Source of the DNA: Pelosinus fermentans DSM 17108
Lineage (GTDB): Bacteria; Bacillota; Negativicutes; DSM-13327
NCBI RefSeq assembly: GCF_000271485.2
Contig: NZ_AKVN02000001.1
Location: 3,249,501-3,313,500, forward strand
DNA length: 64,000 bases
Direction: 5' to 3'
Notes under the pieces: generated by a model
The model's database searches: none
The model's input: only the letters and a program-made list of their open reading frames with translations
Told to the model about the DNA's origin: nothing
Made by a program: the position numbers and the translations under genes
Shown here: piece after piece, positions 1 to 64,000 of the stretch
Layout of the letters: each line of letters opens with the position of its first letter
Position numbering within the stretch: position 1 is the stretch's first letter

Positions 1-777
1 TTACACTCCAAAAGAAAGGCACCGCATAGACATGGATGCATTCTGAAAACCTTCATAGGTAAAAGCAAGCTCGTCATCTGTATCTTGTAATGCTGCAGCA
101 TATAAGAAAGGCAAATAATGATCATCGGTGGGTACGGACAATAAGGCTTCTTTACCCAGTTTTTTATATTCGATCAACGGCTGATGATTGCCAGCTACTA
201 AATGTTCTTTGACTATATTATCAAAATGTACAGCCCATTCAAAAGCTTTGGCCTCCATATTCCAATCAATCAAACGCAAATTGTGCACGATATTGCCGCT
301 GCCAATTATAAGGATGTCATGTTCCCGTAAAGGAGCAAGTTTCTTGGCTAATTCATAATGCTCCTGGGGTGTCTTTTGATAATCGAGACTCATTTCCATT
401 ACAGGTATATCCGCTTTAGGATACATATGCTTTAAAACAGACCATGCCGCATGATCTAATCCACGTTGCCCGTCATATTGAACAGAGGCATTCTCAAAGA
501 TAGCTGCTGCCTCTTCCAACTGTTTCGTAACTCCTGGACATGCATATTGAATATCGTACAATTCCTGAGGAAAACCATAAAAATCATAAATGGTTTCTGG
601 CTGTTTCTTGGTTGTAATATAGGTACCTTTTGTAAGCCAATGAGCTGATACGACTAAAATCGCGTTTGGTCTAGGAAGAGACTGTCCCAACTGCACTAAA
701 CTCGCTGTATACTCATTCTCAAGAATGATATTCATGGGTGAACCGTGACCTAAGAATAATACGGGAGATTTTTTCAT
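1..777 (-). CDS. DODA-type extradiol aromatic ring-opening dioxygenase (YgiD/LigB family)
   Basis: This cytoplasmic protein of about 258 residues belongs to the LigB-fold 4,5-DOPA extradiol dioxygenase family. Family members bind a divalent metal through histidines and cleave catechol-type rings. The histidine motifs are visible: FLGHGSPMN near the N-terminus, VSAHW near residue 48, GLDHAAW mid-protein, GSGNIVHN and DDHYLPF towards the C-terminus. I chose the ATG at 775-777 because a GGAGGT lies 9 bases upstream. The longer frame to 804 would begin before that ribosome site. The stop codon lies at the window edge, so the gene is complete. No neighbouring gene suggests the substrate, so the family is clear but the reaction in this organism is not. 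Confidence 0.85.
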   Translation of the reverse strand: MKKSPVLFLGHGSPMNIILENEYTASLVQLGQSLPRPNAILVVSAHWLTKGTYITTKKQPETIYDFYGFPQELYDIQYACPGVTKQLEEAAAIFENASVQYDGQRGLDHAAWSVLKHMYPKADIPVMEMSLDYQKTPQEHYELAKKLAPLREHDILIIGSGNIVHNLRLIDWNMEAKAFEWAVHFDNIVKEHLVAGNHQPLIEYKKLGKEALLSVPTDDHYLPFLYAAALQDTDDELAFTYEGFQNASMSMRCLSFGV

Positions 778-862
778 ATTCAGCCGACCTCCAATTATGC
801 TCATCCTTTGCCGTCCTAAATAAGACTTTCTAAGAAGTCATTAAAAATAGCACTCTTTCACC

Positions 863-1720
863 TTATATAGACATAAATTTTTCGATTGCATGGGCAACAC
901 CGTGTTTATCATTGCCATAGGTCACAAAACTGCATAATTTTTTGATATCCTCTTTTGCCGTTCCCATAGCTACACTAAATCCAACAATCTCCATCATAGA
1001 AACATCATTGTAGTTATCTCCAATTGCCATTGCCTTATCCAGGGAAATTCCTAAACGATCTGCCACTATTTTTAATGCATTGCCTTTAGAGGCATCCTTA
1101 TTCCCCAACTCAAAATTATTCGTCATGGATGATGTCATTAAAAACTGCTTCATTCCAGCAAAGTTCTCAATCGCAATTTGCCTTTTTTTATCATCAAAAG
1201 AAAAGCAAAAAACCTTATACAGTGCTTCCTCGGCATCCATAGCCTCCTCATAGTTTTTCACAGGAGTCATACCGCTTTGACTGAAGATTTGTTCTACTAT
1301 TTCTTCAAAATAAGTGGAATCCACTTCAAAGGCTGTGCCTTTTAACCGCTGTGCCTCCCTTTGCAATATTTCTTTCGCATGAAAAGAAATGTAAATTTTC
1401 TTATTGGTGGAAACTTCATAATAATAATCTCTTTCCTCCAACCAGTTTACCATATATCTCACGTCATCCCGCCCCATTGTTAAGGATGAAATTTCTTGAC
1501 CGATCTTATCATGAATCGCCGCACCATTATAGGATATCAAATAGGTATTCAATCCAAATTTCTTACAAATCGAAACAGCATCAAAATAGGTCCTGCCTGT
1601 TGCAACAATTACTTCAATTCCCTGCTCTTGCGCACGCTGGATCGCTTTTATATTTTCTTTACTTACTTCATGTTCCTCATTTAATAAAGTTCCATCTAAA
1701 TCTGTTGCAATTAATCTCAT
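863..1720 (-). CDS. Cof-type HAD-IIB family phosphatase
   Basis: A 285-residue soluble haloacid-dehalogenase hydrolase of the Cof/YidA class, which dephosphorylates sugar phosphates, flavin mononucleotide and similar small metabolites. Motif I is at the N-terminus (TDLDGTLL, nucleophile and acid/base Asp), motif II is VATGRT near residue 40, and the metal-binding motif IV is GDNYNDVSMM near residue 235. The middle segment is the C2 cap expected of subfamily IIB, and the length is normal for it. AAAGGTGA precedes the ATG. The gene stands alone, so the substrate cannot be inferred from context. Confidence 0.9.
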   Translation of the reverse strand: MRLIATDLDGTLLNEEHEVSKENIKAIQRAQEQGIEVIVATGRTYFDAVSICKKFGLNTYLISYNGAAIHDKIGQEISSLTMGRDDVRYMVNWLEERDYYYEVSTNKKIYISFHAKEILQREAQRLKGTAFEVDSTYFEEIVEQIFSQSGMTPVKNYEEAMDAEEALYKVFCFSFDDKKRQIAIENFAGMKQFLMTSSMTNNFELGNKDASKGNALKIVADRLGISLDKAMAIGDNYNDVSMMEIVGFSVAMGTAKEDIKKLCSFVTYGNDKHGVAHAIEKFMSI

Positions 1721-1805
1721 AGTAGTGTCACCTTTCTATATATTGGGATGAACGCTTATATTACTATTTCTTTTTATTTCTCTTCTTCTTTTCGATTATC
1801 CTTTT

Positions 1806-2417
1806 TTACAAAACACTATTGTATATCATATATACAGCGGATAACCACATAAAAATCGCCGATACCTTATTGATATATCCAAATAGCTGAGTAAAGCTCT
1901 TTTTCTTTCCCACATTCCATCCAATAGCAGCTAGAAGAAAAAACCAGCACCAAGATACAAGAATACAAGCCATAGTAAATACTATTTTTTCATTTCCTGT
2001 ATAATGAATCGCACTTGTTCCAATAACACCAATTGTATCAAGTACAGCATGGGGATTGAACAAAGACACTGTAACAGCAAAAACAATCTGCTGTTTGACG
2101 CCAAGCCCCTTTCCTGCACCAACATCATTTCCTGCCCATGTGCTATTCCATGTCAACCAGCCCATATATGCCAAAAAACCAACTCCAATCATCAGGAAAA
2201 GGATCTTAATCCAGGCAAAACTTGCAATAAATAATGAAACTCCCTGAACTGCTAATACAATCAATACAGTATCACATAGGGAGGCTGTAATGACCACAGG
2301 CAATGCTCGTAAAAAGGTTGGCTGGGCTGCTCCTTGTGTAAAAACAAATAAGTTTTGAACTCCTAAAGGCAATATGAGTCCCATAGCCAGAATCATTCCA
2401 TGAAGAAAAGCTTGCAT
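1806..2417 (-). CDS. LysE/ArgO-family amino acid exporter
   Basis: A 203-residue inner-membrane protein with about six hydrophobic helices. It belongs to the LysE/RhtB superfamily of proton-coupled amino acid exporters and is closest in feel to ArgO. The N-terminal helix carries the family's LPLGVQNLFVFTQG segment, and FNPHAVLDTIG sits mid-protein. GGGAG precedes the ATG. It is divergent from a MocR-type regulator 128 bases away, and the two probably form an export unit in which the regulator senses an amino acid or amine. The exported substrate (lysine, arginine or other) cannot be read from the sequence. Confidence 0.88.
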   Translation of the reverse strand: MQAFLHGMILAMGLILPLGVQNLFVFTQGAAQPTFLRALPVVITASLCDTVLIVLAVQGVSLFIASFAWIKILFLMIGVGFLAYMGWLTWNSTWAGNDVGAGKGLGVKQQIVFAVTVSLFNPHAVLDTIGVIGTSAIHYTGNEKIVFTMACILVSWCWFFLLAAIGWNVGKKKSFTQLFGYINKVSAIFMWLSAVYMIYNSVL

Positions 2418-2479
2418 TACTCTCGCTCCCTATACCGTTTTTCCTCAGTATAGTGAAATTAAACTGAAATGTCTTCAGC

Positions 2480-2517
2480 CAATTGGATTGTTTTTCTCCC
2501 AACCAATTTGTTATAAT
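2480..2517 (+). promoter_or_regulatory. Promoter and likely MocR operator between lysE and mocR
   Basis: The region contains a TTGTTT -35 box (2488-2493) and a TATAAT -10 box (2512-2517) with 18-base spacing, upstream of the MocR-type gene. An imperfect inverted repeat overlaps them: CCAATTGGATTG at 2479-2490 and CCAACCAATTTG at 2499-2510. Self-regulation from such overlapping sites is common for MocR proteins. The operator role here is inferred. Confidence 0.5.
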
Positions 2518-2545
2518 CAAGAAAACAGCCGGTAAGGAGAAAATT

Positions 2546-3997
2546 ATGCTAACGATTGACTGGGTACCTAATCACAAAGATTCCATGCCCTTATATCGAC
2601 AAATCATAGAGTATATAAAAAATAAAATCACTCTTGGCGAATGGCCAATTCACAGCAAATTGCCTCCTCAACGCAAGCTCGCTCATATTCTTCAAGTAAA
2701 TCGCAGTACCCTGACCATTGCACTGGATGAATTAATCGCAGACGGACTATTGGAAACGCGGGCAGGAAGCGGCACTTGGGTAGCCAACAATACCTGGTCA
2801 GTGTTAGCATCTACTCCAACTGTGAATTGGAATTCTTACCTAGATAAGGGACTCTACCTTCCTAACCTTCAAATCATTCAAGAAATCAATCAGGCAGAGT
2901 TCAAACCCAATATGATCCGTTTAGGCACTGGCGAGCTTTCTCCAGAATTCTTCCCCAGGGACATGATGAGCACGATACTACGAAAATTACCAGAACGTAT
3001 TCATTCTTTGGGTTATGAAGAACCGAAAGGATTGCTTTTTCTCCGGCAGCAAATCCGTCTTTATTTACGCTCTTTAGGGATTGATACCTCTGCATCATCC
3101 ATTATGATCGTATCAGGCGCATTGCAGGCTTTGCAACTCATATGCTCAAGCTTACTGCCAAAAGACTCTACTATTTTGCTTGAAAAGCCCTCCTATCTTT
3201 TTTCCCTCAAATTGTTCCAATCCATGAATATGCAATTTTCTGGTATTCCTCTTGATGAAGAAGGAATTGAGCTGGCTCCCATTGCATTTCAAAAACAACA
3301 TAAAAATGCAAATTTACTATATACCATTCCTTGTTTTCACAACCCTACAGGTATCATAATGACAAAGCAAAGACGCAGAGACCTTATCCATTTGTGCCAA
3401 CAAGAACAATTACCTATTATTGAAGACGATGTATATCGGGAACTTTGGCTCGATTCACCTCCACCTATACCGTTAAAGGCTCTTGAAAGAGAAGGACTTG
3501 TGCTCTACATCGGCAGTCTTTCAAAATCACTCAGCCCAGGACTACGAATTGGTTGGATTGTTGGACCTGAGCCGGTTATTGAACGGTTAGCAGATGTGAA
3601 GATGCAAAATGATTATGGATCAAGCTCCTTATCCCAATGGGCTGCTGCAGAATGGTTTGCCAGCGGACTGTACCAACAACATCTAGAAGAAGTACGAAAG
3701 GCACTGCATATTCGTCGCGAAGCAGCTTGCAAAAGTTTACAAACCTATTTTGCAGATATTGCAACTTGGCAAGTTCCGACAGGTGGCTTTTATATTTGGC
3801 TCAGCTTGACCCATCCCCTTTCCATGCAAAAGCTTTTTAACCTTGCCCTGAATGAAGGTCTTTTAATTCATCCTGGAAGTATCTATGACTATTTTTCAAA
3901 CCGCCATCTCCGCCTATCCTACTCCTATGCCTCATTATCTGAAATGAAAGAAGGGCTGTATCGACTTTCCGTGATTATCAGAACGTTAAAGACGTAG
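2546..3997 (+). CDS. MocR-type (GntR/aminotransferase fusion) transcriptional regulator
   Basis: A 483-residue fusion of an N-terminal GntR winged helix (residues about 10-80, with PLYRQIIEYIK and NRSTLTIALDEL) to a fold-type I aminotransferase domain (about 110-480). The PLP lysine lies in SLSKSLSPGLRIG and the domain also shows HNPTG and DDVYRELW. MocR proteins use the PLP domain to sense amino acids or vitamin B6 compounds. The ATG at 2546 is chosen because TAAGGAG lies just upstream; a longer in-frame start at 2483 lies within the promoter. It is divergent from the LysE-type exporter, its probable target. Confidence 0.92.
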   Translation: MLTIDWVPNHKDSMPLYRQIIEYIKNKITLGEWPIHSKLPPQRKLAHILQVNRSTLTIALDELIADGLLETRAGSGTWVANNTWSVLASTPTVNWNSYLDKGLYLPNLQIIQEINQAEFKPNMIRLGTGELSPEFFPRDMMSTILRKLPERIHSLGYEEPKGLLFLRQQIRLYLRSLGIDTSASSIMIVSGALQALQLICSSLLPKDSTILLEKPSYLFSLKLFQSMNMQFSGIPLDEEGIELAPIAFQKQHKNANLLYTIPCFHNPTGIIMTKQRRRDLIHLCQQEQLPIIEDDVYRELWLDSPPPIPLKALEREGLVLYIGSLSKSLSPGLRIGWIVGPEPVIERLADVKMQNDYGSSSLSQWAAAEWFASGLYQQHLEEVRKALHIRREAACKSLQTYFADIATWQVPTGGFYIWLSLTHPLSMQKLFNLALNEGLLIHPGSIYDYFSNRHLRLSYSYASLSEMKEGLYRLSVIIRTLKT

Positions 3998-4075
3998 TTC
4001 ATTATCTATTTGAATCACTATTTCATACCTGGCAGACCAATCAATACACATTTAATACATTGCCATTAAAGTAAT

Positions 4076-4115
4076 AAAAGGTTTGCCTCTTCCCTTATTA
4101 AGAGGTAAACCTTTT
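4076..4115. terminator. Bidirectional intrinsic terminator between convergent genes
   Basis: Arms AAAAGGTTTGCCTCTT and AAGAGGTAAACCTTTT form a long near-perfect stem with A and T runs on both sides. It lies between the converging MocR and HD-domain genes and can serve both. Confidence 0.8.
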
Positions 4116-4119
4116 ACTA

Positions 4120-4662
4120 CTATGACATGGAAAAATCTTTTGCTAATGCTGCTGCAACAAACTCAATGTGTTCCTGCAGCTCGATTTCTAACATTTGTGC
4201 GCCTTGTACAATGGTTTCACGGTTAACGGCCCTGGCAAATGCTTTATCCTTCATTTTTTTCATAACGGATTTTACTTGCAAATTTGCGATACTTTTATCG
4301 GGACGTACCAAAGCACAGGCAATAATAAAACCAGTAAGTTCATCAACTCCGAGCAACACCTTTTGCAATAAGCTTCTTTCTGGTGCCCAATCTCTAGCAT
4401 GAGATTCTATATCAATGATAAATTGGTCTGAATAGCCGTGAGGCTTTAGCATATTTTTAGCATTGCCTGGATGCTCTTCAGGATATTTCTCAAAATCAAC
4501 ATCATGGAGCAACCCTACAGCTCCCCAGTACTCTACATCTTCACCATATTTTGCAGCATAAGCACGCATAGCAGCTTCTACTGCTAAACAATGATTTAAT
4601 AGTGGTTTTTCTTGTACATGCTGTGTTAAAATACTCCACGCCTTTTCTCTTGTTGTATCCAT
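4120..4662 (-). CDS. HD-domain phosphohydrolase
   Basis: A 180-residue soluble HD-superfamily protein. Metal-binding residues are visible as LNHCLAVEAA (first His), VGLLHDVDFEKYP (His-Asp) and the later IESHARDW histidine, which is the layout of single-domain HDIG hydrolases that cleave phosphate esters of nucleotides. The ATG at 4660-4662 is used because GGAGG lies 8 bases upstream; the upstream TTG overlaps that site. The gene is monocistronic and convergent with the MocR gene. The substrate is unknown. Confidence 0.82.
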   Translation of the reverse strand: MDTTREKAWSILTQHVQEKPLLNHCLAVEAAMRAYAAKYGEDVEYWGAVGLLHDVDFEKYPEEHPGNAKNMLKPHGYSDQFIIDIESHARDWAPERSLLQKVLLGVDELTGFIIACALVRPDKSIANLQVKSVMKKMKDKAFARAVNRETIVQGAQMLEIELQEHIEFVAAALAKDFSMS

Positions 4663-5029
4663 TTCTTCTTCCTCCAATACATTTTGGGGTAAGCTTCCCC
4701 TTCATTAAGAAATGCTATTCATGATTCTTCTACAAAAGGATGATTGTTTTATCCCAAGATACTTATCGAATCATATCGTCCTATAATGTTGTATAATCAT
4801 TTGATTATTATAACATAAATGAAGGAATAGTGAGTAGAAAAAATGAATCTGCTGTTAAATCCACTCACATCAATATTTACTGTTTTCATAATGTTACCAT
4901 AAAAAAAAGAAATGTCTTGGCTCTTTGGAAAGATTTTCTTTATAATATAAGTATCTTTTCTATATTATAAAGAAAATCTTAGTCCATCTAAAAATATGAC
5001 TGGGATGGAGCACTGGAGGGAAATGGATT
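4663..5029. other. Non-coding region between divergent HD and C_GCAxxG genes
   Basis: This 367-base AT-rich stretch has no convincing reading frame. It holds the upstream regions of both flanking genes and a long perfect inverted repeat (4930-4980), listed separately. A ribosome site GGAGGG lies at 5015-5020. Confidence 0.6.
4930..4980. repeat. Perfect 20-bp inverted repeat with 11-base loop
   Basis: Arm AAGATTTTCTTTATAATATA (4930-4949) is exactly the reverse complement of 4961-4980, separated by AGTATCTTTTC. It lies about 50 bases before the start of the C_GCAxxG protein, so a transcript starting upstream would carry a 20-bp hairpin. There is no T run after the hairpin, so it does not look like an intrinsic terminator for the + strand. 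Confidence 0.85.
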
Positions 5030-5449
5030 ATGTTGAGTACTTTGATTGAACAAGGTTATGGAGAACCAGAAGATCTTAACTGTGCCGAAAAAATACTATA
5101 TGGTGCTAATGAAGTGTATCAATTAGGTTTGACTCCCGAGGCTTTGCGAATTGCATCAGGCTTTGGCGGAGGGATGGCCATTGGCAGTGTATGCGGAGCT
5201 CTGACAGCTGCTATTATGGTATTAGGTATCCTGTTTGTTAAAGACAGGGCCCACGAAAGTGACAAAATTAAAATCTTAACACAAGAATTATTTGACACCT
5301 ATCGGGAACAAATGGGTGATATTGACTGTAATCCCTTAAAAAATCGTTATCGCAGGGAAGATATCAAATGCAGAGATGTAATTGCAAAAGCCGCCGCAGC
5401 TCTCGATACTATTATTAAAAAAGAACAAGAAGAAAGCCAACATGCATAA
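5030..5449 (+). CDS. C_GCAxxG_C_C family (probable redox-active) protein
   Basis: A 139-residue protein of the small Cys-rich family named for its C-GCAxxG-C-C pattern. The single Cys of NCAEKIL comes near residue 18, then a glycine-rich hydrophobic segment containing GSVCGALTAA around 58-67, then Cys in DIDCNPLK and IKCRDVI. The family is thought to bind an iron-sulfur cluster or do thiol chemistry. The exact role is not known to me. The ATG at 5030 has GGAGGG at ideal spacing. A strong terminator follows directly, so the gene is monocistronic. Confidence 0.85.
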   Translation: MLSTLIEQGYGEPEDLNCAEKILYGANEVYQLGLTPEALRIASGFGGGMAIGSVCGALTAAIMVLGILFVKDRAHESDKIKILTQELFDTYREQMGDIDCNPLKNRYRREDIKCRDVIAKAAAALDTIIKKEQEESQHA

Positions 5450-5455
5450 ATGAAA

Positions 5456-5484
5456 AAGAGGAAGCAGAAAGCTTCCTCTTCTTA
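5456..5484 (+). terminator. Intrinsic terminator after the C_GCAxxG gene
   Basis: The 10-bp stem AAGAGGAAGC / GCTTCCTCTT with loop AGAAA is followed by CTT-rich sequence, six bases after the stop codon. Confidence 0.8.
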
Positions 5485-5951
5485 TCGTCGTTACATTATT
5501 ATCGTAATGGGAAGAGCAATATAGCGCTGCTCTGTTCCCAGTACAACACTAGTTGTACTCATTCGTATTATCGTAACTGACTATATATATAATTGTGGCT
5601 CACCCTTCATTAACTGCTGTAATCGAACCACCCCATTCCAATCTCATATTTCTTCCTTCGTACTTTTTACTTTTTATCCTCCTTTCTTGAATTAAGCTTA
5701 TTATATTACAAATAAACTTAATTTTCAATCTATTTTTTAAAAATTTCATAGTTAAATTTCTACAGTAAATTGATGCTTATGCTTTACTATCTTTGAAATA
5801 AATAAACAGTATATATATTTCCATTACTGATAAAGTAACAATCTAAATTGTTTTTATGCATCATTTCTACAAAGAAATTTCAAATTATAGTTGCTCTCTC
5901 ATTCCTAATGTCGCTATTATATATAGTATAATTGTCTTAAGGAGGAGCAGC
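5485..5951. other. Non-coding region with clustered small hairpins and MarR leader
   Basis: No reading frame is convincing here. Just after the terminator come three small inverted repeats: CATTA/TAATG at 5494-5509, GGGAAGAGCA paired with 5528-5539, and AGTACAAC-ACTA-GTTGTACT at 5540-5559. A direct repeat ATTATCGTAA (5498-5507 and 5567-5576) encloses the last two hairpins and overlaps the first. A TATAAT at 5927-5932 is a likely -10 box for the MarR gene, with no good -35. Confidence 0.5.
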
Positions 5952-6422
5952 ATGCAGAAAATACCCTACATTGGAAAATGGATCTCTGGTTTATATAGAA
6001 TTGGACAATCTTTTTTTGATCATCATTTAGGAACTTACAGTCTAGGAAGCGGTAATGGATATTACGCTTGCCTCACTTTCCTTTATCAGCAGGAAGGAGT
6101 TACGCAAGATACAATCAGCAAGCATGTAGCAATTGACAAAACAACCATTGCTCGCGCGATTATGAAATTAGAATCACTAGGATATATTGAACGGCATGTT
6201 GATAGACTCGATCGCCGCGCCAACCAAGTATATCTAACCGAAAAAGGCCGATCATTTCAACCGATTCTTGAATCCACGCTAACACAATGGACTACGTCTC
6301 TCACACGAGGCTTTACACCGGAAGAAATACAAATGACATATATACTTCTCGAAAAAATGACTCAAAATGCACTTCTCATCAAAGAAAATTTAAATTCTCA
6401 AGAAAAATCTTCGCAAAAATAA
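5952..6422 (+). CDS. MarR-family transcriptional regulator
   Basis: A 156-residue winged-helix regulator. The recognition region TISKHVAIDKTTIARAIMKL (about 57-76) and the wing segment DRLDRRANQVYLTEKG are characteristic of MarR dimers, which usually repress a linked gene and release DNA on binding a small phenolic or oxidant. The ATG at 5952 follows GGAGGAGCAGC; the frame open from 5856 extends upstream of the promoter-like TATAAT. It converges with the HipA-like kinase with only 7 bases between the stops. No obvious target gene is adjacent downstream. Confidence 0.9.
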   Translation: MQKIPYIGKWISGLYRIGQSFFDHHLGTYSLGSGNGYYACLTFLYQQEGVTQDTISKHVAIDKTTIARAIMKLESLGYIERHVDRLDRRANQVYLTEKGRSFQPILESTLTQWTTSLTRGFTPEEIQMTYILLEKMTQNALLIKENLNSQEKSSQK

Positions 6423-6429
6423 TACTATA

Positions 6430-7218
6430 CTACTCTTTCGATCCACCTCTTGACTTAGGAATTTGTTTATACAATGCTTGTTCAATATTCTTTACCATAT
6501 CCCGGCGTAAGATCACATAATTGATCAATGCTTGCCGTTCACTATCATCTGGCAGCCATTCTTCTGGAATTTGAGCAACGATTTCACAAATGGATTCATA
6601 GCTCATTTCCTTTACTTTTCTCACATAGGGGGAAAAATGCGACGGTGAAAGCCAATCGTTAAGCAATAAGGCATAGGAATAACGATAATATGGTTGGATA
6701 ATTCTACTGATACGATTAAGAAGAGCAATCGTCCATCTGGTAGTTCGAAATAAATGTGAATTATCAATCGCATATATTTTGTATCCTGATTTTTCCTTGT
6801 GCAATAAAAGATTTTTTCTATTATTAGTACGATCTCCATTGTGAAACATAGAATCAAATAATAAGATACCCGCCATTTCAGTAATGTTAACAGCGTTATG
6901 CAAATTGTCCTTTCCCACATATTCTGTATGATTCAGATACTGTGAGGCAAAATGCTGCCCTATAGGTGTACCCGCTGCTTGAAGCTTTGGACTTTGCCAG
7001 ATAATGTCTTCCTCAATTTCAATACTCGAACTTACTGGAAAACATAAACCTAGCATTTCTCCCAGCTTTGCCGCTAAAAATTCATTTACCAATACTTTAG
7101 GCCCCAGTCGATTGTTCTGTAACTTAACAACATAAAACTTTCTATCATTAGCACGAAATAGTTGAGGCGCAGTGACTCCTATTCCCACGCTCCCAAAATG
7201 CTTCATCGCAATAAGCAT
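6430..7218 (-). CDS. HipA-like protein kinase, stand-alone
   Basis: A 262-residue protein resembling the HipA-like kinase family. The probable catalytic loop FHNGDRTNNRKNLLL (about 127-141) and the metal-binding YAIDNSHLF (about 153-161) match the Asp/Asn pattern of this fold. The N-terminus carries a Lys in YVVKLQNN (about 29-36) that could contact ATP. No HipB-like DNA-binding antitoxin lies beside it, so it is probably not a classical hipBA module. The start is uncertain: GAGG lies only 2 bases before the ATG at 7218, and an in-frame ATG at 7206 is an alternative. Target and function are unknown. Confidence 0.7.
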   Translation of the reverse strand: MLIAMKHFGSVGIGVTAPQLFRANDRKFYVVKLQNNRLGPKVLVNEFLAAKLGEMLGLCFPVSSSIEIEEDIIWQSPKLQAAGTPIGQHFASQYLNHTEYVGKDNLHNAVNITEMAGILLFDSMFHNGDRTNNRKNLLLHKEKSGYKIYAIDNSHLFRTTRWTIALLNRISRIIQPYYRYSYALLLNDWLSPSHFSPYVRKVKEMSYESICEIVAQIPEEWLPDDSERQALINYVILRRDMVKNIEQALYKQIPKSRGGSKE

Positions 7219-7250
7219 ATCCTCTACCTTCTCTCAACGTACTGCTAACT

Positions 7251-7286
7251 AAAAAAGACCCGGTACAAATGCATACCGAGTCTTTG
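7251..7286 (-). terminator. Intrinsic terminator of the duplicated-module gene
   Basis: On the minus strand the stem AAAGACTCGGTA / TACCGGGTCTTT (one wobble pair) is followed by TTTTTTAG, just downstream of the stop at 7306. Confidence 0.8.
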
Positions 7287-7305
7287 ACAATTAAGCATTA
7301 TGAAT

Positions 7306-7884
7306 TCAACAACATCGATCTCCAGAAACAGAGGTCAAAGCTTCAAGATTAACTACTGCAGATCGAATCCTTGAATCTGAAATCGGATCATTACTGCCCT
7401 GAGCAAAAATCTGTGAGTTAGAAATAATTGCCAAGCAATCATCGATGGCAATGAGCGTACCTTCAATAGCAAATCCACCAAGAGTTGTTATTACAACCCC
7501 ATCACCGACCATACGGCATAATACTTTAACTAAATGGCGACTTTCCGTGCGCTCTGTTGCTTCTTCGGAATCAATTCGAGATGCCTCTGTGTTTAAATTT
7601 TCAAAAGGATCATCTACGATAGCGGTCCCTTTAGCAACTATGTTCCACAAATCTACCCGCGTGAAATCCACATGTAAGATTTCTCCCCCTGGAGTAAGAA
7701 TTTCCACCGCATTGCAATCGGCTTCTATTCCTGGAGAAAGAATGGCAATACGACAATCTTCTACGGCCTGTAGATTACCAAAATATGCGAATCCATCAAA
7801 ACCAAATAACACTATATCGGTATTTAATTCCCGTTCTAGTTCTCTAACGAGTGATTGATTCCGTAATTCTGTAAAAATGCTCAT
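7306..7884 (-). CDS. Uncharacterised protein with two copies of a beta-rich module
   Basis: I do not recognise this 192-residue protein. It contains an internal duplication. Residues about 21-50 (LNTDIVLFGFDGFAYFG then NLQAVEDCRIAIL) align with about 125-155 (VGDGVVITTLGGFAIEG then TLIAIDDCLAIIS), sharing the pattern V-x(4-7)-GF-A-x-x-G-x-L-x-A-(I/V)-(D/E)-D-C. The two are linked by an acidic segment (about 92-115). Short strands around a glycine turn suggest an Sm-like or other small barrel, but this is inference. There is no signal peptide or membrane helix. AGGGGGG lies 12 bases before the ATG. It is monocistronic with its own terminator. Confidence 0.75.
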   Translation of the reverse strand: MSIFTELRNQSLVRELERELNTDIVLFGFDGFAYFGNLQAVEDCRIAILSPGIEADCNAVEILTPGGEILHVDFTRVDLWNIVAKGTAIVDDPFENLNTEASRIDSEEATERTESRHLVKVLCRMVGDGVVITTLGGFAIEGTLIAIDDCLAIISNSQIFAQGSNDPISDSRIRSAVVNLEALTSVSGDRCC

Positions 7885-7991
7885 ACACTATATACCCCCC
7901 TATGCGGTAATACTATTTAATTTAATTCTTACTATACTGTATGAGTAAGGAACTCATAGTGTTACTGTTTAAATCTGTTTTTAAAAAGTAA

Positions 7992-8024
7992 TAAAAAATA
8001 GACAGGAAATTTTCTCCTGCCTAT
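7992..8024 (-). terminator. Intrinsic terminator after larE
   Basis: On the minus strand the 10-bp stem ATAGGCAGGA / TCCTGTCTAT (one G-U pair) is followed by TTTTTTAT. Confidence 0.8.
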
Positions 8025-8055
8025 CATCAATATATTAGAATCATATATCTTACTA

Positions 8056-8868
8056 TTAAACTAAAACTTCATTCATACTGCCACTTCGATATCCAGATAA
8101 ATCAACAGCGACATATGTAAAGCCAATTTTTTTAAGTCCTTGCTCAATTTGCGCTGCTACCTCTGGAACCGTAATCATTCCAATATTTTCTGGTGACACT
8201 TCAATACGGGCAATATCTCCATGGTGACGTACTCGAACTTGCCCTGGACAAAACTTTTTTACTAATTCTTCAGCTTTTTCGATTTGACTAAGCCTCTCTG
8301 CCGTAATCGAAAGTCCATAAACCACCCTTGAGGAAAGGCAGGCAGCACTTAATTTATTCCAAGTCTGCAAGTTCCATTCCTTAGATATTTCTCGAATATC
8401 TTTTTTTGTTAAGCCAGCTTCGACTAAAGGGCTCCTTACATGGTCTAGTTCTTCCACCGCTTTAATCCCAGGACGATAATCGGATAAGTCGTCGACATTC
8501 GATCCATCCAATACCCAATTATAATTATTTTCTTTTGCCCATTCAACTAATACTGAAAATCGTTCTTGTTTACAGTAATAACAGCGTTGATTGTTATTCT
8601 CGACAAAATCCGGGCTATTTAATTCGCTAATATTTAAAAGTATGTGTTTAATACCAATTTCTTTCGCAATTTCAATTGCTTCTTTTTTTTCACTTTCCGG
8701 CAATGTCTCAGAATAAGCAGTAATAGCTATCGCCTTTTCACCAACAGCTCTTACTGCTGCTGCTGCTAAGAAACTGCTATCCACGCCTCCAGAAAAAGCT
8801 ACGACAATACTCCCCAGTTCAGTTAATAAATGATTCAGTTTCTCCATTTTTTCAGTACTATTTCCCAC
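8056..8868 (-). CDS. larE: ATP-dependent sacrificial sulfur transferase LarE
   Basis: A 270-residue PP-loop ATP pyrophosphatase. LarE adenylates pyridinium biscarboxylic acid mononucleotide and donates sulfur from its own cysteine to build the nickel-pincer cofactor of lactate racemase and related enzymes. The ATP loop is VAFSGGVDSS (about 23-32), a CYYCK motif follows near residue 97, and the sacrificial cysteine is in SAACLSSRVVYG (about 173-184). The start is GTG at 8868 with AAAGGAG 7 bases upstream. No larA, larB or larC lies in the window. It follows the SAM-riboswitch-controlled small gene by 102 bases without a terminator, so it may share that transcript; TTGGCA and TATATA 18 bases apart in the gap could instead be its own promoter. 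Confidence 0.9.
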   Translation of the reverse strand: MGNSTEKMEKLNHLLTELGSIVVAFSGGVDSSFLAAAAVRAVGEKAIAITAYSETLPESEKKEAIEIAKEIGIKHILLNISELNSPDFVENNNQRCYYCKQERFSVLVEWAKENNYNWVLDGSNVDDLSDYRPGIKAVEELDHVRSPLVEAGLTKKDIREISKEWNLQTWNKLSAACLSSRVVYGLSITAERLSQIEKAEELVKKFCPGQVRVRHHGDIARIEVSPENIGMITVPEVAAQIEQGLKKIGFTYVAVDLSGYRSGSMNEVLV

Positions 8869-8970
8869 TGTGATTCTCCTTTGTGCGCCAGTTTATAAGA
8901 AAATTCATATATCTTTTATTTACTTCTATATACCACGGCACTTTCCTTCCTGCCAATAAAATTTGATACC

Positions 8971-9168
8971 TTATATTCCATCCCCATCGACACCTTCCAA
9001 GGAAGGATAGTAAATATTCTGTACAAATTTAACCACAACACCGTTTCTTATAGTAATAATAATTTCTTCATTTCCCTGAGGAACTACTTTTATTTTCCTT
9101 GATGGTGGTATTACTATTTCTTTTCTATCTTCAACTGCAGCAACTGCAAGATGATTGCTCTGTGCCAT
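8971..9168 (-). CDS. 65-residue uncharacterised protein under SAM-riboswitch control
   Basis: A small soluble protein with no recognised domain. It is rich in Val, Ile and Lys with a predicted beta pattern (KEIVIPPSRKIKVV, EEIIITIRNGVVVKFV) and an acidic Gly/Asp tail GVDGDGI. It contains no Cys and no His beyond the N-terminus. The ATG at 9168 is fixed by AAGGGAGG 8 bases upstream; the frame continues upstream into the riboswitch, but that part is RNA structure. A complete SAM-I riboswitch and terminator lie directly before it, which predicts expression when S-adenosylmethionine is low. That suggests a role in sulfur or methionine metabolism or in supporting LarE next door. Confidence 0.75.
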   Translation of the reverse strand: MAQSNHLAVAAVEDRKEIVIPPSRKIKVVPQGNEEIIITIRNGVVVKFVQNIYYPSLEGVDGDGI

Positions 9169-9190
9169 TTGAATTCCTCCCTTATAATGC

Positions 9191-9247
9191 AAAAAAATGT
9201 TATTTAAATCTCCCATTTCATCTGAAAGGGGACTCAAATAACATTTT
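9191..9247 (-). terminator. Expression-platform terminator of the SAM riboswitch
   Basis: On the minus strand AAAATGTTATTT (9247-9236) pairs with AAATAACATTTT (9205-9194), with further pairing GGGG/CTCC inside, and a seven-T run follows at 9197-9191. It lies between the aptamer and the ribosome site of the 65-residue gene. Confidence 0.85.
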
Positions 9248-9253
9248 AGTCCT

Positions 9254-9354
9254 CTCTCATCTGTCAGGATAAATCCTGCTGGAATTAGCACCTCTGCATT
9301 GCTGCCGGTTGCCGGGTGTCATCGGGCCAGTCCCTCGACCACTCTTGATAAGAG
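9254..9354 (-). promoter_or_regulatory. SAM-I (S-box) riboswitch
   Basis: Read on the minus strand this 101-base stretch has the S-box core: the P1 arm CTCTTATC and its partner GATGAGAG close the structure, followed by AAGAGTGGTCGAGGGACTGG, then CCCGATGACACCCGGCAACC, then GGTGCTAATTCC and CAGGATTTATCCTG. These conserved blocks occur in the right order and spacing. SAM binding would stabilise P1 and allow the downstream terminator to form, turning off the 65-residue gene and possibly larE. Confidence 0.95.
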
Positions 9355-9376
9355 TTTTCGTATTAAATTATTTATA

Positions 9377-9405
9377 AATATATCATGAAATAACACAGTT
9401 AGCAA
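9377..9405 (-). promoter_or_regulatory. Sigma-A-type promoter for the SAM riboswitch transcript
   Basis: TTGCTA (9405-9400) and TATATT (9382-9377) on the minus strand are spaced by 17 bases, about 22 bases before the aptamer begins. Confidence 0.65.
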
Positions 9406-9520
9406 TCTTTTTCTCTGGCGTCAGTTTGTTTTTTTCATATATCAGCATAGACGTACTAACATAAGAAATGAATCATACTCCGCTCTGTTCTTTTTATCTC
9501 TTCGTGACCTTTGCAATTCG

Positions 9521-10788
9521 TTACTTTTTAATTGCCCGGTATGCAATGTCTTTTCGATAATGCATTCCTTTAAATTTTATAGATCCAATTGCCTGATACG
9601 CCTTATCTACTGCTTGTTTAATGGTCGAATCTGTAGCTGTTACACCAAGTACACGCCCACCACTCGTCAGTACCTGTCCGTCGCGGCTAGCGGTGCCAGC
9701 ATGAAATACATAAGCACCTTGTTCTTCCGCTTTGTCGATACCGCTAATGATGTCACCCTTAGCATATTCTCCAGGGTACCCTCCTGCTGCTAACACTACA
9801 CATACAGCAGCCTCATTCTTCCAATTAACAGAAGTATCTGCCAATGTACCAGCTATGCAAGCTTTCATAATCGTCACTAAATCGCTATCTAGCAAAGGTA
9901 GTACAACCTGGGTTTCAGGATCACCAAATCGGGCATTAAATTCAATGACTTTAGGACCATCTTCAGTCATAATCAGCCCTAAATATAAGCATCCACAATA
10001 GAAACATCCTTCACTTTCCATGGCAGCAATTGTAGGCTGCAAAATTTCTTTCAGAACCTGGGCACTGATCGCTGGGGTAATAATCGGAGCAGGTGCATAA
10101 GCGCCCATCCCCCCGTATTAGGTCCCTGATCATGATCAAAGACTCGCTTATGATCTTGAGCTGCCACCATCGGGATGATCGTCTTTCCATCAGTAAAAGC
10201 TAATATAGAAGCTTCCTCACCCACTAAAAATTCCTCTATGACCACCTGCCTGCCTGCCTGACCAAAGGCTCCGTCACACAGCATCATGTCAACCGCTGCT
10301 AGAGCTTCATCAATGGTCATTGCTACCACAACACCTTTACCAGCTGCCAATCCATCGGCCTTTACAACTACAGGCGCTCCTTGAGCGTTTATGTATGCCT
10401 TTGCCATATCAGCCTGAGTAAATACGGCAAATTTAGCCGTAGGAATATCATACTTCTTCATTAAATTCTTAGCAAAGGTTTTTGAACTTTCAATCTGGGC
10501 AGCAGCCTGGGTAGGACCAAAACAGGCAAGACCATTTGCCTGAAAAACATCTACGATACCATTTGATAAAGGAATTTCAGGACCTACTACAGTAAGTGTA
10601 ACCTTTTGCTCTTTGGCAAAAACCACAAGGGCAGCATTATCCATGATATCAAGTTCTACGCACTCGGCGATTTTTGCAATCCCTGGATTGCCAGGGATAC
10701 AGAATATTTTTTCTACATCTTTATTCTCTTTTAATTTAGACACTAATGCATGCTCACGTCCGCCGCCACCAATGACCAATAGATTCAT
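9521..10788 (-). pseudogene. purD: purD, phosphoribosylamine-glycine ligase, interrupted by a one-base frameshift
   Basis: PurD joins glycine to 5-phosphoribosylamine with ATP (step 2 of purine synthesis). The gene starts at 10788 (ATG with GGGAG upstream; LLVIGGGGREHALV at the N-terminus) and carries the ATP-grasp regions ESSKTFAKNLM and VVKADGLAAGKGV. The frame breaks inside the highly conserved GPNTGG-MGAY motif: a run of six G (10109-10114) should be seven. Downstream the other frame resumes exactly with MGAYAPAPIITP and runs normally to the stop at 9521 (EFNARFGDPETQVVLP). Both halves look well conserved, so a sequencing error in the homopolymer or a very recent mutation is more likely than an old pseudogene. 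It is the last gene of the pur operon. Confidence 0.88.
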
Positions 10789-10842
10789 GGCTAATCTCCC
10801 TTCCAATGGGCTGTTTGGCAACTGCCCCATAAATTGATATAC

Positions 10843-12384
10843 TTAATGCTTAAAATGTCTTGTTCCTGTAAATACCATAGCAATTCCATGTTCATCAGCA
10901 GCTTCAATGGATTCTTGATCACGCACAGAACCGCCAGGCTGAATAATGACTTTGATTCCTGCTTTTGCTGCAGTATCCACCGTATCACGGAAAGGTAGAA
11001 ATGCATCGGAAGCCATTACTGCACCGAAAGCTTTAGCACCAGCTTGTACTAAGGCAATGGCAGCAGCTCCTACACGATTCATTTGTCCTGCGCCAACACC
11101 TAATGTCTGATTCTCGTTAGCAATTACAATGGCATTGGATTTCACATGCTTTACCACTTTCCAAGCAAGCAGCAGCTGTTCCCACTCGTTTGTGCTTGGC
11201 TGAACTTTCGTAACAACTTTCATATCGTGACAACTCTCAACCGCTGTGTCTTTATCCTGCACTAACATACCACCTGAAACTGTTTTTATATCCACTTGTT
11301 TACTGCCCGCCTGCAGCCTTTCAGCCACGAGAAGACGAAGATTCTGTTTTTTCGTTAACAAATCCAATGCATCTTTGGTATAACCTGGAGCAATAACTGC
11401 TTCAGCAAATAATTTACTGATTTGTACAGCTGTTGCCACATCTACATCCCGGTTTAAGCCAATAATTCCACCGAAAGCAGATACGGGATCAGCCTGGTAG
11501 GCTTTTGCATAGGCTTCTGCCAAATCAACACCTACTCCCGTACCACATGGATTGGTGTGTTTTATAATCGTAGCTGCCGGTTTTTCAAATTCAGCGACAA
11601 TGTTATAAGCAGATTCTATATCAACAATATTATTAAACGACAATTCCTTGCCATGCAGTTGCTGTGCATTTGCAACGCCTACAGCAGTAACATGTTTCTC
11701 CCGATAAAAGGCTGCCTGCTGCTGAGGATTTTCTCCGTAACGCAACGGCTGTACTTTTTCATAGACTACATGCACGGTTTCTGGAAAAGCTCCCTCTCCC
11801 AGCTGCCCTGCCAAGTAAGTTGCAATGCAAGCATCATATTCGGCAGTATGATGAAAAGCCTCTTTTGCTAATGCCATGCGATAGGCAGGTAAAATATCAT
11901 TGTCTTGCGCCAACTGCTTTAAAATATCACCATATCGTGCTGGATTCACTACCACTGTTACATATTGAAAATTCTTAGATGCTGCACGAATCATAGCCGG
12001 ACCGCCAATATCAATATTTTCTACAGCATCCTCCAGCAGCACATTCGGACGTTCTATCGTTTGGCGAAAAGGATATAAATTGACAACTACCATATCAATA
12101 GCTGAAATGTGATGTTTCTCCATGGCTTCTACATGAGCCTTATTATCACGAACGGCTAATATTCCACCATGAATATAAGGATTTAATGTTTTTACGCGAC
12201 CATCCATAATTTCCGGAAAGCCAGTAATATCACTCACATATTTGACAGGAATTCCTGCTTCCCGCAATGTTTTCATCGTACCACCAGTAGAGATAATTTC
12301 CACACCATACTGATGTAATTGCTGGGCAAATTCAACAATACCTGTTTTATCTGAAACGCTAATAAGGGCACGCTTGATATTCAT
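10843..12384 (-). CDS. purH: Bifunctional AICAR formyltransferase / IMP cyclohydrolase
   Basis: A 513-residue enzyme for the last two steps to IMP. The N-terminal methylglyoxal-synthase-like cyclohydrolase (about 1-195) begins ALISVSDKTGIVEFA and includes RVKTLNPYIHGG and NLYPFRQTIE. The C-terminal transformylase (about 200-513) has RYGENPQQQAAFY, IKHTNPCGTGVG and SDAFLPFRDT. Length is normal. GAGGAG precedes the ATG. It lies 19 bases after purN and 54 bases before purD in the purE-to-purD operon. Confidence 0.97.
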   Translation of the reverse strand: MNIKRALISVSDKTGIVEFAQQLHQYGVEIISTGGTMKTLREAGIPVKYVSDITGFPEIMDGRVKTLNPYIHGGILAVRDNKAHVEAMEKHHISAIDMVVVNLYPFRQTIERPNVLLEDAVENIDIGGPAMIRAASKNFQYVTVVVNPARYGDILKQLAQDNDILPAYRMALAKEAFHHTAEYDACIATYLAGQLGEGAFPETVHVVYEKVQPLRYGENPQQQAAFYREKHVTAVGVANAQQLHGKELSFNNIVDIESAYNIVAEFEKPAATIIKHTNPCGTGVGVDLAEAYAKAYQADPVSAFGGIIGLNRDVDVATAVQISKLFAEAVIAPGYTKDALDLLTKKQNLRLLVAERLQAGSKQVDIKTVSGGMLVQDKDTAVESCHDMKVVTKVQPSTNEWEQLLLAWKVVKHVKSNAIVIANENQTLGVGAGQMNRVGAAAIALVQAGAKAFGAVMASDAFLPFRDTVDTAAKAGIKVIIQPGGSVRDQESIEAADEHGIAMVFTGTRHFKH

Positions 12385-12403
12385 TTTTACTCCTCACTTG
12401 TAG

Positions 12404-13012
12404 CTATATAATTTTTACATTCCGGCCTTCGATACAAAGGCGCTGTTCACAATACAGACGAATTGCTTGAGGGTATAATTCATGCTCTACTGCCAAAATG
12501 CGTTCACTCAAGGTCTCTACCGTATCATCAGCAAGTATGGATACAGCCTGCTGCATGATAATCGGTCCTGTGTCCATACCTTCATCTACGAAATGTATAG
12601 TGCAGCCAGAAACTTTTGCTCCATAGGCAATCGCTTGTTCGTGAGCATCCAGCCCAGGAAAGGCAGGCAATAATGATGGATGAATATTCATAATACTGCC
12701 TGAGAAAAGATTAACGAAGTACGCACTTAAAATACGCATGAATCCTGCTAATACCACTAAATCTACATGATATAAAGTAAGCTTTTGCGCAATGGCTGCT
12801 TCAAACTCTTGTTTTGACGTAAAATTCTTGCGTTCAATGCATATTGCCGGAATGCCCTTAGCCGCTGCATGTTCCAGCACTTTGGCATTTGCCTTGTCAC
12901 TAATCACTAGACCAACTTTAGCATCAAGCAGTCCAGCATCAATGCTATTACAAATGGCCTGCATATTGCTCCCCCGTCCGGAAGCCAATATACCCAGTAT
13001 GGTTTTACTCAC
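12404..13012 (-). CDS. purN: Phosphoribosylglycinamide formyltransferase, folate-dependent
   Basis: PurN transfers a formyl group from 10-formyl-tetrahydrofolate to GAR. The 202-residue protein shows [13 protein letters not shown] at the N-terminus, the catalytic region [19 protein letters not shown], and [18 protein letters not shown] place the start at the GTG at 13010-13012, where AGGTGG lies 9 bases upstream; an upstream in-frame GTG at 13024 overlaps that site. The start overlaps the purM stop by 8 bases, indicating translational coupling. Confidence 0.95.
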
Positions 13013-14054
13013 CAAAGATGCCACCTTTCAGTACCGTCTCCTTGGCTCCCTGCGTTACTTGACCAATGATAAAAGATGCTTCACCTCTTGCAGAAAGATC
13101 ATCTTGAATCTCTTTGACGTCAGCTGGAGAAACAACCAATATCATACCAATCCCCATATTGAAGGTTCGATACATTTCCGTCCAAGCTACATTTCCCCAC
13201 TGCTGCAATAGAGCAAATACAGGTGGCTTAGGCCAGCTTTCTGTATCCACCATAGCGCCGCAGCCTTCAGGCAATACGCGAGGAATATTTTCGTAAAAAC
13301 CACCACCAGTTATATGCACCATGCCTTTTATTGCAAATTTTTCGATTAAAGGCAAACAAGCCTTAGGATATAACTTAGTAGGAATTAATAATTCTTCTCC
13401 TAAGGTCTTTTGTAATTCAGGAACGAATTGATTGATATCCATTTGCTTTACATCAAAACAAATCTTTCGTACTAAAGAGTAGCCATTGGAATGCAGCCCG
13501 CTGGAAGGCAGACCAATCAGTACATCTCCAGGCTCTATGGTTTGTCCCGTAATTAATTTAGAGCGTTCTGCAACACCTACGGCAAAACCGCCAATATCAT
13601 ATTCTCCATTTTTATAGAAACTTGCCATTTCTGCCGTTTCGCCGCCAATCAGGGAACATCCCGATTCCAGGCAAGCTCCAGCGATACCGCTGACAATAGC
13701 CGCTACTTGTTCTGGCGATAATTTGCCCACTGCTAAATAATCCAAGAAGAATAACGGCTCAGCCCCTTGCACCAAAATATCATTTACACACATTGCCACT
13801 GCATCCTGACCAATCGTGTCATGTTTATCAGCCATAAAGGCAATACATAATTTCGTACCAACACCATCTGTACCGGAAACCAATACCGGCTGACGATATT
13901 TAGCAACATCAAGGGCAAATAGACCGCCAAAGCCGCCAATATCCCCCAGCACTTCCGGACGATAGGTGGAACGAACATGTTTTTTCATTAAATCTACAGC
14001 TTTATTACCAGCATCAATGTCAACACCAGCATCACGATATGTTAATTGGCTCAT
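13005..14054 (-). CDS. purM: Phosphoribosylformylglycinamidine cyclo-ligase (AIR synthetase)
   Basis: PurM closes the imidazole ring to form AIR, the intermediate shared by purine and thiamine (ThiC) synthesis. The 349-residue protein carries [13 protein letters not shown] near residue 60, the glycine-rich LIGGETAEM, and [16 protein letters not shown] in the C-terminal half. Its ATG overlaps the purF stop by 4 bases and its stop overlaps purN, typical of tight pur operons. Confidence 0.97.
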
Positions 14055-15490
14055 AAAGGGCCCTCCTGTTCAAAGACATACTTATTACCACCACAATGCT
14101 GCTCACAAGGCGTGCTTCCTGGATATTCTGAATTAAAACAGGCATAGCACATTTTTTTATCTTGCACTGTTTTAAGAGACGTGGCCAATCCTTCAATCGT
14201 AAGATAATGCAGCGAATCAGCACCAATAAAGTCTCGTATTTCTTCTACACTCTTTGTCGCAGCAATGAGCTCTTTACGTACTGACGTGTCGATTCCATAA
14301 TAACAAGGATAGATAATCGGAGGCGAGCTGACGCACATATGAACGGCAGTCGCCCCAGCTTCACGAATCATCCGCACAATCTTGCCACTGGTTGTACCGC
14401 GCACAATGGAATCATCCACCATAATAACGGATTTACCTTTTACTACAGACTTAATCGCATTGAGTTTAATTTTTACACTTCGATCTCTGTCTTTTTGATC
14501 AGGCTGAATAAAGGTACGGCCAATATAGCGATTCTTGATTAAACCTTCAGCAAATTGAACTCCTGATTCATGACTAAATCCCAATGCAGCAGTTGTTCCA
14601 GAGTCGGGTACAGAGATAACAAGATCTGCTTTAAGACCACTTTGGCGCGCCAAGGTTCGTCCCATTTCAAACCGAGCTTGATACACACTTTGTCCATCAA
14701 TAATACTGTCTGGACGAGCAAAATAAATATATTCAAATACACACAGCGCTTGATTGGCCTTATCACCAAAACGTTCTGCAGTTATTCCTGTATGATCAAT
14801 AATAACCATTTCACCTGGCTCTACATCTCTTACAAATTCTGCATCAACTGTATCCAAAGCACAGGATTCGGAAGAAAGGACAAAACCATCCTTCACTTTA
14901 CCAATACACAATGGGCGAAGTCCATGAGGATCACGTACACCAATTAGTTTTTCCTCGGTCATAATCACTAGACAGTATGCACCTTCAATTTGAGATAAAC
15001 TCTCTACAATTTTCTCTTCTAATGTAGCTTTACGAGACCTTGCTATCAGATTTACAATCACTTCACTATCAATAGTTGTCTGAAAAATGCTGCCTTGTTC
15101 TTCCATCTTCTCGCGCAGCACTCGTGCATTAGTCAGATTCCCATTATGAGCTAAACTAATGTGTCCACCTGAATACTTGACTTTTAAAGGTTGTGTGTTC
15201 ATTAGAGAACTAGAGCCAGTGGTTGAATAGCGAACATGCCCTATGCCAATATGCTGGTCTGGTAAATCTGGCAGTTGGTGGCGAAATACTTCACTTACCA
15301 GCCCCATTCCTCTTGATACATCCATCCAAGAACCATTTGTTACCGCAATGCCTGCGCTTTCTTGCCCGCGATGCTGCAAGGCATATAATCCCCAATAGGT
15401 ATTTAATGCGACATTATTTTCCCGGGAATATATGCCAAAGACTCCGCATTCTTCCTCCATTTTATCAACTTCCACGAGCCGGTTGATCAT
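14051..15490 (-). CDS. purF: Amidophosphoribosyltransferase
   Basis: PurF makes phosphoribosylamine from PRPP and glutamine, the first committed and feedback-regulated step. The 479-residue precursor has a short propeptide ending before the catalytic Cys of EECGVFGIY (about residue 15). The glutaminase domain contains [14 protein letters not shown]. The PRPP loop is [16 protein letters not shown]. All four cysteines expected for the Bacillus-type 4Fe-4S cluster are visible (ALCVFEY, YPCYYGI and the pair in [11 protein letters not shown]), so this is the oxygen-sensitive iron-sulfur form. It overlaps purC by 4 bases. Confidence 0.97.
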
Positions 15491-16197
15491 GCTTTTTCAC
15501 CTGTTAAGCGGAACAAAATTTCTTTGTAAGCATCTTCTACGTTGCCAAGATCACGGCGGAAGCGATCTTTATCAAGTTTTTCGCCTGTTTCACTATCCCA
15601 AAAACGACAAGTATCTGGTGAAATCTCATCGCCTAATAATACTTGACCATTATGAACACCAAACTCCAATTTAAAATCAATCAGTTCGATTTTCTTTTCC
15701 CGTAAATAATTGGTCAAAATTTCATTAATTTTAAAAGCATACTCTTCTAATGTTTTCACTTGTTCTTCCGTAGCCAGTTCTAATATTTTAATATGATGCT
15801 GGTTAATTAAAGGATCACCCAACTCATCATTTTTATAATACATTTCAACAATTGGTGCAGGAAGTTTTCTGCCTTCTTCCCAGCCAATACGTTTTGCCAA
15901 ACTACCTGCTGCAATATTACGTACTACTACCTCTACAGGGAGAATTTTCAAGGACTTAACAAGCTGCTCCCGTTCGCTTACTCTTTTGATAAAGTGGTGA
16001 GGAATACCATTTTTGCCTAATAAATCAAAGAAAAATGTTGTAATTTTATTATTGAGTACTCCTTTGCTATCAATCGTACCTTTTTTTAATCCATTAAAAG
16101 CTGTGGCATCATCTTTATAATACACTAACAATTCATCAGCCACGTCTGTACTGTAGATTCTCTTTGCTTTGCCTTCATATAATGGTTGCTTTTCCAT
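15487..16197 (-). CDS. purC: SAICAR synthetase
   Basis: PurC ligates aspartate to CAIR with ATP. The 236-residue protein begins [16 protein letters not shown] and carries the family segments [15 protein letters not shown] and [10 protein letters not shown] use the ATG at 16195-16197 because AGGAGAG lies 8 bases upstream; the GTG three codons earlier abuts that site. It follows purE by 21 bases and its stop overlaps the purF start. Confidence 0.97.
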
Positions 16198-16218
16198 AAT
16201 TAACACTCTCCTAATATT

Positions 16219-16710
16219 TTATCCTAATAATTTAGTAGAAAGTCTAGCTGCTTTTTCTTCTACTTCCTCAGCCATCTTACTACGATTTTCCACTAATTTT
16301 TCAGCCAACTCTACATGTTTTCCAGCCATAATCTGTACCGCAAATATAGCTGCATTTTTGGCGCCATTCACTGCCATTGTGGCTACTGGAATACCAGCAG
16401 GCATTTGTACAATGCTAAGTAATGCATCAAGCCCATTTAAGCACGTACTATTAATAGGTATTCCAATTACCGGCAGCGTTGTATATGCTGCAATCACTCC
16501 CGGCAAATGAGCTGCTGCTCCAGCAGCGGCAATAATCACCTCAACGCCCCGTTCCCGGGCCCCTGCTGCAAATCCATGAACTTTGTCAGGTGTGCGATGA
16601 GCTGAAGCTACAACCACTTCTGTGGCTATACCAAATTCTTTTAATACCTCAACTGCTGGCTGCACAATGGACCAATCAGAATCACTTCCCATAATAATAG
16701 CTACTTTCAT
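16219..16710 (-). CDS. purE: N5-carboxyaminoimidazole ribonucleotide mutase, class I
   Basis: PurE converts N5-CAIR to CAIR. The 163-residue protein shows the class I signatures MGSDSDWSIVQPA at the N-terminus, VASAHRTPDKV near residue 35 and AAGAAAHLPGVIA. Class I normally works with PurK, which is not in this window. AGGAGGAG precedes the ATG. It opens the pur biosynthetic gene block, 148 bases downstream of the NCS2 permease with a terminator between them. Confidence 0.96.
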   Translation of the reverse strand: MKVAIIMGSDSDWSIVQPAVEVLKEFGIATEVVVASAHRTPDKVHGFAAGARERGVEVIIAAAGAAAHLPGVIAAYTTLPVIGIPINSTCLNGLDALLSIVQMPAGIPVATMAVNGAKNAAIFAVQIMAGKHVELAEKLVENRSKMAEEVEEKAARLSTKLLG

Positions 16711-16811
16711 TAAAAGCTCCTCCTTTTTTGATCCTTATCGAAATTTTATATCATCCCTGCATACTTTCATATGATTAGAGAATGGAATATACGTTTTAAT
16801 TACCGAATGGT

Positions 16812-16847
16812 AAACCCAGATACTTTTCCATGTTAGTATCTGGGTTT
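16812..16847 (-). terminator. Intrinsic terminator after the purine permease gene
   Basis: The 12-bp stem AAACCCAGATAC / GTATCTGGGTTT lies 11 bases after the permease stop. The T run is weak (TTTACC) on the minus strand, so read-through into purE is possible. Confidence 0.65.
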
Positions 16848-16857
16848 ATTACTTTAT

Positions 16858-18225
16858 CTACGCAAGAAAGAACAAGCGCACAACAACCAAAACAGCTAAT
16901 ATATATACAATCCAATGTACTTCCCGGCCACGGCCAGTAATTAATTTTAATAGTGGATATAACACTAGACCAAAAGAAATACCATTGGCAATGCTATAGG
17001 TAAAGGGCATCATAATAATGGTCATGAAAGCTGGCATAGCTTCTGTAAAATCACCGAAATCGATGTGTTTTACACTTTCCATCATTAATGAACCTACAAT
17101 AATAAGAGCAGGAGCAGTCGCAGCATCAGGAATTAAGGCAACAACCGGAGTAAAGAACAATGCTAAAAGAAACAAAATCCCACAGACGACAGCGGTCAAA
17201 CCAGTACGACCGCCTGCCCCTACACCAGCAGCACTTTCCACAAAGGCAGTAATGGTACTTGTCCCTAAAACAGCTCCAAGACTTACGCCTGTAGCATCTA
17301 CCAGCATGGCTTTACCGATGCCAGGAATCTTACCATCTTTTTTCATTAAGCCAGCTTTGCTGGTAGTACCAACTAAGGTACCCATAGTATCAAATAATTC
17401 AACAAAGGTAAATGTGAAGATAATCGTTGTTAACCCCATACTAATAGCACCAGGAATATCCAGCGCAAAAAAGGCATTGTTGCTAAAGTCAGGAATTGCT
17501 ACAGGAACAAATCCTGCCGGAACATTAACGATTCCCATTGCAATACCAACAAAGGTACTAATGAGAATACCGAATAACATAGCTCCTTTTACTTTACGTG
17601 CCATTAAAATGCTAATGAAAATAAGACCAAAAACAGCTAGTAAAACATGATGATCAGCCAATCTTCCCAGTTCTATAATCGTCTCAAAAGATAGAGGTGA
17701 TCCATTCCCCTTAGCAGCAACAATTTTTTCCAAAGTCGGTGGAATTAAGGATAAACGAATATTCATAATACCAGAAAGCTTCAATCCAATAATTGTAATA
17801 AAAAGTCCAATCCCTACAGTAATTGCATGTTTTAAAGAGTTAGGCATGCCTTCAATTAACAATTGGCGGACTTGGGTTAATGTTAGAATTAAGAAAATAA
17901 TACCTGAAATAAATACGGCTCCCAAAGCCACTTGCCAAGAAATTCCCATACCAATAACCACTGTAAAGGCATAAAAGGCATTGAGCCCCATACCAGGCGC
18001 TAAAGCGATAGGGTAATTCACAAATATCCCCATCATCATCGTAACAATGGCAGAACCAATCGCAGTTGCAAGCAATACTGCATTTTTATCCATTCCAGCA
18101 GATCCTAAAATGCTGGGATTGACAAATAATATGTATGCCATTGTCATAAATGTAGTAATACCAGCCATTACCTCCGTTTGTACATTGGTATTACGCTCAC
18201 TTAACTTAAATAATCTTTCTAACAT
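16858..18225 (-). CDS. NCS2-family purine permease (PbuG/AzgA type)
   Basis: A 455-residue integral membrane protein with about 12-14 helices. It belongs to the AzgA-like branch of nucleobase-cation symporters, which takes up hypoxanthine, guanine or adenine. Family segments include MAYILFVNPSILGSAG near the N-terminus and the ASAMGTLVGTTSKAG-like region LFDTMGTLVGTTSKAGL. AAGGAGAG precedes the ATG. Its leader contains a guanine aptamer followed by a ykkC-type aptamer and terminator, which fits a purine transporter and favours guanine or hypoxanthine as substrate. Confidence 0.92.
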   Translation of the reverse strand: MLERLFKLSERNTNVQTEVMAGITTFMTMAYILFVNPSILGSAGMDKNAVLLATAIGSAIVTMMMGIFVNYPIALAPGMGLNAFYAFTVVIGMGISWQVALGAVFISGIIFLILTLTQVRQLLIEGMPNSLKHAITVGIGLFITIIGLKLSGIMNIRLSLIPPTLEKIVAAKGNGSPLSFETIIELGRLADHHVLLAVFGLIFISILMARKVKGAMLFGILISTFVGIAMGIVNVPAGFVPVAIPDFSNNAFFALDIPGAISMGLTTIIFTFTFVELFDTMGTLVGTTSKAGLMKKDGKIPGIGKAMLVDATGVSLGAVLGTSTITAFVESAAGVGAGGRTGLTAVVCGILFLLALFFTPVVALIPDAATAPALIIVGSLMMESVKHIDFGDFTEAMPAFMTIIMMPFTYSIANGISFGLVLYPLLKLITGRGREVHWIVYILAVLVVVRLFFLA

Positions 18226-18326
18226 AGATGACTCTCCTTCAATCCCTTTTTTATATCAATCAACGCTATATGAAAATTTTCATCATTATTAATTTTCTTT
18301 TCTATTACTAGTATCACCTCCAACGT

Positions 18327-18391
18327 AAAAAATAACCCGGGCAGGGAGAATCGCTTCAGGTCATGAGCGAAACCTCCCCGCCCGGGTTTTT
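18327..18391 (-). terminator. GC-rich terminator of the tandem purine riboswitch
   Basis: On the minus strand AAACCCGGGCGGGGAGG pairs through a loop with CTCCCTGCCCGGGTT, followed by ATTTTTTA at 18333-18326. The 5' arm overlaps the conserved 3' end of the ykkC-type aptamer, so ligand binding there should prevent the terminator from forming. Confidence 0.85.
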
Positions 18392-18495
18392 ATCCCATCG
18401 GTGTAACACTGTCATAGTGCCTGTACCACTTGGTCACAGACCATAATAAAACAGAGATTCTCTGTTTTTGTTATGCGGAACCCTAGGTACACTTT
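18380..18495 (-). promoter_or_regulatory. ykkC-type riboswitch, probably PRPP class
   Basis: Read on the minus strand, the conserved blocks appear in order: GTGTACCTAGGGTTCCGC, a variable P2 hairpin (AACAGAGAATCTCTGTT), GGTCTGTGACCAAGTGG, CAGGCAC, ACACCGATGGGAT and AAAACCCGGG. This is the ykkC subtype 2 layout. Its location directly after a guanine aptamer and before purine genes fits the known guanine-PRPP tandem. The subtype (PRPP against ppGpp) rests on very few bases, so the ligand is inferred from context. Confidence 0.78.
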
Positions 18496-18496
18496 C

Positions 18497-18565
18497 ACTC
18501 GTAGTCAGACAATTTACGGTTATCTGGTAGAAACGCTTGAGCCTTATTCTCAAAAATATACGAGT
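18497..18565 (-). promoter_or_regulatory. Guanine-type purine riboswitch aptamer
   Basis: A 7-bp P1 (ACTCGTA / TACGAGT) encloses the purine core with GTTTCTACC and the P3 stem AGATAACCGTAAATTGTCT. The ligand-specifying base before the P1 3' strand is C (minus strand, position 18504), as in guanine and hypoxanthine sensors, rather than the U of adenine riboswitches. Size (69 bases) is normal. Confidence 0.88.
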
Positions 18566-18585
18566 TATATTCTGTTTACTGTCTT

Positions 18586-18614
18586 ATTTTATAGCATATC
18601 AAAACACCTGTCAA
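18586..18614 (-). promoter_or_regulatory. Promoter of the purine permease leader
   Basis: A consensus TTGACA (18614-18609) is spaced 17 bases from TAAAAT (18591-18586), about 21 bases before the guanine aptamer. Confidence 0.7.
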
Positions 18615-18684
18615 TAAACTATGAACATTTTTATTTTTTTATTGTATATTGTTCGGTTTTTATAATTATAGCTACTACGCACTG

Positions 18685-19332
18685 CTATTTTTTCCCTAGA
18701 ATTTTACCAATAGCGACAACAAATAAGCCACTAATCCCAGAAATAAGATAATTCGTCCAGAAATAAGAACCCATTAAGAGAACTATATAGTGATCTGATA
18801 GGATCATCTGAGCAGCTGTCCACCCTAAAAAGAAGGAACCAAAGCTAATGATAATCGGCCACTTTTGCATTAACGCACAGACGAATTTGCTTCCCCAGAT
18901 AATGATGGGTATGCTAATAGCGAGTCCGAGGACTAGTAAGCCTACATTGTCCTTTGCTACGCCAATAATGGCTAGTACATTATCAAGGCTCATAACAAAA
19001 TCAGCAGTGATAATGGTCTTAATCACTCCGCTTACACTTTTCTTTCCGGCCAAACGCTGCTCACAGCCCTTTTGTTCTGCCATCAGCTTAATGGCAATCC
19101 ATAATAACAAGATACCCGCTATTATCTGCAAATATGGTATTTTCAGTAAGAAAATGGCAATAAAGGTTAAGGCAACCCTAAGAACAATAGCACCAATACA
19201 ACCATACAGCATAGCCTTTTTCTGCTGATGAAGAGGCAAATTGCGGCTAGCAAGCGCAATGACCAGGGCATTATCGCCGCTGAGCAAAAGATTAATGAGT
19301 ACAATACTTAACAATTGCAATCCATATTCCAT
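18685..19332 (-). CDS. TerC-family integral membrane protein
   Basis: A 215-residue membrane protein with about seven helices. The TerC/YjbE signature is at the N-terminus (LLSGDNALVIALASRNLP), and a second acidic motif, ADFVMSLDNVLAIIGVA, lies mid-protein. Both carry the Asp residues thought to bind metal. Family members export Mn2+ or help metallate secreted enzymes. No yybP-ykoY Mn riboswitch is visible in the leader, unlike many relatives. The start at 19332 has only a weak ribosome site (GGCGAG). Specific substrate unknown. Confidence 0.88.
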   Translation of the reverse strand: MEYGLQLLSIVLINLLLSGDNALVIALASRNLPLHQQKKAMLYGCIGAIVLRVALTFIAIFLLKIPYLQIIAGILLLWIAIKLMAEQKGCEQRLAGKKSVSGVIKTIITADFVMSLDNVLAIIGVAKDNVGLLVLGLAISIPIIIWGSKFVCALMQKWPIIISFGSFFLGWTAAQMILSDHYIVLLMGSYFWTNYLISGISGLFVVAIGKILGKK

Positions 19333-19755
19333 CTCGCCATCCGCCTTTTTATGTAAATTTTTTAATTATAGAGAGACAAGATTTCTTTACTTTGTGCCCC
19401 GAATATAATGTAAGAAATTCCTTTTGTAAGAAAGACACTTCGCGTCCTTTTAAAACGTACAGAACAGAATCGAACCGCAGAGGCGCAGAGAACACTGAGA
19501 AAAGATAGATAGGGTAAAAAAACTCTCTATGCTCTGTGCTCTCCGCGAACTCTGTGTCCTCTGCGTTCAACATTCCCCTTAAAACTTATACATTCTAATG
19601 TAAAAAACATGAAATATATCTTATTGATTAGTATTCCCTTATTATTTATTCCCATGTAGTTTTTAAAGACTCTGTACTACGCTAAATCTGCACATGTACA
19701 AAGCATAGTACAGTATTGGAATTTATATATTTTAATACTGCAAAGGAGATTTATC
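19333..19755. other. Non-coding region between divergent terC and trxB with hairpin repeat
   Basis: The 423-base gap has no credible gene. It contains the hairpin repeat at 19471-19568 and, closer to trxB, an imperfect inverted repeat GTACTACGCT (19674-19683) against AGCATAGTAC (19702-19711) that could be a regulator site. An AAAGGAG ribosome site lies at 19742-19748. Confidence 0.5.
19471..19568. repeat. Imperfect inverted repeat built of CAGAG-type words
   Basis: The left arm starts GAACCGCAGAGGCGCAGAG and the right arm ends CTCTGTGTCCTCTGCGTTC; the two match with few mismatches around a central loop. Words of the type (A/G)CAGAG recur along both arms. A related element lies at 21071-21163. 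Confidence 0.75.
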
Positions 19756-20676
19756 ATGCAATCTTATGACGTCATCATTATTGGTGCAGGACCTGCTGGT
19801 TTAACCTCAGCCTTATATAGCGCCAGGAGCAAATTGAACACGTTATATCTGGAGAATCTAGGAGCAGGCGGTCAAGTAGCTGCCACAGATGAAATAGAAA
19901 ATTATCCAGGATTTTCGCGTGGCATCAGTGGTTTTGACTTATCCCTGCAGATGGAAGAGCAAGCGCTGCGATTTGGTGCAAAATCTTTACTTACCAAAGT
20001 ACTAGGTCTAGAGCTTGCAGATCCATATCGCATTGTTAAAACCACAAAAGGTGATTTCATTGGTAAAATTATCATCATCGCTTCAGGTGCTACACCAAAA
20101 CCTTTAAACTGCCCAGGTGAGCTTACCTATCGCACTCGTGGCGTATCCTACTGTGCCACTTGTGATGGTCCTTTTTATGAAGCATCTGATATCATCGTCG
20201 TAGGCGGGGGAAATTCAGCCGTTGAAGAAGCCTGCTATCTTACTAAATTTGCTAACAAAGTTAGCCTAGTACATCGCAGGGATGCACTTAGAGCTACGAA
20301 AATCATCCAAGACAGAGCCCTGACAAATCCCAAATTAGAATTCATCTGGAATACTGTGATTCATGAAATCAGAGGAGACGACATGGTCCAAAACGTCATC
20401 CTTAAAAATTTACTAACTGAACAGCTTACTGAAATGCCCGTCAATGGTATTTTTATTTATGTAGGCAATGAACCAAATACCTCTTTTGTTAAGAACCTCA
20501 TAGAACTTACAGAAGAAGGATATATCCAAACAGACGAGTTTATGCGTACCAATATACCAGGAATTTACGCAGTGGGTGATGTAAGACAAAAACTGTTGCG
20601 CCAAGTCGTTACTGCGGTCAGCGATGGTGCCATTGCTGCCTACCATGGAGAAAAATATATAGAAGAACATTTTTAA
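19756..20676 (+). CDS. trxB: Thioredoxin-disulfide reductase
   Basis: A 306-residue flavoprotein that passes electrons from NADPH through FAD to thioredoxin. The FAD loop is IIGAGPAGLTSALYSARS at the N-terminus, the redox-active disulfide is CATCDG (about 133-138), the nucleotide loop is VVGGGNSAVEEA, and VHRRDALRATK carries the arginines that favour NADPH. The C-terminal GIYAVGDVR closes the FAD site. AAAGGAG precedes the ATG. A thioredoxin follows 23 bases downstream and is the probable partner. Confidence 0.95.
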   Translation: MQSYDVIIIGAGPAGLTSALYSARSKLNTLYLENLGAGGQVAATDEIENYPGFSRGISGFDLSLQMEEQALRFGAKSLLTKVLGLELADPYRIVKTTKGDFIGKIIIIASGATPKPLNCPGELTYRTRGVSYCATCDGPFYEASDIIVVGGGNSAVEEACYLTKFANKVSLVHRRDALRATKIIQDRALTNPKLEFIWNTVIHEIRGDDMVQNVILKNLLTEQLTEMPVNGIFIYVGNEPNTSFVKNLIELTEEGYIQTDEFMRTNIPGIYAVGDVRQKLLRQVVTAVSDGAIAAYHGEKYIEEHF

Positions 20677-20699
20677 ATATAAATTTAGGGAGGAAAGAA

Positions 20700-21029
20700 A
20701 TGATGGACGAAATTATTGAAATCACCAAAGAAAACTTTAAAGAAGAAGTGCTTAAAAGCAAATTACCAGTAGTACTTGATTTTTGGGGCCCCAGATGTAT
20801 TCCCTGTAAAAGGCTTATGCCAATCTTCGAAGAATTAGCAGCAGATTATTCAGGCAAAGTGAAGTTCTGCAAAATAAATACTTCAGAAAATCGCAGCCTA
20901 ACTCAACAGTTCAACATAATGAGCATACCGACACTGCACTTTTACAAGGACGGCACAATTAAGAAAACAGTACGTGGCGCAATAAGCCGCGAAGAACTGG
21001 AAGAACATTTGAAAGTGATTTTGGATTAA
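20700..21029 (+). CDS. Thioredoxin with unusual CIPC active site
   Basis: A 109-residue thioredoxin-fold protein with the active-site sequence FWGPRCIPCKRLMP (about 27-40) and the cis-proline region MSIPTLHFYKDG (about 74-85). The active site reads CIPC instead of the usual CGPC, and GPR replaces the WA before it, which would change the redox potential. GGGAGG lies 6 bases before the first ATG. It is co-transcribed with trxB and is probably its substrate; a second conventional thioredoxin may exist elsewhere. Confidence 0.92.
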   Translation: MMDEIIEITKENFKEEVLKSKLPVVLDFWGPRCIPCKRLMPIFEELAADYSGKVKFCKINTSENRSLTQQFNIMSIPTLHFYKDGTIKKTVRGAISREELEEHLKVILD

Positions 21030-21070
21030 GTAAGAAAAACATTGGGCGTCAAAAGATATTAAGCGAATTG

Positions 21071-21163
21071 AACCACAAAGGCGCAAAGGACACAAAGGAT
21101 TTTATTTATATTTTTTGTGTCCTCCTTTGTGTGCCGCCTCAGCGGCATTGTGCCTTTGTGGTT
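21071..21163. repeat. Hairpin repeat built of ACAAAGG-type words
   Basis: The left arm AACCACAAAGGCGCAAAGG (continuing ACACAAAGGA) pairs with the right arm running through TTGTGTCCTCCTTTGTG to GTGCCTTTGTGGTT, with a small extra hairpin GCCGCCTCAGCGGC in the right arm. It lies just after the thioredoxin stop and could also act as a transcript end. Confidence 0.8.
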
Positions 21164-21204
21164 CATAGATCACATCTTTTTCCCTTACAAAAGCTTATAA
21201 CTTC

Positions 21205-21254
21205 TACAAAAAAGAAGACAGCTCACAGAATTCATTCTGCAAGCTGCCTTCTTC
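21205..21254 (-). terminator. Intrinsic terminator of the thi operon
   Basis: On the minus strand the arms AGAAGGCAGCT and AGCTGTCTTCT form a long stem with inner CAGAAT/ATTCTG pairing, followed by TTTTTT, right after the thiC stop. Confidence 0.85.
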
Positions 21255-21264
21255 TCTTCTTTGT

Positions 21265-22563
21265 TTAAATGTCCACTTCTTCGCCATTCAGGATTTTTTT
21301 CATTGTTTTCATAGCGCACATTTTACCGCACATAGTGCAAGTGTCTTCGTGTTCTGGTAAGGATTCTTTGCGGTATCTTCCTGATTTTTCCGGATCAATG
21401 GACAACTCAATCATTTTATCAAAATCAATATCAGCCCGAGCCTGACTCATCTGATTATCCCACTCTTGTGCTCCTGGCACTCCCTTGGCAATATCAGCAG
21501 CATGAGCAGCAATTCGCGAGGCGATAATCCCTTCTTTCATATCCTCCATGGTTGGCAGCCGCAAATGTTCCGCAGGGGTTACATAACATAAGAAATCGGC
21601 ACCAGCAGCAGCAGCAATCGCTCCCCCAATGGCACTGGTAATATGATCATATCCGGGTGCCACATCCGTAACCAAAGGTCCCAGTACATAAAATGGCGCA
21701 CCATGACATAATTTCTTCTGCAGCATCACGTTACCTGTAATTTGATTCAAAGGCATATGACCAGGTCCTTCTACAATGACTTGTACATTCTTTGCCCAAG
21801 CTCGTTTAGTCAATTCCCCTAATACAATTAATTCGTGGATTTGAGACGCATCTGTTGCATCTTGAGTACATCCAGGTCTGCAGGCATCTCCCAGACTAAT
21901 CGTAACATCATATTCAGCACAAATATCTAATACTTTATCGTAATACTCATAAAAAGGGTTCTCCTGATTATTTAATTCCATCCAGGCAAATAGTAACGAG
22001 CCACCCCTGGATACAATATTGGTGAGCCTTTTCTCCTGTTTAACTTTCTTTGCTGTCTCACGATTTAGCCCAGCATGAATGGTCATAAAGTCCACGCCAT
22101 CTTCTGCATGCCTCTTAACCACAGATAAAAATTCTTCCGCAGTTATATGTTTCAGTTCCTTATCTAAAAAACCAACGGCATCATACATAGGAACCGTACC
22201 AATCATCGCTGGTGAAAATTCAATCAATCTGCGGCGAAATTCCCGTGTTTTGCCAAAACAGCTTAAATCCATAATCGCGTCTGCTTTTAATTCAATTGCC
22301 TTTTTTACTTTACAGATTTCCTGCTCAATATCGCAGCAATCTTCTGACACACCTAAATTAACATTGATTTTTGTACTTAGCCCCTGTCCAACGCCTGCTG
22401 GATTAAGTGAAGTATGATTCTTATTCGCAGGTATAGCAACTTTTCCCTGAGCTACTAATTGCAGCAATACAGCAACGTCTACGTTCTCCTTAAGAGCCAC
22501 CGCAGTCATCTCTTTCGTTATAATGCCTTGTTTCGCTGCATCCATTTGCGTGGTATAAGCCAT
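21265..22563 (-). CDS. thiC: Phosphomethylpyrimidine synthase
   Basis: ThiC is an unusual radical-SAM enzyme that rearranges AIR into the HMP-phosphate pyrimidine of thiamine. The 432-residue protein is the short form found in clostridia and archaea. It shows [34 protein letters not shown] and the C-terminal iron-sulfur motif CTMCGKMC. Its ATG overlaps the thiE stop by one base. It is the last gene of thiS-G-H-E-C. Its substrate AIR comes from PurM, encoded 8 kb away. Confidence 0.97.
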
Positions 22564-23213
22564 TATTTTTTCTCCTCTATGCCTTTTATTATTTTTCTGA
22601 TCCCATTAATCTTTTTGCCAATATCTTGAGCCTGAGTGATTTCCGTTACCATGGCAATACATTTTGCACCACAATGAACAACCTCGATCACATTGCTTTC
22701 TTTGATTCCTCCAATCGCCACAAAAGGAATGGCTATATTGTCAACTACATATTTCAAATATTCTAAACCAACTGGATCACACACATTTTTCTTGGTGGAG
22801 GTTTTAAAAATGGGCCCTACCCCTATGTAATCAGCCCCGGCTTTGACTGCGCCTTGTGCTTGCTCCGGCGAATGAGTAGAAATACCAATGATCATTTGAT
22901 CGCCAACCAGCTGTCGTACAGCTTCTAAAGGAAGGTCATCTTGGCCAATGTGTACTCCATCAGCCTGTACCATCATAGCCAAATCAATGTCATCATTTAC
23001 AATGAACGTAACGTCAGCCTCTTTGGTTAGTTCCCGTATGATCTTGCATTCTTCATACTTTTTTTTCATATCTTTGTCTTTTTCACGATATTGAATTATT
23101 TTGATGCCCGCAGCAATCCATTGTTTTACGATCTCAATATTGCTGCGTCCTAATGAATAGTCTTCTGCTGTAATACAATATAAATCAGTAGGTAAAGGAT
23201 TCTTCCGGTTCAT
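22563..23213 (-). CDS. thiE: Thiamine-phosphate synthase
   Basis: ThiE couples HMP pyrophosphate with thiazole phosphate. The 216-residue TIM-barrel protein has [14 protein letters not shown] near residue 37, [20 protein letters not shown], and the phosphate loop [13 protein letters not shown]. The ATG at 23211-23213 is preceded by GGGGAG at 8 bases; the GTG three codons upstream overlaps that site. It lies 27 bases after thiH and overlaps thiC by one base. Confidence 0.95.
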
Positions 23214-23240
23214 GCCACTCACTCCCCTTTTGCTTCTTCT

Positions 23241-24344
23241 TTATATAGCTTGCCAATCTTTAAACACAGGCTGATATCCTAATTGCAGGATCGCATCTGA
23301 CATTTCTTTTACATTGCGAGTGTCAGAGACAGCAAACTGACCAGAGTTTTCCTGACTATCGATATGTCCCCCTACGGCCGTCTGCACACCGGCAGACATT
23401 TTGGTAATACCTAATTTGATTGCGTGATTGCGGAATTCTGCATTTTCTCTGGTAGAAAGAGGCATACCCGCCCTTGGCATAAACAAGCGAAAAGCCGTCA
23501 TAAATTGCACGATGCTTTTATCATTTACACTATTTCCCGTCTCGCAGTTCCCCATAGTAGGACGTATGCGAGGCAAGGAAATACTCACTTCGACACCCGG
23601 ATATTTATTTTGCAAATAATTAGCATGCAGTCCTGTAAAGAAACCATCCCTCCGCCAATCATCAAGACCTAATAAAGCACCTATATTAACCCCTCTCATA
23701 CCAGCCCTGCAAGCTCTCTCCGGTGCATCTAAACGGTAACGATAGTCCTTCTTAGGGCCTTTTAGATGGAGACGATCATATAGAAGCGGATTATACGTCT
23801 CCTGATACATCGTCATGCTTTCTACCCCTGCTTCCATTAATTCAGCGTATTCTTCTTCTTCCATCGCATAGACTTCGATCGCAATGGATGAAAAATAGCG
23901 TTTTAAGATTCCCACACACTCTTTCATATAAGGAACACCCGCAATGGCAGGAGCTTCACCTGTAAGAATAAGAATGTGCTGAATCCCTGAAGCTGCAACC
24001 GTTTGCGCTTCTTTTTCCACTTCTTCCATGGTCAATTGCTTACGAGTAAAGGTATTGGTTACGTTAAAGCCACAATACGTACATTTATTCGTGCAGTAAT
24101 CGGACAAATACATTGGCGTGTAAAGTAAAATGACACGTCCAAAATTCTGTACCGTCAATTCATTCGCTTTTTGTGCCATCCATTCTAAATGTTCTTCTGC
24201 TTTAGGTGACAGTAAGGCTAAAAAATCTTTTGGAGTCAATCTGTCTTTACCAATAATCCTTTCAATGTCTGCAGAAGTTGTATGTTGAAAGACTGCTTCC
24301 ATATCAGCATCTGAATACTGTAAAAACTCATCATAAAAACTCAT
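23241..24344 (-). CDS. thiH: 2-iminoacetate synthase (tyrosine lyase)
   Basis: ThiH is a radical-SAM enzyme that cleaves tyrosine to p-cresol and dehydroglycine for thiazole formation, the anaerobic alternative to ThiO. The 367-residue protein carries the cluster motif CTNKCTYCGF (about 83-92) and the family segment EVYAMEEEEYAELMEAGV. The ATG at 24342-24344 follows GGGGGAG; the open frame further upstream overlaps the thiG end. It lies 10 bases after thiG. Confidence 0.95.
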   Translation of the reverse strand: MSFYDEFLQYSDADMEAVFQHTTSADIERIIGKDRLTPKDFLALLSPKAEEHLEWMAQKANELTVQNFGRVILLYTPMYLSDYCTNKCTYCGFNVTNTFTRKQLTMEEVEKEAQTVAASGIQHILILTGEAPAIAGVPYMKECVGILKRYFSSIAIEVYAMEEEEYAELMEAGVESMTMYQETYNPLLYDRLHLKGPKKDYRYRLDAPERACRAGMRGVNIGALLGLDDWRRDGFFTGLHANYLQNKYPGVEVSISLPRIRPTMGNCETGNSVNDKSIVQFMTAFRLFMPRAGMPLSTRENAEFRNHAIKLGITKMSAGVQTAVGGHIDSQENSGQFAVSDTRNVKEMSDAILQLGYQPVFKDWQAI

Positions 24345-24354
24345 ATTCTCCCCC

Positions 24355-25125
24355 TCAATTATGTAAAAATCCTGTAAGAGGTGATGACGAACTAGCATAT
24401 TTCTCAGAGCGGCCTAGTCCTGCTAAATACGCTTTTCGTCCAGCAGCTACAGCCATGCCAAATGCCTCTGCCATTAATTCTGGCTGGTTAGCACTAGCTA
24501 TGGCAGTATTTAGCAAACAAGCTGCTGCCCCCATTTCCATAGCCTCACAAGCATCTGAAGGCTTACCAATACCTGCATCAACAATTACAGGCAAAGCAAT
24601 TTCCTCTATCAGAATTCTCAGAAGTTCCTTGGTTTTTAATCCTCGATTACTGCCAATCGGCGCACCCAGGGGCATAACTGCCGCTGCACCAACTTCAACT
24701 AGATGCTTAGCTACCATTAAATCCGGACTGATATAGGGCAATACAACAAACCCTTCTCCTGCCAGAACTTCTGTGGCCTTAATGGTTTCATAACCATCGG
24801 GCAGCAAATATTTATTATCCGAAATAACTTCTATTTTAATCCAATTACCACATCCTGCCGCTTTTGCTAAGCGGGCAATCCGTATTGCTTCTTGGGCATT
24901 TCTGGCCCCAGAAGTATTAGGTAATAACTGCATACCCGAAGGAATATGATCCATCACATTCCCCATAGGAGAATTAAAATCAATCCTGCGCAACGCCACT
25001 GTTATAACCTCTGATCCAGATTTTTTAACAACTTCAGGAATCAGCGCATCTGCCGAATACTTACCTGTACCAATAAATAAACGACTCTGCAGGCTTCTAC
25101 CGCCAATTACTAATTGATCCATCAT
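24355..25125 (-). CDS. thiG: Thiazole synthase
   Basis: ThiG assembles the thiazole ring from DXP, dehydroglycine and ThiS thiocarboxylate. The 256-residue TIM barrel shows [16 protein letters not shown], the Schiff-base region [18 protein letters not shown], and [20 protein letters not shown]. The ATG at 25123-25125 has GGAGG 9 bases upstream, overlapping the end of thiS; a second ATG follows immediately. Confidence 0.96.
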
Positions 25126-25130
25126 TTTAA

Positions 25131-25331
25131 TCAACCTCCGCCAACAAATTTCAATACTTCTAAACGATCTTGATCTTGCAGAATAATCGTTTTCCATTCT
25201 TGCTTTTTTACAATTACCTCATTATGTTCTACAATAATTGTTTCAAGATCCAGTTCTTTAGAAAGCAAAAACTCCCACAAATTCATCTCCTTATCTACAT
25301 TCGCAACTGTTCCATTTAACACTACCTCCAC
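25131..25331 (-). CDS. thiS: Sulfur carrier protein ThiS
   Basis: A 66-residue ubiquitin-like sulfur carrier. It ends in the required Gly-Gly ([10 protein letters not shown]), which is activated to a thiocarboxylate for ThiG. The start is probably the GTG at 25329-25331, 8 bases after GAGGAGG; the GTG three codons upstream lies inside that ribosome site. It is the first gene of the operon, directly after two TPP riboswitches. ThiF, the usual activating enzyme, is not between thiS and thiG and must be encoded elsewhere. Confidence 0.92.
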
Positions 25332-25353
25332 CCCATTCACCTCCTCAATATAA

Positions 25354-25385
25354 TAAAAAGCCTATCCAAAAGAGGATAAGCTTTT
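25354..25385 (-). terminator. Terminator of the promoter-distal TPP riboswitch
   Basis: On the minus strand AAAAGCTTATCC / GGATAGGCTTTTT forms a stem with a TTTTT tail directly before the thiS ribosome site. Confidence 0.85.
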
Positions 25386-25413
25386 ATCAATATTTATATA
25401 AAATATATAAAAC

Positions 25414-25497
25414 AGCTTCCCTACGTTGGTACTAACCACATCAGGTTCAAAGGGTCAGGAATTTTCATTCCCGCTCTGCCAAACGGCTCCCCCAGCC
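25414..25497 (-). promoter_or_regulatory. TPP riboswitch, thiS-proximal copy
   Basis: On the minus strand the Thi-box blocks are GCTGGGGGAGCC, the hairpin GCC-GTTT-GGC, ACCCTTTGAACCTGATGTGG and TTAGTACCAACGTAGGGAAG. The element matching the usual CUGAGA reads CAGAGC. It is nearly identical to the copy at 25579-25661. Confidence 0.93.
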
Positions 25498-25520
25498 AAG
25501 TATTCAATTGTTACCCTAAA

Positions 25521-25552
25521 ATAAAAAAGCTCATCCCCAAAAAGGATAAGCT
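25521..25552 (-). terminator. Terminator of the promoter-proximal TPP riboswitch
   Basis: On the minus strand AAGCTTATCC-TTTTT-GGGGATGAGCTT is followed by TTTTATTTT. Confidence 0.85.
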
Positions 25553-25578
25553 TATATCAATTGCTATAAATATAATAT

Positions 25579-25661
25579 TAGCTTCCCTACGTTGGTACTA
25601 ACCACATCAGGTTCAAAGGGTCAGGAATTTCTTCCCGCTCTGCCAAACGGCTCCCCCAGCA
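25579..25661 (-). promoter_or_regulatory. TPP riboswitch, promoter-proximal copy
   Basis: It has the same blocks as the downstream copy, including GCTGGGGGAGCC, CCTTTGAACCTGATGTGG and ACCAACGTAGGGAAGC, and the same CAGAGC variant. Only the P3a-side segment (GGGAAGAAATTCC) and flanks differ. Both aptamers with their terminators must be passed to reach thiS. Confidence 0.93.
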
Positions 25662-25680
25662 TTATTATTCGATTGACTCA

Positions 25681-25709
25681 AGTATAATACAGGTATCTCT
25701 AATATGCAA
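25681..25709 (-). promoter_or_regulatory. Promoter of the thi operon
   Basis: TTGCAT (25709-25704) and TATACT (25686-25681) on the minus strand have 17-base spacing, about 20 bases before the first TPP aptamer. It starts just after the deoD stop. Confidence 0.6.
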
Positions 25710-25714
25710 TGTTT

Positions 25715-26416
25715 TTATTCTGCCATCGAAAGAGCAATTTCCATCATTTGCGTAAAAGTGGTTTGACGTTCTGCTGCCGATGTAGCCTCACCTGTTACTA
25801 AGCTATCGCTCACTGTAACAATGGTCAAAGCATGTACACCATGTTTGGCAGCTAGAGTATATAACCCTGCCGTCTCCATTTCTACTGCCAAAACACCGAA
25901 TTTCATCCAACGTTTCCAATCTTCCGGGTCATCATGATAAAACGTATCGGTTGTTAGCACATTTCCCACTTTTGCTTCAATCCCTAAACTCGCAGCAACA
26001 TCGTATGCTTTTTTTAATAACTGAAAGCTGGCAGTCGGTGCATAGGTCATACCAGCAAAACGTTGAAGATTAATATTGGAATCGTGAGATGCTGCCATAG
26101 CCAGAACAACATCTTTGATCTTTACGTGTTCTTGCAGTGAACCGCAAGTACCAATACGAATAATATTTTTCACATCATAACTTGTCATTAGTTCACTAGC
26201 ATAAATCGATATGGAAGGAATCCCCATTCCAGAGCCTTGTACTGAAACTTTTTTCCCATTATAAAATCCAGTGTATCCATACATGCCCCGAACCTCATTA
26301 TAGCAAACTGCATCTTCTAAAAAATTCTCAGCAATAAATTTAGCCCTTAGAGGATCACCAGGCATTAACACTGTACTGGCGATTTCACCTTGTTTTGCAT
26401 TAATATGTAGACTCAT
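25715..26416 (-). CDS. deoD: Purine-nucleoside phosphorylase, DeoD type
   Basis: A 233-residue hexameric-type phosphorylase that splits purine (deoxy)nucleosides into base and (deoxy)ribose 1-phosphate. Visible signatures are [17 protein letters not shown] near the N-terminus, RIGTCGSLQ for phosphate binding, and [17 protein letters not shown] for ribose binding. ATGGAGG precedes the ATG. Purine salvage fits the purine transport genes nearby. A nested inverted repeat lies in its leader. Confidence 0.95.
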
Positions 26417-26448
26417 TTTCTTTTACCTCCATTTATTTAAGCATGTAT

Positions 26449-26513
26449 TAGTACCTCATCTGCATTAAATACTCTGCTAAATTATCTATAGTTTTAGCAC
26501 CGATGAGGTACTA
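26449..26513. repeat. Nested inverted repeats upstream of deoD
   Basis: Outer arms TAGTACCTCATC (26449-26460) and GATGAGGTACTA (26502-26513) are exact complements. Inside them TGCTAAA (26475-26481) pairs with TTTAGCA (26493-26499). The structure lies between the stop of the HD-GYP gene and the start of deoD, without a T run. Confidence 0.75.
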
Positions 26514-26528
26514 GTATTCTGCCTATTT

Positions 26529-28073
26529 TTAGACATTTGTATGATGAAAATCATCTGCAAACTTTTCCTGCACCTGCAAGAATTCATCTAAATTGCTAAA
26601 AAGCAACTCTACCAATTCGGGATCAAACTGCCCTCCTTTAGCTTCCTGGAAATAAGATAATACATCTTCCAATGGCCAAGCTTTCTTATATACTCGGTCA
26701 CAGCTCAGCGCATCAAACACATCCGCTATGGCTGTTATTCTAGCAAAAATATGAATCTCATTACCTTGTAATCCAGAAGAATATCCTCTTCCATCATATC
26801 GCTCATGATGCTCTTTTGCAATAATAGCTGCTGCCTGCAGCATATGCAAATGGGAACCCTTTAACATATCATATCCAATATTAGCATGAAGCTTAATAAT
26901 TTCAAACTCTTCCGGCGTTAATTTCCCTGGCTTATTTAAAATTTCATCAGGTATACCTAATTTGCCAATATCATGCATGGGGGCCGCTAAGTGAAGAGTA
27001 TCTACATCTTTTTCTGACAATCCATATTTCATTGCTAAAAGACGAGCATATTCTGCTACACGCCGTACATGATTGCCCGTTTCTTTGGATCTTGTCTCTG
27101 CCACCTCCGCCAGACGAAAGAAAACTTCCCGCTGTGTATCATACATTTCTAAATGCAGTTTTAAATTTTCAAAAGCAGAGGAAACATTCAGACAAAAAAC
27201 ATCCAATAGACGTCGGTCCAGATCACTAAGTCTTTGGTCGCCTTCCATGTAAATCAAATATACATGTTCATCAGCACTTTGCCAATATAAAATAAAATAG
27301 TCTTCTAAAAAAATACTTTGTTTTGCCGCTAAGACATAATCCAGCTTGTCATGTATATCTTGAGAAAGCTTCTCGTAATTTTGTATGTGAAAATCACCAG
27401 TAGCTGCCAATACTTTAATTTCACCATCTTTTTTCCGGGTAGCAGCAAAGCTGGATACTTTTAAATATAAACTGTTTTTGTTTAGCCTTAGCATAGCAAT
27501 CAGCTGCATTAATACACCAGTTGCAAAATTCTGCATCGATTGCATGCGGAAAATTTCCGGTGAAGACTCAATAATCTTCTCTAAGCCTTTTTTATTCATG
27601 GCAATTGTCAGTAAATCTCGATGGGAACGCAAAGCAGAAATCAAAGTTGTCAGCAGCTTTTGTGCTGTCAGCTCTGTCTTTTCTTTATAATCATTAATAT
27701 CATATTCTACAATGACTCTTGCCTCTGGTGCTTCCCCCGGCTGCCCTGTACGTAATACAATCCGAACCAGGCTATTGCCCATCACTTCCCGAATATACTT
27801 CACCAGCTGTAGACCAGCATCCGCCCTTTCCATAACTACATCTAATAAAATAAGGGCAATATCTTCATGCTTAAGTAATACGTCTTTCGCCTCACTGGCA
27901 GAGTAAACACTGAGCAGCTCAATCTTTTTTCCTTCAAAAACAAAATCATCTAATACGAGCTTCGTAACAATATGTACTTCTTCTTCATCATCAACGATTA
28001 AAACCTTTATCCTATCAACTATCTTTGGCTCTACTACATCGGTCTCATCTGCAAATAATAATTCGTCATACAT
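26529..28073 (-). CDS. Response regulator with DUF3369 and HD-GYP domains
   Basis: A 514-residue protein with a receiver domain (about 20-145; VLIVDDEEEVH and phosphoacceptor ILLDVVMERADAG), a DUF3369 sensor-like region (about 165-320) and an HD-GYP phosphodiesterase domain (about 325-500; HDIGKLGIPDE and EHHERYDGRGY). HD-GYP domains hydrolyse cyclic di-GMP. The third motif reads GYS rather than GYP, a small departure that need not abolish activity. The ATG overlaps the end of the upstream sensor kinase gene by 8 bases, so the two form a pair. Confidence 0.92.
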   Translation of the reverse strand: MYDELLFADETDVVEPKIVDRIKVLIVDDEEEVHIVTKLVLDDFVFEGKKIELLSVYSASEAKDVLLKHEDIALILLDVVMERADAGLQLVKYIREVMGNSLVRIVLRTGQPGEAPEARVIVEYDINDYKEKTELTAQKLLTTLISALRSHRDLLTIAMNKKGLEKIIESSPEIFRMQSMQNFATGVLMQLIAMLRLNKNSLYLKVSSFAATRKKDGEIKVLAATGDFHIQNYEKLSQDIHDKLDYVLAAKQSIFLEDYFILYWQSADEHVYLIYMEGDQRLSDLDRRLLDVFCLNVSSAFENLKLHLEMYDTQREVFFRLAEVAETRSKETGNHVRRVAEYARLLAMKYGLSEKDVDTLHLAAPMHDIGKLGIPDEILNKPGKLTPEEFEIIKLHANIGYDMLKGSHLHMLQAAAIIAKEHHERYDGRGYSSGLQGNEIHIFARITAIADVFDALSCDRVYKKAWPLEDVLSYFQEAKGGQFDPELVELLFSNLDEFLQVQEKFADDFHHTNV

Positions 28074-30177
28074 GATTCGTTTCTCCTTTTCCTCGGATAC
28101 GTTCAGGAAGCTTTACTGTAAACACAGTACCAACCCCTAGCTGACTGGTACATTCGATCGTACCCTCCATTTTGAAAACAACTAAGTTATATACGATATG
28201 CATACCAAGACCAGTACCGCCGGTACCTCGGCGAGTGGTGAAAAAAGGATCAAATATCTTCTTCTGCACCTCCGGCGTCATGCCTTTTCCATCATCTGCA
28301 TAGGTTAAGGTGATAATCCCAGCTGAGTAGGAAATCTCAATAGTTATCGTACCAGCATCATCTGGCTCATAAGCATGCATGATAGAGTTATTTAACATAT
28401 TCGAAATGATTTGCCAAAAAGCCCCAGGATACCAATAGACTTTAATTGCCTCTGGACAAATCACATTTACCGTGTGATGGGTCTTTTTTAATTGCGGTCT
28501 CAAACTTACCAATACATCCTGTATGTATTCTTCCAATTGAAAACTGCGTCGTTCTTCCACCAATTGATCAACTGCCACTTTTTTGAAACTGCGAATTAAT
28601 TCAGCTGCCCGTTCCAGATTCGTAAAAATAATCTTACTTACATGATTGGAAGACTCTAAATACAATTGTAAATCTGATTTTTTCATCTGGCCATCTGAAA
28701 ATTTCCGATCCAACTCACCTGTTTTCTCTGACAAATGGGAAATTGCCGTAATGCTATTCCCTACTGGCGTATTAATTTCATGTGCCACGCCCGCTACTAA
28801 CTCCCCTAATAAAGCCATCTTTTCTACTTCTACTAAATGACTGCGAGTTTGCTGCAAATCTTCTAAGGTATGCCGCAGAGCAGAATTCGTATCCTGCAAT
28901 GCCCTTGTTCGCTCGGATACTTGATTCTCTAGTTCCCTATTTAAATGACGAATTTCTTCCTCAACCTTTTTTCGACTGTTTATATTAATCGCCAATATGG
29001 CAACCAGCAATAGCAAGATCATGAATACCACTGTTAAGAACCATACTAAATATTTATATGTCTCATAGAAGGTAACAGGACTATTTACGACAACACTGCC
29101 TACAGGCAAGGATTCTTTTTTTATTCCAGCCTTGCGCAATGCATGATAATCAAACATATACTGCTGAATACTTTCCTTTATCACAGGCATATTAACTGGA
29201 GGAATTCTTTCGAAGACAACTTTCCGAGCTAATTCACCAGCTATTTTCCCTTGATTAAACCCGCTGGTTACCTTTCCGCCCAACATACCAGACTTTAAAT
29301 AAAAATCCCAAAAACAATATACAGGCACCTTACTATTTGCTCCAATTAGTTCCCCTGCTTCTTCATAGCTAAAAATAGTTTCATCTTTATCCACATTGAA
29401 AGTCATTAGCAAGACTACTGTATCATCAGAAAGAGCAGCTATCTTCTCCAGCACTTCAGACATCGCCATTTTCTCTAGAAAAATAAACTGTATTTTGCTA
29501 TCAAAACTAGGCATGATTTTTTCGAGTAATTGCTTATTGGCTTTGCCAACTGTCGTCTCATCGTTGATAACAACTATTTTTGTCACCTGTGGCTGTAACA
29601 ATAAAGCCGCTTCAATCGTACTCTTTATATCCACGTCCTCAATGATACCTGTCACCCATGTTTTATCCTGTATAGCCGTCTCGTCAAAATAATTTACACC
29701 ACAAAAAATGATCGGGGTAGAAGGAAAAAGTGTTTGCTGATATGCTAATGCAAAATCATAAGCTGCATCGTCCGTAACAATAACTGCATCAAATTTCTTT
29801 CCTTTGTATTTTTGCTCATAGAGCTTATATAAACTGTCTAAATAGTCAGAAGTAATATTCTGTTTCGTATCCATATAATCAAAATACAGCACTGCCTGTT
29901 TATCTTGCTGGAAGACCGACTTAATGCCCTGTTCTTCTAATTTTACCCAAGGCATTTCCGAATGATAGGAATGAAGTACTAAAATCTTTTTTCTGTCTTT
30001 ACGATATAATTCCTCACGGTCATTAGCCTCGGAATGGACAATATTCCCATCCTTATATCTTGACCAAGGAATGATTTCTCCTGCTATTTCTTGCTTAATA
30101 AGCAGAATAAAAGTTCCACCTAATAAAAAAGTAATAATCAACACCGTTAGCAACGTAAAAGAAACTGCATATTTCAC
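28066..30177 (-). CDS. Sensor histidine kinase with ABC substrate-binding-like sensor domain
   Basis: A 703-residue membrane kinase. After an N-terminal helix (about 5-27) comes a large extracellular domain of the ABC_sub_bind type (about 62-330; ILVLHSYHSEMPWVK and DAVIVTDDAAYDFA), then a second helix near 375-400, a coiled coil, the H-box GVAHEINTPVGNSI, and a HATPase with NMLNNSIMHAY (N), DDGKGMT (G1) and GTGGTGLGMHI (G2). The sensor domain suggests a small-molecule ligand, unknown here. The stop overlaps the HD-GYP regulator, so the signal probably ends in c-di-GMP turnover. Confidence 0.92.
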   Translation of the reverse strand: MKYAVSFTLLTVLIITFLLGGTFILLIKQEIAGEIIPWSRYKDGNIVHSEANDREELYRKDRKKILVLHSYHSEMPWVKLEEQGIKSVFQQDKQAVLYFDYMDTKQNITSDYLDSLYKLYEQKYKGKKFDAVIVTDDAAYDFALAYQQTLFPSTPIIFCGVNYFDETAIQDKTWVTGIIEDVDIKSTIEAALLLQPQVTKIVVINDETTVGKANKQLLEKIMPSFDSKIQFIFLEKMAMSEVLEKIAALSDDTVVLLMTFNVDKDETIFSYEEAGELIGANSKVPVYCFWDFYLKSGMLGGKVTSGFNQGKIAGELARKVVFERIPPVNMPVIKESIQQYMFDYHALRKAGIKKESLPVGSVVVNSPVTFYETYKYLVWFLTVVFMILLLLVAILAININSRKKVEEEIRHLNRELENQVSERTRALQDTNSALRHTLEDLQQTRSHLVEVEKMALLGELVAGVAHEINTPVGNSITAISHLSEKTGELDRKFSDGQMKKSDLQLYLESSNHVSKIIFTNLERAAELIRSFKKVAVDQLVEERRSFQLEEYIQDVLVSLRPQLKKTHHTVNVICPEAIKVYWYPGAFWQIISNMLNNSIMHAYEPDDAGTITIEISYSAGIITLTYADDGKGMTPEVQKKIFDPFFTTRRGTGGTGLGMHIVYNLVVFKMEGTIECTSQLGVGTVFTVKLPERIRGKGETNHV

Positions 30178-30366
30178 AGTTATTTCCCCCTGCGTATCAA
30201 ACGTTTCAATCCTTTATACAACTTTCGCCATTTTTCATCCAGAACCTTCCTATTCGTTGGAAAATCTTCATATCCAGCCAATCTGTTTATGGCTAAAATT
30301 ATCGTATTTTATATATGAGATCAGATCTTATTGGACTTTTGGAGAGGGCTTCATTCCCTTATTACT

Positions 30367-30415
30367 AAAAAAATGAGACTTATAACCTAATCATTAGGTT
30401 ATAAGTCTCATTTTT
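30367..30415. terminator. Long perfect bidirectional terminator
   Basis: TGAGACTTATAACCTAA (30374-30390) and TTAGGTTATAAGTCTCA (30394-30410) are exact complements around a 3-base loop and are flanked by A and T runs on both sides. For the minus strand it ends nothing immediately upstream except the kinase leader region, so it may insulate the AI-2E gene. Confidence 0.75.
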
Positions 30416-30441
30416 CATTTTAAGAGCAAATCGCATAGAAA

Positions 30442-31491
30442 TCACTCATGAAGAGTATTGGATTTATCCAGTAAATGAATTAACCATACTCTACCTACTG
30501 CAACCGTTGGTACGGCAAATAACATTCCTGTAATGCCAAAAAGATGACCAAAAAGCAAGATGGTAACCATGATAAATACAGGGTGAACCTTAATCGCTTT
30601 GCCGACTACTTTGGGATATATAATATTATGATTTATCTTTAATAAAATAATATAAAATAGCAGTACTTTAAAGGCTAGCAAGGGAGAATAGGACAGGGCA
30701 ACCAAAGTACCTGGAACCGTGGCTACTATAGAACCAATAACAGGTACAAACTCCGATAAAGCAGATACTAATGCCAAGACATGAGCATAAGGCAGACCAA
30801 AGATATAACTTCCCAGGAACACGACAAAACCTGAAAAAATAGAAATTAACATCTGTCCTCTAATATAGCCGCCCAGCACAATATTAATATCACCAAAGAA
30901 AGCAGCAAAGCGTTTTACCTGTAAAGGCGGTAAAAAATCTGCAATAGAAGAGGCAATTTTTCGCCCGTCTTTTAATAAGTAAAAAGTTAAGAAAGGTACT
31001 GCAATCATTTCTGCAACTCCTGAAAAAGTACGAATTAAAGGTATCACCGATTCTTTTACCATATCCACGGCAAAAACAACCGTATCACGCAGCACCTGAT
31101 TACCATACTCTGCAAATTCGGCGGGCAGCATATTAACCACAATAGAAGAATCAAAATGAATAATAAAGGCCGGAAACTCGCGGATAAAACCTGCTAAATC
31201 AGGTAATATCGTGCGAAAAATCACACTCATCAGCACTGCCAGCACACCAAAAAAACCAAACAATGCCAAGAGTACTGCTACCCCACGAGAAATTGAACGA
31301 GAAAGCCGAAGCACTATCGGATCGAGCAAAATAAACAATAATGCAGTAACAAGTAAAAGTATCAATAAGGATTTAGCATATATATATAACACCGATACCA
31401 AAACAATAAAAAATAAAAAAAATATAAAAATACAATCTTTCCAGAGAGTCCCCCACTGTAATGGAGTCATTCTCTTACTATCACTAATCAT
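30442..31491 (-). CDS. AI-2E family transporter (PerM/YtvI-like permease)
   Basis: A 349-residue membrane protein with about eight helices. Its pattern is typical of the AI-2E exporter/PerM superfamily: a hydrophobic N-terminal pair, a soluble insert near 110-160, and the C-terminal block GGYIRGQMLISIFSG, LVSALSEFVPVIGSIVATVP and YPKVVGKAIKVHPVFIM. Substrates across the family include AI-2, other exported small molecules and Na+/H+ exchange, so the role here is open. Monocistronic. Confidence 0.9.
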   Translation of the reverse strand: MISDSKRMTPLQWGTLWKDCIFIFFLFFIVLVSVLYIYAKSLLILLLVTALLFILLDPIVLRLSRSISRGVAVLLALFGFFGVLAVLMSVIFRTILPDLAGFIREFPAFIIHFDSSIVVNMLPAEFAEYGNQVLRDTVVFAVDMVKESVIPLIRTFSGVAEMIAVPFLTFYLLKDGRKIASSIADFLPPLQVKRFAAFFGDINIVLGGYIRGQMLISIFSGFVVFLGSYIFGLPYAHVLALVSALSEFVPVIGSIVATVPGTLVALSYSPLLAFKVLLFYIILLKINHNIIYPKVVGKAIKVHPVFIMVTILLFGHLFGITGMLFAVPTVAVGRVWLIHLLDKSNTLHE

Positions 31492-31718
31492 AATTATCTC
31501 CCCTTATCAGCATAGTAAAAATACCTATTTTTGATAATCACTGCTCATTTAGCATAAAGATGCATATTCATGCGTTTTAACATGCTGCTTCTTAGTATCC
31601 CTATCCTGCGTCTATTTTAGTCTTTCCCCTAATCTCTCAAACACCATTACGGTCTTTAGATTTCAGTGACGCTTCACATTATATAACAATTATTACTACC
31701 TTTCTATCTTAGCTATGA

Positions 31719-31748
31719 ATAAAAACGCCACATCTGCTGTGACGTTTT
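31719..31748 (-). terminator. Terminator of the acetyltransferase gene
   Basis: On the minus strand AAACGTCACA / TGTGGCGTTT (one wobble pair) is followed by TTATT, overlapping the stop codon. Confidence 0.7.
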
Positions 31749-32151
31749 AAAAATTCTTACTCATCTTCACATATTTCATTCCATCTTTTGTTGCAGCCTC
31801 TTCTATTTCTTCAAAGCCAAATTTTTTATAGAAATCGATTTTATTCACTCTTGCATTGCACCAAAATGATGTTGCACCTTGTTTTTCTGCCTCTTTTAAT
31901 ACATAATCCAATAACACGCTTCCATAACCTTTCCCTTGCAATTCTTGCAGGGTTGCAAATTTTCTAAATTGGACTACATTATTTTTTTCGAAAAGCGATA
32001 TTACAGAAATTAGGTCATGATTCACAAATAAACCAAAATGTTTTCCCAATTCATCATCTTTTAATTTTATATATTCGATATCTTTTTCCGGCCACATTAC
32101 TTTATGTCTCAAATACCATGTCTCTTTTGCAGAAATCTCTTTTACATCAAT
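31747..32151 (-). CDS. GNAT-family N-acetyltransferase, probable ATT start
   Basis: A GCN5-related acetyltransferase of about 134 residues with the acetyl-CoA loop LQGKGYGSVLLDYV near residue 75 and the C-terminal IDFYKKFGFEEIEE typical of the fold. The substrate is unknown. No ATG or GTG lies in frame before the conserved LRHKVMWPEKD segment. The reading frame is open back to an ATT at 32149-32151 with GGGGGAG at ideal spacing upstream, which would give the N-terminus MDVKEISAKETWYLRHKV expected for this family. A TTG at 32112 lacks a ribosome site. I therefore favour the ATT; a base error at an original ATG is also possible. Confidence 0.72.
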   Translation of the reverse strand: MDVKEISAKETWYLRHKVMWPEKDIEYIKLKDDELGKHFGLFVNHDLISVISLFEKNNVVQFRKFATLQELQGKGYGSVLLDYVLKEAEKQGATSFWCNARVNKIDFYKKFGFEEIEEAATKDGMKYVKMSKNF

Positions 32152-32268
32152 TTTACTCTCCCCCTTATTAGGCTCTTTTAACTATATCATATATGTCAGT
32201 TTTATTACAATTCAATCTCCCTTAAAAAGAATCTTTATAACGAAACAGCATTTTTTAATATGCTTCAT

Positions 32269-32310
32269 AAAAAAGCACCTACAAATCCTTACTAAAGGTT
32301 TCTAGGTGCA
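32269..32310 (-). terminator. Terminator after the Spo0E-like gene
   Basis: On the minus strand GCACCTAGAAACC and GGATTTGTAGGTGC form a stem, followed by TTTTTTA. Confidence 0.75.
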
Positions 32311-32360
32311 CTAATAAGTGTTTTCCCAACCATCACGCCAGGCAAACATTTAATTCATTC

Positions 32361-32522
32361 TTATCCAGCTTTTTGAGTTAGTTCAACATTATAAAATTTA
32401 TTTATTGCCTCATCCAGCCTCTGACTAACCACTAAAACATCTGGATGTGATATTCCCTTTTTGAGTGCCATTACGTGCATTTCTTCCCGTAAGTGATCTA
32501 TCATATACCATAAAGTTTTCAT
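32361..32522 (-). CDS. Spo0E-like aspartyl-phosphate phosphatase
   Basis: A 53-residue protein that fits the Spo0E family, whose members remove phosphate from Spo0A~P and so hold back sporulation. It is a helical hairpin: first helix LWYMIDHLREEMHVMALKKG, then the signature region VVSQRLDEAINKFYN (S-Q-x-L-D core). ATG at 32522 has AAAGGAA upstream. The gene supports the view that this organism forms endospores. A set of short palindromes lies in its promoter region. Confidence 0.9.
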   Translation of the reverse strand: MKTLWYMIDHLREEMHVMALKKGISHPDVLVVSQRLDEAINKFYNVELTQKAG

Positions 32523-32544
32523 GACAATTTCCTTTCTATTTTTT

Positions 32545-32573
32545 ATACATTAATCATTATAATGTATACATTA
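32545..32573. promoter_or_regulatory. Operator-like palindromes upstream of Spo0E
   Basis: TAATGTATACATTA (32560-32573) is a perfect 14-bp palindrome. ATACATTA (32545-32552) repeats its half site, with TATAAT lying between on the minus strand. The layout suggests a dimeric repressor site over the promoter. Confidence 0.5.
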
Positions 32574-32752
32574 ATACAAAATTTGTCGAAGTACAGTTCT
32601 CAGATAAACTTTATTTTTCTATTTACATTCAAAAAAACCTTTTCCATCATCATCGTATAAATAGACCTGCTACCCATGACCTTACAGGTATATCTTATAC
32701 CAACATCTCCACCTTTCACCAGATGCAGCTTGCTCTTAATTATAGTATGCTC

Positions 32753-32820
32753 ATAAAAAAAGCGCCTTGCAAAGCCTTATATCATAAAGGTTGCAAAGCA
32801 TTTTATTTTATTCCCACTCA
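32753..32820 (-). terminator. Terminator with guaA-tail-like flank
   Basis: The stem CTTTGCAACC / GGCTTTGCAAGGC on the minus strand is followed by TTTTTTT at 32761-32754. The whole segment, including a TGGGAATAA before it, is about 80 percent alike to the end of guaA and its terminator at 36609-36672. It probably ends the activase-like operon. Confidence 0.7.
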
Positions 32821-32889
32821 GTTTAACGGTATTATGTGGAGTTTATTTATCTGAAATGCTTAGTATTTCTGCTACTTAACCCCTGCTTT

Positions 32890-33972
32890 TTAAGCCAAAT
32901 GATGTTTTACACGGCGGTATCTTAACAAGTCGATGAAAGCTTCCAATCGAGTCACTATACCGGCTTCACCAGATTGTTCATCAAAAGCTAAAGATAAAAC
33001 CGGAATGTCCACATCATTGCTAACTTTAGGTAGAATATTTTTTGCAACAATTTCAGGCATACAGGTGAACGGGAACACATGAATAATGCCGTCATATTTT
33101 TCTTGTCCCATATTGACCGTATGAGCGATACTTTTTATGCCGTGGCCACCTACATAATGACCAAGATAGGGTTGAGCCAAATCGGCTAAATATTTAAATT
33201 TCTTGAGATATTCCCGCTTTCTAAACAAATGACCATTTATATAGTCGCTCAAATACATGGTTTTATATACTTCTACTCCCATATTTCCTAAACGCCAATC
33301 TAAGTTCTGGTTAATAGATGACTCAAGCATAACATAAATTTCACCAACTACACCAATACGCAGTGGTCTAGTTCCAGACTTGAGTTTAACTTCGTCCAGT
33401 TCGCTTTCACCCTTATGCCAAGCGGTTCTTAATGTAGAAAGATTTTCTGCGGCATCGATTACATCAACAGTTTGTCGCCAGATAAAATCTGATTCACCCA
33501 CAGATACCTCCCGCGGTCGTATCATATTCACTTTTCGCTGAATACTATCCATCGCGTGTATTTTAGCCAAAGCCAAGCGAAATGCTAAATAAACCTCCCA
33601 AAAATTACGTTTAAAAGCAACCCGGTGTAATTGCTTTATAATATCAACAATATCGGGTTCAACAACTATCATATCAAAATTAAAGCCCAAATTTTTAAGG
33701 ATGCCCTGCTGTATTTCAGCATAGTAACCTAATCGGCAGGGACCAACCCCTCCGCAAGTTACAATTGTATTTGCCCCTTGTTCAAGGGCTTCAATAAAAT
33801 TCCCTAAATTGATTTTAAAGGGCAGACAAGCGGTCTCTGGAGAATATTTTATACCCAATTCCAACGTCCTTTTAGAAATGGGCGGAGGAAGCACCACTTG
33901 TCGTCCGAGACCGGTGAAAAGCTCCTTAAGGGCTATACTCATATCTCCCATATGGGGAAAAGTAACAATCAT
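32890..33972 (-). CDS. Acyl-CoA dehydratase activase-related protein (COG3581 type)
   Basis: A 360-residue soluble protein of the group related to HgdB/BcrC-type dehydratase subunits, here the COG3581-like half. Conserved cysteines occur in ETACLPFKINLGNFIEAL, TCGGVGPCRLGYY and PFTCMPEIVA, and the C-terminal LSLAFDEQSGEAGIVTRLEA recurs in the partner gene. Such cysteines could hold an iron-sulfur cluster. It overlaps the COG3580-like gene by 4 bases. The three-gene set has no dehydratase substrate genes beside it. The reaction is unknown. Confidence 0.82.
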   Translation of the reverse strand: MIVTFPHMGDMSIALKELFTGLGRQVVLPPPISKRTLELGIKYSPETACLPFKINLGNFIEALEQGANTIVTCGGVGPCRLGYYAEIQQGILKNLGFNFDMIVVEPDIVDIIKQLHRVAFKRNFWEVYLAFRLALAKIHAMDSIQRKVNMIRPREVSVGESDFIWRQTVDVIDAAENLSTLRTAWHKGESELDEVKLKSGTRPLRIGVVGEIYVMLESSINQNLDWRLGNMGVEVYKTMYLSDYINGHLFRKREYLKKFKYLADLAQPYLGHYVGGHGIKSIAHTVNMGQEKYDGIIHVFPFTCMPEIVAKNILPKVSNDVDIPVLSLAFDEQSGEAGIVTRLEAFIDLLRYRRVKHHLA

Positions 33973-34877
33973 GACTGTTTCCTCCGAATTAACATATCCG
34001 TAAACGCTTCCAGCCTTGTCACAAAGCCTGCCTCAGCCGTATGTTCGTCTACTGTTAAGAGCATGCATGGGATATTAAGTGCTTGGGCGCGCTGACTGAC
34101 CAATTCACCTATTAAAGCGTCAGGTCCACAGGTAAAAGAAGTGATAAAAATCAGCCCGTCAACTGGTTGTCCCGATTGTATTAAGGCTAATGCCGCACCT
34201 GCCATATGGTCGCCATTAGACCAAAAGATTTTTTTGCCAAGAGTTTTAGCAGCAATAGCAGCTTGGCGATTACTAATCATCTCAGGAGTTATAACATCAA
34301 TACCAAAGTGATTCAATTTATCAATAATATTCATGCTAATTTGTCGGTCATAAATGATGTAGGGATGACCAATTAAGCCTATACGCTGCCCGTTAGGCTT
34401 ACTATAGCGGATGGCTTGATCCATGCGCCGATACTGCCAAGCATGATACCATGCATAAAGACTGCTAATCGCATTTTTGCCCAGCATATGTCCTACAGTT
34501 ATAATCGCCTGATACAAGCTGCGACTATTTTGGCGAAGATTCAAGTTGACATCAATAAGCGGCGGTAAGTTATCAATATTACTACGCAGCATATCCGGCA
34601 TACCAATAATTTTGGGACATGTATATTGCCCAGCCGCAACGCTGATGATCCTTGGCGTAAATAGATAGTCAACTTGTTTGTATAAATCATTAATATGTCC
34701 AAAATATACTTTAGCAGGCAAGCATACCTCGTCCAATCCGCTTCCGCAATTCAGCGTCGCTTTAGAGGTATCGCCAGTAACAACTACCTCAGCCCCCAGT
34801 TCTTGCAAAAATTTTTCCCAGATTGATCCATATTGATAATATAGCAACCCCCGTGGTAACCCAATTCTTATCGTCAA
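33969..34877 (-). CDS. Acyl-CoA dehydratase activase-related protein (DUF2229/COG3580 type)
   Basis: A 302-residue protein of the DUF2229 family. It begins RIGLPRGLLYYQYGSIWEKF, contains cysteines in LDEVCLPAKVYFGH, GQYTCPKIIG and TSFTCGPDAL, and ends LLTVDEHTAEAGFVTRLEAF, closely paralleling the neighbour's end. In many clostridia the activase, DUF2229 and COG3581 parts are fused in one protein of about 1400 residues; here they are separate. The start is a TTG at 34877 with AAAAGG upstream; no ATG is in frame. Function is unknown beyond probable ATP-driven electron transfer with the activase. Confidence 0.82.
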   Translation of the reverse strand: MTIRIGLPRGLLYYQYGSIWEKFLQELGAEVVVTGDTSKATLNCGSGLDEVCLPAKVYFGHINDLYKQVDYLFTPRIISVAAGQYTCPKIIGMPDMLRSNIDNLPPLIDVNLNLRQNSRSLYQAIITVGHMLGKNAISSLYAWYHAWQYRRMDQAIRYSKPNGQRIGLIGHPYIIYDRQISMNIIDKLNHFGIDVITPEMISNRQAAIAAKTLGKKIFWSNGDHMAGAALALIQSGQPVDGLIFITSFTCGPDALIGELVSQRAQALNIPCMLLTVDEHTAEAGFVTRLEAFTDMLIRRKQS

Positions 34878-34906
34878 GAAACATCATCATCCTTTTTAGC
34901 CTTTTC

Positions 34907-35869
34907 TCAAGCAACTGTTACACTATTACTCCATTTACCACATTGGTCCCCCCAACGCGCTGCTACATTACCGTTCATTTGAATTTCAACGACTTCACAC
35001 ATATTAGCACAGCCACTGCACTCAAAGCTTCGTGGTGTGTAGACAAAATCAATTACATCAAAACCTTGGAAAACAGTTCGTTTTGTCTGAGCAACTTCTT
35101 CCTTGGCTAATAAAGCAGAACCAATGGCTCCCATAACATTATGGTAGGGTGAAACCACGACAGGGCAACCTAACGCGTCCTCAAAAGCTCTTTTGATTCC
35201 CTTGTTTGCCGCTACCCCGCCTTGGAAGAGAATAGGACTTTGGATTTGCTTTCCTTTGCCTATATTATTGAGGTAGTTTCTTACTAAAGCCTGACATAAT
35301 CCGTTAAGAATATCTGAAGTTACATGACCAGTCTGCTGTTTATGAATCATGTCAGATTCGGCAAAAACCGCACAGCGTCCCGCAATCCGGACTGGTGTTT
35401 TTGACTCTAAAGCCTTGTCGCCAAAATCTTCGATTCCTATATTAAGACGAGCAGCTTGCTGGTCCAAAAAAGATCCTGTACCGGCTGCACATACAGTATT
35501 CATAGCAAAATCAGTAACTACTCCATTACGAATAATAATCATTTTAGAGTCTTGTCCGCCAATTTCTAGTACGGTTTGCACATCTGGCATGATATGCATC
35601 GCTGCTACTGCATGGGCGGTGATTTCATTCTTTATGCTATCTGCTCCTACTATTACCCCTGTGAGATGCCGGCCACTACCAGTAGTGCCGACACCTTGAA
35701 CCTTTATTTCAGGGTTACGCTCTTTAATTTGACGTAAGCCATTTTGCACCGCTTCAATCGGTCTCCCTTGCGTACGTATATATAACGTATCGATTACCTT
35801 ACCAAATTCGTCAAGAGCAGCAACGTTAGTGCTTACTGAACCCACGTCAATACCTAAATATACATGCAT
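34907..35869 (-). CDS. Acyl-CoA dehydratase activase (BadF/BadG/BcrA/BcrD ATPase family)
   Basis: A 320-residue ASKHA-fold ATPase. Activases of this family bind a 4Fe-4S cluster between two subunits and push low-potential electrons into a partner using ATP. It begins YLGIDVGSVSTNVAAL, has TGSGRHLTG, EIGGQDSKMI and the cluster-ligand region TVCAAGTGSFLDQQ, plus ILFQGGVAANKGIK. A Cys-rich tail (CSGCANMCE and later DQCGKW) extends beyond the simple archerase. The ATG at 35869 follows GGGAGG; the frame open to 35932 has no ribosome site. It is the first gene of the trio. Confidence 0.9.
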   Translation of the reverse strand: MHVYLGIDVGSVSTNVAALDEFGKVIDTLYIRTQGRPIEAVQNGLRQIKERNPEIKVQGVGTTGSGRHLTGVIVGADSIKNEITAHAVAAMHIMPDVQTVLEIGGQDSKMIIIRNGVVTDFAMNTVCAAGTGSFLDQQAARLNIGIEDFGDKALESKTPVRIAGRCAVFAESDMIHKQQTGHVTSDILNGLCQALVRNYLNNIGKGKQIQSPILFQGGVAANKGIKRAFEDALGCPVVVSPYHNVMGAIGSALLAKEEVAQTKRTVFQGFDVIDFVYTPRSFECSGCANMCEVVEIQMNGNVAARWGDQCGKWSNSVTVA

Positions 35870-36076
35870 CAAAAATGCCTCCCATATAGCGTTTACTTTG
35901 ATTAGTATACCATATTTTTTATATTTTACCAATTTTAGTAAAATAAAATCAAATTTCGATAAGAAACAGTAATACTCATTTAGCTTTGTGCTTTTGGGAC
36001 AAAACGTCTTTTACCTCCATTGTTTTACAGGTAATTAATGGTTCTTGTCGAATACTCACTTTAAAGAGGTGAAAAT

Positions 36077-36370
36077 ATGCTTAAAACTAAAAGCCCAGGA
36101 AAAAATATTAAAGAAGTTTTACGAAAACTTGGCAATAGATACACGATTAAAACAATTGACTTTGAAAATTGCATTTATCTTATGCTTGATAATGGTTATT
36201 TTTTTGAAGTAAGCGGCCTAGACAATACGAAAAAATCATTTGATGCTACTATCTACGTTTGGGGAAATACTGAAGGATCAAAAACAATAGAAACAATTCC
36301 TAATATTGATTCTCTCGATATGTTGAAAGACTGCTTACAAGAGGCTGAGGGGAAATATTTAAAGCTTTAA
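36077..36370 (+). CDS. Uncharacterised 97-residue protein
   Basis: I do not recognise this small soluble protein. It is Lys-rich at the N-terminus, has a single Cys (FENCIYLML), and a beta-type middle (YFFEVSGLDN, ATIYVWGN) followed by an acidic helix (LDMLKDCLQEAEGKY). AAAGAGGTG precedes the ATG and an intrinsic terminator follows, so it is a proper monocistronic gene on the strand opposite most neighbours. Confidence 0.7.
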   Translation: MLKTKSPGKNIKEVLRKLGNRYTIKTIDFENCIYLMLDNGYFFEVSGLDNTKKSFDATIYVWGNTEGSKTIETIPNIDSLDMLKDCLQEAEGKYLKL

Positions 36371-36394
36371 AGTAGATACATAATCTCATTGCTT

Positions 36395-36425
36395 TCCGTC
36401 ACTAGCGTAGTGGCGGTTTTATTTT
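36395..36425 (+). terminator. Terminator of the 97-residue gene
   Basis: CCGTCACTA-GCG-TAGTGGCGG (one wobble pair) is followed by TTTTATTTTT. Confidence 0.85.
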
Positions 36426-36609
36426 TCTCAGGTTGTGGACCACCTTCCTTTCGTAGTAATCCTGCATTCTGGCTTCACGATTACGGGATAAAATGTTCAC
36501 TTCCTTTACTAAATCCCAGAGACGAGCGCTCCTCCATATCTCCCTTGAAAATACTATGCGATTAGCAAAACAAATGGCTAACAAAAAGTATGTTTTTAGT
36601 ATGCTTGCA

Positions 36610-36655
36610 TAAAAAAACGCCTTGCAGAACCCTTATAATATAAAGGTCGCAAGGC
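36610..36655 (-). terminator. Terminator of guaA
   Basis: On the minus strand GCCTTGCGACCTTTA and the partner ending GCAAGGC form a stem, followed by a seven-T run, 10 bases after the guaA stop. A diverged copy lies at 32753-32820. Confidence 0.85.
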
Positions 36656-36665
36656 ATTTTATTGT

Positions 36666-38207
36666 TTATTCCCATTCAATGGTAGAAGGCGGTTTTGATG
36701 TAACATCATACACAATGCGATTTACACCTTTTACTTCATTTACAATACGACGAGAAATCTGATCTAGTACTTCATATGGCATTCTTACCCAATCAGCTGT
36801 CATACCATCTTCACTGGATACGATACGCAATCCGACTGTATATGCATAGGTACGCTCATCCCCCATAACGCCAACACTCTTCATGGCAGGCAAGATAGCA
36901 AAGGATTGCCATACTTTGCGATACATATCCGCCTTCTTAATCTCCTCTTGAACAATTGCATCTGCTTCACGCAAGATTTCCAAACGTTCTTCTGTAATCT
37001 CGCCGATAATCCGAATCGCAAGACCAGGACCAGGAAAAGGTTGACGCCATACAATTTCTTCTGGTAAATTCAGTTCTCTAGCCAGCGCCCGAACCTCATC
37101 TTTAAATAAATCACGTAATGGTTCCACCAATGCAAACTTCATATCTTCCGGTAAGCCGCCTACATTATGGTGACTTTTAATGACAGCAGCCGTATCCGTA
37201 CCGCTTTCAATGACATCAGGATACAAAGTACCCTGCACCAAAAAGTCTATGTCTCCTAATTTATTGGCTTCCGTTTCAAATACGCGAATAAATTCATCAC
37301 CAATAATTTTACGTTTTGCTTCAGGCTCCGTGACCCCGGCAATACGATTCATAAAGCGATCAGGAACATTGGCGTATACCAAATTCATATTGAATCCATC
37401 GCGGAAGGTTTTAACCACCTGCTCCGATTCATTCTTACGCATAAAACCGTGGTTAACATATACACAAGTTAATTGATCACCAACAGCCCGATGCACTAGT
37501 ACAGCAGCTACGGAGGAATCAATACCGCCACTTAAGGCACAAAGCACACGTTTATTGCCTACTTGTTTGCGGATGGCTGCAATCGCCTGATCCACAAAAG
37601 AACCCATATTCCAATCGCCACGGCATTGACAGATATCAAATAAGAAGTTCCGGATTATTTTCATTCCTTCTGGCGTATGTACTACTTCTGGATGGAATTG
37701 TACGCCATAGATGTTACGCACTGCATTTGCCATTGCTGCTACTGGAGTATTAGCCGTATGTGCTGTAACCACAAAATTAGCTGGAGGCGTTTCAATATAA
37801 TCACCATGGCTCATCAATACTTGTGTTTCTGATCCTAACTCCGAAAAGATGTCTGTATTCTTATCAATTAATAAACGTGTATTGCCATATTCACGAGATT
37901 CAGAATGTGCAACTTTGCCACCTAAGGTGTAAGCTGTTAATTGCATTCCATAACAAATTCCAAAAATAGGAATATTTAAATCAAATATTTGCGGATCACA
38001 TTTCGGTGCTTTATCCCCATACACACTGGATGGGCCACCAGAAAAAACAATACCAATGGGACTCATAGATTTTATTTTTTCAATTGATGTCTTATATGAC
38101 ACAATTTCACAGTACACGCCGCACTCACGAATCCGTCTGGCAATCAGCTGACTATACTGACCACCAAAGTCCATAATTAAAACTAATTGATTTTGCTTAT
38201 TTTGCAT
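36666..38207 (-). CDS. guaA: GMP synthase (glutamine-hydrolysing)
   Basis: A 513-residue two-domain enzyme converting XMP to GMP. The glutamine amidotransferase domain (about 1-195) has FGICYGMQL with the nucleophilic Cys and GVQFHPEV. The ATP pyrophosphatase domain has [14 protein letters not shown]. The C-terminal dimerisation part ends PSTIEWE. AGGAGG lies before the ATG. The gene is 55 bases downstream of the MTAP-family gene with no terminator between, so it may be transcribed with the mqn cluster. Confidence 0.97.
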
Positions 38208-38262
38208 AGTAAAAAAGATTCCTCCTACATGTAGATATTAAATCAAAATATAGCACACAATG

Positions 38263-39084
38263 CTACTTATTGTAAATGCCCTTTAGCAAAGTTTCCTTCC
38301 GTAAATCGCGGCAGGCACATTTTCCTGTTGCCGACAAATTTCGAATTGTATCTAAAATGATCCTGCTAATCATCGGAGCATCATCATAAAAAATATCTTT
38401 TAAATCCTGATGTGACCATTCTTTGACCAATCCTTCACCATAATTGACTACAAAGTAAAGTCCTGCATAACATGCCCCGATTTCCCTTGCCAAATACACC
38501 TCTGGGCAGATACTCTGACCAATAATATCAGCATGTCCTTTCATCATCGCAACCTCTGCCGGGCTTTCAAAGTGACGACCATCAGTATTTGCATAAATAC
38601 CCCGAGTAAAAATCCGACCGTCATAATGCTTGCGAGTAGCTTTTACTAACGTACTGCGCACTTCAGCGCACAATGCTTCTCTCATGATAAGTAGATATTT
38701 GCCATCCAGCTCCACATCTTTACGCACAGATAGATCAAGATAATCATCTGGTATTACAAAATCACGAGGATCTAATAGGTGGTTTGCAGTACCTACACCA
38801 CCTTCGCTGATGATACGCTTTACACCTACCTTACGAAATACCCAAAAGATTTGCCTTGAAGCATCTGCTCGACTTACCCCGCTGCGCCAACCATGCATTT
38901 TGCACGTAAGGACTGGGCAATCATCCACGCTAAACAAAGAGAAGATGGGGCTGAGTCCATAGGGTGTAGCAAACTGTACATGATCATCAATCATTACCAC
39001 CCCCGGATCACTGCTCCCTAAAGGAAAATTACTCGACAAGGTTCCTGAGCCGCCAATTACCGCATAGTCTGCCTGTATATCCAC
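38263..39084 (-). CDS. MTAP-family nucleoside phosphorylase in the menaquinone cluster
   Basis: A protein of about 273 residues in the methylthioadenosine phosphorylase family (trimeric purine nucleoside phosphorylase fold). It shows YAVIGGSGTL, RIISEGGVGTANH, the substrate-binding GIYANTDGRHFESPAE, and IIGQSICPEVYLAREIGACY. It sits directly after mqnE-mqnA-mqnC. The futalosine pathway needs an enzyme to remove adenine from aminodeoxyfutalosine (normally MqnB/MTAN), so this is a good candidate for that step. The start is uncertain: GTG at 39084 has AAGGA at good spacing, while ATG at 39093 and TTG at 39129 are alternatives. Confidence 0.82.
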   Translation of the reverse strand: MDIQADYAVIGGSGTLSSNFPLGSSDPGVVMIDDHVQFATPYGLSPIFSLFSVDDCPVLTCKMHGWRSGVSRADASRQIFWVFRKVGVKRIISEGGVGTANHLLDPRDFVIPDDYLDLSVRKDVELDGKYLLIMREALCAEVRSTLVKATRKHYDGRIFTRGIYANTDGRHFESPAEVAMMKGHADIIGQSICPEVYLAREIGACYAGLYFVVNYGEGLVKEWSHQDLKDIFYDDAPMISRIILDTIRNLSATGKCACRDLRKETLLKGIYNK

Positions 39085-39164
39085 ACTAACCATCCTTACT
39101 ATGTATTGACCTTTTTTTAAAATTACCAATACATATAGATTTTTTTTATTATACTAAAACACTC

Positions 39165-40199
39165 TTATTCAAAGGTTCGTATTATATTATACTGTGTATC
39201 ACGCTGCGCTGGTAGTTTGCCAGTTTCACCAATGAGAGTTACCATCTTTTCAATTGACATTTGAAACGATGTCCCTGCAGCTTTAACCACATTTTCCTCT
39301 AGCATAATACTGCCTAAATCATTAGCGCCAAAAGCTAATGTCAATTGCCCAATATTCTGTCCTTGGGTCACCCAGGAACCTTGAATATGTTTAATATTGT
39401 GGAAATACAATCTAGCTACAGACAGTGTCTTTAAATAGTCCCAAGTAGATACTTTTTTCCCACCCATCTCTGTATTGCCAGGTTGATAGGACCAAATAAT
39501 AAAGGCGCGAAAGCCTCCTGTTTTCTCCTGAAGATTCCTTATCTTTTCCATGTGCTCCATACGCTGAGCATAGGATTCTCCCATACCAATCACCATTGTC
39601 GCTGTTGTTTCAAGCCCTATCTTGTGGGCAGCTTCCATAACCATCAACCAATCTCCAGCGCTAATTTTTTTAGGGCTGACTCTTTGCCGCACCTCATCCA
39701 CTAAGATCTCAGCACCGCCGCCTGGCAAGGAATCTAAACCCGCTGCTTTCAGCGCTTCTAATATTTCAATTACCGATCGTCCTTCTTTTTTTGCAATATG
39801 AACAATTTCTGCAGGGGAAAAAGAGTGAATGGCAATATTAAAATTCTTTTTGATATAGGTAAGTAATTCAACATAATAATCCAAACCTAAGGCTGGATTT
39901 AGACCACCTTGGAGCATGACCTGCGTACCGCCTGCTTCAATGGTTTCTTTCAGCTTATCAAAGATAGCAGTTTGAGATAGGGTATAACCGTCAGGATGCC
40001 CCTGCCTGCGATAAAAAGCACAAAATCGGCATTCACTTGTACAGATATTTGTATAATTGATATTACGATCAATTATAAAGGTAACTACATTTCCCGGATG
40101 CATCTTCTGCCGCATTTTATTTGCTGCCTGTCCCAGTTCTAAAATATCTCCACCAGATAACATTTCTACAGCTTGATTCGTTGCTAGTATCCTACTCAT
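39165..40199 (-). CDS. mqnC: Cyclic dehypoxanthine futalosine synthase
   Basis: A 344-residue radical-SAM enzyme of the futalosine route to menaquinone, cyclising dehypoxanthine futalosine. The cluster motif is CTSECRFCAFYR (about 53-64). The segment FGANDLGSIMLEENVVKAAG distinguishes MqnC from MqnE. The start overlaps the mqnA stop by 4 bases, giving the coupled order mqnE-mqnA-mqnC. Confidence 0.95.
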   Translation of the reverse strand: MSRILATNQAVEMLSGGDILELGQAANKMRQKMHPGNVVTFIIDRNINYTNICTSECRFCAFYRRQGHPDGYTLSQTAIFDKLKETIEAGGTQVMLQGGLNPALGLDYYVELLTYIKKNFNIAIHSFSPAEIVHIAKKEGRSVIEILEALKAAGLDSLPGGGAEILVDEVRQRVSPKKISAGDWLMVMEAAHKIGLETTATMVIGMGESYAQRMEHMEKIRNLQEKTGGFRAFIIWSYQPGNTEMGGKKVSTWDYLKTLSVARLYFHNIKHIQGSWVTQGQNIGQLTLAFGANDLGSIMLEENVVKAAGTSFQMSIEKMVTLIGETGKLPAQRDTQYNIIRTFE

Positions 40200-41035
40200 T
40201 TTACCACCTTTGCAAACTCAATCTCTGTTATGTTAGGACTTAAACCTAAATCATGAGCCATTCTATAATATGTCAATAAAGCCTGTTCATGAGCAGGGCT
40301 GAATTGATAGTTGAGCAAGCCAATATAATGAACAATTTGTGCCGCTGTTAAAGAGAACGTATCTTGTAAGGTACGAGCAGCATCCGCTATATGAGTTAGA
40401 CCATATTGAAATCCGCCAGTCACTTTCTCATATACCATTTGTACATAGTCTTTATTTAGATCAGCAAACTTACGATTGAGTGCCCATACCGCATATACCA
40501 TAGGAAGGCCGGTGAGTTTTTTCCACTCCCCTCCCAGATCATAATAATAGTAGCCAGCCAATTGATGATGATAAGCCATAAGAGCATCATCACCAATAAA
40601 TAATACTGCCTCTGCATCCTCTAATACCCCTTCGTCAAGAGACAAGGGACTGACAAAATATTCCGGGGAAGCTTGATATGCATGATGCATAATGATTTTT
40701 AACAAGCCATGAGAAGTCGCTGATTTGGACGTCAGTGCAATACGAGCCTGCTTTAACTGCTCAATTGGATGTTTTGACACTAAGATAATACTCTCTAATG
40801 CGTTCTCTGCACTGATGGACACATTGGGCAGCACTACTAATTTCTCACTGTTTTGTGCATATATAATAGAAGACACAGGACTAATATTTAATTGTTCCGT
40901 GACTATTAGTTGATTAAGCTGGGCCGGAGTTGCTGAATAGATCGAAAGTTTTTCTCCAAAGCCGCCGTGAGATAACCCATAGTGCAGCGGCAAACAGTTA
41001 ATAAATTTGATATTTCCTAAGCTTTGATTATCCAT
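40196..41035 (-). CDS. mqnA: Chorismate dehydratase
   Basis: MqnA dehydrates chorismate to 3-enolpyruvyl benzoate, the entry step of the futalosine pathway. The 279-residue protein has the periplasmic-binding-protein-like fold of the family, with NIKFINCLPLHYGLSHG at the N-terminus, ISPVSSIIYAQNS and LFIGDDALMAYH. It overlaps both neighbours (mqnE by 8 bases, mqnC by 4), so expression is coupled. Confidence 0.94.
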   Translation of the reverse strand: MDNQSLGNIKFINCLPLHYGLSHGGFGEKLSIYSATPAQLNQLIVTEQLNISPVSSIIYAQNSEKLVVLPNVSISAENALESIILVSKHPIEQLKQARIALTSKSATSHGLLKIIMHHAYQASPEYFVSPLSLDEGVLEDAEAVLFIGDDALMAYHHQLAGYYYYDLGGEWKKLTGLPMVYAVWALNRKFADLNKDYVQMVYEKVTGGFQYGLTHIADAARTLQDTFSLTAAQIVHYIGLLNYQFSPAHEQALLTYYRMAHDLGLSPNITEIEFAKVVK

Positions 41036-42131
41036 ATGATTTCACTCCACTTGAGATTTTCAGTGGGCGGTAAAAAGTATCTCTTTCTACTGCAAGGTAA
41101 CCTGTCTCTTCAACAAAACTGATAATCTCTTTTTTCGTAATTCCTTTTTTTGTAGTAGCACCAGCGGCATGAATGATCTTTTCTTCCACAACCGTTCCAT
41201 CTAGGTCATCTGCACCAAAAGTTAACGCCAGCTGAGCAATCGGCAGTGTCAGCATCATCCAAAATGCCTTTATATGATCAAAATTATCTAATACCAATCG
41301 TGCTAAGGAAATCATCTTCAAATCTTCCCATGAACTTACTCGCTGCAAGTTAGTGAATCCAGTGTTGGCTGGATGAAAAGGAAACGCAATGAAGGCTTGA
41401 AATTTGCCTGTCCGATCCTGAATATCCCGCAAGGTAATTAAATGCTGTATCCGCTGTTCGATTGTTTCGACATGACCATAAAGCATCGTAGCATTAGTGG
41501 GCAATCCTAGAGAATGCGCCGCTGTAATTACATCAATCCACTCAGCCGTCGTAGCTTTATTGGGACAGATAATCTTACGCACGCTATCATCTAGAATTTC
41601 CGCGCCGCCACCTGGCAGGGAATCTAAGCCTGCTGCTTTTAGTTGTTCTAACACTGCCGTTATACCCAGTTGGGAGATGTTAGCAAAATGAACAATTTCC
41701 ACAGGGGTAAAGGCTTTTAAATGCACTTGGGGTGCTGCCCTTTTCACTGCCGCAACAATATCCAAATAATAAGAAAATGGTTTATCGGGATGTAATGCAC
41801 TTACCATGTGTATTTCACTAAGATCAGGCGTTTCTCTCATTGTCTGGCTTACAATTTCGATTACTTCCGATTTTTGCATTACATAGGCTCTCTGCTCCTC
41901 TGCTTTACAGCCAAAAGCACATAACGGACAACCTGATACACATATATTGGTTAAGTTAATATGCCGATTCACATTATAATACACATATTGTCCGGACTTA
42001 CGCTCTTTAACCATGCGCGCTAACTCAGCCAGCTTAAGGATATCATTGTGCTGATAGAGTGCCAATGCCTCTGTAAAATTTAAGCGCTCACCTTTATCTA
42101 TTTTTCTCGAGGCGATCTCGATACTATTCAT
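41028..42131 (-). CDS. mqnE: Aminodeoxyfutalosine synthase
   Basis: A 367-residue radical-SAM enzyme joining 3-enolpyruvyl benzoate with the adenosyl moiety of SAM. The cluster motif is CVSGCPLCAFGC (about 64-75), with an extra nearby Cys. FGADDLDGTVVEEKI and IHAAGATT mark it as MqnE rather than MqnC. AGGAAAAA precedes the ATG. It is first in the operon. Confidence 0.95.
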   Translation of the reverse strand: MNSIEIASRKIDKGERLNFTEALALYQHNDILKLAELARMVKERKSGQYVYYNVNRHINLTNICVSGCPLCAFGCKAEEQRAYVMQKSEVIEIVSQTMRETPDLSEIHMVSALHPDKPFSYYLDIVAAVKRAAPQVHLKAFTPVEIVHFANISQLGITAVLEQLKAAGLDSLPGGGAEILDDSVRKIICPNKATTAEWIDVITAAHSLGLPTNATMLYGHVETIEQRIQHLITLRDIQDRTGKFQAFIAFPFHPANTGFTNLQRVSSWEDLKMISLARLVLDNFDHIKAFWMMLTLPIAQLALTFGADDLDGTVVEEKIIHAAGATTKKGITKKEIISFVEETGYLAVERDTFYRPLKISSGVKSYG

Positions 42132-42249
42132 TTTTTCCTGTCACCTCATTTATCGCATAAAGAAGACGCAGCCATACAATCCACTTCATTGGTTTATGAA
42201 ACTTATATATCTTCGCGATATTATAACCTTTTCCCTGCCCCAGAATGCA

Positions 42250-42277
42250 AAAAAATAAGATTGCTCATAAGCAATCT
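42250..42277 (-). terminator. Terminator of the PdaB-like gene
   Basis: AGATTGCT-TATG-AGCAATCT on the minus strand is followed by TATTTTTTTG, starting one base after the stop. Confidence 0.8.
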
Positions 42278-42278
42278 A

Positions 42279-43019
42279 TTAATGTCGTAGTATTCCATTT
42301 TCGGCATGCTCATTTAATAGCTGACCCACAGTAACAATTTCATAACCTTCTGCTTTTATTTTATCTAATAAGATAGGCAGAGCATCTGCAGTCTGCACAG
42401 GAGTATCTGAGGCATGCATAAGAATAATTCCTCCGGGCTTTAACCGTTTCATTACCCTTTCTATAATAACATCTCTGCCAGGATTTTTCCAATCCAGCGA
42501 GTCTATGTTCCAAATAATGGTTTTGTAGCCCAGATCCTCTGTAGCCTTTAGTGACTGCTGATTATAGTGACCGTTTGGAGGTCGAATCAGGGTAGCATCC
42601 ACCCCTGTGACTTCTTTAATCAATTTATGTGATTTTTCAATATCCTCTGTTACCCATTCTCTCGTCCGATCTCCATAATTCTCATGACGATACCCATGGC
42701 TGGCTATCTCATGTCCATCCGTTACCATACGCTTTGCCACATCTGGATATTTTTGTGCCCATGGTCCCATGATAAAGAAGGTCGCCTTCTGATTATGCTG
42801 CTTTAAGGTATCCAATATGGACGGTGTAAATTTATTACCCCAAGAATGATCAAAGGTTAACGCTACAACCTTTCGTTCTGTTCGCGTACCAGCAATTGCT
42901 ATTGGTCCACCAGAAATCAATTCTGCCACTTGTACATAAACAGCACCAATAGCAAAGAGACCCACCATGCCATAAAATAAATGCCGATGATGAAATATTC
43001 GCCGCAAATTGAGAACCAT
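42279..43019 (-). CDS. PdaB-like polysaccharide deacetylase (sporulation type)
   Basis: A 246-residue protein with one N-terminal membrane helix (about 15-33) and a NodB deacetylase domain (about 48-235). The first motif is ALTFDHSWGNK, close to the ISWG-type variant of PdaB proteins. The zinc histidines are in HEIASHGYRHENYG, followed by RPPNGHYN and the C-terminal LMHASD. PdaB proteins act on spore cortex peptidoglycan or maintain dormancy. Monocistronic with its own terminator. The PdaB subgroup is likely but not certain. Confidence 0.88.
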   Translation of the reverse strand: MVLNLRRIFHHRHLFYGMVGLFAIGAVYVQVAELISGGPIAIAGTRTERKVVALTFDHSWGNKFTPSILDTLKQHNQKATFFIMGPWAQKYPDVAKRMVTDGHEIASHGYRHENYGDRTREWVTEDIEKSHKLIKEVTGVDATLIRPPNGHYNQQSLKATEDLGYKTIIWNIDSLDWKNPGRDVIIERVMKRLKPGGIILMHASDTPVQTADALPILLDKIKAEGYEIVTVGQLLNEHAENGILRH

Positions 43020-43109
43020 AATCTTCCCCCTCCCACCCCATACAATAGTATGTATGCATGCAAAGTGAAAATTATGAAGACAAAAATGAAAAAATACAGC
43101 AGAAGAAAT

Positions 43110-43155
43110 ATAAAAAGGCTGCCTACAAGTTTGATAGACTTGTAGGCAGCCTGAT
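43110..43155 (-). terminator. Terminator of groESL
   Basis: The perfect 15-bp stem AGGCTGCCTACAAGT / ACTTGTAGGCAGCCT is followed on the minus strand by TTTTTATA. It could also work on the plus strand. Confidence 0.88.
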
Positions 43156-43240
43156 TTTTACTAATTATGGTAGCAGATTGGTAGCGTTTAATGCTTACCA
43201 GCGTTCAAGCCCGTTCCTGCAAAGGGGCTTGAGGCTGCTA

Positions 43241-44914
<1,674 letters not shown>

Positions 44915-44917
44915 TTA

Positions 44918-45270
<353 letters not shown>

Positions 45271-45281
45271 TCACATAATTT

Positions 45282-45310
45282 ATGATATAAAATTCAGCAA
45301 GAAAAAGCAA
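45282..45310 (-). promoter_or_regulatory. groES promoter
   Basis: TTGCTT (45310-45305) and TATCAT (45287-45282) on the minus strand are spaced by 17 bases, with CIRCE just downstream of the -10 box. Confidence 0.6.
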
Positions 45311-45418
45311 GTGTTTAATAGGAAAAATCCATATTTTTTTCAAAAAAAATTTAGATTCACTTCTCACTGCGTATAATACGTGCAAAAGATAAACGGTGTT
45401 TTTGGCTGCTTATAAGTA

Positions 45419-45442
45419 GAAAAGTGCCCAATTAGGCACTTT
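45419..45442 (-). terminator. Terminator of the ANTAR regulator gene
   Basis: AAAGTGCC-N6-GGCACTTT followed by TCTACTT on the minus strand, 8 bases after the stop. The T run is weak. Confidence 0.65.
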
Positions 45443-45449
45443 AAGCAGG

Positions 45450-46031
45450 CTATGTTCTTTTCGTTGCTGCTTCTACAATGGATTCAGCAACATCTTTAAT
45501 CGATTTGCGTTTACTCATACTATATTGTTGAATGCGACGATAGGCTTCTGTTTCGCTAAGATTGTAAGCGTCCATCAAAATCCCCTTCGCACGGTCAAGA
45601 ATTTTTCGTGTCTCTAGGGATTGTTTCACATTCTCGAGTTCTTGCTCTAACTCAGCAAACTCTTGAAAGCGAGACAAAGCGATCTCGATAGCAGGAAATA
45701 AATTCACTTCTTTAACAGGTTTCACTAAATAAGCCAGTACACCTGAATCCTTCGCTTTCTCCACAATATCCTTCTGACTAAATGCTGTTAACAATAGAAC
45801 AGGAGCAAGCTTCTCATTGGAAATTATTTTTGCTGCTGTAATACCATCCATCTCAGGCATCTTAATATCCATAATAACCAAATCAGGCCGATATTGACGA
45901 ACTAAATCAACAGCCCTTGATCCGTCAGAGGCTTCTGCTACGACCGTATGCCCTGCCTCTTCCAAAAGCTCTTTTAAATCCATCCGAATAATTGATTCAT
46001 TATCAGCTATAACAATCCGCAATGATTCCAT
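45450..46031 (-). CDS. ANTAR-domain response regulator (RNA antiterminator)
   Basis: A 193-residue regulator with a receiver domain (about 1-122; IVIADNES, phosphoacceptor VIMDIKMPEMDG, switch Lys in LVKPVKEVN) and a C-terminal ANTAR domain (about 128-188; LDRAKGILMDAYNLSETEAY). ANTAR proteins bind paired hairpins in mRNA leaders to prevent termination. The ATG at 46031 follows AGGAGG; the longer frame overlaps the kinase gene. The kinase upstream is its partner. No obvious target leader occurs next to it. Confidence 0.93.
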   Translation of the reverse strand: MESLRIVIADNESIIRMDLKELLEEAGHTVVAEASDGSRAVDLVRQYRPDLVIMDIKMPEMDGITAAKIISNEKLAPVLLLTAFSQKDIVEKAKDSGVLAYLVKPVKEVNLFPAIEIALSRFQEFAELEQELENVKQSLETRKILDRAKGILMDAYNLSETEAYRRIQQYSMSKRKSIKDVAESIVEAATKRT

Positions 46032-46032
46032 T

Positions 46033-47454
46033 CTAAACTCCTCCTTTCGCCTTACGGGGAATGGTAATACAAGCATGAGTACCATTATCCGTGTATAATG
46101 CAAAACTACCGCCAACATCACTCTCAATCAGTGTTCGTACAATCTGCAATCCCAAACTGTTGGATAATTGGGGATTAAAGCTCGGTGGCATGCCAATGCC
46201 GTTATCATAGATTTCGATTTTATATTCATCTTCCAGGGTACTAATGTCAACCCCGATGATGCCTTCATGCCGACCTACAAAACCATGCTCGATGGAGTTT
46301 TGGATCAGCTCATTAATAACCAGAGCCAAACTGCTAGCCTGCTCCGAGGGAAATACCACTGTCTCACCATTAAAAATAGTTTGTAAATTAAAGTCTGGTT
46401 CCAGCATATTTTGAATAACTAGGTCGAGAATATTTCTAGCCACTTCTGCTACATCAATAAATTCTGCATCCTGCTGTGATAAAAATTCATGAACAACAGA
46501 AATACTCGAAATCCGATTCACACTTTCCCGTAGAGCAGCTTTTACTTCCTGGGATTTCGTACGCCTTGACTGCAGCCGCAGCAAACTGGCAATGGTCTGT
46601 AAATTATTTTTCACCCGATGGTGTATTTCTTGAATGACTGCTGATTTTATTAATAATTCTTTTTCTTTCTTTTTTACTTCGGTAACATCCGTTAAAATTA
46701 CAACTGTACAGGCTGTAACTTGGTTTACAATAATAGGAATTGCCCTTTGTACCAATACCATATTGCCTGCTGACAATTCTGCCTCACAAGGCTCTTGAAT
46801 GGTCATAGCCTTTTGGGCTAACCCCATATGGGCCTGGCGCTCATAAATGCGCCGTCCGACAATATTTCCTACAGCTAATACTTTATATATACTATCCGCG
46901 GTTGAATTAGCAAAAATGATTTTACCATGCTCATTCACAATGAGAATACCATCACTGGCAGACAAGGAACGATATTGCTTACTGCTGCTTGGTATTTTCA
47001 CTGTCGATAAAAGAAGTTGTGCTGTTTCAACCAAGAGTTGATGCCCATGTACGTGAGCTTCTTCCATGCTAGATTCAAAACTGACAGCAGCAATTACATT
47101 GCCGCTAGCATCCCGCACAGGGTAGACCTGCATTTCCATCCACATACCCAGAGCCCATTCCCGTTGTCCATGAATCGCTTCTCCCATGGAGATACTTCGC
47201 CATATAAGCGGCTCCTCTAAGGCATAGACAGTTGACCCCAATAAGCTGGGCTTATGCTGCACATAGCTAGTATTGGGTTTTATTTGCGCTGCAATAACCA
47301 AAAAGTTCTCCATACGCGCTTTCGTATATAAGGTAACTTGGGCGTGGGCCAAGTCACTTGCTAATCCCAATACGGTGCAAATTGTGTCTAGCACTGCAAT
47401 TTGCGCTGGGGCTAATGTAGTTACTTTTCGACAAATATCTCCAGCCACTCCCAT
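46033..47454 (-). CDS. HisKA_2-type sensor histidine kinase
   Basis: A 473-residue cytoplasmic kinase. The N-terminal part (about 15-155) is GAF-like, followed by a PAS domain (about 165-275; GILIVNEHGKIIFANSTA), then the HisKA_2 phosphoacceptor EIHHRVKNNLQTIASLL and a HATPase with NELIQNSIEHGF and DNGIGMP. This kinase type commonly pairs with ANTAR regulators, and one lies one base downstream. The ATG at 47454 follows GGAGG. No membrane helix, so the signal is intracellular. Ligand unknown. Confidence 0.93.
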   Translation of the reverse strand: MGVAGDICRKVTTLAPAQIAVLDTICTVLGLASDLAHAQVTLYTKARMENFLVIAAQIKPNTSYVQHKPSLLGSTVYALEEPLIWRSISMGEAIHGQREWALGMWMEMQVYPVRDASGNVIAAVSFESSMEEAHVHGHQLLVETAQLLLSTVKIPSSSKQYRSLSASDGILIVNEHGKIIFANSTADSIYKVLAVGNIVGRRIYERQAHMGLAQKAMTIQEPCEAELSAGNMVLVQRAIPIIVNQVTACTVVILTDVTEVKKKEKELLIKSAVIQEIHHRVKNNLQTIASLLRLQSRRTKSQEVKAALRESVNRISSISVVHEFLSQQDAEFIDVAEVARNILDLVIQNMLEPDFNLQTIFNGETVVFPSEQASSLALVINELIQNSIEHGFVGRHEGIIGVDISTLEDEYKIEIYDNGIGMPPSFNPQLSNSLGLQIVRTLIESDVGGSFALYTDNGTHACITIPRKAKGGV

Positions 47455-47594
47455 TTGTACCTCCAACTATTACTTAAAAATAATTGCGAATACCTGCTCT
47501 ATTACTTTGTTTATACTTATTCCACTTATTATATAAAAATTCCTTGTCGTGGAATTTTCAAACTTTTATTTTACATTTTACTCCATATGTTAAG

Positions 47595-48644
47595 TCACTG
47601 CTTCCCTGCGCCTAATTTTAAAGAAGGTTTTGCATTCAAATGCAAATCGGCATAATCGCCTATTTGATGCTGATAATAGGCCCTGCAAGCAATCATGGCA
47701 GCATTGTCAGTGCACAATATAGGATCTGGATAGTAGAAGGATATCCCTGCCTGTTGGCATTCATACCCTAATTTAGCTTTAAGACCACTATTGGCAGCTA
47801 CACCTCCAGCAAGAACAATCTGCCCTACACCAGAGACAGCCGCAGCTTGAAGACTTTTACTAACCAGTACATCAATGACAGCTGCCTGAAAACTGGCTGC
47901 TACATCTGCTGTATTTATTTCTTCTTGTTTTTGCGCTGCACTATTTAAATAGTTTAACACTGCCGATTTTAATCCGCTAAAGCTAAACTCAAAGCTGTTT
48001 TTTCCTGATAGTGCTCTAGGAAAAGCAATAGCTTCCGGATTACCTTTAGCAGCCAAAGCATCAATATAAGGACCTCCAGGGTAAGGCAATTTCATCACCC
48101 TTGCGACTTTATCAAAAGCCTCTCCTGCCGCATCATCCCGTGTCTGACCCAATAATACAAATTCATTATACCCCTTCACATGTACTAGGGAAGTATGACC
48201 TCCCGATACTACTAAAGCCATGAATGGCGGTTCTAAATTCGGGTGAGCCAAAAAATTGGCAAAAATATGCCCCTCTAGATGATTCACGCCAACGAGAGGT
48301 ATCCCTGCAGCAAAAGATAAGGCTTTTGCTACTGATACACCAACTAATAATGCTCCCACCAGACCTGGTCCGTAAGTAACTCCAATCGCTGAAATATCGG
48401 TTAATGCTACCCCAGCCGCCTTTAGTGCTTGATCGATCACGGGGAGTACATTTTCAATATGTTTACGAGAAGCAATCTCAGGCACAACTCCACCATATTT
48501 TTGGTGTACTGGAATCTGGGAAGAAATAATATTTGACAAAACAATGCGTCCATCAGCCACTACTGCTGCAGATGTTTCATCACAACTGGTTTCTAGAGCC
48601 AGTGTTAAACAAGGTTTTCTGGTTTCCTGCTGCGTATTTTTCAA
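47595..48644 (-). CDS. tsaD: tRNA N6-threonylcarbamoyladenosine (t6A) transferase TsaD
   Basis: TsaD transfers threonylcarbamoyl to A37 of ANN-decoding tRNAs, with TsaB and TsaE encoded just upstream. The protein has [15 protein letters not shown] near the N-terminus, the metal-binding [12 protein letters not shown] and [22 protein letters not shown] and [11 protein letters not shown]. Two starts compete: ATG at 48659 with a weak site, and TTG at 48644 with GGAGG 8 bases upstream. I favour the TTG, giving 349 residues. Confidence 0.95.
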
Positions 48645-48741
48645 AACAAAGGCCTCCATCTTTCTATCATTACAATCAATACAATAATAGTCACATTCTT
48701 ACCCACTATGACATATTGTAAGTATCATCAATCACCCTATA

Positions 48742-48765
48742 AGCCACGAAAGTGGCTCTTTTTTT
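48742..48765 (+). terminator. Strong plus-strand terminator between minus-strand genes
   Basis: AGCCAC-GAAA-GTGGCT followed by CTTTTTTT. Both flanking genes are on the minus strand, so this terminator faces the wrong way for them. Confidence 0.7.
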
Positions 48766-48781
48766 ATTTATCGAAATTTCT

Positions 48782-49228
48782 TTATAACTTCTCGCACCAC
48801 ATAATGAGTGCATCTTCTTTGGTATCCGTATAATAATTACGCCGTCTTCCTTGGGATGTAAAACCAAATTTACTATATAGACCTTGAGCAACGGTATTAG
48901 AAGCACGCACTTCCAGGGTCATTCTAACCGCTCCCCTATTCTTCGCATGTTCAAGAAGAGCAGACATTAATTTTTCGCCTAATTTTTTCCCTCTATATGC
49001 GGGTAAAACCGCTACATTCGTAACATGTGCTTCATCTACAATAAGCCACATACCTGCATAGCCAATGATTTTACCAGCCTCTACCATCACCAAATAATAG
49101 GACAATTCATTGTTCATTTCATTAACAAATCCCTCGCGAGACCAGGGAGTCGTAAAGGATTGCTGCTCTACTGCAAGAACACCATCAATATCAAGCGTAT
49201 TCATACGCCGTACCATCATTACGGTCAT
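48782..49228 (-). CDS. rimI: Ribosomal-protein S18 alanine N-acetyltransferase family (RimI)
   Basis: A 148-residue GNAT acetyltransferase. The acetyl-CoA loop is PAYRGKKLGEKLM, followed by LEVRASNTVAQGLYSKFGF, the RimI pattern. RimI acetylates the N-terminal Ala of S18, and in this class often other proteins. The ATG at 49228 overlaps the tsaB stop by 4 bases and has GGAG 7 bases upstream; the open frame to 49255 lies inside tsaB. Location in the tsaE-tsaB-rimI-tsaD cluster supports the assignment. Confidence 0.92.
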   Translation of the reverse strand: MTVMMVRRMNTLDIDGVLAVEQQSFTTPWSREGFVNEMNNELSYYLVMVEAGKIIGYAGMWLIVDEAHVTNVAVLPAYRGKKLGEKLMSALLEHAKNRGAVRMTLEVRASNTVAQGLYSKFGFTSQGRRRNYYTDTKEDALIMWCEKL

Positions 49229-49932
49229 TTGGCAACTCCATGACGACACTCCCATAAAACCTCAGCTTCTGAACGTCTAATATATAAAGGTTCTAAACCC
49301 ATTACATCATGTCGCACTCCTTGCTTGATCAGCTTATAACCTAAACCGGCAACACTGCTGGCTCGCTGGATAACCACATGAGGTGCAGCAAGTATTAGAT
49401 TTTTTCCAATCTGTTCTATTTTGTCACGATACATGACCGCAGATTCTCCCATTACGATTACAGGTCTTTCCTGCTGACTCAAACTCTCTAAAGCAGCAGT
49501 AACCTCTGTCACAATCGCTGGCTGTATCTCTTTTAATTCTCCCTGATGCCATTCAAATAATGCCTGATAGACGTTTCCCTTTTGCGCATCCAGCATAGGA
49601 GCCAGAATCACTCCGGGAACCGGACAGCCGTAAGCCATGGCTGCCAGAGTAGGTACGCCAACCACAGGAATCTGTAAAGCATAGGCTAAGGTTTTAGCCG
49701 TAGATAAACCAATTCTAAGACCTGTAAAGGAACCAGGTCCAATACTGACAGCTACCCCCTTAAGATCCGATTTAGCCACCTGAGCCATATCCAGTAGTTT
49801 AGCAATATGAGGCATTAATAATTCAGAATGTGTTTTTTTTGTTTGTAATGTAATCTCAGCTAATACGTTGTCCACAGTTGCTAAAGCAACACTGGACACT
49901 AACGTAGCTGTATCTATCGCAAGAATTGGCAT
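49225..49932 (-). CDS. tsaB: t6A biosynthesis protein TsaB
   Basis: A 235-residue non-catalytic paralogue of TsaD that scaffolds the t6A transfer complex. It starts LAIDTATLVSSVALA, contains VSIGPGSFTGLRIGLSTAK, the diagnostic TsaB motif, and lacks the metal-binding histidines of TsaD. It overlaps tsaE by 19 bases and rimI by 4. Confidence 0.95.
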   Translation of the reverse strand: MPILAIDTATLVSSVALATVDNVLAEITLQTKKTHSELLMPHIAKLLDMAQVAKSDLKGVAVSIGPGSFTGLRIGLSTAKTLAYALQIPVVGVPTLAAMAYGCPVPGVILAPMLDAQKGNVYQALFEWHQGELKEIQPAIVTEVTAALESLSQQERPVIVMGESAVMYRDKIEQIGKNLILAAPHVVIQRASSVAGLGYKLIKQGVRHDVMGLEPLYIRRSEAEVLWECRHGVAK

Positions 49933-50405
49933 GTCTGTTTCAGCTCCTCACACAGTTGTTCATAAGTAGCTCCAAGTGCCCGTACCTGTAAGACTCTGTC
50001 CTCTACGCTACCTTCATTTTTCTCAAAGCTCGAACGTATCTCAATCCATAAATATTCATCAGGCAGCTCTTCAGGAAACTTGTCTGCCCATTCAATGATT
50101 GAAAGCCCATCTGCTTCCGTATATTCATAAAAACCAATATCAAACAATTCCTCAGCATTTTCTAATCGGTATAAATCAAAATGATATACAGGAAAGCGTC
50201 CTTCATACACATTTAAAATGGTGAAAGTGGGGCTATGTACGCTATCTGCTATGCCCAATCCTTCTGCTAATCCCTGTACCAATAAGGTTTTCCCAGTCCC
50301 GAGATCTCCAACCAGACATACTACCTTCCCTGCAGATAGTATCTTGGCCAAACATTTGCCAAACGCCGATGTTTCCTCCGGGGAAGTTGTTTTAAATTCC
50401 AGCAT
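49914..50405 (-). CDS. tsaE: t6A biosynthesis ATPase TsaE
   Basis: A 163-residue P-loop ATPase that drives cycles of the TsaB-TsaD complex. Walker A is VGDLGTGKTLLVQG (about 32-45), with the family blocks HSPTFTILNVYEG and HFDLYRLENAEELFDIG. The order thiL-tsaE-tsaB-rimI-tsaD is a common Firmicutes arrangement. Confidence 0.95.
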   Translation of the reverse strand: MLEFKTTSPEETSAFGKCLAKILSAGKVVCLVGDLGTGKTLLVQGLAEGLGIADSVHSPTFTILNVYEGRFPVYHFDLYRLENAEELFDIGFYEYTEADGLSIIEWADKFPEELPDEYLWIEIRSSFEKNEGSVEDRVLQVRALGATYEQLCEELKQTCQFLR

Positions 50406-50433
50406 ACGAAAAAATTCCTCCTAATTACCCAGC

Positions 50434-51432
50434 CTACTGGCGAAAATGATTATATCCTTTAGGCTCTAGCAGTGACTCTGCTCCTTCTTCATCCACCAAT
50501 AGCACACCATATCTTTCCTCAATCACTTCTCCAATGACCGTCAGCTTGGTACCAAGGTCAGCTTGGGATACCAGTGAGAATTGCTGGGGTGGAATCGTAA
50601 AGACCAATTGATAATCTTCGCCACCATATAATGCGTACTCTAGACCCTCTTTCCCCAAAGCACGGGCTGCAGCGCAGACTTCTGCCGACAAGGGAATCAT
50701 CTTAGCATAGATTCGCATCCCTACATGACTCGCCCTGGCAATCTCATTAACTTCACTTGCCAAACCATCACTAATATCATTCATACTTGTTGAACCAAAA
50801 GACGCAAGCATCGCTCCCGCTGTAACTTGCGGTCTTGGAATTACATGTCTTGTCACTAAAGGCTGAAAGAATTCATAATCAGTCCATTTTCCCTGCTGCA
50901 AGAGCTCTAATCCGCATCCCGAGTCACCTAATGAACCCGTTACCACCACTAAGTCTCCCACATCAGCTCCCGAACGCCGCTGAAGCTTCTTTGGATCGAT
51001 TTCACCCATTGCCGTTACATTAATCACCAATCCATTAGGACTCGATACGGTATCCCCACCAACTATATTAACACCAAATTCATGGCAAATTTCCTTCATT
51101 CCCTCATATAAGGATACGACAAAGTCTACAGACAAATAGCTGGGCAAAGCGATAGATATAACAACATGGGTTGGATGTCCTCCCATTGCTGCAATATCAC
51201 TTAGGTTTACTGCAATCGATTTATACCCTAACTGCCAGGCACTGGTAGTCGATAGATCAAAGTGGACCATCTCTACCAGCATATCAGTAGTAACCAATTG
51301 CAATTGATGAGGGGCTGGTATCAGAGCTGCTGCATCATCCCCAATGCCAATCACTACATTTTCCTTGTTATGAATCGTATCGACCTTAATCAGATCAATT
51401 AAAGCAAACTCTCCCAGTTTTTTAAATTCCAT
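50434..51432 (-). CDS. thiL: Thiamine-monophosphate kinase
   Basis: A 332-residue PurM-fold kinase making thiamine pyrophosphate, the ligand of the TPP riboswitches elsewhere in this window. It begins KKLGEFALIDLI, with VVIGIGDDAAALIP and TTDMLVEMVHFD, then GSLGDSGCGLELL and YALYGGEDYQLVF. It lies 28 bases upstream of tsaE and is probably co-transcribed with the t6A genes. Confidence 0.95.
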   Translation of the reverse strand: MEFKKLGEFALIDLIKVDTIHNKENVVIGIGDDAAALIPAPHQLQLVTTDMLVEMVHFDLSTTSAWQLGYKSIAVNLSDIAAMGGHPTHVVISIALPSYLSVDFVVSLYEGMKEICHEFGVNIVGGDTVSSPNGLVINVTAMGEIDPKKLQRRSGADVGDLVVVTGSLGDSGCGLELLQQGKWTDYEFFQPLVTRHVIPRPQVTAGAMLASFGSTSMNDISDGLASEVNEIARASHVGMRIYAKMIPLSAEVCAAARALGKEGLEYALYGGEDYQLVFTIPPQQFSLVSQADLGTKLTVIGEVIEERYGVLLVDEEGAESLLEPKGYNHFRQ

Positions 51433-51576
51433 CTTGCACCTACCTAATCCCCAAACAGTATAAATGTATTAAAGTTCTGTTTTACAAGTTTGAAATCCTG
51501 CATATGCAACAATCTTATAAATATTTTTTTTATAGTCATTTGCCTTATTATTCTCCGTATCGATCTGCTAAAATAC

Positions 51577-51612
51577 ATAAAAGCAGCAATCTGACTTCAG
51601 ATTACTGCTTTT
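51577..51612 (-). terminator. Terminator of the GerMN gene
   Basis: AAAAGCAGTAATCT / AGATTGCTGCTTTT on the minus strand forms a long stem with a T-rich end, just after the stop at 51620. Confidence 0.8.
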
Positions 51613-51619
51613 AGAAGTA

Positions 51620-52201
51620 TTATTTACTTTTTTTAATTATTTTCTCAGATCGGCTTAAAGGTTCTCCGATATCCATATGACCTGATATCGTATCAATCTT
51701 TTTGCCCTCTACCAGAATTTGCACTTTTTGTATATCATGAAACTCGGTTAATGTATTGACAATGGCACCTACCAGCAATATTTCTAAGGCTGAGCCACCC
51801 TTATTGTTCTTTATTAAACTATCATTAAAATCAACATAGGCAATATGATCCTTAACCGAAATATTCCGCAACTTGGTTCCTGCCGGAAATACAGCGACTA
51901 AATCAGGGTTCTTGGTTCCTGCTATCAATAACTCCATGGCAGTTTGCGCCGGATGACTATTCTTGGGAACCACATATTTCTCACTGATTAAATTCGCCGC
52001 ATCTTTTGTTGCAAAATATACTGTCATAGTCATCGTATCTTGCCCTGGCTTCACTGTTTTGCCAGACTCTGTTCCTGTTTGGGAATTTTCATTTTGCGCA
52101 TTCGGCACTGTCGGCGACTGAGGAGCGGCAGTATCGCAGCCCCCCAGCATTATGGACAGCATGAGCAACATGCTTACTAAAGCGATTCTTTTACCAAACA
52201 C
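51620..52201 (-). CDS. GerMN-domain lipoprotein
   Basis: A 193-residue lipoprotein with signal peptide and lipobox MLGGC (Cys near residue 22), a Ser/Thr/Gln-rich linker, and a GerMN domain (about 60-185; AMELLIAGTKNPDLVAVFP, HIAYVDFNDSL). The GerMN domain is shared with Bacillus GerM, which acts in spore formation and germination. The start is a GTG that overlaps the stop of the upstream amidase gene by one base. The pair probably works on the cell wall or spore cortex. Confidence 0.9.
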   Translation of the reverse strand: MFGKRIALVSMLLMLSIMLGGCDTAAPQSPTVPNAQNENSQTGTESGKTVKPGQDTMTMTVYFATKDAANLISEKYVVPKNSHPAQTAMELLIAGTKNPDLVAVFPAGTKLRNISVKDHIAYVDFNDSLIKNNKGGSALEILLVGAIVNTLTEFHDIQKVQILVEGKKIDTISGHMDIGEPLSRSEKIIKKSK

Positions 52202-53355
52202 TATAAGCCACCTCCCTTTTTAGCGGCTTGAGCAAAAAAGTCATCTAATCCCTGCACAATCCCTTGCGCCATTTTCTGCTGGAATTGTGGAGTACTCAAC
52301 AATTTTTCTTCATCAGGATTAGAAATAAAACCTAACTCAGCCAAGACAGAAGGCATTTTGGTTTTTTTAATTACATAAAATCCTGCGGCATTAATTCCAC
52401 GATCTTGCAGTCCCCCGGTTTTAACCAAGTTGTCTTGAATACAATTTGCCAACAAGATATCGTAATTACTCTTCTGATAATAATAAGTAGCTGTACCGCC
52501 TACGCTGGGACTGGTGAAGGCATTAATATGCAGGCTGACAAATACGTCTGCCTTATTGTTATTTGCCCCCAACGTTCTAGCATTTAATTCATCAACGGCG
52601 CTAGCATTAGGTCCAAAGACATCTACATCTGTCTTTCTGGTCATTAATACTTTAGCGCCTGCCTTTTCTAGTAAAGCCTGTACCTTTTGTGCTACTGCCA
52701 AAGTCACAGTCTTCTCCTGCAATTTGTTGGGACCAATGGCGCCTGGATCACTGCCACCATGCCCAGGGTCAATAGCAATCACTTTATTCCTTAAACCAGC
52801 AGTAAAGTTATACTCAACCTTAGGTACGACTTGATTCACATCAATTACCACACGAAAGGTCTTATTATTAATTGCGTCACTTTTCAAAGTAAATACTTTG
52901 TAGTCACTATCCTCAATCATAGTAGATAAGTCCACTATAACTTGACTGTTGGTATTATCTTTTTTAATAAATCGAACCTTGTCCGCAATTTTGCCATCTA
53001 AATCTACTAAATTATTAACATTTCCCACTGCTGCACCATTAATATCAATGACTAACTGAGAGCCTTTTGTCCCATCCAGCTTGCTGCTGACTCTCACGGC
53101 ATCCTTGGTATCAATTACTAAGCGTAATTTACTGGTCCCTTCCACAGCATCTTTATGTACTAGCCACCGAACATTGATTAACTGATTGTTACCAGAAAGT
53201 TTTGTCTGCGATAGCGCTGTTGCTTTCAGTGAAGTTATAGCTGCCGCTGGTTTAGCCCCTGGTTTATTATCATTTAACGCCGCCATACCAACCTGAGGCA
53301 CCAAAAATAGCATCAAGAATAGCAGACTTAAGAAAGCAGAACGAAATCGACGCAA
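52201..53355 (-). CDS. N-acetylmuramoyl-L-alanine amidase with AMIN domain
   Basis: A 384-residue secreted zinc amidase. It has a signal peptide (about 1-26), an AMIN peptidoglycan-targeting domain (about 55-165) and an Amidase_3 catalytic domain (about 190-375) with VIAIDPGHGGSDPGAIG, the zinc His in VSLHINAF, and the catalytic Glu in LAELGFISN. It cleaves the bond between muramic acid and the stem peptide. It is followed by the GerMN lipoprotein with a one-base overlap, which suggests a shared role in spore or wall remodelling. Confidence 0.94.
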   Translation of the reverse strand: MRRFRSAFLSLLFLMLFLVPQVGMAALNDNKPGAKPAAAITSLKATALSQTKLSGNNQLINVRWLVHKDAVEGTSKLRLVIDTKDAVRVSSKLDGTKGSQLVIDINGAAVGNVNNLVDLDGKIADKVRFIKKDNTNSQVIVDLSTMIEDSDYKVFTLKSDAINNKTFRVVIDVNQVVPKVEYNFTAGLRNKVIAIDPGHGGSDPGAIGPNKLQEKTVTLAVAQKVQALLEKAGAKVLMTRKTDVDVFGPNASAVDELNARTLGANNNKADVFVSLHINAFTSPSVGGTATYYYQKSNYDILLANCIQDNLVKTGGLQDRGINAAGFYVIKKTKMPSVLAELGFISNPDEEKLLSTPQFQQKMAQGIVQGLDDFFAQAAKKGGGL

Positions 53356-53549
53356 TTTATAACACCTCCGTTTGTCACCACAAGTTTATTATTTTTATAG
53401 GCAAATCACTCTCAATACATATATCATACATAATGTTTCAAAAAAATGCACAGTATGATATATTGTTTTACAATTCGTGCCTACTAACAAAAATCCTGCA
53501 GGACTTTCGGGTATAAGGATAAAAAAAACAAAAAAATCTACTTTGCTGA

Positions 53550-53600
53550 TTTTAAAGAGGGCCGCAGCTGCAATAAACCACAGCTACAGCCCTCTTTGTG
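53550..53600 (-). terminator. Terminator of the ribose operon
   Basis: AAAGAGGGCTGTAGCTGTGG and its partner ending AGCTGCGGCCCTCTTT form a long stem on the minus strand, followed by AAAAT; the T run is poor. It lies 22 bases after the rbsB stop. Confidence 0.7.
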
Positions 53601-53619
53601 ACACAGGCATATTCTATTT

Positions 53620-54576
53620 TTATTTCGTGATATTTTCCAATTTAACCATATACTCCATAGGCACCTCTTTCTTATTGATCAAGTCAACGGCATATTTTAC
53701 ACCATAGTAACCTTGATCATCAGGTTTTTGATCCACAGTTGATGCCATTTTTCCTTCTTTAATGTATACTTTCGCTTGGTCTAAAGCATCATACGCTGTT
53801 ACTATTATTTTCCCGGATTTACCAACGCCATCAATGGCTTGAATGGCACCGAAAGCCATCATATCATTAGCACAAAATACCCCATTAAGATCTGGATTCG
53901 CCTGCAGAATGTTTGTCATTACATTGAGACCTTCTTCAGTCTTCCAATTTGCAGATTGAGAAGCGACGATTTGGATATCTTTGTACTCAGCAAATGCTTT
54001 TTTAGCTCCATTCTTTCTTCCCTCTGCATTATCGACTCCCTGAATACCTTCTATGATGGCCACTTTCCCTTTCCCTTTCAGCTGCTCAGCCAAATATTTA
54101 CCTGCAAGATAACCCCCATCAATATTACTGGCACCAACATACGGAATGGGTTTAAGTCCAGCCGCTTTCGCTGCATCCCCATCAATACGATTATCAATAT
54201 TAATAATTGGAATTCCTGCATCCTGCGCCTTTTTCAAAACAGGTACGATTTCTTTCGAACCGCCTGGAGCAATACATATTGCATCCACTTTTGTCACAAT
54301 CATATTTTCTACAATGGCAATTTGCTGTTCAATTGAAGTTTCTTCTTGACCTACCTGAACTTCCAATTTCACACCTAATTCTTTCCCAGCCTTTTGAGCG
54401 CCTTTCTCCATACTGATAAAAAACGGATTACTTAATGTCTTCATAACAAAGCCAATTTTTAACTCTTTCTTGTCCGTCTTCGCAGCAGGTTTATCGCCGC
54501 CGGAACTGCCGCATCCAGTTACTAAAGATGCCATTAGGCCTACTCCCACCAGAATCGCTAATGTTTTTTTGTACAT
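53620..54576 (-). CDS. rbsB: Ribose ABC transporter substrate-binding lipoprotein
   Basis: A 318-residue lipoprotein (lipobox LVTGC near residue 22) of the pentose-binding family. It has IGFVMKTLSNPFFISMEKGA, CIAPGGSKEIVPVL, NIDNRIDGDAA and CANDMMAFGAIQAI, the ligand-contact pattern of RbsB. It delivers D-ribose to RbsC/RbsA. It is the last gene of rbsR-K-D-A-C-B. A 293-base structured gap separates it from rbsC. Confidence 0.94.
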   Translation of the reverse strand: MYKKTLAILVGVGLMASLVTGCGSSGGDKPAAKTDKKELKIGFVMKTLSNPFFISMEKGAQKAGKELGVKLEVQVGQEETSIEQQIAIVENMIVTKVDAICIAPGGSKEIVPVLKKAQDAGIPIINIDNRIDGDAAKAAGLKPIPYVGASNIDGGYLAGKYLAEQLKGKGKVAIIEGIQGVDNAEGRKNGAKKAFAEYKDIQIVASQSANWKTEEGLNVMTNILQANPDLNGVFCANDMMAFGAIQAIDGVGKSGKIIVTAYDALDQAKVYIKEGKMASTVDQKPDDQGYYGVKYAVDLINKKEVPMEYMVKLENITK

Positions 54577-54869
54577 AAGTTGATTCTCCCCCTCTTTTTA
54601 AACTCGCTGTGCTACCTGTTCTTGTAAGCAGCAAAGGACTCTTTTGCCGCTTACGATCCTTTTTTGAATCCTCAAAACAAATTGGCTAAATACTTTCACC
54701 TTCACAAGAAAGGCTGAGCGTGCCTTAGTCTGATGATTCAAACTCGACTAGGCTAAAATGACGCCAAGCATCATTCTAGTCTTGGCCTTTGGTGTATATA
54801 ACAACCTTACAAAAGAAATGCAATAAGATTGTTTACCAACAAGGTCTACACAAATTATCTTATACGTTG
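54577..54869 (-). ncRNA. Structured intergenic spacer between rbsC and rbsB
   Basis: On the minus strand this spacer forms two strong hairpins: GACTAGAATGA paired with TCATTTTAG-CTAGTC (54746-54781) and GTAAGCGGCAAA paired with TTTGCTGCTTAC (54624-54654). No T run follows either. I match it to no known riboswitch. Such spacers often protect the downstream mRNA so the binding protein is made in excess. This is a structure in the operon mRNA, not a proven separate RNA. Confidence 0.45.
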
Positions 54870-55871
54870 TCATTGATATGGCTTTGCGGTCCCCATTGCT
54901 TGGCTTGGTCGATTCAGTCCCTTGGCTGCACTGCTGTCTTTTTTTGCTCTTCTATACTGATCAAAAAACACAGCACTAACAATAACGGCACCAATCACAA
55001 TTTGCTGCAGAAAAGGCGAAACATTCAGAAGATTTAAGCCATTGCGCAGCATCCCAATCAGAACCGCTCCCATAAGTGTACCGCCAATAGATCCCTCACC
55101 GCCATTTAAACTGGTACCGCCAATGATAACGGCAGCGATGGCATCCAGTTCATAGCCGATTCCTGCAATAGGCTGTGCAGCATTCAAACGACCAGTCAAA
55201 ATGACAGCACCAATACCGCATGCTATGCCGCAAATGATATAGGCCCATGTTTCTACATACTTCACATTAATTCCCGATAAACGAGCAGCTTCTTTATTTC
55301 CTCCAATAGCGTAAATGTGACGGCCAAATTTAGTATAATTTAAAATAAAGATCGCAATCACTACAATAACAAGAGCATAAATGACGGGAATCGGAATACT
55401 CATCAGATTTCCAGCACTTATGAAACGAAATTCACTAGGAAACATATGTATTGTCTGCCCGTTTGTAATAAATAAGGCGGCTCCTCTTGCCACACTCATC
55501 ATACCCAGGGTTGCAATGAATGCTGGAATTTTAAGTTTGGCAATCAATATTCCATTCATAAAGCCTAGTAAACCACCAACTAAAATTCCACTCAGTATCG
55601 GTATACCAATACCAATATCTAAATGTAACGTTAAGCCGATTATGACACTGGAAAATGCCGTCAGCGGTCCTACGGATAAATCAATGCCAGAGGTGAGGAT
55701 AACAAAAGTCATGCCGACGGCAATAATCGTTGAAATCGAAACTTGCAGCAAAATGTTGAGTAGATTGGCAATATCCAGGAAATGAGGACTGCTGACTGAC
55801 AAAAATATAAACAATGCGACAATTGCAATTCCGATTCCGAATCGATCTGCAATCTTATGAAACATTTCCAA
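54870..55871 (-). CDS. rbsC: Ribose ABC transporter permease
   Basis: A 333-residue membrane permease with about eight to ten helices of the BPD_transp_2 family. Signatures are ILTSGIDLSVGPLTAFSS, FIATLGMMSVARG, YAIGGNKEAARLSGINV and the C-terminal GGEGSIGGTLMGAVLIG. It overlaps rbsA by 17 bases and forms the ribose channel. Confidence 0.94.
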   Translation of the reverse strand: MEMFHKIADRFGIGIAIVALFIFLSVSSPHFLDIANLLNILLQVSISTIIAVGMTFVILTSGIDLSVGPLTAFSSVIIGLTLHLDIGIGIPILSGILVGGLLGFMNGILIAKLKIPAFIATLGMMSVARGAALFITNGQTIHMFPSEFRFISAGNLMSIPIPVIYALVIVVIAIFILNYTKFGRHIYAIGGNKEAARLSGINVKYVETWAYIICGIACGIGAVILTGRLNAAQPIAGIGYELDAIAAVIIGGTSLNGGEGSIGGTLMGAVLIGMLRNGLNLLNVSPFLQQIVIGAVIVSAVFFDQYRRAKKDSSAAKGLNRPSQAMGTAKPYQ

Positions 55872-57366
55872 CGCCCCCTAACATCAATGGCATAATTCCT
55901 TCCTGGGTAATCGTACCATCATTTTCAAATTCACCAGCAATTCTTCCCTGATTCATTACGATAACCCGATTACTGACTCTAATAATTTCAGGTAAATCCG
56001 AGGACACCATAATAATGCTTTTGCCCAACTGAGCTAACCCATTTATCAATTTATAAATTTCAGCCCTTGCTCCTACATCGATCCCCCGGGTCGGCTCATC
56101 AAAAATTAATATTTGACAATCTGTCAAAAGCCACTTTCCGATGATCACCTTTTGCTGATTTCCCCCGCTTAAAAACTTCACCAATTTATGAATAGAATCG
56201 GTAGCTACATTTAAAGCTTGTACGCTATTCTTAGCCTCCAATTGTTCTTTCTTGCGACTAAGGAAAAAGCCATTGCACACTCTGGGCAAATTTGCCATGG
56301 TAATATTTTGATCAATCCCCATGCTAAGTACTAACCCATCTCTCTTCCGATCTTCACTGAGATAGCCAATACCATAAGCAATCGCCTCCATTGGAGAAGG
56401 AATTTCCACCTGGACTCCCTGAAGCAATATTTTGCCCCCATCCATTTTTTCTGCACCAAAGAGCAGTCTCATCAGCTCACTCCTGCCAGCACCAACCAAA
56501 CCCGCGAATCCCAAAATTTCACCCTTTCTTAAAATAAAGCTGGCGTTTTGTACAACATTACCCCAGCTAATATTTTTCACTTCCAGCAAGACCTCACCAA
56601 TATGATCCCTGACTGGTTTATCCATTTTTTCTAATGTCCGTCCCACCATCATCGCAATCAATTGATCAATTGTCACATCTTTCATATTGACAGTTCCTAT
56701 ATCCTGACCATCTCGCATGACAGTGATGCGATCTACAATTTCACTAAGTTCCTGCAGTCGATGAGAAATGTAAATAATCGCCACACCTTGGCTTTTTAGC
56801 TTGCGAATGATCCGAAACAATTCATGGGTATCCTTGTCACTAATCGAGGAAGTTGGCTCATCCATGATGATAATTTGACGTTTTTTCACTAATGACCGGG
56901 CAATTTCTACCATTTGCTGCTGGGCTGTACTCATTTCCTTAACCAGTCTTTTGGGATTGATGTCGATATTCATTTCACGAAAGATTTCTTCTGCCTGCTT
57001 TTCCATTTTTTCTTTATCAACTATATAGAAGGGAGATTTAACAATTTCTTCTCCCAAAAAAATGTTTTCTGCCACACTCATTCCCGGGATTAAACTCATT
57101 TCCTGATAAATCGTGCTAATGCCAAGATCACGAGAAATGTGAGCATCTTTAATGTCTACTTCTTTACCGTGCAATAGAACTGTACCGCTGTCTTTTTGAT
57201 GGGCGCCGCTCATAATTTTAATCAAGGTCGATTTACCTGCTCCATTTTCTCCTAATAAGCAATGAACTTCTCCTTTACGGAGTTCAAAGTTAATATCATT
57301 CAAAGCCTGCACTCCAGGAAAAGCCTTATTGATATTCTGCATACGTAAAATAACTTCATGGTCCAT
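55855..57366 (-). CDS. rbsA: Ribose ABC transporter ATPase
   Basis: A 503-residue double ATPase. The N-terminal cassette has a full Walker A, LLGENGAGKSTLIKIM, and the helper MSTAQQQMVEIARSL. The second cassette has a modified Walker A (GLVGAGRSELMRLLFG) and signature LSGGNQQKVIIGKWL, the normal asymmetry of sugar ATPases. The ATG at 57366 is favoured, with GGGGG about 11 bases upstream; the GTG at 57378 overlaps that site. It is followed by rbsC. Confidence 0.94.
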   Translation of the reverse strand: MDHEVILRMQNINKAFPGVQALNDINFELRKGEVHCLLGENGAGKSTLIKIMSGAHQKDSGTVLLHGKEVDIKDAHISRDLGISTIYQEMSLIPGMSVAENIFLGEEIVKSPFYIVDKEKMEKQAEEIFREMNIDINPKRLVKEMSTAQQQMVEIARSLVKKRQIIIMDEPTSSISDKDTHELFRIIRKLKSQGVAIIYISHRLQELSEIVDRITVMRDGQDIGTVNMKDVTIDQLIAMMVGRTLEKMDKPVRDHIGEVLLEVKNISWGNVVQNASFILRKGEILGFAGLVGAGRSELMRLLFGAEKMDGGKILLQGVQVEIPSPMEAIAYGIGYLSEDRKRDGLVLSMGIDQNITMANLPRVCNGFFLSRKKEQLEAKNSVQALNVATDSIHKLVKFLSGGNQQKVIIGKWLLTDCQILIFDEPTRGIDVGARAEIYKLINGLAQLGKSIIMVSSDLPEIIRVSNRVIVMNQGRIAGEFENDGTITQEGIMPLMLGGVGNVS

Positions 57367-57384
57367 ACCGTAAATCACCCCCAG

Positions 57385-57780
57385 TTAAAAGTTGACACCT
57401 GAATGCAGTATAATGTTGGCGTAAGGGGTACACTCACCAGTGCGAATCACAGCAACTGCTTTCTGATTCTTTTTCTTAAACTCCTCGTGACTGCATCGAT
57501 GAATAGGCACAGCCCCTAACAGTGCCTTCACCCCCTCATACATCTTAGGGCTGACAGCTTCCATCTCATTGGCTATCACCGCACTCTCTACTTCTAGTTC
57601 TTGCAATACTACACAGAGCGTTTCTAAAAATCCTGGGATACCAGGAGTCAAGGCGATATCAATCCGCCGTATTCCTTGCGGTATTGGCAATCCACAGTCT
57701 CCAATAACTAACTGATCTCCGTGTCCCATACCAGCAATCACTTCGCTGATCCCTTGATTTAATACTCCAATTTTCTTCAC
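57385..57780 (-). CDS. rbsD: D-ribose pyranase
   Basis: RbsD interconverts pyranose and furanose forms of ribose so RbsK can phosphorylate it. The 131-residue protein contains GMGHGDQLVIGDCGLPIP with the catalytic His and ends FKKKNQKAVAVIRTGE then PYANIILHSGV. Its GTG start overlaps the rbsK stop by 4 bases. Confidence 0.95.
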   Translation of the reverse strand: MKKIGVLNQGISEVIAGMGHGDQLVIGDCGLPIPQGIRRIDIALTPGIPGFLETLCVVLQELEVESAVIANEMEAVSPKMYEGVKALLGAVPIHRCSHEEFKKKNQKAVAVIRTGECTPYANIILHSGVNF

Positions 57781-58706
57781 TGCTGTCCCCCCTGTTTACG
57801 AATAAACGCGTCCACTTCATCTCGCCAAGGCAATGATGGCTGGGCTCCGGCCTTCGTCACTGCTATAGCCGCTACAGCTGCTGCAAATTTTGCACTTTCC
57901 AGTACTGTTTTCCCCTCTGCTAAGGCAGTAGCTAATGCGCCGACATAGGCATCTCCAGCAGCAGTCGTATCTACTGCGTCTACCTTATAGGGGAGTATCT
58001 GCTGCTTCTGTTCTACGGTACAGCATAAGGCCCCTTTATTCCCTAACGTAATAATGACGGCTGCTGCGCCCCTGTCTAACAGTATTTGTGCCGCTTCATC
58101 TTCTGCGCCAGCTTTTCCGCCCGTAAGCACTGATGCTTCGGTCTCATTGGGAATCAGAATATCGATCGTGGATAAGAGTTCCTCTGAAATCAAACGGGCT
58201 GGTGCAGGATTCAAAATGGTAGTCCATCCTTTCCCCCTGGCAGCCTTAATTGTATATTCCACGATTGTTTCTGGTATTTCATTCTGTACAAGAAGAATTC
58301 CAGGCACTTCTGCCGCTTCCAATGCTGAATCTATGTCTTGCTGGCAGCATGCGTAATTAGCTCCCGGCACTACCACGATGGAATTGGCTCCCCTTTGATC
58401 CACTGTAATTAATGCTGTACCAGTAGAAGTTTCAGCTGAAGCTATATAGGAAGTAGCTACTCCGCTTTGTGAAAGACTGCACCGTAACCTTTCACCAAAT
58501 TCATCCCGTCCGACAGCTCCTACCATTGTTACCTTCGATCCCAATTTAGCCGCAGTCACCGCTTGGTTCCCGCCCTTGCCGCCAGGAAAGGTTGTAAACG
58601 TTTTCCCGAAAATAGTTTCACCCTTTTGGGGCAGCTCCGCAACGGTTACCACTAAATCCATATTTAGGCTGCCCACAACCAGTATTGGTTTTGTCAATGT
58701 GCTCAT
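57777..58706 (-). CDS. rbsK: Ribokinase
   Basis: A 309-residue PfkB-family kinase making ribose 5-phosphate, which feeds PRPP and so the purine pathway encoded nearby. It has VVGSLNMDLVVTVAELP, FPGGKGGNQAVTAAKLG and the anion hole DTTAAGDAYVGAL with catalytic Asp. It overlaps both rbsR and rbsD by 4 bases. Confidence 0.95.
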   Translation of the reverse strand: MSTLTKPILVVGSLNMDLVVTVAELPQKGETIFGKTFTTFPGGKGGNQAVTAAKLGSKVTMVGAVGRDEFGERLRCSLSQSGVATSYIASAETSTGTALITVDQRGANSIVVVPGANYACCQQDIDSALEAAEVPGILLVQNEIPETIVEYTIKAARGKGWTTILNPAPARLISEELLSTIDILIPNETEASVLTGGKAGAEDEAAQILLDRGAAAVIITLGNKGALCCTVEQKQQILPYKVDAVDTTAAGDAYVGALATALAEGKTVLESAKFAAAVAAIAVTKAGAQPSLPWRDEVDAFIRKQGGQQ

Positions 58707-59740
58707 TTTGATTCCTCCAAACCACCTGAAGATTGACGAATCATCAGTTCAGGTACAAATATCTTTTCATACGAACTGCTTCGTTCACCTGTAATATGCT
58801 CTACCAAAAGCTTTATCGCATATTGTCCCATCTCATATACAGGCTGCCGAATCGTAGTTAATAACGGTTTATACCATGTCGCCAATCGTATATCATCAAA
58901 ACCAACAACGGCTACATCCTCTGGTACCCGGATGCCATACTTGTTCAAACATTCAATTGCACCGATGGCCATGATATCATTCGATGCAAAAATAGCATCG
59001 AATTGGTGGCGGCTCAATAACAGATTCTCCGCTGCAGCATAACCGCTCTCATAGGTAAAGGCACCAATAAACGCCAACTTTTTGTCATACTGAATGCTAT
59101 AGTGAAGAAGGGCATCCTGATAACCACTTGCCCGATCAGCTCCTGAAGAAAGTTTTGGAGATCCGCTAATAAAGGCAATCCGCCGCTTACCTTTCTCAAT
59201 TAAATGCTTGGTAGCCATAAAGGCCCCTAAACGATTATCCGTACTAACACCACTGGCCTTCATTCCCTCTACTCTCCGATCCAGCAAAACAACAGGAATG
59301 CCTAATGAATCTAACAACGCAATATTTTTTTTGTTGTCAACACTTTCAGTAAATGCTATACCATCCACACGTTTACTATACAAAAACTGAATGTATTTTT
59401 TCTCTTCGTCTGTTTTTCCATCGGTATTACACAAGATAACAGCATAATTATGTATTTTAGCCGCATCCTGAACCCCCCTAACCAACGCAGGAAAAAAAGG
59501 ATTTTCGATATCCGGAATAATAAGACCAATACTACGAGATTCTTTTATCTTTAACGCTCTTGCCACATCATTTGGCTGATATTGCAATTCTTTGGCTGCT
59601 AGCAAAACACGCTCTGCTAACAATGGTGAAACTCGGTCTTTTCCATTCAAGATTCGCGACACTGTTGCAATGGAAACTTCGGCCCTTTTCGCGACATCTT
59701 TAATTGTTACATTTCTAATGTTTTCTTTATCATATGCCAT
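58703..59740 (-). CDS. rbsR: LacI-family ribose operon repressor
   Basis: A 345-residue regulator with a LacI helix-turn-helix (TIKDVAKRAEVSIATVSRIL, about 11-30) and a periplasmic-binding-like ligand domain (about 65-335; IPDIENPFFPALVRGVQ, FASNDIMAIGAIE, VVGFDDIRLATWYKP). It heads the operon. A perfect LacI-type palindrome lies in its leader, so it probably represses the operon and itself until ribose is present. Two adjacent ATGs exist; the second (59740) is better spaced from AGGAG. Confidence 0.92.
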   Translation of the reverse strand: MAYDKENIRNVTIKDVAKRAEVSIATVSRILNGKDRVSPLLAERVLLAAKELQYQPNDVARALKIKESRSIGLIIPDIENPFFPALVRGVQDAAKIHNYAVILCNTDGKTDEEKKYIQFLYSKRVDGIAFTESVDNKKNIALLDSLGIPVVLLDRRVEGMKASGVSTDNRLGAFMATKHLIEKGKRRIAFISGSPKLSSGADRASGYQDALLHYSIQYDKKLAFIGAFTYESGYAAAENLLLSRHQFDAIFASNDIMAIGAIECLNKYGIRVPEDVAVVGFDDIRLATWYKPLLTTIRQPVYEMGQYAIKLLVEHITGERSSSYEKIFVPELMIRQSSGGLEESK

Positions 59741-59765
59741 CATAAACTCCTAACCAGTTATCCTT

Positions 59766-59777
59766 GTAAACGTTTAC
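59766..59777 (-). promoter_or_regulatory. RbsR operator
   Basis: GTAAACGTTTAC is a perfect 12-bp palindrome with the central CG of LacI-family sites, 26 bases upstream of rbsR. RbsR is the likely binder; a CcpA-like cre role cannot be excluded. Confidence 0.75.
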
Positions 59778-59898
59778 TTCAGTCTTTCTATCTGATACAG
59801 TAAAACTCCTGCTTATTTCTATAAATTAATTGAAAATTTCGATTTATGTATTTTTTCAATTCCTAACTGGCGAACATAGTGAAGCAATGACAGATGCA

Positions 59899-59932
59899 AA
59901 AAAATCAGGAAAGCTTTTAACCTTCCTGATTT
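59899..59932 (-). terminator. Terminator of the DUF3006-MBL pair
   Basis: AAATCAGGAAGG / CTTTCCTGATTT on the minus strand followed by TTTTTGC. Its 5' arm overlaps the last codons of the DUF3006 gene. Confidence 0.8.
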
Positions 59933-60144
59933 CTTTCCAGTATTTCTTTTAATAATCGTTCTGCTTCTGCCTTAGCTGCTATTGTTGCCTCACCATCTAT
60001 CTGCAGCTCCATGGTTATGAAATCCCCTTCTTGAGCTTCACTTGGCAAACTCTGGCGGGGCCATACGACTTGAACTTCCTCATCACCTAACATCAATACT
60101 GCTTTTTTCCCTTCAAAGCGATCGATTACAGCTAAGACCTTCAT
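59917..60144 (-). CDS. DUF3006-domain protein
   Basis: A 75-residue protein of the DUF3006 family. The N-terminal VLAVIDRFEGKKAVLML is the family signature, followed by WPRQSLPSEAQEGDFITM and a helical acidic tail. Its function is unknown. The gene lies 3 bases after an MBL-fold hydrolase, and this pairing is common in Firmicutes, so the two probably work together. Confidence 0.88.
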   Translation of the reverse strand: MKVLAVIDRFEGKKAVLMLGDEEVQVVWPRQSLPSEAQEGDFITMELQIDGEATIAAKAEAERLLKEILERNQEG

Positions 60145-60147
60145 TTG

Positions 60148-61020
60148 TTACCTCTCCTTTGTTATGGTATAGGTTGTACCATCGCTGTTGATTGTCACCG
60201 TACCATCTAAATCCGTACGATATATTTTCATTTTAGCCTCACCATATTTCTTTAATGTAGAAGGATGAGGATGATGATACTCATTATTCGCACCTACTGA
60301 AATAATGGCAGCCTCAGGATTTACGGCTTTTAAGAAGGAAAGGGATGAAGATGTATTGCTGCCATGATGTCCAGCTTTTAAAATCGTACTTTTCAGTTCT
60401 TTTTTATACTTTTTCCACATACGTTCTTCTGATTCCTTTTCTGCATCGCCTGTTAGCAACATGGAAAAATCATGATACACCAATTTTGCTACGATAGAGT
60501 TATTATTTAACTCTGAGTCTTTTATAAATGGTTTTTCTGGTGCTAAAATTTTTAGTTTTACATCATTTGTAATAGCAATTTCTGTGCCGGCAGTTAGAAC
60601 TGAAAAAGGTATCTTCCTGCTTTGCACTAAAGATAAATATTTACGATACAATACCGTTGTCGTTGTTTGCCCGCTGTCATAAATTTGATTTACTTTAAAA
60701 TTATCTAAAATAGCCGACATCCCGCCCAAATGATCCGCATGAGGATGCGTAATAATCACCTTATCAATGGTTGTAATTCCTTCCTTTTTTATGTACGCTG
60801 CTAATTTTTCTTTCGTACCAGTATCTCCCGTATCAACCAGTACAGTTTGTCCTGCTGTCCGAATTAAAATAGCATCTCCTTGCCCAATATCTAACACCTT
60901 TACAGTCAGAGGAGAAGTTGTCTGTCCTTGACTGACATTTGCAACTCTGTCTTTAACACATCCTGCTGCTACCAGCATAGCAAGGGTTACCAGGAGCACC
61001 CCAAACCATTTACGTCCCAT
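60148..61020 (-). CDS. ComEC/Rec2-related MBL-fold metallohydrolase, lipoprotein
   Basis: A protein of about 290 residues with an N-terminal lipoprotein signal (lipobox VAAGC near residue 21) and a metallo-beta-lactamase domain resembling the C-terminal part of ComEC. Metal ligands are in HPHADHLGG (about 95-103), a further Asp in LLTGDAEKESE, and His in KAGHHGSNTS. It should act outside the membrane, possibly as a nuclease or phosphodiesterase. The second ATG (61020) is better spaced from AGGAGG than the first (61023). It is paired with DUF3006. Confidence 0.9.
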   Translation of the reverse strand: MGRKWFGVLLVTLAMLVAAGCVKDRVANVSQGQTTSPLTVKVLDIGQGDAILIRTAGQTVLVDTGDTGTKEKLAAYIKKEGITTIDKVIITHPHADHLGGMSAILDNFKVNQIYDSGQTTTTVLYRKYLSLVQSRKIPFSVLTAGTEIAITNDVKLKILAPEKPFIKDSELNNNSIVAKLVYHDFSMLLTGDAEKESEERMWKKYKKELKSTILKAGHHGSNTSSSLSFLKAVNPEAAIISVGANNEYHHPHPSTLKKYGEAKMKIYRTDLDGTVTINSDGTTYTITKER

Positions 61021-61086
61021 CATTTTACCTCCTAAAATAGTACCGCTCCTTCCTTGCAGACATAAGAACGCCTATCTCTCATAACT

Positions 61087-61113
61087 AAAAAGACTTGGTT
61101 TACACCAAGCCTT
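61087..61113 (-). terminator. Terminator of the ndoAI-ndoA pair
   Basis: AGGCTTGGT-GTAA-ACCAAGTCT (one wobble pair) followed by TTTTTAG on the minus strand. Confidence 0.85.
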
Positions 61114-61165
61114 AGCTGCATGCCGAAATGTTAAAAGAACCGTATCCTTATATGATACAAAAAAA

Positions 61166-61516
61166 TTATACCTCAACCAACCCTAAACTTACTTTAATTG
61201 ATTCATCAACCATAGACATGATATCTTCACTCAAATGAGAAACCTTTTCTTTTAAACGACGCTTATCAATGGTGCGCAGTTGTTCTAATAGAATCACAGA
61301 ATCTTTTTCCAAATTCGATTGTTTTGAGTTGATTTCCACATGAGTCGGCAGCTTAGCCTTCGAAATCTGCGAAGTAATGGCTACTACGATAATGGTCGGA
61401 CTATATTTATTACCAACATCATTTTGGATGACCAAAACGGGACGATGCCCTCCTTGTTCCGAACCCACTACCGGACTTAAATTGGCATAATAAATATCTC
61501 CACGTTTTACGACCAT
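61166..61516 (-). CDS. ndoA: Type II toxin endoribonuclease NdoA (MazF family)
   Basis: A 116-residue PemK/MazF ribonuclease. It begins [20 protein letters not shown] with [10 protein letters not shown], the conserved barrel and catalytic Arg region, and [18 protein letters not shown]. The Bacillus homologue cuts UACAU sites in single-stranded RNA. It lies 3 bases after its antitoxin gene. The chromosomal place near acpS and nnr is the ordinary Firmicutes location, so this is a core rather than acquired module. Confidence 0.95.
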
Positions 61517-61519
61517 CTT

Positions 61520-61792
61520 TTATTCACGCTCCGCCAGTAGGGTAGGCATTTCAAATAGATCTGCATCAGCTAGCAAGCCTTCCTCTGCTAATGTCAGATT
61601 AATCCCAGCCATCTCCTGATATCCCTTACGCATTTTATCATATATTTCCTTACGTCTACGCTCTTCAATACACAGTCGCATGGCATCACGCACAAATTGA
61701 CTACGGCTTAATTTTTCAATTGCAATAATACCATCTACTTCTTGAAGCAAGCTATTCGGGATACTAATCATAATACGCCTCAATTCTGCCAC
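61520..61792 (-). CDS. ndoAI: Ribbon-helix-helix antitoxin of NdoA (EndoAI family)
   Basis: A 90-residue antitoxin with an N-terminal ribbon-helix-helix (RRIMISIPNSLLQEVDGII, SRSQFVRDAMRLCI) and a C-terminal toxin-binding tail containing MRKGYQEMAGINLTLAEEGL, close in pattern to Bacillus EndoAI. The GTG at 61792 is chosen because GGGGGTG lies 5 bases upstream. It precedes ndoA by 3 bases and presumably autoregulates the pair. Confidence 0.93.
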   Translation of the reverse strand: MAELRRIMISIPNSLLQEVDGIIAIEKLSRSQFVRDAMRLCIEERRRKEIYDKMRKGYQEMAGINLTLAEEGLLADADLFEMPTLLAERE

Positions 61793-61882
61793 GCCTTCAC
61801 CCCCGCCAGTTAACACAACATTCATATAGATAGATTATAGTTTCTTTATATACAAATGTCAATTTTTTTATACACGATTTTA

Positions 61883-62062
61883 TCATCTGGCGAATGATGA
61901 CCGGCTGCGCAACATATTTAAATAACCAAAGACTTGACTCAATTGGAGTATTAACTCCATCTGATCATAGTCACACTTATCCACCGAAATTAGCCGCTCT
62001 ACCTGCTGTTTATCGAAAATGGGAGTCTTGAGCGACTTGTCATTGAATAACTCCACTATCAT
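61883..62062 (-). CDS. Candidate 59-residue small protein between nnr and ndoAI
   Basis: An open frame on the operon strand encodes a Leu/Gln-rich helical protein: MIVELFNDKSLKTPIFDKQQ at the start, VERLISVDKCDYDQMELILQ in the middle, and LSQVFGYLNMLRSR near the end. Composition looks like a real protein, but there is no clear ribosome site before the ATG at 62062. It fills the position where alr often lies in relatives. I do not recognise the family. Confidence 0.4.
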   Translation of the reverse strand: MIVELFNDKSLKTPIFDKQQVERLISVDKCDYDQMELILQLSQVFGYLNMLRSRSSFAR

Positions 62063-62092
62063 AAGTATGCATGAAACAAGAGAAATTTATGC

Positions 62093-63646
62093 CTAATCAT
62101 TTTCTTGAATACCAAATATTGCTGCTGGCAATGCCTTAATGATATCACTTGCGATCATACCAATCATTCCATTTCTGGCGACAATATCTCCAGCTAAACC
62201 GTGAATATACACACTAGCCAATGCTGCTTCGTGACTTGACAAGCCTTGGCCCACAAATCCTGCAATGATTCCAGTTAGCACATCACCAGCACCGCCAGTT
62301 GCCATACCAGCATTACCACTACTATTAATATATACTTCACCATCTGGAAATGCGACTATTGTACGTGCTCCTTTTAAAATAATAATACTTCCCCACTCAA
62401 TTGCCGCCTGACGGGCAATATATATGCGATCTTGATTGACCTCTTCGGCAGTTAAGCCGACAAGCCGCGCCATCTCTCCAGGGTGCGGCGTTAGTATCGG
62501 TACAGACTTAGCCTCGGTTAATAAAGAGGTATGGTCAATCAGTGCATTTAAGGCATCTGCATCAATTATTAAAGGCCTTTCAACTGTCGTAATCACACGG
62601 CGCACAAGTGACATGGTTTCTTCATGACGCCCTAGTCCAGGACCAATTACCACTACATCACTATGCAGGGAAAGTCTTTGAAGTTCAGGAAAAGACTCTT
62701 CTCCTAAAACACCTGGACTCACCTCAGCTAACGGACTGGTCATGACTTCTGTTACTTTCATTTCCATGATATCATGCAAGCTTTCAGCAATACCTAAATT
62801 TACTGTGCCTGCACCAGAGCGCATAGCAGCACTTGCCGACAGGGCAGCAGCACCTGTTAATCCTCTGGAACCTGCCACTATCAATACTTTGCCACAACTT
62901 CCTTTATGGGCATCAGGCTGTCTTTTGCCAAGCATGTTTGTCACATCGCCGCTGGTAATAAGATTCTGCTGAATTGCAATATTTTGTACCAATAATCTAG
63001 GAACACCAATATCAGCCACGTACAGTTCACCAACATAAAGAGCACCCGGATATAACAAAAGTCCTTGCTTTGGCAGAGCAAACGTAATGGTATAATTTGC
63101 TTTTACCGCTACACTCTGAATCTGGCCTGTATCGCCGTCAACACCTGTTGGTACATCTACGGCAATAATAACCTTATTCATTTTATTCATACATTCTACA
63201 ACCTGGACCATGTGCTCCCTAAGTTTACCAGTAAAGCCTGTCCCTAGCAGCGCATCTACCAGACAGTCCGTAAAGGTCATAGCAATTTTTACTTTATCCC
63301 AGTCGTGCTGATTGATTACTTCTAAAATATCAATTCCCATATTGGTAATGATTTGTAAATTCGTTAATGCATCACCAACTACAGCCGTTTTGCTGCCAAT
63401 TAAAAAAACTTTGACTTTCGCCCCTTGGTTATGAAGATGCCTAGCAACTACATAACCATCACCGCCATTATTTCCAGTACCAGCAAATACAGAAATCTTT
63501 TTATTATGTAAATTTCCTAGTATACTCTCAATTTGCCCAGCTACTTCTACGCCGGCATTCTCCATGAGAACAATACCAGGAATACCATATTCTTCGATTG
63601 CTGCCCTTTCTATATCTTTCATTTCAGCAACGGTTATTACTTTCAT
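62093..63646 (-). CDS. nnr: Bifunctional NAD(P)H-hydrate repair enzyme Nnr
   Basis: A 517-residue fusion. The N-terminal epimerase domain (YjeF_N, about 1-215) has GIPGIVLMENAG and FAGTGNNGGDGYVVARHL. The C-terminal ADP/ATP-dependent dehydratase (about 230-510) has KGSCGKVLIVAGSRGLTGAAA, VVIGPGLGRHEE, TPHPGEMARL and NAGMATGGAGDVLTG. Together they repair hydrated NADH and NADPH. The ATG at 63646 follows GGGGAGG; the longer frame overlaps acpS. Confidence 0.96.
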   Translation of the reverse strand: MKVITVAEMKDIERAAIEEYGIPGIVLMENAGVEVAGQIESILGNLHNKKISVFAGTGNNGGDGYVVARHLHNQGAKVKVFLIGSKTAVVGDALTNLQIITNMGIDILEVINQHDWDKVKIAMTFTDCLVDALLGTGFTGKLREHMVQVVECMNKMNKVIIAVDVPTGVDGDTGQIQSVAVKANYTITFALPKQGLLLYPGALYVGELYVADIGVPRLLVQNIAIQQNLITSGDVTNMLGKRQPDAHKGSCGKVLIVAGSRGLTGAAALSASAAMRSGAGTVNLGIAESLHDIMEMKVTEVMTSPLAEVSPGVLGEESFPELQRLSLHSDVVVIGPGLGRHEETMSLVRRVITTVERPLIIDADALNALIDHTSLLTEAKSVPILTPHPGEMARLVGLTAEEVNQDRIYIARQAAIEWGSIIILKGARTIVAFPDGEVYINSSGNAGMATGGAGDVLTGIIAGFVGQGLSSHEAALASVYIHGLAGDIVARNGMIGMIASDIIKALPAAIFGIQEND

Positions 63647-63647
63647 A

Positions 63648-64000
63648 TTATTTTCCTCCCCATAAAATGACCTGGGCAGCCGCATATTCTCGCGCATGTG
63701 TCAATGATATATATGTCATACTAACCCCCATACTTTTAGCTAAAGCGCCAAATTGTCCGCTTAAATTTACATGCGGGCAACCTTTATCATCAAGAATAAT
63801 TTCAATATCCTTAAGTCTTCCACCTGCCATTCCTGTTCCAAAGGCTTTCATGACTGCTTCCTTACCAGCAAATCGTGCTGCATAAGAAGACGCTTTTTGC
63901 ATACCCCGACTTTCACAGTATTGCTGTTCCTGCAGGGTGAATACTTTGTCTATAAAAGATTGGCGCGTAATAGCATCTTTTATACGATTGATTTCAATAA
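63648..64000 (-). CDS. acpS: Holo-ACP synthase, 5' end beyond the window
   Basis: AcpS attaches 4'-phosphopantetheine to acyl carrier protein. The reading frame is open to the window edge and there begins IEINRIKDAITRQSF, only about ten residues after the expected start. The Mg-binding and CoA-binding regions ARFAGKEAVMKAFGTG and SLTHAREYAAAQVI are present. The stop lies one base before the nnr start, so the genes are in one operon. Confidence 0.93.
   Translation of the reverse strand, partial: IEINRIKDAITRQSFIDKVFTLQEQQYCESRGMQKASSYAARFAGKEAVMKAFGTGMAGGRLKDIEIILDDKGCPHVNLSGQFGALAKSMGVSMTYISLTHAREYAAAQVILWGGK

Follow-up and report, generated by a model that had tools for sequence, protein, structure and literature searches.

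A SAM-I riboswitch precedes a truncated YezD-like gene with a CysE-like tail beside a [4Fe-4S]-type larE in Pelosinus fermentans DSM 17108

In Pelosinus fermentans DSM 17108, a SAM-I (S-box) riboswitch leader precedes a 65-codon gene encoding a truncated relative of the YezD/OscA proteins with a CysE-like C-terminal tail, and this gene lies beside a larE gene whose product is predicted to be of the [4Fe-4S] type; judged from its sequence and that of its relatives, the locus is real and well conserved. We consider that it is best explained, with a probability of roughly one half, as a short S-box-controlled unit of mini-YezD and larE in which the small protein would dock on cysteine synthase (CysK) and larE would be transcribed in two ways. 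The window, i.e., the whole stretch of DNA that was analysed, comprises 64,000 nucleotides (G000:C1:3249501-3313500 of a 5.03 Mb genome), and the span of 8056-9354 that a first-pass annotation had singled out within it proved exact. The features of the locus (window coordinates) are as follows.

9377-9405, minus strand: promoter-like element of the S-box transcript, TTGCTA (9405-9400), N17, TATATT (9382-9377)
9254-9354, minus strand: SAM-I (S-box) aptamer, RF00162, 90.5 bits, E 2.9e-20
9224-9258, minus strand: predicted antiterminator, GAGAGAGGACT (9258-9248) pairing with AGTCCCCTTTC (9234-9224)
9194-9247, minus strand: intrinsic terminator hairpin followed by a U run, -24.4 kcal/mol, z -5.64
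8971-9168, minus strand: mini-YezD/OscA-like gene, 65 codons, with a variable N-terminal half, the hairpin EEIIITIRNGVVVKF and the tail LEGVDGDGI-COOH
8927-8956, minus strand: promoter-like element of larE, TTGGCA (8956-8951), 18 bases, extended TGG and TATATA (8932-8927)
8056-8868, minus strand: larE, GTG start, CXXC-C type PP-loop sulfur insertase, TIGR00268, 323.4 bits
7997-8025, minus strand: terminator hairpin closing the unit after larE, 13-pair stem followed by a T-rich tract

The aptamer covers the full covariance model (positions 1-108), its score lies well above the RF00162 gathering score of 44.4 bits, and nine related loci carry the same SAM-I element. From its parts, the leader is predicted to be the usual SAM-off attenuator. 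The antiterminator is the minimum-energy fold of the leader without the 3' strand of the terminator (-46.6 versus -44.3 kcal/mol with P1 enforced); in this energy model it uses the 3' strand of P1 and excludes both P1 and the terminator. None of 200 shuffles was as stable as the terminator hairpin, both arms of which are conserved in seven genomes. The promoter-like hexamers and their spacing are retained at the seven orthologous loci and, since shuffled sequences hold such sites as often as the real leader does, the weight of this element rests on that conservation. Both the position of the S-box ahead of the small gene and the completeness of aptamer, terminator and promoter, as described in the first-pass annotation, are thus confirmed. 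As in other SAM-I riboswitches, a complete aptamer, antiterminator and terminator precede sulfur-related genes, but where enzymes or transporters of methionine and cysteine metabolism would be usual, the genes here are those of a mini-YezD and possibly of LarE. In some relatives a palindrome, TTGCTAACTATATCA-N5-TGATATAGTTAGCAA, overlaps the S-box promoter (window 9377-9405; L014-L016); it is perfect in L014, decayed in DSM 17108, and is possibly an operator.

The 65-codon ORF, preceded by a Shine-Dalgarno sequence, is present in seven of the eight genomes of the genus (DSM 17108 counted in), with relatives in records of both P. fermentans and P. propionicus; the eighth genome is a fragmented assembly without the small gene and without larE. 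The other six orthologues share 39 to 97% identity with the DSM 17108 copy. Every one of the seven copies has an S-box upstream, the conserved terminator and larE downstream, so that the combination for which a comparative search had been proposed does recur in relatives, and the gene upstream of the S-box varies among the loci. Across the seven genomes dN is 0.00-0.35 in the last 32 codons and up to 0.8 in the N-terminal half, values that indicate purifying selection on the former and near freedom to change in the latter. A low-confidence AlphaFold model (mean pLDDT 63) folds residues 35-53 into a hairpin and leaves the tail flexible.

Against Pfam and NCBIfam models the 65-residue protein gives no match above cut-off. 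It had been taken for an unknown orphan, a description ruled out by the orthologues in seven genomes and by homology to YezD; it is instead a divergent, truncated relative of YezD/OscA (DUF2292 is PF10055, and NF033785 is the sulfur starvation response protein OscA). The last 31 columns of a seven-protein profile matched, weakly (E 0.07), the C-termini of sister-genus proteins, 145 and 154 residues long, which are encoded directly behind S-boxes and are tandem DUF2292 (YezD) proteins (1e-22). With hhalign, the alignment to tailed YezD reached 96.6% (to 97.1%) probability and E 6e-10 over 32 columns, the tail giving much of the signal. A further profile match, in a 333-residue protein of L019 (E 0.05), was judged to be due to chance, and only chance-level matches were obtained for relatives of YezD in the PDB. 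A tandem YezD of DSM 17108 itself matches the NCBI OscA model at 5e-9, below the model cut-off. The small protein shares with YezD/OscA the beta-hairpin segment, the place behind S-boxes and the GDGI tail of tailed Negativicutes YezD, but it keeps the C-terminal half only: the Q-[IV]-[ED]-x-x-E-K core and the N-terminal helical part are absent from its alignments (the YG...QI(E/D)RTEK core and preceding helices of YezD being gone), and its scores fall under the Pfam and NCBIfam thresholds. It is best called a mini-YezD, homologous over the conserved half, and not a formal family member.

DUF2292 is a widespread small family, and a search of the literature found no molecular function for DUF2292/yezD. 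The gene for OscA lies in a unit with a sulfate-binding protein gene and has a role in sulfur starvation, and loss of OscA leads to chromate sensitivity (PMC2996968, PMC3596284). A role in sulfur metabolism, as proposed for the small protein in the first-pass annotation, is likely. The hairpin motif E-I-x-I-x-I-R-x-G-x-V-x-x-F-E recurs in additional short ORFs within sulfur clusters of other families (L070:1144-1296, L076:6210-6368, L089:3062-3214 and L075:1527-1718), and three of these four are missing the GDGI tail.

GDGI is the C-terminus of all seven Pelosinus small proteins, and an exact C-terminal G[DE]GI is found in 35 of 48 different YezD proteins in the fetched loci (YGDGI in 12 of these), the other 13 being single-domain, tailless and mostly ending in EKIR/K plus two residues. 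Of 38,749 stop-to-stop background ORFs in 2.4 Mb of the DSM 17108 genome, five have a terminal GxGI and none has G[DE]GI. The C-terminus of E. coli CysE is FEYGDGI, and the CysE tail inserts into CysK and inhibits it. The peptide HHTFEYGDGI is a competitive inhibitor of the aeruginosa CysK with a Ki of about 0.5 uM (PMC12895370), and the CdiA-CT toxin has a GYGI end for the same CysK site (PMC7690452). The small protein resembles both in its C-terminal G-x-G-I, free carboxylate and flexible tail, the terminal isoleucine on such a tail being a criterion of CysE-type docking, but the carrier is unrelated to serine acetyltransferase or a CDI toxin, and CysK binding is putative here. A second unit in DSM 17108 consists of an S-box, a metB-like gene, a tandem YezD (...VYGDGI) and cysK, in whose product the TSGNTG loop and QQF segment are retained, features that are permissive only. 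The CysE candidates of DSM 17108, from about half of the genome searched, end in GIKSI and DWVI, sharing only the terminal isoleucine, and this was counted against CysK docking. As its basis is a shared terminal motif and gene context, we put docking of the small protein on CysK forward as a hypothesis. A CysE-like tail on a DUF2292 protein provides a specific functional test, namely CysK binding, and if docking is true a riboswitch-made small protein would join the few known CysK ligands. More tentatively, the YezD/OscA proteins of Negativicutes and the mini form might all be SAM-riboswitch-controlled CysK regulators with a CysE-like tail, with LarE in the same circuit.

The tail could also be put to another use, the small protein being a sulfur-starvation factor of the OscA kind with another partner, e.g., a sulfate or methionine transporter, MetY, LarE or a desulfurase. 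The association of OscA with a sulfate-binding protein gene, sulfur starvation and chromate resistance (PMC2996968, PMC3596284) would suit such a role, as would the YezD genes that adjoin metY, metQ and larE as well as cysK; however, conservation is highest in the tail, which is exactly C-terminal in 35 proteins, as in CysE and CdiA-CT, and cysK often adjoins YezD genes, which makes another partner rather unlikely in our view. It is far less probable that the ORF is a leader peptide or a decayed remnant without protein function. Such an ORF would be expected to be short and nearly unconstrained in its N-terminal half, to fail the family models and to coexist with an intact YezD elsewhere in the genome, all of which is the case, but this is difficult to reconcile with a frame that is intact in all seven orthologues, low dN over the final 32 codons, an invariant GDGI end and a preceding Shine-Dalgarno sequence.

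The larE product scores well above the curated TIGR00268 cut-off of 150 bits and has three characteristic cysteines, a CXXC in RCYYCKQ and a third in AACLSSR. LarE enzymes of this CXXC-C type bind a [4Fe-4S] cluster and keep their own cysteine sulfur, whereas the enzyme of Lactobacillus plantarum has no CXXC-C and sacrifices Cys176 (PMC9283937). The motif rules out a sacrificial-type LarE (single active-site cysteine, no CXXC), and because of it the earlier statement that this LarE consumes its own cysteine sulfur is unlikely to hold. Apart from this difference in cysteines, the DSM 17108 and L. plantarum enzymes belong to the same family and have the same expected reaction. With the [4Fe-4S]-type LarE of Thermotoga maritima it shares the CXXC-C motif, the SGGVDS P-loop and TIGR00268, but it is encoded among clustered sulfur genes downstream of an S-box, at a distance from larB and larC. 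LarE is single-copy in the DSM 17108 genome, LarB and LarC are encoded side by side at another locus (2.62 Mb), and the LarA N-domain has eight protein matches, some of them weak. Among 120 genomes, the LarE/LarC co-occurrence counts were 100/2/2/16 (Fisher p 7e-16, kinship ignored); the two were jointly present or absent in 116, with assemblies <90% complete accounting for three of the four exceptions. Given that this is the sole LarE, that LarB, LarC and LarA-domain proteins are present and that LarE and LarC co-occur, the gene at 8868-8056 probably serves nickel-pincer synthesis. A separate clade of S-box LarE was considered and rejected, as the tree has no such split: some LarB/C-linked copies are interspersed with the S-box-linked ones and others are placed apart from them. 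Elsewhere in the genome (G000:C1:3757684-3759875), a SAM riboswitch driving aminotransferase and metQ-like genes has a LarA-domain gene close by in divergent orientation, and eight relatives show this at the corresponding position.

The small gene and larE are on the same strand, separated by 102 bases, and this pairing is kept in seven genomes; no terminator-like hairpin was found in the gap, which bears out the first-pass annotation on this point. The gap does hold the promoter-like element, TTGGCA-N17/18-TGGTATATT, which is conserved in the seven genomes, its spacer and flanks drifting. Its shuffle p is <=0.002 in six genomes and 0.03 in DSM 17108, where the -10 is weakened (TATATA, with TATATT in other genomes and TATAGT in one). 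Outside the genus, a terminator separates larE from the genes before it in the 5 gaps inspected, or larE has a promoter and its own attenuator; therefore, S-box control of larE is not general, and within Pelosinus the conserved element in the gap makes such control probably partial. Thus, dual transcription of larE under partial S-box control appears the best reading, and the suggestion that the riboswitch regulates nickel-pincer synthesis may stand in this weakened form. Two findings had been named in advance as speaking against a linked unit: a separate larE start in the gap, to which the promoter-like element in seven of seven genomes corresponds, and a lack of conservation of the small gene behind S-boxes, which the orthologous loci contradict. 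If the former is given full weight, larE could in effect be riboswitch-independent, with its own promoter in the gap and an adjacency inherited from an old sulfur gene cluster. The retention of TTGGCA-N17/18-TGGTATATT amid drifting surroundings favors this, as do the terminators or separate leaders that precede larE in other families, but read-through is expected across a gap without a terminator, the -10 is weakened in DSM 17108 and larE adjoins the S-box gene in all seven genomes, and we regard full independence as possible though somewhat doubtful.

Under the preferred reading of dual transcription and CysK docking, the S-box attenuator would drive a short unit of mini-YezD and then larE. 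At low SAM the antiterminator would form and the unit would be transcribed, and at high SAM the P1 helix of the aptamer would form and the terminator would halt transcription. The small protein, presumably a single beta-hairpin between a floppy N-terminus and a flexible CysE-like G-D-G-I tail, would insert this tail into the CysK active site and either lower CysK activity or displace CysE. When SAM is short, sulfide could thereby be diverted to homocysteine and methionine, away from cysteine. Transcripts of larE would arise both by read-through from the S-box and from the gene's own promoter, and the [4Fe-4S]-type LarE would contribute the thiolation to nickel-pincer cofactor synthesis, acting with LarB and LarC from their separate locus.

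Similar neighborhoods recur in several other families of Negativicutes, where an S-box, one or two YezD genes, metY, larE and cysK occur in varying combinations.

S-box, YezD, metY, larE and cysK loci: G107 (L070), G075 (L071), G030 (L075), G035 (L076), G021 (L089), G002 (L038)
S-box, metB-like gene, larE and cysK: G091 (L079)
larE adjoining metQ, yezD and cysK: L072, L088
larE adjoining a cysteine desulfurase and NifU: L074

The Pelosinus order could derive from an S-box-yezD-metY-larE order by loss of metY. The recurrence of larE in clusters with S-box, yezD, metY and cysK suggests that nickel-pincer synthesis is managed within sulfur metabolism in Negativicutes, a connection for which we found no published report in the open literature.

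Gaps before larE of three genomes contain a motif, GCTGATCAG-(n)-AGACTGAAGGC, that is overlapped by the 5' arm of the following terminator. An exact search recovered 36 copies in 31 of 300 genomes of the class, with no copies of a reversed-pattern control in the same 300; sites include L071:5299-5318, L075:1793-1812, L079:2287-2305, L099-L128 (position 1501) and, in the DSM 17108 genome itself, G000:C1:2089152-2089170. The genes downstream are mostly sulfur-related: cysK, metY, metN, metQ, larE and genes for a cystine-binding protein, a PatB-type lyase and ThiF-like and nitrite/sulfite reductase-like proteins. No Rfam match was found in the four loci tested; covariation is good in the terminator and, in a short alternative helix, falls chiefly on one pair, and the leader may be an undescribed attenuator before sulfur genes. 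Next to the S-box locus, purD is broken into the ORFs 9521-10108 and 10051-10830: relative to L008, a G/C run (window 10105-10115) has lost one base, which is either a sequencing error or real. Farther along the window, two tandem TPP riboswitch aptamers lie on the minus strand at 25401-25503 and 25567-25667, with 63 bases between them.
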